Positions 1 through 20,552 of a stretch of 20,552 nt of DNA are shown piece by piece (positions within the stretch are counted from its first letter, which is position 1; every line of letters begins with the position of its first letter). The translations under genes and the position numbers were made by a program. Under the pieces are notes generated by a model. It did no database searches and was not told the DNA's origin. It saw only the letters and a list, made by a program, of their open reading frames with translations. Source of the stretch: a virus; IMG/VR virus record IMGVR_UViG_3300032829_000044, positions 1-20,552 of that record, one strand, 5' to 3'.

Positions 1-1
1 T

Positions 2-1726
2 CCTTATTACGGACGTTTATTAGCTTTAAATACATGGGAAGGTGCAACAGCCAGCACATACACAGGCGCAACTAATTTCTTTGCTAGATGCAGATTTAGT
101 CAACTTGGAGACCCAACTGATCAAACTAATGGTTGGCGTTCTGATATCTTTGGAAGGGGAGGTTTTATTGATGCCCCCACGAATGAATCGATTGTTAGTG
201 CTGCTTTCTTTAGAAATACGTTAATTGTTTTCTTTGAATATTCCACTTGGCAATTACGTTATATTGGAGAATATGGACTCCCTTTTATTTTCGAGCGAAT
301 TTCTTCGGATTTTGGTGCTGTCAGTCCTTATAGCCCGATTGTTTTTGACCAAGGCGTAATGACTGTCAGTGATCGCGGGATTATTCAAGCGGCTGCTCAT
401 GGCGTTAGTCGGCTTGACGATCAAATCCCTGAACAAGTTTTTGGATTTGAAATCCAAAATCAAGCCCCTAATTTTGTTCATGGAATTAGAGATTTCGAAA
501 AAGAAGTTGTCTATTGGAATTATGTAGATACCGCTAATGCCTCTACTACTCAAACATTCCCAAATACAGTACTGTTGTTTAATTATAGAAATAATACTTG
601 GGCTAAATTTCGAGATACCATCACTTGCTTTGGGCCTGCTCAATTTCAATTCGGTATTACCTGGGATAGTTTAACTACTACCTGGGAAAGCAATGTAAGT
701 TGGGATAACGTTGATGATCAGCAATATGTCGATTACGTCACTTCTGGTACTCAACAAGGTTTTATCAATATCTATAATAATCCAGATGCAGAAACTCCTC
801 AGCCTGTCACTACTCTTTATGCGCCGACAATGGCGATAACAGCCATAAATTTTGGTACTAATCCAAACCAAATAACCATTCCTAATCACAATCTAGTTAA
901 TGGAGAAATTATTTATATAACCGGAACGGTATGGGTTGGTGCAGATCCTGGTTTAAATAATACTATTTACAATGTAACTATAGTGGACGCTAATACAGTG
1001 ACATTAGGTATTTGGAATGGTGAGAATTATGATTCTGTGAATATTACTTCTTCTTCTGTTTATGTGGGAGCTGGTCGTGTCACATTATTTCCTAAAATGA
1101 ATATTGTAGGAAAAGACTTTAACCCATTCCAAGGAGCTGGAAAGCAATTTAAGCTTTCATATATTGACTTTCAAATGGATTCTAATCTCATTTCTCCTGC
1201 AATTGCGGCAGTTACTATTCAACTGTTTGTGAATTCATATCTTGGAGAACAAGCAAATTTGATTGCCACAAATCAAGAGCTTATCAATTCATCTCAAAAT
1301 TGCGGATTCATTACGAATGCAACCAAAGCAAACCCATGCCGGATTACGAGTCCAAATCACAGCTTAATCACAGGAACTCTAATCTATATTGCCAATGTCA
1401 AAGGAATGACGCAGCTCAATGCGGCTATTTATTCAATTACTGTAGTAGATTCCAATAATTTTACTCTGGACAATACCGATTCCACGGGATTTAGTACTTA
1501 CACTTCTGGAGGGATATGGAATACTTCTCCGGTAAATGGACAGACTTATATTCCAGGTTCAGAGTATGCGTGGTATCGCTTCTATAGCACTCAATTTGGT
1601 CAGTATTTACGCGTAGGAGTCACATATGATGACACCCTTATGAATCAATTAGCTACCCATCAAACTCCCATGGAATTAAATGCTATGAATCTTTGGATGA
1701 GAGAGGGTGGAAGGTTAATAAATTAA
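2..1726 (+). CDS. Phage tail/DNA-stabilisation-type protein with two FCCH-like modules (5' truncated)
   Basis: The frame is open from the window edge, so the N-terminus is missing; the first internal ATG at 359 is not the true start because the upstream reading is protein-like and uninterrupted. The first ~140 visible residues have a repeating aromatic beta-strand texture (RLLALNT, FFRNTLIVFFEYSTWQL, SDRGIIQAAAHGV) like podovirus tail hub or packaged-DNA stabilisation proteins (P22 gp10 type). Two related modules lie at about 832-1020 and 1306-1490. They share NP..IT.PNH.L..G..IYI, an Asn-rich turn, then IY.(V/I)T(I/V)VD.N..TL, which resembles the E1 FCCH-type domain seen in many phage structural proteins. 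The C-terminus ends in beta-rich sequence. It heads a tightly packed structural operon that leads into ejection-type genes. A structural virion role is fairly sure; the exact tail position is inferred from order. Confidence 0.7.
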   Translation, partial: PYYGRLLALNTWEGATASTYTGATNFFARCRFSQLGDPTDQTNGWRSDIFGRGGFIDAPTNESIVSAAFFRNTLIVFFEYSTWQLRYIGEYGLPFIFERISSDFGAVSPYSPIVFDQGVMTVSDRGIIQAAAHGVSRLDDQIPEQVFGFEIQNQAPNFVHGIRDFEKEVVYWNYVDTANASTTQTFPNTVLLFNYRNNTWAKFRDTITCFGPAQFQFGITWDSLTTTWESNVSWDNVDDQQYVDYVTSGTQQGFINIYNNPDAETPQPVTTLYAPTMAITAINFGTNPNQITIPNHNLVNGEIIYITGTVWVGADPGLNNTIYNVTIVDANTVTLGIWNGENYDSVNITSSSVYVGAGRVTLFPKMNIVGKDFNPFQGAGKQFKLSYIDFQMDSNLISPAIAAVTIQLFVNSYLGEQANLIATNQELINSSQNCGFITNATKANPCRITSPNHSLITGTLIYIANVKGMTQLNAAIYSITVVDSNNFTLDNTDSTGFSTYTSGGIWNTSPVNGQTYIPGSEYAWYRFYSTQFGQYLRVGVTYDDTLMNQLATHQTPMELNAMNLWMREGGRLIN

Positions 1727-1738
1727 AAAGGCTTTTAA

Positions 1739-1924
1739 ATGGCTAAGAGGAAAACAGATCATGTTGCTGATAGAGTGCATACAGCTGAACTTCAATATAA
1801 TCGCATGTTGGAAAACATTGAAAAGGGAATTATAAATCAGCAAGAAATCGTTGCTGCCATGACAGTCATTAATCTTGCTCATCAAGTTGCGTTGCATGAA
1901 AACAGGAGAGAATTAATTAAATGA
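1739..1924 (+). CDS. Small hypothetical phage protein (61 aa)
   Basis: A short charged, mostly helical protein, MAKRKTDHVADRVHTAELQY at the start, with no signal peptide or membrane segment. It begins 12 bases after the preceding stop, and its TGA overlaps the next ATG (ATGA at 1921-1924), so translation is probably coupled to the 167-aa gene. No ideal Shine-Dalgarno is visible; only an AAAAAGG stretch lies upstream. Family not recognised. Position inside the tail/ejection operon suggests a minor virion or assembly factor, but nothing in the residues proves that. Confidence 0.6.
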   Translation: MAKRKTDHVADRVHTAELQYNRMLENIEKGIINQQEIVAAMTVINLAHQVALHENRRELIK

Positions 1925-2424
1925 CTTTTTCTAGCAACAATCCATTAAACACCAACCAACTTCCTATTTCATTAGATGTCAATCCAGAGGATAAGGATTT
2001 TGAATCAATATTATTGCTTTATCTTCGTCGTGTAGCAAATGCAGTAAATACGAAAGAAAGCGGACTTTTTCTCCTTCAAGAAAACGCAAACTTTGAACAA
2101 TGGTATCAAACAGGAAATCCTCAGCAAAATCGCAACGGGTATCGAATTACCGCTGATTTAGTTCTTTTAAATGGCGGAAATATTCCGAATGGGACAACAA
2201 ATCTAGTTCTTTCCACCTCAACTCAGCCTATGAAAATAAATGGTTATCTTTACCCAGTTCAAGGATTTGGTGGTGCAATTGATACAGGCGGAACTTCTTA
2301 TTTCTTAAATGATCCCGATCTTTACGTTAGATATATTAACTCGACAAATACGATTACTATTCAAAATAATACGGGTAACGCTCTGACCTGGTGTGTATGG
2401 GTCATGGAATACTTAAAAAATTAG
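1921..2424 (+). CDS. Hypothetical virion-associated protein (167 aa)
   Basis: The N-terminal third is helical (DFESILLLYLRRVANAVNTK). The rest is beta-rich with many Asn, Gly and Thr residues and ends in a Trp-containing segment (WCVWVMEYLKN). This is typical of small tail or head-tail connector proteins in podoviruses. There is no signal peptide. The start overlaps the previous stop by four bases and the stop is seven bases before the next ATG, so it is firmly part of the structural operon. No named family can be assigned from sequence alone. Confidence 0.65.
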   Translation: MTFSSNNPLNTNQLPISLDVNPEDKDFESILLLYLRRVANAVNTKESGLFLLQENANFEQWYQTGNPQQNRNGYRITADLVLLNGGNIPNGTTNLVLSTSTQPMKINGYLYPVQGFGGAIDTGGTSYFLNDPDLYVRYINSTNTITIQNNTGNALTWCVWVMEYLKN

Positions 2425-2431
2425 GTGAAAT

Positions 2432-3013
2432 ATGCCAAGTTTTAGCGATTGGCTCTTCGGGAGCCCAGACAAATTAAAAAAAGTTGATACAGCCACAAAA
2501 GAGCAAAAATCTTTGCATAACAACATTCTTGCTCAGGCGATGGGTTTGGCTGGAGAAGGAGGAGGTTATAATCAAGCTCAACAATATTATAATAGCTTTC
2601 TACAACCTGGTAACGAAGCCTTTCAAAACTTTTCAGCTCCTTTTATGAATCAGTTTGAAGAACAGATTTTACCTCAGATAGCTGAAAGATTTGCAGGTGC
2701 AGGAGCACTTTCATCAAGCGGTTTTGGACAGGCTTTAGGTGGGGCTGGAGCTGGATTACAAGCGCAATTAGCGCAATTATTCGCTCAATTACAATCTCAG
2801 GCAGCTGGAGCACAAACTCAACAGTATAATCAATTAGCTCAAACTGGTCTCAATTTCCAACCATTTGGATATGTTACAAAACAAGGATCAGGTGGGATGT
2901 TAAATCCATTGTTATCCGGAATTGGTGGCGCTTTGGGTGGCCCAATTGGCTCAGCCCTTGGAAGTGGAATTAGTAGCTTATTTAAAGGCGCTCAAGGAGG
3001 AGGAATAATGTAA
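2432..3013 (+). CDS. Probable DNA-ejection/pilot protein (193 aa, Gly/Ala/Gln-rich)
   Basis: The start follows AGGTGAAAT. The central part (residues ~85-140) is low-complexity Gly/Ala/Gln/Leu with coiled-coil character (LGGAGAGLQAQLAQLFAQLQ). The C-terminus is a glycine-zipper hydrophobic stretch (LLSGIGGALGGPIGSALGSG) of the kind found in proteins that insert into membranes during phage DNA entry. Its length and place, directly before a ~430-aa and a ~640-aa gene, match the P22 ejection trio gp7-gp20-gp16 (about 229, 471 and 609 aa). That assignment rests on synteny and composition, not on detected homology. Confidence 0.6.
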   Translation: MPSFSDWLFGSPDKLKKVDTATKEQKSLHNNILAQAMGLAGEGGGYNQAQQYYNSFLQPGNEAFQNFSAPFMNQFEEQILPQIAERFAGAGALSSSGFGQALGGAGAGLQAQLAQLFAQLQSQAAGAQTQQYNQLAQTGLNFQPFGYVTKQGSGGMLNPLLSGIGGALGGPIGSALGSGISSLFKGAQGGGIM

Positions 3014-3014
3014 T

Positions 3015-4307
3015 ATGGTTCAACATTTTGGAACATTACAAAATCCTCAAGGAAAGCTTTCCGAAATGCTTGGGATGAGTTTGGGACAAGGAATTGGTAA
3101 TGGTCTTAACACATTCTTTGCAAACAGAAGTTTAGAGAGTGTCTTACAAGATAAATCTCTTGAAAACGCTCCACAATCCAAAAAGCTAGAAGCTATTCGA
3201 TCTGCTTTGAGTCCTTATGGAGAAAAAGGCCAAGAAATATTCAATCAACGCATGATGATTGACCAACAAGAGCAAAATGAAATCCAGCAGAAAAGAAATG
3301 AAGCTCAACAGGATGTTCTTAGTCGCGTAGTGTCGGGGGAAAAAGTCACTCCAAAAGAACTAAGCAAACTCACTCCTGAAAATCAACTTAAAGTTTTAGA
3401 ACTGCAAAAGAGAAGAGAATCCGGAAGAAGCGTCTATGATTCCCTATTAAAAGCTGGTTATCCCGAAGAAACTGCAAGAATTTGGCAAAATCAGATGGAA
3501 AATGCTCCTGTTGGAGGACAATCTGATGTCATTAAGAATGTTAATGATCTCATCAGAAGATCTAAGTCAGGTAAGGGAATTGGTGGACAAGTAGAAACTA
3601 AGGCTGAAGTAAAGCCTAATATTGATATTCCAGGCACTAATATTGGCCCACTAGAATTAGATTTTCCAGAACTTCCTGAGCCAATTGGTATGACTCCATC
3701 TGATATCGTTAAACAGAATGAATATCGTGAAAAAACAAATACTCCTCTCTATAACGAAACAGTCGATCGCTTAAATGCTTTAGATGATGAATACCGAGAA
3801 GTTAAACATCTTCAAGAGTTAAACGAAATTCCTGGTGCACTTCCAACTGGAATTCAAAAGTGGAATGTGGATTGGGATACAGGTGATTTGCGAGTAAGAG
3901 CGCTAGCTACTCCAGAAGCTCAAGATTATGTAAAGACAATTGCTAGGATGGCTAGGCGAGCCAAAGACTTTTTCCCTGGTCGTGTCACTAATTTTGACTT
4001 AGATCAGTTCAAACAGGGATTTCCAACTCTTGCGAATAGTCCGGAAGGTAGAAAGTTAATTGCCGAACAATTAGCCCTTGGGAATAGAATTGCCTATCTA
4101 AAAGATGAAACATTTAAGGCTGCTATGGATCATTATGGTTCTGGAGCTGATCCTGTTTTAATCAAGAAACATGCAACTGAGAATTACCGCCGTCTCAAGT
4201 CTCAACTTGAAGATCAATTGAAACAGGTAAATTCTAAGGCTAGATCAATGGTTGATAGAGAATCACAAAAAGAAACGAGACCTTCTTTAGATGAGATTTT
4301 CGGATGA
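3015..4307 (+). CDS. Probable internal virion/DNA-ejection protein (430 aa)
   Basis: It starts one base after the preceding stop and its TGA overlaps the next ATG (4304-4307). The protein is largely helical and highly charged. Residues ~90-140 are rich in Gln, Glu and Lys (MMIDQQEQNEIQQKRNEAQQ) and probably form a coiled coil. The N-terminus contains Gly-rich LGMSLGQGIGNGLNTFF. No catalytic motif is visible. Second gene of three with P22 gp7/gp20/gp16-like sizes; a role in forming the ejection conduit is inferred. Confidence 0.6.
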   Translation: MVQHFGTLQNPQGKLSEMLGMSLGQGIGNGLNTFFANRSLESVLQDKSLENAPQSKKLEAIRSALSPYGEKGQEIFNQRMMIDQQEQNEIQQKRNEAQQDVLSRVVSGEKVTPKELSKLTPENQLKVLELQKRRESGRSVYDSLLKAGYPEETARIWQNQMENAPVGGQSDVIKNVNDLIRRSKSGKGIGGQVETKAEVKPNIDIPGTNIGPLELDFPELPEPIGMTPSDIVKQNEYREKTNTPLYNETVDRLNALDDEYREVKHLQELNEIPGALPTGIQKWNVDWDTGDLRVRALATPEAQDYVKTIARMARRAKDFFPGRVTNFDLDQFKQGFPTLANSPEGRKLIAEQLALGNRIAYLKDETFKAAMDHYGSGADPVLIKKHATENYRRLKSQLEDQLKQVNSKARSMVDRESQKETRPSLDEIFG

Positions 4308-6226
4308 GTTATCAAGAGAAATATCAAAAAGCTAGAGAGGCTGGATATTCTGATGAAGAAATCATGGAATATCTTTCCAAAAAAGATCCTTCTTTTGAGC
4401 AGAAGATGGAGAAAGCACAAGAGATAGGATATACCCCTCAAGAAGTTCTGTCTTATTTTAATACACCTAAACAAGAGGAAAAGCCTGAAGAAACAGGTTT
4501 TAAAGATTATGTCTCTGATTTTGGGAAACAAGCCGTTCAAGGGCTTGGAGTTGGTGCTATTGGCACTTACGGTGATATCCTTGATTTACTTGGCGTACAA
4601 GCCAAAGAAATCCTTCCTGGAGAGAAAGCCAAATACAGTCGCGAATTCGATATCTTGGAGAAGATGGAGCAAGGAAACAAGCCATCATTCGGAGAACTCA
4701 TGGAGTTATCGGGTGACGACGATATAGTTCCAAGATATTCTCGATTACCTTCATCTCAAGAAGCAGAACAATTAGGTTCTGATTTGGGTCTTATTTCTGA
4801 ACCAAAAACAGCGGCAGGTCGATACGGTCGTAGAATTGGTAAACTTGGTGGTGCAGGAGCTGCACTTGGAGGTGGTGGTATTGTAGCACCAATTGTAGCT
4901 GGAATAGCTGGTCAGACATTAGAAGAGCTTGGAGCTCCTCCTTGGGCGCAAGCAGCAGCAGAAATTATCGCTACATTGAAATATGCTCCTAAATCAAATG
5001 TTCCAGTCACTTCAAAAAGCAAAGAAGTTGAGAAAGTCGTTCAAGATTTGAGAAAAGCTGGATTTTCCGAGCAAGATATTACGTTAGCCAAAAACTCTCT
5101 TGAACAAAGAAATATCCTAAAAAAGATCTCTAAACCGACAGATAAATCTAAGAGAGCATTTCAACACGCTGAAGAGAATACAGCTAAGAATTTTGATAAG
5201 ATTTTGGAGTCTTCATTTGAAGGTTTAACAACAGAAGGTCCCGATGTTTTCAAAAATATATCTGCTGATATTTTTCATAATCTTGATGAGATTGCTCAGA
5301 AAGTTCCTGTTTCTCAAACTTCAGAATTTGCACAAGATTTGAGTGAAATTGTTAAGTCTTTGGAGAAAACCTTAGCTGGAACTCCTCAAGAAAATCAAAT
5401 TATTGAGTTCTTAAATAAGGCAATAGAAAGCAGTAGGCCAAAATTTAAAGGAGGAAAAGCCGCGGTTCTCGAACAACCATCTTCTTTACTTGATCAATTT
5501 GGAAATAGGATTATGGCTCCTGGAAAACCTGCAATTCCAGCTCAAAGAGCTCCCGATTTAACAGCTGACTATTATTTGAGATTTTACAAGGGATTGAATG
5601 CTATAGGACAATGGGACAATCCAAAACAGCGTGAATTTGTCTTTTCCAAGGTTAAAGATGCAGTCAAAAAGGTTTTGGTCAAACAGGGAAAAGAAGGAAT
5701 AGAAGTAGCTAATGAGTTAGAAAGAGCTAATAAATCCTGGATGAAATATCTAAAAGCGGAAAATATTTCAGATCTCCTGAGAAAATATTCAACAGAAGAC
5801 GGAATAAATTTTACAAGGTTATCAAAATCTCTTGAAAACCATAAGAATTACGATGTTTTAGTCGATGGACTCGGAGCAGAAAAAGCAAAAAATCTTAAAT
5901 TGATTGCCGATACAGGAAAGAGCATCAAAAATCTGGATAAGCAAATCACAGGTGATCAAGCTAAACAAATTTTTGGCTCTTTAAAGTTATGGGAATTTGC
6001 TAAATCAGTAGCTACTTTAAACCTAAAATCATTAGGTCTTATCATTGGTAACGAATTAGCTGGTAAATTTGCCACCAAGCTTTTAACTGATGAAAAATAC
6101 CAAAACATAGCTAGAAGAATGATGCAGGCTGCTTCAGATCAAAAATGGATGCAAATGAGCATACTATCTAGAAATCTTCAATCTATGCTTACCAAGGAAG
6201 GCAATCAAACTTCGCAAGAAGAATAG
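4304..6226 (+). CDS. Large probable DNA-ejection protein with N-terminal tandem helical repeats (640 aa)
   Basis: The N-terminus carries two copies of a ~30-residue helical unit: KYQKAREAGYSDEEIMEYLS and QKMEKAQEIGYTPQEVLSYF. After a linker there is a glycine-rich hydrophobic segment (IGKLGGAGAALGGGGIVAPI and following residues, about 178-205) able to span a membrane, then a long helical, Lys/Glu-rich region. No lysozyme or transglycosylase catalytic motif was recognised, although proteins in this position sometimes have one. It is the last and largest gene of the ejection-type trio, comparable in size to P22 gp16. Its last 38 bases lie opposite a candidate small ORF on the other strand. Confidence 0.6.
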   Translation: MSYQEKYQKAREAGYSDEEIMEYLSKKDPSFEQKMEKAQEIGYTPQEVLSYFNTPKQEEKPEETGFKDYVSDFGKQAVQGLGVGAIGTYGDILDLLGVQAKEILPGEKAKYSREFDILEKMEQGNKPSFGELMELSGDDDIVPRYSRLPSSQEAEQLGSDLGLISEPKTAAGRYGRRIGKLGGAGAALGGGGIVAPIVAGIAGQTLEELGAPPWAQAAAEIIATLKYAPKSNVPVTSKSKEVEKVVQDLRKAGFSEQDITLAKNSLEQRNILKKISKPTDKSKRAFQHAEENTAKNFDKILESSFEGLTTEGPDVFKNISADIFHNLDEIAQKVPVSQTSEFAQDLSEIVKSLEKTLAGTPQENQIIEFLNKAIESSRPKFKGGKAAVLEQPSSLLDQFGNRIMAPGKPAIPAQRAPDLTADYYLRFYKGLNAIGQWDNPKQREFVFSKVKDAVKKVLVKQGKEGIEVANELERANKSWMKYLKAENISDLLRKYSTEDGINFTRLSKSLENHKNYDVLVDGLGAEKAKNLKLIADTGKSIKNLDKQITGDQAKQIFGSLKLWEFAKSVATLNLKSLGLIIGNELAGKFATKLLTDEKYQNIARRMMQAASDQKWMQMSILSRNLQSMLTKEGNQTSQEE

Positions 6227-6266
6227 TCCCTATAAAACCTATTACAACAAATCCTAAAATAATCAT
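6189..6266 (-). CDS. Candidate 25-aa single-span membrane peptide
   Basis: This is a very short reading frame, MIILGFVVIGFIGTILLAKF then DCLPW, and nearly all of it is one hydrophobic span. Its support is a strong ribosome site AAGGAG seven bases before the ATG. That site is fused to the stop codon of the upstream membrane protein gene (TAAGGAG), which suggests a translationally coupled pair. The 3' half runs antisense to the end of the 640-aa gene. It could be a holin-like or regulatory membrane peptide. Because it is so short, it needs conservation or expression evidence. Confidence 0.4.
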   Translation of the reverse strand: MIILGFVVIGFIGTILLAKFDCLPW

Positions 6267-6277
6267 TTTTCATCTCC

Positions 6278-6496
6278 TTAGGGATCTGTCCTTGGTTTTT
6301 TTGTTCGTTCATCAAGACCGCATAGTTTTCCATGAAAGTCTTTCATTTCTTTATCAATATCAGCTCGCCAACCATCGATTTTAGCTTCAAAAGCTTTCAT
6401 GTCAGATCTAAGCCAAGAAATGAGGGCTATATTAGAACCAATAATGGCAACGGTTGTTCCAATAATGGTTACTACTAGTGTTACATCGCATTCCAT
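6278..6496 (-). CDS. Small membrane protein with N-terminal span and charged tail (72 aa)
   Basis: The first ~30 residues form a hydrophobic span (LVVTIIGTTVAIIGSNIALI). A soluble, acidic/basic helical tail follows, containing EMKDFHGKLCGLDER. Small proteins with an N-terminal span and an MKDFHG-type tail are, to my recollection, common in environmental and intracellular bacteria and their phages, but their function is unknown. Upstream AAGGTG supports the ATG. It sits between the HTH gene and the 25-aa membrane peptide on the minus strand. A holin or membrane-accessory role is possible but unproven. Confidence 0.6.
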   Translation of the reverse strand: MECDVTLVVTIIGTTVAIIGSNIALISWLRSDMKAFEAKIDGWRADIDKEMKDFHGKLCGLDERTKKPRTDP

Positions 6497-6509
6497 ATTT
6501 CACCTTCCC

Positions 6510-6695
6510 TTATTTTTTCTCGCACATTCCTTGAAGATACAATCTCTCTAATTCGGATTCAGCTATCCTCCATGGGGACTTTTTTCCTAATCCAGGTCTA
6601 GAAGCATAGATTTTACCCTCTCGGATTGATCTTCTAACCGTTCCTGGATGGATTTTCAAACGTTTAGCAAATTCTTCTACAGTAAGAAAATTCAT
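6510..6695 (-). CDS. Excisionase-type helix-turn-helix DNA-binding protein (61 aa)
   Basis: The sequence MNFLTVEEFAKRLKIHPGTV followed by RRSIREGKI and a C-terminal PWRI..SELERL matches the small excisionase/MerR-like HTH family: a helix-turn-helix, a wing and a recognition 'W(R/K)I' strand. The chosen start is the ATG at 6695 because AAAGGAGGT lies directly upstream; a GTG seven codons earlier is part of that leader. It probably binds DNA near its own promoter, acting as a recombination directionality factor or a transcription regulator. No integrase is present in the window, so the excisionase role is only a possibility. Confidence 0.75.
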   Translation of the reverse strand: MNFLTVEEFAKRLKIHPGTVRRSIREGKIYASRPGLGKKSPWRIAESELERLYLQGMCEKK

Positions 6696-6716
6696 ACTTA
6701 CCTCCTTTAGGTTCAC

Positions 6717-6842
6717 ATACGATTACATTGTTGCACATTGTGCGATATAAGTCAAAGCATTAAGCATCGACAAATATATATATTGACCAGCGTGAATTTT
6801 ATACAGCAGTTTTTTGCTTAACCCCAACAGGAGTAAAAAACT
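6717..6842. promoter_or_regulatory. Divergent intergenic region with operator-like palindrome
   Basis: This stretch separates the minus-strand HTH gene from the plus-strand fibre gene. A perfect interrupted palindrome GCACA-T-TGTGC lies at 6733-6743, a plausible site for the excisionase-like protein or another regulator. The plus gene has CAGGAG nine bases before its ATG. I could not place a convincing -35/-10 pair on either strand, so promoters here are inferred only from the divergent gene arrangement. Confidence 0.4.
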
Positions 6843-7712
6843 ATGTCTAAGATGTTTCAAGTTTATGGTGTTGGTCAGGCTCTTTTTCCTGTTCTTCCAC
6901 CTCCTTTGCCTTTTCAGAATGCGCCAACTAGCAACCAAACAAACTATGAAATTGGTCAGCTAGTTTTTACACCTCCTCATTCTCCTACAGCTTTTTATCT
7001 TTATGGTGGCGGAGGAAACTGGATTCAAATTGCTGATTCTGACGGACCAGTTGAATCAGTTTTAGGAACGACTAATCAGATTACCGTAACGACTTCTTCT
7101 GGAGTAGCGACCGTCTCCTTACCTTCGGCTATCGTTGCCCCAGGATCGTTGACTACAACTACCACTTTAGCAGCCACAACCACTATTACTGCTGGTACAG
7201 GATTAACAGTGACGACAGGAAATGCTGTGGTTTCGACAGGTAATATTACAGCAACATTAGGAAACATAGCTGCTACCGCTGGATCAGTATCCGCTGGAAC
7301 TACTGTGTCAGCAGGAACTACAGTGACAGCTGGAACAGGAATCACTTCAACTACAGGCAACATTGTCGCAACTGCTGGTGCTGTGAATGCTGGAACCTCA
7401 ATGACAGCAACCTTGGGTAATATCACCGCAACAAATGGTAACGTTGTATTGAATACAGCAGGAAATAAAATAGTCATCGCAACAGGTTCAAACGCATCTG
7501 TAGGAACTTCATCAGCTATGTCGGGAACTCCAGGCGCAGTAACAGTGGCCACAACAGCTTGCTCTGCTACTGCTAAGATCTTCTATTCAAGAGCTACTAC
7601 TGGAGGAACACCAGGACAAGTTTCCATTACTGCGCAAGATGGAACCGGATTTACTCTTACCTCAACTGGTAATGAGACATCTACATTTAACTGGTGGATT
7701 ATTAACGCATAA
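6843..7712 (+). CDS. Tail-fibre-like protein with Thr/Gly/Ala beta repeats (289 aa)
   Basis: Residues 1-75 form a distinct N-terminal module rich in Pro, Phe and Tyr, containing LVFTPPHSPTAFYLYGGGGN and WIQIADSDG, probably an attachment domain. Residues ~95-215 are low-complexity repeats of the form (S/T)AGT.(V/I)(T/S).(T/G)GN(I/V).AT, expected to make a triple-stranded beta helix. The C-terminus is a compact beta domain ending FNWWIINA. CAGGAG lies upstream. The frame opposite it is open for 158 codons only because of the repetitive composition. A fibre or receptor-binding role is inferred from texture and neighbours. Confidence 0.65.
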   Translation: MSKMFQVYGVGQALFPVLPPPLPFQNAPTSNQTNYEIGQLVFTPPHSPTAFYLYGGGGNWIQIADSDGPVESVLGTTNQITVTTSSGVATVSLPSAIVAPGSLTTTTTLAATTTITAGTGLTVTTGNAVVSTGNITATLGNIAATAGSVSAGTTVSAGTTVTAGTGITSTTGNIVATAGAVNAGTSMTATLGNITATNGNVVLNTAGNKIVIATGSNASVGTSSAMSGTPGAVTVATTACSATAKIFYSRATTGGTPGQVSITAQDGTGFTLTSTGNETSTFNWWIINA

Positions 7713-7723
7713 GGAGTTAGGTG

Positions 7724-8062
7724 ATGACTACAAACAAAGCCAAAGTAGATACGTTGAGGACTCTTGCTTACACTAGCATTTCTGGAACATATGCCGCTGT
7801 AGGGCCTGCTCAATCATATCCAGCTAGAATTATATGCTTCACCAACACTACAGATGCAGACATGATCTTTAGTATGGATGGAACTACAGACCAATTGATT
7901 GTCGCGGCTGGAGGATTCAAGCTATTTGACATCACTACCAATCATCGTCCTGTTAATCAAGACGATTTTTGCTTTTCAAATGGAACGCAATGGTATGTGA
8001 AGCAAAATTCTTCTACAACCAAAGGGGCTGTGTACATTGAAATCGTCTACGCTCAACCGTAA
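7724..8062 (+). CDS. Small beta-rich virion-associated protein (112 aa)
   Basis: Start at ATG 7724 is preferred over the adjacent GTG 7721 because AAGGAG ends seven bases upstream of the ATG. The protein is beta-strand rich: LAYTSISGTYAAVGPAQSYP, then ARIICFTNTTDADMIFSMDG, then GGFKLFDITTNHRP. No membrane segment or signal is seen. The texture resembles small phage decoration, fibre-accessory or head-completion proteins. It is located between two fibre genes. Specific family not recognised. Confidence 0.6.
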   Translation: MTTNKAKVDTLRTLAYTSISGTYAAVGPAQSYPARIICFTNTTDADMIFSMDGTTDQLIVAAGGFKLFDITTNHRPVNQDDFCFSNGTQWYVKQNSSTTKGAVYIEIVYAQP

Positions 8063-8078
8063 TGTGCAAGCGCCTCTA

Positions 8079-8729
8079 ATGGCAGAGAAAAGATTGCAAG
8101 CCCTCATGCAGAAAGAGATGATAGAGCATCAACATATCATCTCTTCTCATCATAAAGAAATGCAATCCTTACGCGATTCTTTGAAAATCGCTATGGAAAG
8201 GTTCGATTCTCTATTCAATCATTGCGAATCAGTAATTCAAGATCATACTGCTTCTCATAATGAGGAAATTTCAAAACTTCAAGAGAAGATTAAAAATCAT
8301 GAAGTTATGATTTCTGAACAGAAAAAAACTATTCTTTCTCTGTATCAAGAAATAAATGATTTTCATCAGAGTCATGCAAGTAAAAAAGATATAGAAAATC
8401 ACAGAAAAGAGATGGCTAATCGTTCAAATGAAACAATGATTCATCATCTCAATTCCATTCAATCATTACAGCAAGACATGAAATCTTTATTTCAAACATT
8501 AAGTGAAGAGTTAAAACAACTTAAACTTGATTTTTTTAGAGATTATGACTCGTTAAAAGCAAGTATAGACGATAGATTTTCACTTTCAAAAATGGATAAG
8601 GACGGCGTTTTAAAGGAAATAAGGGTGTATTACAAAACAATATTCATCATCGAGAAGAAGATTGAGCACCTATACATTCTAATAGAAAGAATTAATCAAA
8701 GAGGTGAGGTATGTCCCAAGCAGGATTAG
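8079..8729 (+). CDS. Coiled-coil protein (about 216 aa)
   Basis: Almost the entire protein is heptad-like and rich in His, Gln, Lys, Glu and Leu (IEHQHIISSHHKEMQSLRDS; QQDMKSLFQTLSEELKQLKL), predicting long helical coiled coils. The start is uncertain. ATG at 8079 is chosen, but GTG 8064 and TTG 8037 are in frame, and TTG has an AAAGGGG nine bases upstream. The gene would then overlap the preceding one. The 3' end overlaps the next fibre gene by 19 bases. Possible roles are a fibre shaft, chaperone or tape-like linker; none is proven. Confidence 0.6.
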   Translation: MAEKRLQALMQKEMIEHQHIISSHHKEMQSLRDSLKIAMERFDSLFNHCESVIQDHTASHNEEISKLQEKIKNHEVMISEQKKTILSLYQEINDFHQSHASKKDIENHRKEMANRSNETMIHHLNSIQSLQQDMKSLFQTLSEELKQLKLDFFRDYDSLKASIDDRFSLSKMDKDGVLKEIRVYYKTIFIIEKKIEHLYILIERINQRGEVCPKQD

Positions 8730-10372
8730 TAGATATTGAGGGATCACATCCTCAGATTCCAACATCTTTTGTAACCGATAGTGGAACCGCTGTCCCAATA
8801 GCCAACGTCCTAGAAATTCTTGGGACTACCGTTGCTGCACACGGGATTCCAGTGCGAACGACAGGAGCCGCTAATATCGTCACTGTTCAGGCTCAATACG
8901 CATCTGCAAATGCAACAACCGATGCAACAAAAGCTGGATTTTCCTCATTCAATTCATCTCAATTTACTGTTGATGCCAATGGATTTGTCTCTATTTCAGC
9001 ATCAGGTGAAGGATCTTTTCAAGTTGACGCTTCGACTGCTCCAGGAACAAATCCAGTTTTACCTAACGGTTCGGGGATTGTAACAGTTACGGGAGGTCAA
9101 GTAGCCGCAGGAACTACAGCTAATGTAATTCAAACAAATTCTCTTGCCGCGAATACCTACACCATCCAAATCCAAAGAAGCCAGGCAGTTGGTGTATCAA
9201 CCGTGGGGGATAACGGAGTTTCTCACTTCAATTCCACTTATTTTACTGTGGATTCCAATGGATTTGTCTCTATTAATGGCTCTGCAATTGGGGAGACAAT
9301 TACCGGAAACGTTGGAGGTGCTCTTTCTCCAACAGCGGGTAACTGGAATATCCTCGGAACATCAACGGCTGCTGGAAGCACTCCAGTCCAAACCTCCGGA
9401 TCTGTTAGCACTCTGACTGTCCAAGTGCAAAAATCACAAGCAATTGCTGCAACAGATGCAACTAAAGTCGGATTAGCAGCCTTTGACTCGGCAAGATTCA
9501 CAGTAGATGGAAATGGTTTCGTTTCTATCAATGGATCTGGAATTGGAGAGACGATTACAGGTCAGTCAGGTGGAGCTCTTAGCCCAACTTCCGGTAACTG
9601 GAATATATTTGGTGCCTCAACAGCCGCAGGAACAAGTCCAGTTACGACATCTGGTTCAGTTAGCACTTTGACCGTAAACGTTCAGAAATCTCAAGCCATA
9701 GCATCAACAGATGCAACAAAGATTGGCTTGGCTGCATTTGATTCATCTAGCTTTAGTGTAGATGCAAATGGATTCGTGACTTTAAAAGGTGGGTCTGAAG
9801 CTATCGACTCAATCGGTGTAGATGCTACATCTGGTACTGGTACCAATCCAGTCTTACCCGATGCAAATGGATTGGTGACAGTTAATGGGGTGAGAGTAGC
9901 TGCGGGAACTAATCCTATTAGAACTGTTTCTACTGCTCCCAATCTTTACCAAATTCAATTACAGACATCTCAGGCAATAGCTTCCACAGATGCTACAAAA
10001 GTTGGTGTATGTAATTTTAATTCTGCTCAATTTACAGTAGATTCCAATGGTTTTGTTTCAATTACTAACTTTTCTCCATTTGCTTATACCACTGTCAATC
10101 ATGCTCAATCTCCCTATACCGTGCTAAGTACTGATGAATATATTTCATGCGATCCATCAAGTGGAACGATTTCAATTTTACTTCCTAACGCCCCAACAAC
10201 TTATCGAGAATTTGTCATCAAAGATAGAACTGGTAATGCCTCTACGAGCAATATTTCTGTGACAACAGTAGGTGGCGCAGTGACCATTGATGGTCAAACA
10301 ACCTACACTCTTTCCGGAAATTACGGATCAATTAGTTTATTATTTAATGGCACAAGTTATGAGGTATATTAA
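8711..10372 (+). CDS. Repeat-built tail fibre protein (553 aa)
   Basis: GAGGTGAGGT precedes the ATG. After an N-terminal ~70-residue module come five copies of a motif (S/T)DATK.G...F(D/N)S..F(T/S)VD.NGFV(S/T), separated by two linker types. The C-terminal ~90 residues (after SPYTVLSTDEYISCDPSSG) contain TISILLPNAPTTYREFVIKD, a glycine/threonine-rich beta region and FNGTSYEVY. This tip is typical of fibre tips in marine and environmental phages. The stop shares an A with the next ATG (TAATG). Likely a trimeric receptor-binding or fibre-shaft protein. Confidence 0.75.
   Translation: MSQAGLVDIEGSHPQIPTSFVTDSGTAVPIANVLEILGTTVAAHGIPVRTTGAANIVTVQAQYASANATTDATKAGFSSFNSSQFTVDANGFVSISASGEGSFQVDASTAPGTNPVLPNGSGIVTVTGGQVAAGTTANVIQTNSLAANTYTIQIQRSQAVGVSTVGDNGVSHFNSTYFTVDSNGFVSINGSAIGETITGNVGGALSPTAGNWNILGTSTAAGSTPVQTSGSVSTLTVQVQKSQAIAATDATKVGLAAFDSARFTVDGNGFVSINGSGIGETITGQSGGALSPTSGNWNIFGASTAAGTSPVTTSGSVSTLTVNVQKSQAIASTDATKIGLAAFDSSSFSVDANGFVTLKGGSEAIDSIGVDATSGTGTNPVLPDANGLVTVNGVRVAAGTNPIRTVSTAPNLYQIQLQTSQAIASTDATKVGVCNFNSAQFTVDSNGFVSITNFSPFAYTTVNHAQSPYTVLSTDEYISCDPSSGTISILLPNAPTTYREFVIKDRTGNASTSNISVTTVGGAVTIDGQTTYTLSGNYGSISLLFNGTSYEVY
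8917..10080 (+). repeat. Internal protein-coding repeats of the tail fibre, order B-A-A-B
   Basis: The VD.NGFVS motif recurs five times with a period of about 82-95 residues (near 8962, 9247, 9499, 9754 and 10036). Two linkers are of type A (ETITG..GGALSPT.GNWNI, then STAAG..PV.TSGSVSTLTV) and two of type B (GTNPVLP...G.VTV.G..VAAGT, then Y.IQ(I/L)Q.SQA). The linkers occur in the order B-A-A-B. Related DNA blocks such as 'acagatgcaac' recur, so units can recombine to lengthen or shorten the fibre. Confidence 0.7.
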
Positions 10373-11664
10373 TGGCTTACCGAAATTATAGTGTGGCTAA
10401 TGGTTTTACAGTCGATCCAGCTGGAAACGGGGATTTTAAAACAATTGCGGCTGCCTTAACAGCAGCTTCAAGTCGAGGTGGCTCTGGAAGAATAATATTA
10501 ATGCCAGGAACTTATTCGGAAAATCCAGCTCTTGTTGCTGGATGGAATATAGAATCTTTCGTTGGCGATGGAATAACGCCTACAGTCACAATATCAGGTA
10601 CCTGTTCTTTTAGTTCAGTAGGAACGGTATGTATTAGCGGTGTTCGTCTTGCTTCTAATGGTGCAGAATTTCTTACGGTGACGGGTAGCGCAGCATCTGT
10701 AGTGAATTTATATAATTGTTATTTAACTACAGCTTTTGATCCTGGAATAACATATTCTTCCAGTTCTTCAAGCTCAGGAATAACTATTAGTTACTGCCGA
10801 TGTGATATATCTGCCTCAGCAAAAAAATTCTTCGCACATTCAAGTGCAGGAACTCTGAATATAATTCACAGCATTTGTACTAATAGCGGAGCATCCACAA
10901 CAGCAAGTACCTGCTCCTCAGGTGTTATAGGATGTCTTTTCTCACAAATAGCATTTCCCATAACTACTTCAAGCACAGGTGTTTTTTCAGGGAATGAAAC
11001 TTCTTTTAACACTGGAGCATTCAATACAACTCCTGTTACATGTGGTGGTGGAACAAGTTCTGGTATTCTCTGTGATTTTAATGGTGGTACAGCCTCGGCT
11101 TTATCTGTAGGCGGAACGCTTGGTTTAACTCAATGTACAATTGGGAGCTCAAATACTAATGCCGTTACAGGTGCAGGAACATTAACCTATTCTAATATTG
11201 CATTTAGCAGTACATCTTCCAAGATTAATGTCACAACTCAAACAGGTGGAGTTGGCTATGGAGGAGTCGTTCAAGCACCTTCTGCTGGATTTATCGGTGA
11301 AAGAATTGAAAATACAGCCACTTCTGTTGCAATGACATCAAACACCCCAAAGACAGTCACAAGTATTAGTTTAACAGCTGGTGTATGGGACGTTTCTGGT
11401 TTAGCTGCTACCATTGCAACAGGCGGAACTGCCCTTGCTCAAGCATTTGTTGTTAATATTAGCACGACAGATAATACTGTTGTAGGAACTGCTGGGATAC
11501 AAACATTCCAAACTAATGTGGCTGCTACTGTACTTTCTGGAAGCGTTCCTGCATATAGAGTCACATTAACAGCAACTACGACATATTATTTAGTGTGCAA
11601 TGTCGTTTACACATCTACTACAGCACCAACAAATGGAAGACTTTCCGCAACAAGAGTGGGATGA
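10372..11664 (+). CDS. Tail-spike-like pectin-lyase-fold protein (430 aa)
   Basis: The N-terminus V.PAGNGDFKTIAAALTAA followed by GGSGRIILMPGTYSEN is the classic entry to a right-handed parallel beta helix (pectin-lyase/pectinesterase-like). Short Ser/Thr/Cys/Gly-rich coils follow through residue ~300. The C-terminal ~130 residues form a beta-sandwich-like head (PKTVTSISLTAGVWDVSGLA ... RLSATRVG), a trimerisation or binding domain frequent at fibre ends. No catalytic triad is evident, so polysaccharide cleavage is not shown. Its ATG overlaps the previous stop and its TGA overlaps the next start, so fibre, spike and glycosyltransferase genes are coupled. Confidence 0.75.
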   Translation: MAYRNYSVANGFTVDPAGNGDFKTIAAALTAASSRGGSGRIILMPGTYSENPALVAGWNIESFVGDGITPTVTISGTCSFSSVGTVCISGVRLASNGAEFLTVTGSAASVVNLYNCYLTTAFDPGITYSSSSSSSGITISYCRCDISASAKKFFAHSSAGTLNIIHSICTNSGASTTASTCSSGVIGCLFSQIAFPITTSSTGVFSGNETSFNTGAFNTTPVTCGGGTSSGILCDFNGGTASALSVGGTLGLTQCTIGSSNTNAVTGAGTLTYSNIAFSSTSSKINVTTQTGGVGYGGVVQAPSAGFIGERIENTATSVAMTSNTPKTVTSISLTAGVWDVSGLAATIATGGTALAQAFVVNISTTDNTVVGTAGIQTFQTNVAATVLSGSVPAYRVTLTATTTYYLVCNVVYTSTTAPTNGRLSATRVG

Positions 11665-12551
11665 TTATTATGAAAAAATTATTGAGTTTTCTTTTTTGTC
11701 TTTTTATTACTTCATGTTGTGCTTATCAATACGATTTATCAATCTGCACAATTTTTCGTGATGAAGCTCCATATTTGAAAGAATGGATTGAATATCATCG
11801 ATTGCTAGGAGTACAGCATTTCTATTTATGTAATCATAATAGTTTAGATAATTATAACGAAGTTTTAGATCATTATATTAAAGAAGGAATTGTAGAATTA
11901 AAAGAAATCTCAGATAGTCCAAAAGCTGATCTTGCTGATTTCACGTTTAATTTTCAGACTAAATGGTATACCGAATGCCTTGTTAAAGCAAAAGATCAGA
12001 GTAAATGGGTTGCTTTTTTAGATTCTGATGAATTTTTATGCCTACTAGATGGAAATAATTTAGTTGATTTCTTAAAAAATTATGAAGAATTCGGTGGTGT
12101 TTCTTTGAATTGGTTCTTTTTCGGAACATCAAATATTCAACAATTATGTCCGAATAAATTAATGATAGAACAATTAACTTGTTGTTCTCTTCACTCTAAT
12201 GAGAATTTCACATTATTAAAATGCATTGTTCAACCTAGATATGTCTCACAATTTCGAAGTCCGCATTTTGCTGATTTCTTACCTGGATATTTTGCTGTTA
12301 ATACAAATCAAGAACCTCTTCTAAATGAACCTTGGAAAGGTGTCCTTCTTTTCGATAAATTAAGGATTAATCATTACTGGACAAGGGAGGAAGAATACTT
12401 CTGGAAAGTAAAAATCCCACGTCAAATTCAATTGCATGGTCAAACTGAAACTGCCATGTCTTTTTATGTCGATTTTAATAAATCAGAAAATTTTGACATT
12501 CAGAAATTCGTTCCAGAGCTAAGGAAAAAAATGGGATACGATAAAAAGTAA
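11661..12551 (+). CDS. Glycosyltransferase family 92/GT-A-type protein with lipoprotein-like signal (296 aa)
   Basis: The start at 11661 forms an ATGA overlap with the spike gene; ATG 11670 is a possible alternative. Residues 4-22 are a signal sequence (MKKLLSFLFCLFITSCCAYQ) with lipobox ITSC at 16-19. The core LSICTIFRDEAPYLKEWIEY followed by HRLLGVQHFYLCNHNSLDNY is the GT92/Glyco_tranf_2_4 signature. WVAFLDSDEF (117-125) supplies the acidic DxD-like metal motif. A later HYW motif is also present. The family transfers sugars from nucleotide sugars. An exported, possibly membrane-anchored enzyme is odd because those donors are cytoplasmic. It may modify host surface glycans or be an acquired host gene. 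Confidence 0.75.
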   Translation: MIIMKKLLSFLFCLFITSCCAYQYDLSICTIFRDEAPYLKEWIEYHRLLGVQHFYLCNHNSLDNYNEVLDHYIKEGIVELKEISDSPKADLADFTFNFQTKWYTECLVKAKDQSKWVAFLDSDEFLCLLDGNNLVDFLKNYEEFGGVSLNWFFFGTSNIQQLCPNKLMIEQLTCCSLHSNENFTLLKCIVQPRYVSQFRSPHFADFLPGYFAVNTNQEPLLNEPWKGVLLFDKLRINHYWTREEEYFWKVKIPRQIQLHGQTETAMSFYVDFNKSENFDIQKFVPELRKKMGYDKK

Positions 12552-12577
12552 TCGAAAAAACAAGTAAGAGGTGCTGA

Positions 12578-12781
12578 ATGTATTGTCTATTATTACTTAT
12601 TCCGTTGATCACAAGCTGTCAATATATTCCAGATATGGCAAAAGATATTGAAAGTATAGAAACGGATACGGCGATTAGATTAGAAGTTTCAAGAGACACT
12701 TTCCAAAAGGAAACTGATCTTGATATAAGTATCAATGTACAAAACAAAGATATACCACAACCTAGCCAAAAGGATAAATAA
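12578..12781 (+). CDS. Small lipoprotein (67 aa)
   Basis: The N-terminal MYCLLLLIPLITSC is a short hydrophobic signal with lipobox ITSC, so lipidation at Cys14 is likely. The remainder is polar and acidic, ending PQPSQKDK. AAGAGGTGCTGA lies before the ATG. The lipobox equals that of the glycosyltransferase just upstream. Size and lipidation would fit an outer-membrane spanin (Rz1-like) or a superinfection-exclusion lipoprotein, but no inner-membrane partner or endolysin is seen beside it. Confidence 0.6.
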   Translation: MYCLLLLIPLITSCQYIPDMAKDIESIETDTAIRLEVSRDTFQKETDLDISINVQNKDIPQPSQKDK

Positions 12782-12784
12782 GCC

Positions 12785-12940
12785 ATGCCACTAGTAAAAG
12801 GAAAAGGCGAAAAAGCTATTCGTCAAAACATTGAGACGGAAATGAAAGTTGGCGGCCGCCCAAGAAAACAAGCGGTAGCTATTGCTCTTAATGAAGCTCG
12901 TAAATCAGGAGCTAAAATACCAAGAAAAGGAAGGAAATAA
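12785..12940 (+). CDS. Small basic phage protein, DUF6496-like (51 aa)
   Basis: The frame reads MPLVKGKGEKAIRQNIETEM then KVGGRPRKQAVAIALNEARK, ending in a basic tail KSGAKIPRKGRK. The pattern MP(L/V).G.....I..N...E...G.P.KQA(V/I)AIA.....K matches a small protein recurrent in phage genomes (DUF6496-type, recalled rather than searched). It starts three bases after the lipoprotein stop and its TAA overlaps the next ATG. High net positive charge suggests DNA or RNA contact. Function unknown. Confidence 0.7.
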   Translation: MPLVKGKGEKAIRQNIETEMKVGGRPRKQAVAIALNEARKSGAKIPRKGRK

Positions 12941-13071
12941 TGGATAAAGCAATCAAAAAAGAGAAGAAAGCCATGGATAAGGGGATGAATCATCTTATCA
13001 AGATGGATAAAAAAAATGATAAAAAGATGGAAAAGATGGAAAAAATGAAAATGCATCACAAGAAAAAATAA
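12940..13071 (+). CDS. Tiny Met/Lys-rich phage protein (43 aa)
   Basis: The 43-residue product starts MDKAIKKEKKAMDKGMNHLI and continues with repeated K(M)(D/E)K units, ending MHHKKKK-like. Similar Lys/Met/Asp helical micro-proteins follow DUF6496-like genes in some phages, by recollection. The start overlaps the preceding stop as TAATG, strong support for translation coupling. Composition predicts an extended charged helix. Function unknown. Confidence 0.55.
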   Translation: MDKAIKKEKKAMDKGMNHLIKMDKKNDKKMEKMEKMKMHHKKK

Positions 13072-13090
13072 TTTTTTCTGGATTTTTCAG

Positions 13091-13124
13091 AGGGATCCCT
13101 ATAGGATGTTTTTTCTTTAGGGAT
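13091..13124 (+). terminator. Weak hairpin/possible terminator or leader structure
   Basis: Downstream of the tiny basic genes ATCC-CTATA-GGAT (13095-13107) is followed by G and six T residues, a weak intrinsic terminator. An alternative longer pairing joins ATCCCTA (13095-13101) with TAGGGAT (13118-13124), just before the phosphoesterase start. AGGGATCCCT at 13091-13100 is also a perfect palindrome. Which fold forms is unclear. Confidence 0.3.
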
Positions 13125-13130
13125 TATTTT

Positions 13131-13802
13131 ATGATTATTGATTGTATCGGATGTCTCCATGGTTATCATCCTAGACTAGAAGGCGGAGACCTTCTAATTA
13201 TCACTGGAGACTTAACAGCTAGAGATCAGCCATTCGAGTTAATTGGATTTATGTTGTGGCTTGATAAACAAGAATATCGCAAAAAGATATTCATCTCTGG
13301 CAATCATGACATGCTTCATGAAAAAAATCCTATTAAAATTTGTCCCGAAGTCCTTCCCCCTAATACAGAATATCTCTGTGATTCAGGAACAACATTTGAA
13401 GGTTTCAAGATTTGGGGTTCTCCTTGGTCTCATCGTTTTAAAGGAATCAATCCCAATTGCACAGCTTTTACTTATTTAAATGAGCAATTGCATTATGATG
13501 AACATATAGCCATTATTCCTCGTGAAACAGATATATTGATAACTCATGAGCCTGCCTTTGGTGTTCTTGATGGAATTCCTAATGAAGATGGATCGCTTTT
13601 TCATGTAGGAAATAAAGGACTATACGGTTGGTTAAAATATGTAGAAAGACCAAAATTACATGTATTTAGTCACATTCATGAAGCTTATGGTACAGAAGAG
13701 CATTTTCCTACTTACGATGATAAAATGATGATATCTGTAAACTGTTCGATAATGAATGAAATGTACAAGCCCGTGAATAGGCCCGTGAGAATAACTCTAT
13801 GA
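13131..13802 (+). CDS. MPPED-type calcineurin-like metallophosphoesterase with altered DxH motif (223 aa)
   Basis: The order of motifs matches the MPPED1/MPPED2 (239FB) branch of calcineurin-like phosphoesterases: LEGGDLLIITGDLT (GD at 26-27), FISGNHD (57-60), an insert FEGFKIWGSPW (89-99), DILITHEP (H139), HVFSHIHEAYG (HIH 181-183) and a C-terminal NCSIMNEMYKPVNRPV. Normal length. The first motif should be D-x-H (usually SDLHG or SDTHG) but reads GCLHG, with Cys8 replacing the metal-ligand Asp. Activity may therefore be changed or lost. Substrates of this family are cyclic nucleotides or phosphodiesters; the in vivo substrate is unknown. A weak AGGG ribosome site precedes the ATG. Confidence 0.85.
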   Translation: MIIDCIGCLHGYHPRLEGGDLLIITGDLTARDQPFELIGFMLWLDKQEYRKKIFISGNHDMLHEKNPIKICPEVLPPNTEYLCDSGTTFEGFKIWGSPWSHRFKGINPNCTAFTYLNEQLHYDEHIAIIPRETDILITHEPAFGVLDGIPNEDGSLFHVGNKGLYGWLKYVERPKLHVFSHIHEAYGTEEHFPTYDDKMMISVNCSIMNEMYKPVNRPVRITL

Positions 13803-13835
13803 GGGTTTGCAGCCTTCATAGAGTTCTATTTTATT
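13793..13835. terminator. Strong hairpin between converging genes
   Basis: AACTCTATGA (13793-13802) pairs perfectly with TCATAGAGTT (13816-13825). The stem extends inward with one G-T wobble and two G-C pairs, and TCTATTTTATTTC follows. It lies between the plus-strand phosphoesterase, whose TGA is inside the 5' arm, and the minus-strand exonuclease. It likely terminates plus-strand transcription and may act bidirectionally, although the run of T is imperfect. Confidence 0.7.
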
Positions 13836-14700
13836 TCTTTTCATCTACCAAGATTTTCCAACTAGTGATAGATGCTTTGCGATATTTTTCAAGATCAACG
13901 CCCTTCATTTCTGGTATCTCGTCATAAGCCACTCTTCCTTTCATGGATGTTTTTATGACTTTTATTCCGTGACCAATGCAACATTGATCACCACACAATT
14001 GGATAATCTTTCTTCTAAGATAATCCTTTTTTTCCTCCAAAGATTTAATTGTTGCATCAGTTTCTTGATACATACGGGAATATTCTCGCCAATCTAGATT
14101 GTCTTTCATATCCATAAAATCTGAATCTTGAAGGGGGGGGGGCTCAAAATAGGCCACTTTTCTCCAAAAATCACTAGATTTTGGCATAAATTTATTGATG
14201 AATTCTTTATCTGGTAGCACTTCAATACAAATTCCTTCTCGGCCATTATAGCTATAATAGAAACATTTTTCAGCTCTAGTGACAAGCAACTGATGTTGTA
14301 TTTGATCTTTATAATATTGTGGTATTTCTCCTTTTGAAGCCATTTCATGCAATTTGGCACCTCCACATTTGATTTCAAGAATGTGGTTACCAAGTTGAGA
14401 TATTCCATCCAAAGAAGCTCCAAGAAATTCAAATTCTGAGCTTTCTACTACAATAGGCTGCATTTGAATTCCATATTGCTCAATGAATTGTGATCGAGCT
14501 TCTGGCTCTAACCTCTTACCTCTTTCCATAGCATCGTTGGACTTTTGTTCTTCAATGAGACCAAGCTTTCTTTGCCAGCATTTATATGGAGTCACCCAAG
14601 GATTATTTCCTAGAATGCAAGAGGCATCTGTTGCTGTGATGACTGTCTTTCTCCAAGACAGCCATTCTGGTGAACCTTGTTCTAGTTTTATTTCTTTCAT
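13831..14700 (-). CDS. YqaJ/lambda-type viral 5'-3' exonuclease (289 aa)
   Basis: Typical YqaJ fold: QGSPEWLSWRK.VITATDASC (8-28), MERGKRLEPEAR (58-69), LGASLDG with catalytic D98, LEIKC with E109 and K111, and DQIQHQLLV (132-140). It degrades the 5' strand of DNA ends to make single-stranded tails. The ATG overlaps the stop of the ERF gene as TAATG, so the two form a coupled exonuclease-annealing (SynExo) pair. A run of ten C on the coding strand (14133-14142) encodes PPP at 187-189 after the catalytic core; slippage there would change the last ~100 residues. Confidence 0.9.
   Translation of the reverse strand: MKEIKLEQGSPEWLSWRKTVITATDASCILGNNPWVTPYKCWQRKLGLIEEQKSNDAMERGKRLEPEARSQFIEQYGIQMQPIVVESSEFEFLGASLDGISQLGNHILEIKCGGAKLHEMASKGEIPQYYKDQIQHQLLVTRAEKCFYYSYNGREGICIEVLPDKEFINKFMPKSSDFWRKVAYFEPPPLQDSDFMDMKDNLDWREYSRMYQETDATIKSLEEKKDYLRRKIIQLCGDQCCIGHGIKVIKTSMKGRVAYDEIPEMKGVDLEKYRKASITSWKILVDEKK
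14133..14142. repeat. Ten-base G/C homopolymer inside the exonuclease gene
   Basis: Ten consecutive G on the plus strand in a DNA otherwise poor in G/C. A one-base gain or loss shifts the exonuclease frame beyond residue ~189. It may be a slippage hot spot or a sequencing problem. Confidence 0.8.
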
Positions 14701-15377
14701 TATGCGATGGCCCTCTCTTGATCTTTCAAATACTTAATTTTAGCATTGAGAGAAACCATGCACTTCTCGAAACAATTTTTAGGAATATCCTGTATTGATT
14801 CGGCATTGAATGTTTTTTTAATCCATTCGCGAAAGGATTTGTTGCTATCCTCATCTAAGCTATTGATTAATGTTGTAAGAGCAACAATCTCACCCTTTCC
14901 TATTTTTTCTCCTGGATTAGATTGATTAGGAGGATTGCCATTTTGATTAGGAGGTGTGTTATTTTGCTGTGCTCTTCCTCGACCTACTGAAGTCTCACCA
15001 TCATCATCATCGTCGCATACAACGCCAACTAAAGCAGAAAGAGAGTATCTCCTTAGATAGGTAATTGCTGCACCAACACCTTGGCTATCATTCTTTGCTG
15101 GATTCAATGGAAGATAAGACTTAATCCATTGACCAGATGTATGAGCCAAAGTAGTCACCATGATGACTTGGTTCCTATCTGGCGCTAACTCGGTAGTCTG
15201 CATAACACAAAGACCGTATTTACTGAGAACTGGACGTGCTGCATCCCATACACTTCCTAAGTCTGCATAAGAACTTTTGAAGAAAGGGTTTATCTTATCT
15301 TTGATAGCGGCTTGCATTTCTCCTTGCGCTTTTGATAAAGCTGCGGCAAGTTCATTTATGAGTTCTGATTGAGACAT
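14700..15377 (-). CDS. erf: ERF-family single-strand annealing protein (225 aa)
   Basis: The ERF core is clear: INPFFKSSYADLGSVWDAAR (29-48), YGLCVMQTTE, then SQGVGAAITYLRRYSLSALV (98-117) and GVVCDDDDDGE. A Gln/Asn/Pro/Gly linker (136-152) leads to a C-terminal helical domain. ERF proteins bind single-stranded DNA and anneal complementary strands, as P22 Erf does. AAAGGA precedes the ATG. The downstream exonuclease shares an overlapping TAATG, and an intrinsic terminator lies 46 bases upstream, so this pair may have its own promoter or rely on readthrough or antitermination. Confidence 0.9.
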   Translation of the reverse strand: MSQSELINELAAALSKAQGEMQAAIKDKINPFFKSSYADLGSVWDAARPVLSKYGLCVMQTTELAPDRNQVIMVTTLAHTSGQWIKSYLPLNPAKNDSQGVGAAITYLRRYSLSALVGVVCDDDDDGETSVGRGRAQQNNTPPNQNGNPPNQSNPGEKIGKGEIVALTTLINSLDEDSNKSFREWIKKTFNAESIQDIPKNCFEKCMVSLNAKIKYLKDQERAIA

Positions 15378-15421
15378 ATGTTATTCCTTTATTTTTGTTT
15401 TTGATAGTCTTGGCGTTTCTC

Positions 15422-15601
15422 TTAAAAAAAGTCTCTCCAGGAGAGACCTAGGCAGTCCATACAATTTGAACAATTGCAATTTTGACTTGAATTTGTATCA
15501 TCTTCATCATGCTCCAAATTTACGTCATCTTCCTCATCTTCGATACCATGCAAAGACATTATCTCTGCATGGCTCCATTGACCCCAATAAGCTGTATTCA
15601 T
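15422..15601 (-). CDS. Small acidic protein with Cys cluster (59 aa)
   Basis: The product begins MNTAYWGQWSHAEIMSLHGI, then has an acidic stretch (EDEEDDVNLEHDEDD) and a cluster CNCSNCMDC (residues 42-50), suggesting metal binding. The ATG is two bases after the stop of the preceding minus-strand gene (TAATCATG), which implies translational coupling. Its last codons lie in an intrinsic terminator. Family not recognised. Confidence 0.6.
   Translation of the reverse strand: MNTAYWGQWSHAEIMSLHGIEDEEDDVNLEHDEDDTNSSQNCNCSNCMDCLGLSWRDFF
15424..15449 (-). terminator. Intrinsic terminator inside the 3' end of the 59-aa gene
   Basis: On the minus strand GTCTCTC-CTG-GAGAGAC is a perfect 7-bp stem with a 3-nt loop, followed directly by TTTTTTT. 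The stem and the T-run also encode the last residues of the upstream small protein. It should stop or attenuate transcription entering erf and the exonuclease. Confidence 0.85.
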
Positions 15602-15603
15602 GA

Positions 15604-15789
15604 TTAGATACCATACATGTACTCAATTTCATGAATTGCTTCAGCTTGCTTTTGTATTTCTCTGATCGCTGTTTCCATTAAGCTAGATGCAAAGGAATTA
15701 TAGTTCTCTGGCTTATTGATGAAGCTCTCTAACATTTTTGTTGTAGCAGAGATATTGGCGATCGCTGCTTTGATTTCATTGTTTTTCAT
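15604..15789 (-). CDS. Small helical phage protein (61 aa)
   Basis: A helical protein, MKNNEIKAAIANISATTKML through AIREIQKQAEAIHEIEYMYG, without signal or metal motif. AGGAG lies eight bases before the ATG. It is the first gene of the minus-strand early operon that runs into the 59-aa gene and then, past a terminator, into the recombination pair. Similar small proteins accompany phage recombination genes, but the function is unknown. Confidence 0.65.
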   Translation of the reverse strand: MKNNEIKAAIANISATTKMLESFINKPENYNSFASSLMETAIREIQKQAEAIHEIEYMYGI

Positions 15790-15803
15790 ATTCTATTCTC
15801 CTG

Positions 15804-15854
15804 TTGATTTCATACCACTTCATGTGATATACTTCTGACTGTATCGGAATTCCG
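15804..15854. promoter_or_regulatory. Divergent promoter/operator region of the HTH regulator
   Basis: On the plus strand TTGATT (15804-15809), 18 bases, and TATACT (15828-15833) form a sigma70-like promoter with an extended -10 (TGA before TATACT). A perfect 10-bp palindrome CGGAATTCCG (15845-15854) lies just past the expected transcription start. On the minus strand the same palindrome would lie between a weak TAGACA and GATACA pair. A regulator binding here could control both directions. Confidence 0.5.
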
Positions 15855-15896
15855 GATTTTTTGTCTACAAAAAGAAATAAAATAAAGGAAAATACT

Positions 15897-16169
15897 GTGA
15901 ATAAATTCGCAGAATGGATGAAATGCAACGATAAAAAACAACGTGGAGTTGCAGAAAAGTTAGGCATTAGCACCTCAACACTTCATGATATCTTGAGGAA
16001 AAACCAATTGCCTAGCTTGAAAATAGCTTATGAGATTGAAAAATACACTCGTGGAGCTATCACGGTATATGATTGGATTGATCAAGGCAATGCTGAAGAA
16101 GAGAAAGAAAATATCACTAAAAAACCAAAAGCCACTAGTAAAGATAAAGTCAAAAAAATTAAGAAATAA
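15897..16169 (+). CDS. Cro/CI-like helix-turn-helix regulator (90 aa)
   Basis: The GTG at 15897 is selected because AAAGGA lies eight bases upstream; a TTG at 15861 is in frame but has no such site. Residues ~14-40 form the HTH: KKQRGVAEKLGISTSTLHDI then LRKNQLPSLKIAYEIEKYT. This is followed by VYDWI, typical of Cro/YdaS-like small repressors. The last ~25 residues are Lys/Glu-rich and likely disordered. It is divergent from the recombination operon and probably binds the palindrome in between. It could be a lysis-lysogeny switch protein or an antitoxin-type regulator. Confidence 0.8.
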   Translation: MNKFAEWMKCNDKKQRGVAEKLGISTSTLHDILRKNQLPSLKIAYEIEKYTRGAITVYDWIDQGNAEEEKENITKKPKATSKDKVKKIKK

Positions 16170-16225
16170 CGAAGCTCTGGAAAGAGTTTCAATCCTTCCC
16201 AAATTTCCTTAAAAACCTCTCCCAT

Positions 16226-16263
16226 ACAGCTTCCACCTTAATTTTCTAATTGTTAAGGTGCTG
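16226..16263 (-). repeat. Inverted repeat covering a minus-strand ribosome site
   Basis: CACCTTAA (16234-16241) and TTAAGGTG (16253-16260) form an 8-bp stem, extended by CAGC/GCTG-type pairs with a bulge. Read on the minus strand, the second arm contains AAGGTGG, seven bases before an ATG at 16225, so the fold would hide that ribosome site. Confidence 0.5.
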
Positions 16264-16310
16264 TAAAGAAAAACAAATTGCAAATAATTTTTGTTAAATA
16301 TATGAAAAGT

Positions 16311-16338
16311 GGGTCACCTAACGCCAATTAGGTAACCC
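16311..16338. repeat. Hairpin GGGT-ACCTAA / TTAGGT-ACCC
   Basis: GGGT-C-ACCTAA, loop CGCCAA, then TTAGGT-A-ACCC: ten pairs with one mismatch. It is dyad-symmetric, so it could be an operator as well as an RNA hairpin. No T-run follows, so a terminator is unlikely. Confidence 0.55.
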
Positions 16339-16452
16339 GTGAGAATAGAATACTATCAAAAACGCCAACTTATTCAGGAGATTCAGCGGTCAACTTTGCC
16401 AAGTAAACCAGCAAAATTCGGGAAAAGCTAACATTTCTTCGGATTAACATAA

Positions 16453-16495
16453 ACTTCACTAGGTAAAAATGTCAAGATTTTTACTTTTGTGAAGT
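16453..16495. repeat. Long inverted repeat ACTTCAC-GTAAAAAT
   Basis: ACTTCAC (16453-16459) and GTAAAAAT (16463-16470) pair with ATTTTTAC (16477-16484) and GTGAAGT (16489-16495). That is 15 pairs with a small internal loop and loop GTCAAG. It lies about 60 bases upstream of the replication operon and is a candidate operator or structured leader. Confidence 0.6.
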
Positions 16496-16519
16496 CGATC
16501 CCTTATATGTAGTTTTTCC

Positions 16520-16545
16520 CAAAAAATAACAACAACTATTTTTTG
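16520..16545 (+). promoter_or_regulatory. AT-rich leader hairpin abutting the ribosome site of the replication operon
   Basis: CAAAAAATA (16520-16528), loop ACAACAAC, TATTTTTTG (16537-16545): a perfect 9-bp stem whose last G is the first base of the Shine-Dalgarno GAGGAA. It may tune translation of the first replication gene. Confidence 0.45.
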
Positions 16546-16552
16546 AGGAACT

Positions 16553-16831
16553 ATGAACGGCTACCAGGAATTCCCACCTAGCAAATATTTTTTACGCGTA
16601 CTAAAATCTTGTCCGAAATCCGCACTTATTTATGCCCAAATTTGGGGAAAAAAAGACAAACACATGCGTCTTTTAACGAATAAGAAAGATGTACGTAAAG
16701 AATATTTAATCTCCCCGACCATGTTTAGAAATCTTCTATCACCCTTGATGTTTCTAAATCTGATTAACTTCATTGAAAGTGATGACGGTTTCCAAATCGA
16801 TGTGTTGGGGCCGAACCTGAATGAACAATAA
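16553..16831 (+). CDS. Winged-helix-like early protein (92 aa)
   Basis: GAGGAACT precedes the ATG. The sequence YFLRVLKSCPKSALIYAQIW, then DVRKEYLISPTMFRNLLSPL and LMFLNLINFIESDDGFQIDV has the helix-helix-helix-wing pattern of a winged helix, resembling the N-terminal domain of phage replication initiators. It is the first gene of the replication operon and overlaps the next by 11 bases. It may be a regulator or an initiator accessory; no family is certain. Confidence 0.6.
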   Translation: MNGYQEFPPSKYFLRVLKSCPKSALIYAQIWGKKDKHMRLLTNKKDVRKEYLISPTMFRNLLSPLMFLNLINFIESDDGFQIDVLGPNLNEQ

Positions 16832-17027
16832 AGAACTTTATTGTATTCTATGTTCTGTTTATGCTAGCTTACTAAACGAAAATGCCTCGACTGGTAATCG
16901 AGGCATATTCAGCGCTTTACGCGAGAGCTACAAAAATGGACATCGAATACCCATCATTGTAGCATTCCACGGAAAAGCACGCAACGCTTTTATTCTTATT
17001 CGCAATCGGGAGTGCTATGTCAGATAG
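16821..17027 (+). CDS. Hypothetical early protein (68 aa)
   Basis: The ORF begins MNNKELYCILCSVYASLLNE and ends with a beta-like IPIIVAFHGKARNAFILIRN. It overlaps both neighbours by 11 bases in the manner of a compact phage operon. There is no membrane segment or recognised motif. It is supported mainly by coupling and by lack of a competing frame. Confidence 0.55.
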   Translation: MNNKELYCILCSVYASLLNENASTGNRGIFSALRESYKNGHRIPIIVAFHGKARNAFILIRNRECYVR

Positions 17028-17886
17028 ATTTATAAAATTTATTCCATCACAAGAAGCATTATATCTTGCGCGAAAGCATCCAAATGCATTCATCCTTCTT
17101 GTTTTTATCGCCGAAAGGGCTCGTCGTGAAAATGGTCATCCTGATGGTTTAACCATCGGGCAATGTCATATTGGTGATTTCAAATCATATGGTCTAACAG
17201 AAAAAGAATATCGAACAGCTAAGAAGATTTTGGTTCAAAGAAACCATATAAAAATCGTTGAAACTTGCCGCTCTAGAAAAAAAGAAAAAGATCATAGTTT
17301 GTTCTTTAATTCGAAAAATTCCGAAAATCGGGCGACCGAAAGGGCGACCAAAGTAACCACTATTGGAACTCTTGTAGAGTTATGTAGTTTAAGCATTTAT
17401 GACATAAATTCAGATACTCGTAACCAACAAAAGGGCGACCGAATCGACGACCGAGGGGCGACCGAAGGGCGACCGAAGGGCGAGGAACAAGAAAGAAAAA
17501 GAAAGAATAAGAAAGAAGAAGAAGAACAAGAATATATTGCTCAGCCCGCTTCGCGTCTTCGCACAAAAGATGATTTATCTTTCGATTTTCAAAAATGGGA
17601 GTTTGTCGGAATTTCCGAAAAAGACTTGTCTGACTGGAAAGTCATGTATCCACACGTAGACTTTCAAGTCGAAATCCTCAAGGCTATCCAATGGCTAAAG
17701 AATAATCCTTCCAAAAGCGGAAAGAAGCTTTGGCGTAAATTCCTCACAGGATGGTTCGCTAGAACAAATGATTCCATTGAGAACAAAAAAGCCTTCAAAA
17801 CTGCTTCTCAGCAGAATCCTATCGATAGAAAAACCAAAAACATGGATGGAACTCCGATAAAGAGTAGAGCAGAGGATTTGTTTTAA
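17017..17886 (+). CDS. Replication initiator, lambda O-like organisation (289 aa)
   Basis: GGGAG lies close before the ATG. Residues 1-95 look like a winged helix (FIPSQEALYLARKHPNAFIL, then GDFKSYGLTEKEYRTAKKIL and VQRNHIKIVETCR), as in phage initiators. Residues ~104-175 are a low-complexity hydrophilic linker encoded by GC-rich iteron-like repeats and a purine-rich tract. Residues ~190-250 form a helical C-terminal domain (ISEKDLSDWKVMYPHVDFQV, WRKFLTGWFARTND), which is the expected place for helicase-loader interaction. The DnaC-like gene follows two bases after its stop. This matches lambda O-P architecture: iterons inside the initiator gene and the loader gene next to it. The assignment is by architecture rather than by residue identity. 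Confidence 0.75.
   Translation: MSDRFIKFIPSQEALYLARKHPNAFILLVFIAERARRENGHPDGLTIGQCHIGDFKSYGLTEKEYRTAKKILVQRNHIKIVETCRSRKKEKDHSLFFNSKNSENRATERATKVTTIGTLVELCSLSIYDINSDTRNQQKGDRIDDRGATEGRPKGEEQERKRKNKKEEEEQEYIAQPASRLRTKDDLSFDFQKWEFVGISEKDLSDWKVMYPHVDFQVEILKAIQWLKNNPSKSGKKLWRKFLTGWFARTNDSIENKKAFKTASQQNPIDRKTKNMDGTPIKSRAEDLF
17330..17531 (+). repeat. Candidate replication origin: GGGCGACCGAA iterons plus purine-rich tract
   Basis: Perfect 11-mers GGGCGACCGAA lie at 17330, 17433, 17456 and 17467. GGGCGACCAAA lies at 17342, a degenerate copy at 17445 and a partial copy at 17478. Spacings are 11-12 bases (about one helical turn) within clusters. The copies are read in all three codon frames (RATE, GDR, GRPK), so conservation is at DNA level. 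A strand-biased A/G tract (17483-17531) follows. The GC-rich iterons stand out in AT-rich DNA. This resembles lambda ori inside gene O. Confidence 0.7.
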
Positions 17887-17887
17887 T

Positions 17888-18406
17888 ATGCCTAAGATGA
17901 GTGAGATAGATAATAAAACACCTGAACAAATGGAAAAAATTCAGGCATTCGCCAGGAATCCAAAGGGATTTCTACTTCTTGCAGGAGCTAACGGAACAGG
18001 AAAAAGTTTCGTTGCAGAAGTTATTTACCAGTTGCATGCTAGGTATAAATTGCCCTACTACGATATGGACGAAGCTTTTTTTATCAATCAAGCTTCATTG
18101 AACGAGCGTTGGTTACGCGAGAAATCAGAGGGAAATTCGTTTGAACTATGCGATAGACTTCAAAAGACTAAGCTGTTGGTTTTAGATGATCTAGGTACAA
18201 GAAGCCCTTCAGATGCATTTGGAGAGTTCTTGTATGCAATAATAGATTATCGATGGCATTCTAGAGACACTCTTGGAACTATTATTACAACCAATATGAC
18301 AGGAAAAGTTACTAGAGAGAAGTTTGGAGATGCGATTTTAAGTAGAATTGCCTCTGGAATAAACATTCGTTTTGACGGAGAAGATAGAAGAATTATTGAC
18401 TTTTAG
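17888..18406 (+). CDS. DnaC-like AAA+ helicase loader (172 aa)
   Basis: Walker A is GANGTGKS (33-40), Walker B LLVLDD (96-101), sensor I TTN (134-136) and an arginine-finger-like R153 in AILSRI. The short length fits a phage DnaC/IstB-type loader with a reduced N-terminal domain. It uses ATP to load the replicative helicase onto opened origin DNA. It follows the initiator by one base after its stop and would act at the iterons in the preceding gene. The ATG is preceded by GAGGATTTG, somewhat distant; the ATG three codons later is an alternative. Confidence 0.9.
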   Translation: MPKMSEIDNKTPEQMEKIQAFARNPKGFLLLAGANGTGKSFVAEVIYQLHARYKLPYYDMDEAFFINQASLNERWLREKSEGNSFELCDRLQKTKLLVLDDLGTRSPSDAFGEFLYAIIDYRWHSRDTLGTIITTNMTGKVTREKFGDAILSRIASGINIRFDGEDRRIIDF

Positions 18407-18459
18407 AATTTTGATGTTGAATTAAAGAAAGTTTATACTCAAAAACTTAAGGAGAAAAC

Positions 18460-18780
18460 ATGAGCGCATTTGATTTTGTAAGTCACGAGAGATATCCAGA
18501 GGATCAATACATCAAGGAAGCTGTTACGATATGCCTAGAGGGCAAACATCGCATCACTTACGTGAGAAAGAAAATGCAAAATGGGGGAATGTTTTGGGAT
18601 GTTCCTTCTGCTGCTGTCACTCAGCATGGCAAGAAGAAATATTTAAAAGCTTACTCGACAGACAGTAATTTTTTGGTCGAAGATATCAAGCATTTCCTCG
18701 ATACCCGAGGTTGGGAAAAAGGAAGACAGAATGCACAACCTTCGAAAGAAGAACAAGAAAATGGTGAACTCCCGTTCTGA
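18460..18780 (+). CDS. Early protein with SSB-like C-terminal tail (106 aa)
   Basis: AAGGAG lies seven bases upstream. The N-terminal ~75 residues mix helix and beta (AVTICLEGKHRITYVRKKMQ; GMFWDVPSAAVTQHGKKKYL). The C-terminus is a disordered Gln/Glu/Lys stretch ending EQENGELPF. That acidic tail with terminal aromatic is like the partner-recruiting tip of single-stranded-DNA-binding proteins (DDDIPF-type). It lies among replication genes and overlaps the resolvase-like gene by 50 bases. An SSB-like or replication-accessory role is inferred; the fold is not shown. Confidence 0.6.
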   Translation: MSAFDFVSHERYPEDQYIKEAVTICLEGKHRITYVRKKMQNGGMFWDVPSAAVTQHGKKKYLKAYSTDSNFLVEDIKHFLDTRGWEKGRQNAQPSKEEQENGELPF

Positions 18781-19291
18781 TTCGATAGTCCGTAATTCAG
18801 ATGGCTCTATTTCGATCAGAAAGTCCATTAGAAAGCGGCAAAATAGGTTGGGTAATACCAAGGTAGCCTTGAGGAAAAAATCTTCTTCTAAAGCCAAAAT
18901 AGATATGAAATCTGAAGTTTCTGGTGGAAAGGTGATTTTACACCTTCCATTGGAAACAGTAAGCGAAGCAAACAACTTCGAACATTGGACTAAAAAACAT
19001 CAACGTCATAGCGAGCAAAAAAGAATTGTCTCTCTTGGATTGAAACCCTTAAGGCAACACATTTCGCTACCTTGTCATATCAAGATTATCAGACGTGCTC
19101 CGCGCAAGCTGGATCGTTGGGATAATTTGCCGATGTCTGTCAAATATATTTTAGACGCTTGTTGTGCCATAATCACTGGAGATTTTAGGCCAGGAAGAGC
19201 CGATGACGACGAAAGAATAACAGTGTCGTATGATCAAATAGTTAGCCCACAATATGGTGTGAGTCTAGAAATTTCTAAAAATCTGATGTAA
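18731..19291 (+). CDS. RusA-like Holliday-junction resolvase (186 aa)
   Basis: The C-terminal ~120 residues carry the RusA pattern: RAPRKLDRWDNLPMSVKYIL (122-141) gives D128, D131-N132, K138 and D142, and GRADDDERITV gives DDD 158-160. These acidic residues would bind metal for junction cleavage. The N-terminal ~65 residues are very basic and Ser-rich, an unusual extension. The ATG at 18731 has AAGGAA seven bases upstream; ATG 18761 is an alternative. It overlaps the preceding gene by 50 bases and converges, with a 27-base overlap, on a minus-strand gene. It probably resolves recombination or replication junctions made by the ERF pathway. Confidence 0.8.
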   Translation: MHNLRKKNKKMVNSRSDSIVRNSDGSISIRKSIRKRQNRLGNTKVALRKKSSSKAKIDMKSEVSGGKVILHLPLETVSEANNFEHWTKKHQRHSEQKRIVSLGLKPLRQHISLPCHIKIIRRAPRKLDRWDNLPMSVKYILDACCAIITGDFRPGRADDDERITVSYDQIVSPQYGVSLEISKNLM

Positions 19292-19546
19292 CACAGTCTC
19301 TTCTACGTAATAAGTGGTGCCAGTATAATCAATCTGCATATTTGCATCTAAACTTGAAGGATGATGTCTAACACTCGAAGTCTTGGCACTTGCAGATATT
19401 TTCTTAGCTTCTTCTTCTGCTTTTTTAGCATGTTCTTGTGCTGCTTCTACATTCCGATAAGCACAAACAGCCCATTCTTTATAATCTTCATATTCTCCAG
19501 TTGCTCCCATTACTAAAAAAATGGGAATTCCTTCATGTGAGTCCAT
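19265..19546 (-). CDS. Hypothetical phage protein with charged helix (93 aa)
   Basis: The ATG at 19546 is preferred because AAAGG lies nine bases upstream; a TTG two codons earlier is weaker. The N-terminal IPIFLVMGATGEYEDYKEWA is beta-like, followed by a helix NVEAAQEHAKKAEEEAKKIS and a beta-like C-terminus (IDYTGTTYYVEETVL). Proteins with a '(W/M)G.TGEY.D...W' start and an Ala/Glu/Lys helix recur in phage early regions, by recollection, without known function. It overlaps the upstream gene by 34 bases and converges on the resolvase gene. Confidence 0.6.
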   Translation of the reverse strand: MDSHEGIPIFLVMGATGEYEDYKEWAVCAYRNVEAAQEHAKKAEEEAKKISASAKTSSVRHHPSSLDANMQIDYTGTTYYVEETVLHQIFRNF

Positions 19547-19728
19547 AGCCAATAACCTTTGTTTTTTTTTGGAAAAGGAATAATCTGAGGAGACGAATCT
19601 TCATCACTTTTGAAATGATGCCAAATTTGTCTCTTCAGGTCAGCTGTATAAACGCATTTATCCCTTTCGTTATACCAGGTGTCACCACCCCAAACGTATA
19701 TCGGAGGCTCTTTACTTACCCATTGCAT
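19513..19728 (-). CDS. Hypothetical early protein (71 aa)
   Basis: The sequence starts MQWVSKEPPIYVWGGDTWYN and continues with a Trp/Tyr-rich fold and IIPFPKKNKG near the end. An A9 tract encodes PKKN at 19562-19570; a -1 shift there would lead into the next gene's frame. It overlaps both neighbours (13 bases with the upstream gene, 34 with the downstream one), typical of a coupled operon. Family not recognised. Confidence 0.55.
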   Translation of the reverse strand: MQWVSKEPPIYVWGGDTWYNERDKCVYTADLKRQIWHHFKSDEDSSPQIIPFPKKNKGYWLWTHMKEFPFF

Positions 19729-20072
19729 TGTTTAGATTTTAAATAGTATGGGTAAATGTCCATAATTAAACAAATTGTGCTCATGTGAGGATTTAATTCT
19801 ACCTCTGATTTCAAAATTCTTGGAACTGGAATATCTGGATGCAAATTCTTCCAAAGTTTTTTAGCTCTTTTTGAGGAATATTTAGCTGATTCTCCTCCAA
19901 AAGCCCAGGTCATACAGGCAGTATAATCTTTTTGCAAAGATTGAATTTCAGGACATTCATCTTCATCCTCATCTTCGTCTTCTTCGCAACGATTTTCAGA
20001 ACAGCAGTTTGATTGCTTCATTAAACCCATTAATCCTTCTAAAAATTGGCGTATTTCTTTTTCACTATCCAT
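19716..20072 (-). CDS. Hypothetical early protein with acidic tract (118 aa)
   Basis: AAAGGAGAATAG precedes the ATG. The N-terminus is helical (MDSEKEIRQFLEGLMGLMKQ), followed by SNCCSENRCEEDEDEDEDEC, an acidic stretch with four cysteines. The C-terminal half is a compact charged region (SSKRAKKLWKNLHPDIPVPR). Acidic runs of this kind can mimic DNA, but that is speculative. The upstream leader contains the tRNA-like structure. Confidence 0.55.
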   Translation of the reverse strand: MDSEKEIRQFLEGLMGLMKQSNCCSENRCEEDEDEDEDECPEIQSLQKDYTACMTWAFGGESAKYSSKRAKKLWKNLHPDIPVPRILKSEVELNPHMSTICLIMDIYPYYLKSKQCNG

Positions 20073-20097
20073 GTTTTCTATTCTCCTTTTTTGGGAT

Positions 20098-20195
20098 TGA
20101 ATGCGGCTAGCCTCGAACTAGCTTATTAACTTGAGACCTAAAGGAGTCTTAATTCTTTATTTTTACAAGTTAACACGATCCCACTTCACGCATTC
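20098..20195 (-). ncRNA. tRNA/tmRNA-like RNA element (98 nt)
   Basis: On the minus strand GAATGCG (5') pairs with CGCATTC (3') as a 7-bp acceptor-like stem, extendable to 9 bp. U8-G9-like TG follows. A T-arm GCTAG-TTCGAGG-CTAGC is flush against the 3' acceptor strand and has the consensus TTCRA loop with G53-C61. The centre is not a standard tRNA: TTAACTTG and CAAGTTAA form an 8-bp stem enclosing an A-rich single strand and a hairpin AGACT-CCTTTA-GGTCT. The topology resembles the tRNA domain plus helix 2 of tmRNA without a tag reading frame. No CCA is encoded. The 5' strand overlaps the stop of the RNA ligase gene. No anticodon is assigned. It may be a decoy, a processing signal or a degenerate tRNA. 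Confidence 0.45.
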
Positions 20196-20552
20196 AAAAT
20201 TCTTTGCATTTCAATTTGAACATAATCGGATCACCTTTTCGGTACATAACCAATGGTGAAGGTCTAGCAATAATTCCTTCCATAACTTGGGGAGTTATTG
20301 AACATTGACTTAGTGGTTTACTTTTAACAAATTCAACTATTTCTCCTTCGGTCATAATTCCTATTTGGGGAACCATAGGTATCCCGAATTGTTCTGCAAC
20401 ATCCTTGCACGAACTCCTCTCCAACCACCAGCCAGACACATAAACATCAAAAAGAATGAAGCCAACATCTTTTCTATAATTTCCTCCCCCTTTTTGAATT
20501 TTCGTCCCATATCCTTCACCAAATAATATTACGTACGGATAAGATTCGTTTT
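20194..20552 (-). CDS. RNA ligase/nucleotidyltransferase, C-terminal part (5' truncated)
   Basis: The frame is open to the window edge; a GTG at 20439 is internal, since residues upstream are conserved-looking. Motifs of the covalent nucleotidyltransferase ligases are visible: VILFGEGYGTKIQKGGGNYR (motif III region), FILFDVYVSGWWL (IIIa), VMEGIIARP (motif IV) and MFKLKCKEF (motif V with two lysines). The lysine nucleotidylation motif I lies beyond the window. It resembles Rnl2/DRB0094-type ATP-dependent RNA ligases, which seal nicked or broken RNA including tRNA. It is followed by the tRNA-like element, which overlaps its stop codon. Confidence 0.8.
   Translation of the reverse strand, partial: NESYPYVILFGEGYGTKIQKGGGNYRKDVGFILFDVYVSGWWLERSSCKDVAEQFGIPMVPQIGIMTEGEIVEFVKSKPLSQCSITPQVMEGIIARPSPLVMYRKGDPIMFKLKCKEF

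Follow-up and report, generated by a model that had tools for sequence, protein, structure and literature searches.

Origins inside initiator genes

In phage lambda, iterons and a strand-asymmetric purine/AT tract lie within gene O, between the parts encoding the DNA-binding and loader-binding domains, and the loader gene stands next to the initiator gene (PMC5043065, PMC3349717). In-gene direct repeats have been shown to serve as the origin in SPP1 (oriL-gp38) and in the replisome organizer genes of TP901-1 and Tuc2009 (PMC6316719, PMC8965321), and six imprecise 11-bp repeats (TGTCCAACGGA) in gene 18 of phage L (ST64T type) were named as its likely origin (PMC8022706). The plasmid origins of pSK41, pSK1, and pAD1 also place iterons within the initiator gene (PMC3155836); pSK41 belongs to the RepA_N family, where iterons are mostly semi-palindromic and converge on a poly-A tract (PMC7145576).

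The locus described here lies in a viral record of 20,552 bases that was analysed whole and is called the window below. Based on sequence comparison, its repeats are best read as a candidate origin of phage replication that lies within the gene for its own initiator, in the manner of lambda ori-O-P (probability roughly 0.88). An earlier note on this DNA had already invoked lambda logic, and the parallel holds for the layout, since both have iterons and a purine tract inside the initiator gene and a loader gene, DnaC-like in the window, directly beside it. The repeats themselves differ. Lambda iterons are 18 bp long with inverted symmetry and form one cluster with 20- to 24-bp steps, whereas the window has direct 11- to 12-bp steps in two clusters, and the lambda O gene, unlike the window, lacks a period of 11. 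A profile search with the window family found no match to lambda O, and thus no homologous O N-domain. SPP1, TP901-1, and Tuc2009 resemble the window in carrying direct repeats in the initiator gene, although the main period of TP901-1 rep is 15 rather than 11. The initiator genes of pSK41, pSK1, and pAD1 likewise contain iterons, and the window protein has no RepA_N match in Pfam, NCBIfam, or PHROG. (In the lambda record, L172 [J02459.1], the O and P product labels all read cII, an annotation slip.)

Repeats in the window

The initiator gene and its repeats are as follows.

17017-17886, + strand: O-type initiator gene, 289 aa (open reading frame with an AlphaFold model; relatives match O-like and DnaD-like PHROGs)
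17330-17352, + strand: iteron cluster 1, copies at 17330-17340 (exact GGGCGACCGAA) and 17342-17352 (1 mismatch), step 12; wing-loop DNA, residues about 105-112, between wing strands 78-82 and 118-122 of the model
17354-17362, + strand: degenerate copy TAACCACTA, at a lattice place with good copies in relatives
17421-17429, + strand: degenerate copy TAACCAACA, 67 bp after 17354, the family-wide gap
17433-17486, + strand: iteron cluster 2 in linker-coding DNA, exact GGGCGACCGAA copies at 17433, 17456, and 17467, a degenerate copy at 17445 (3 mismatches) and, by inspection of the sequence, a partial copy GGGCGAGGA from 17478

Beyond these repeats, the whole record holds no copy of GGGCGACCGAA with at most 1 mismatch. 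The copies are spaced by 12 in cluster 1 and by 12, 11, 11, and (11) in cluster 2, and their codon phases (1,1 | 2,2,1,0) use all three frames. The iteron is 73% GC, compared to a GC fraction of 0.378 for the window. On each of these points the earlier description, of GC-rich 11-mers in an AT-rich genome, at 11- to 12-base steps in two clusters and in every codon phase, was reproduced, with the repeats found again at the same positions. Shuffles that kept the protein and codon usage of the window gene did not produce such a pattern: synonymous-codon shuffling of the whole gene yielded at most 3 repeat copies versus the 5 observed (n = 300), and the period-11 count was 17 versus a maximum of 7 (n = 500).

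A lattice shared by homologues

Protein searches recovered 35 distinct full-length relatives, mostly from uncultured viral contigs, with Vibrio phage 1.177.O and two Photobacterium genomes as named exceptions. A genome search for prophage copies found Photobacterium alone (1 of 369 genomes of its class), and a plasmid collection contained no match. Nearly all relatives have direct repeats at the same place in the gene, with a sequence that differs by phage (TAACGACCG, CGACGACCG, CGACGAATG, CGACAACTG, CAACCACC, GTAACGGA, and GACGGACAA among them). Aligning these related phages, a check proposed in the earlier note, therefore showed iterons that are kept while the linker peptide is altered, and the linker consensus NDR..NDR..TT.QR is itself the iteron translated in three frames.

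Measured from the YDIN codons, the repeats fall at −56, −44, +23, +35, +46, +57, and sometimes +68, a conserved spacing of 12 | 67 | 12, 11, 11. Across all genes, similarity between wing-encoded and linker-encoded DNA is highest at a gap of 67 bp, and secondary maxima at 79, 90-91, and 101-102 outline an 11- to 12-bp lattice. The window fits this lattice through its two decayed inner copies at 17354 and 17421, which occupy the next inward places of the two clusters. In 24 of the 35 genes the lattice score exceeded all 100 synonymous shuffles; the other 11 did not surpass every shuffle, and repeats were weak in two relatives (L034 and L042). Because the structured wing is itself constant in length, it may help to hold the gap at 67 bp, which leaves helical phasing as a likely explanation that falls short of proof.

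Copies within one phage resemble each other much more closely than expected. Their mean distance was 3.46 mismatches out of 10, compared to 5.33 when phage labels were permuted per lattice site (0 of 2,000 permutations), and in a closer clade the values were 2.20 and 3.63. Copies that change together are what would be expected if one phage-specific reader must match all of them.

Two duplications were seen among the relatives. In L026:2-1066, a tandem duplication inside the initiator takes in the wing hairpin, the YDIN motif, and the iteron cluster, so that protein segment and origin module were duplicated as one. In the Photobacterium-type relatives (L032, L035, L036, L040, and L044), the lattice is apparently repeated, with 67-bp pairs at 245/312 and 392/459, which suggests a doubled origin module.

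A purine element at a fixed distance

Cluster 2 runs into a further element.

17478-17536, + strand: purine tract, presumed unwinding element; family motif ACAAGAAAGAATAAGAAAGAA, window variant starting at 17487

The presence of a purine tract next to the repeats had been noted before, and the adjoining stretch proved to carry a conserved motif. Starting at 17475-17482, it shows the strongest purine bias in the window at lengths of 40, 50, and 60 bases, and the best 40 bp within it (17498) fall in the least stable 1.2% of the window. In about a dozen relatives, motif ACAAGAAAGAATAAGAAAGAA lies directly 3' of the last iteron in two reading frames, at +66 from the YDIN codons with four linker iterons, at +77 with five, and at +89 with six lattice places, the window included. 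An extra iteron moves the frame, so that the same purine DNA is translated as TRKNKKE in one phage group and as QERIRKNKKE in the other. A motif held at a fixed distance but read in differing frames argues for selection on DNA. Gene by gene, the purine excess of the tract over synonymous expectation is small, and in the AlphaFold model of the window protein the tract codes for a lysine-rich helix.

Because cluster 2 and the purine tract fall in a disordered linker, the repeats could in principle be a mere reflection of low-complexity, repetitive protein sequence. Steps of 11 bp, however, pass through all three frames and encode different peptides, the repeats are absent from protein-preserving shuffles, and the copies evolve in concert. 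The synonymous shuffles and the purine motif read in two frames led us to reject a protein-repeat explanation, which we consider extremely improbable, and they bear out the earlier proposal that selection acts on the DNA.

The initiator and its neighbors

The downstream part of the initiator gene and the gene that follows it complete the locus.

17572-17814, + strand: C-terminal domain, presumed to contact the loader (modelled with high confidence; type varies among relatives)
17888-18406, + strand: DnaC-like helicase loader, 172 aa (phrog_50, 1.8e-21; phrog_3277, 2.2e-18; IstB_IS21, 6.9e-09)

AlphaFold predicts a 289-aa protein with a winged-helix N-domain, a disordered linker (133-158), and a C-terminal domain; both domains are modelled confidently, and the wing loop (residues about 83-117) has no confident structure. 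The protein itself matches nothing in Pfam, PHROG, or NCBIfam, and PDB fold searches with the N-domain returned generic winged helices, none significant (CodY, MarR, and TubR at the top, with CodY best at E = 0.067). A PDB sequence search using the N-domain alignment gave chance matches alone. The relatives, however, match PHROGs named replication initiation O-like, replisome organizer, and DnaD-like helicase loader, and together with the predicted winged helix these matches agree with the gene having been called an initiator. The DnaC-like assignment of the downstream gene stands as well, on its phrog_50 match.

Several unrelated C-domain types occur among the relatives behind the same N-domain and linker. 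In L053, a window-type N-domain with iterons is followed by a C-domain whose identity to the C-domain of lambda O is 40% (E = 1e-21). This O type has a weak match in L007, and the C-domain of the window connects to L053 and L007 via intermediates alone. A DnaC-like gene is nearby in 7 of 10 relatives with the window C-domain type versus 1 of 9 with the next commonest type (one-tailed Fisher test, about 0.015 with relatedness ignored), and in other relatives, L009, L032, and L053 among them, a DnaB-like helicase directly follows the initiator.

This variety would be expected if the repeats mainly served as a recombination joint for exchanging initiator C-domains, but such a role leaves the fixed 12/67/12/11/11 spacing and the concerted change of copies unexplained; as a main function it is exceedingly unlikely, and any exchange there is more likely a by-product. 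Winged helices are also common in regulators, as the CodY, MarR, and TubR matches illustrate, and the repeats might then be operators through which the winged-helix protein regulates its own gene or controls transcription. Against this, they lie more than 300 bp inside the gene, no promoter-like site in our scan overlaps them, and relatives have lambda-O-type C-domains and DnaC or DnaB neighbors, which makes operators improbable. TubR is a winged-helix centromere binder, and its appearance among the structural matches raises the option of a partition site or a copy-number/incompatibility element instead of an origin. The neighbors, however, are replication genes, no ParA-, ParM-, or TubZ-like gene was identified beside the repeats, and a purine element fits melting, leaving partition very improbable.

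At the genome level, cumulative GC skew has a local minimum at 17112, but this coincides with a switch of gene strand, which makes the skew uninformative about the origin. Rfam and tRNA scans found nothing. A strong inverted repeat (GGGTCACCTAACGCCAATTAGGTAACCC) at 16311-16338, within the long intergenic region that precedes the 16553 gene and near an HTH/Cro-like gene (15861-16169), is a candidate operator or terminator.

Period-11 arrays in other phages

Viral contigs were also searched by DNA pattern alone, using four ACGAC cores at 11-bp steps, which matched 114 stretches. In 55 of the 111 loci that could be parsed, the array lay within an open reading frame of at least 180 aa at residues 85-200, the position of the initiator linker, and 38 of these 55 frames formed one cluster by N-terminal similarity. 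Nine of 10 representatives outside the window profile matched replication-initiation, DnaD-like, or primosomal PHROGs and included DUF1376-type and other N-domains; as the ACGAC core was set by the search, the sequence common to these unrelated N-domains should not be over-read.

Other arrays were noted as well. A recurrent 11-bp-step array, ACGACATGAATACGACCACAATACGACCACAATACGACAAAG, occurs on GC-rich contigs outside initiator-like frames (L079, L081, L091, L106, L128, L143, L150, L153, L165, and L168) and forms a second repeat class. In eight GC-rich phage initiators with another N-domain family (L086, L087, L118, L125, L135, L136, L152, and L169), the linkers also contain ACGAC arrays with a step of 11 bp, perhaps by convergence. 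One record of 35.8 kb, L057 (PP511318.1), is filed as Microviridae but has tailed-phage-like genes, including a CI repressor and a replisome organizer, and its filing is probably a taxonomic error.

Among cultured phages, the N-domain of L068, one of those recovered by the DNA pattern, had 131 matches, including HK022, HK542, and SE1 gp18 as well as phages of Staphylococcus, Listeria, Lactobacillus, Klebsiella, and Pseudomonas. In 11 of 11 O/DnaD-like genes from cultured phages, 11 bp was the leading or joint-leading repeat period, weakly so in Shewanella 3/49, and the genes compared also had an AT-rich segment downstream of the repeats. The profile of the window N-domain has a remote relationship to the HK022 O/phage L-type gp18 set (hhalign 92%, E = 5.2e-7, 103 columns). 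Period 11 in cultured phages and this remote relationship place the window with the phage L/HK022-O kind. Like the window, phage L types have 11-bp repeats within the initiator gene and related N-domain profiles, and the SE1 gp18 gene shows a dominant period of 11 followed by an AT-rich stretch. They differ in that the iteron sequence of phage L gene 18 is another one, both SE1 clusters follow the winged-helix domain while one window cluster lies in wing-coding DNA, and the next gene is DnaB-like in the SE1/phage L type and DnaC-like in the window.

The suggestion of a likely new origin type could not be upheld. In-gene direct-repeat origins are established in lambda, SPP1 oriL, TP901-1, and Tuc2009, and the six repeats of phage L gene 18 had already been named a likely origin (PMC8022706); this paper and the period-11 survey led us to reject the claim. 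Judged from open-access papers, three aspects are new: an initiator branch with no Pfam or PHROG match, an iteron cluster inside wing-coding DNA, and a spacing of repeats and purine element that holds regardless of reading frame. The general 11-bp pattern may have been described earlier outside those papers.

Proposed mechanism and implications

From this arrangement we infer that the initiator binds the window repeats, that the DNA is wrapped and melted there, and that the helicase is then loaded and replication initiated. The winged-helix N-domain of the 289-aa protein would bind the short iterons, and because 11 to 12 bp is slightly more than one helical turn, neighboring proteins would align on the same side of the helix and wrap the DNA; the 67-bp step between wing-encoded and linker-encoded clusters amounts to about six turns. 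Strain from wrapping could open the adjacent A-rich, strand-asymmetric purine tract, and the C-terminal domain may then pass the DnaC-like loader, and thereby the replicative helicase, to the opened strand.

More tentatively, at slightly less than even odds, a single origin grammar may be common to the majority of O-like and DnaD-like phage initiators: 11- to 12-bp iterons on a helical lattice, one of them lying in the codons for the wing of the domain by which they are read, and, at a constant distance after the last copy, a purine opening element that is retained in any reading frame. If so, the palindromic 18-bp iterons of lambda would be the exception. Because iterons vary while the N-domain fold is constant, the set allows asking which residues read which iteron. 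The repeat pattern also offers a sequence-only way of locating replication origins in uncultured phages, and the locus would be a clear example of one DNA stretch that serves as a regulatory site in all three frames and yet codes for protein.
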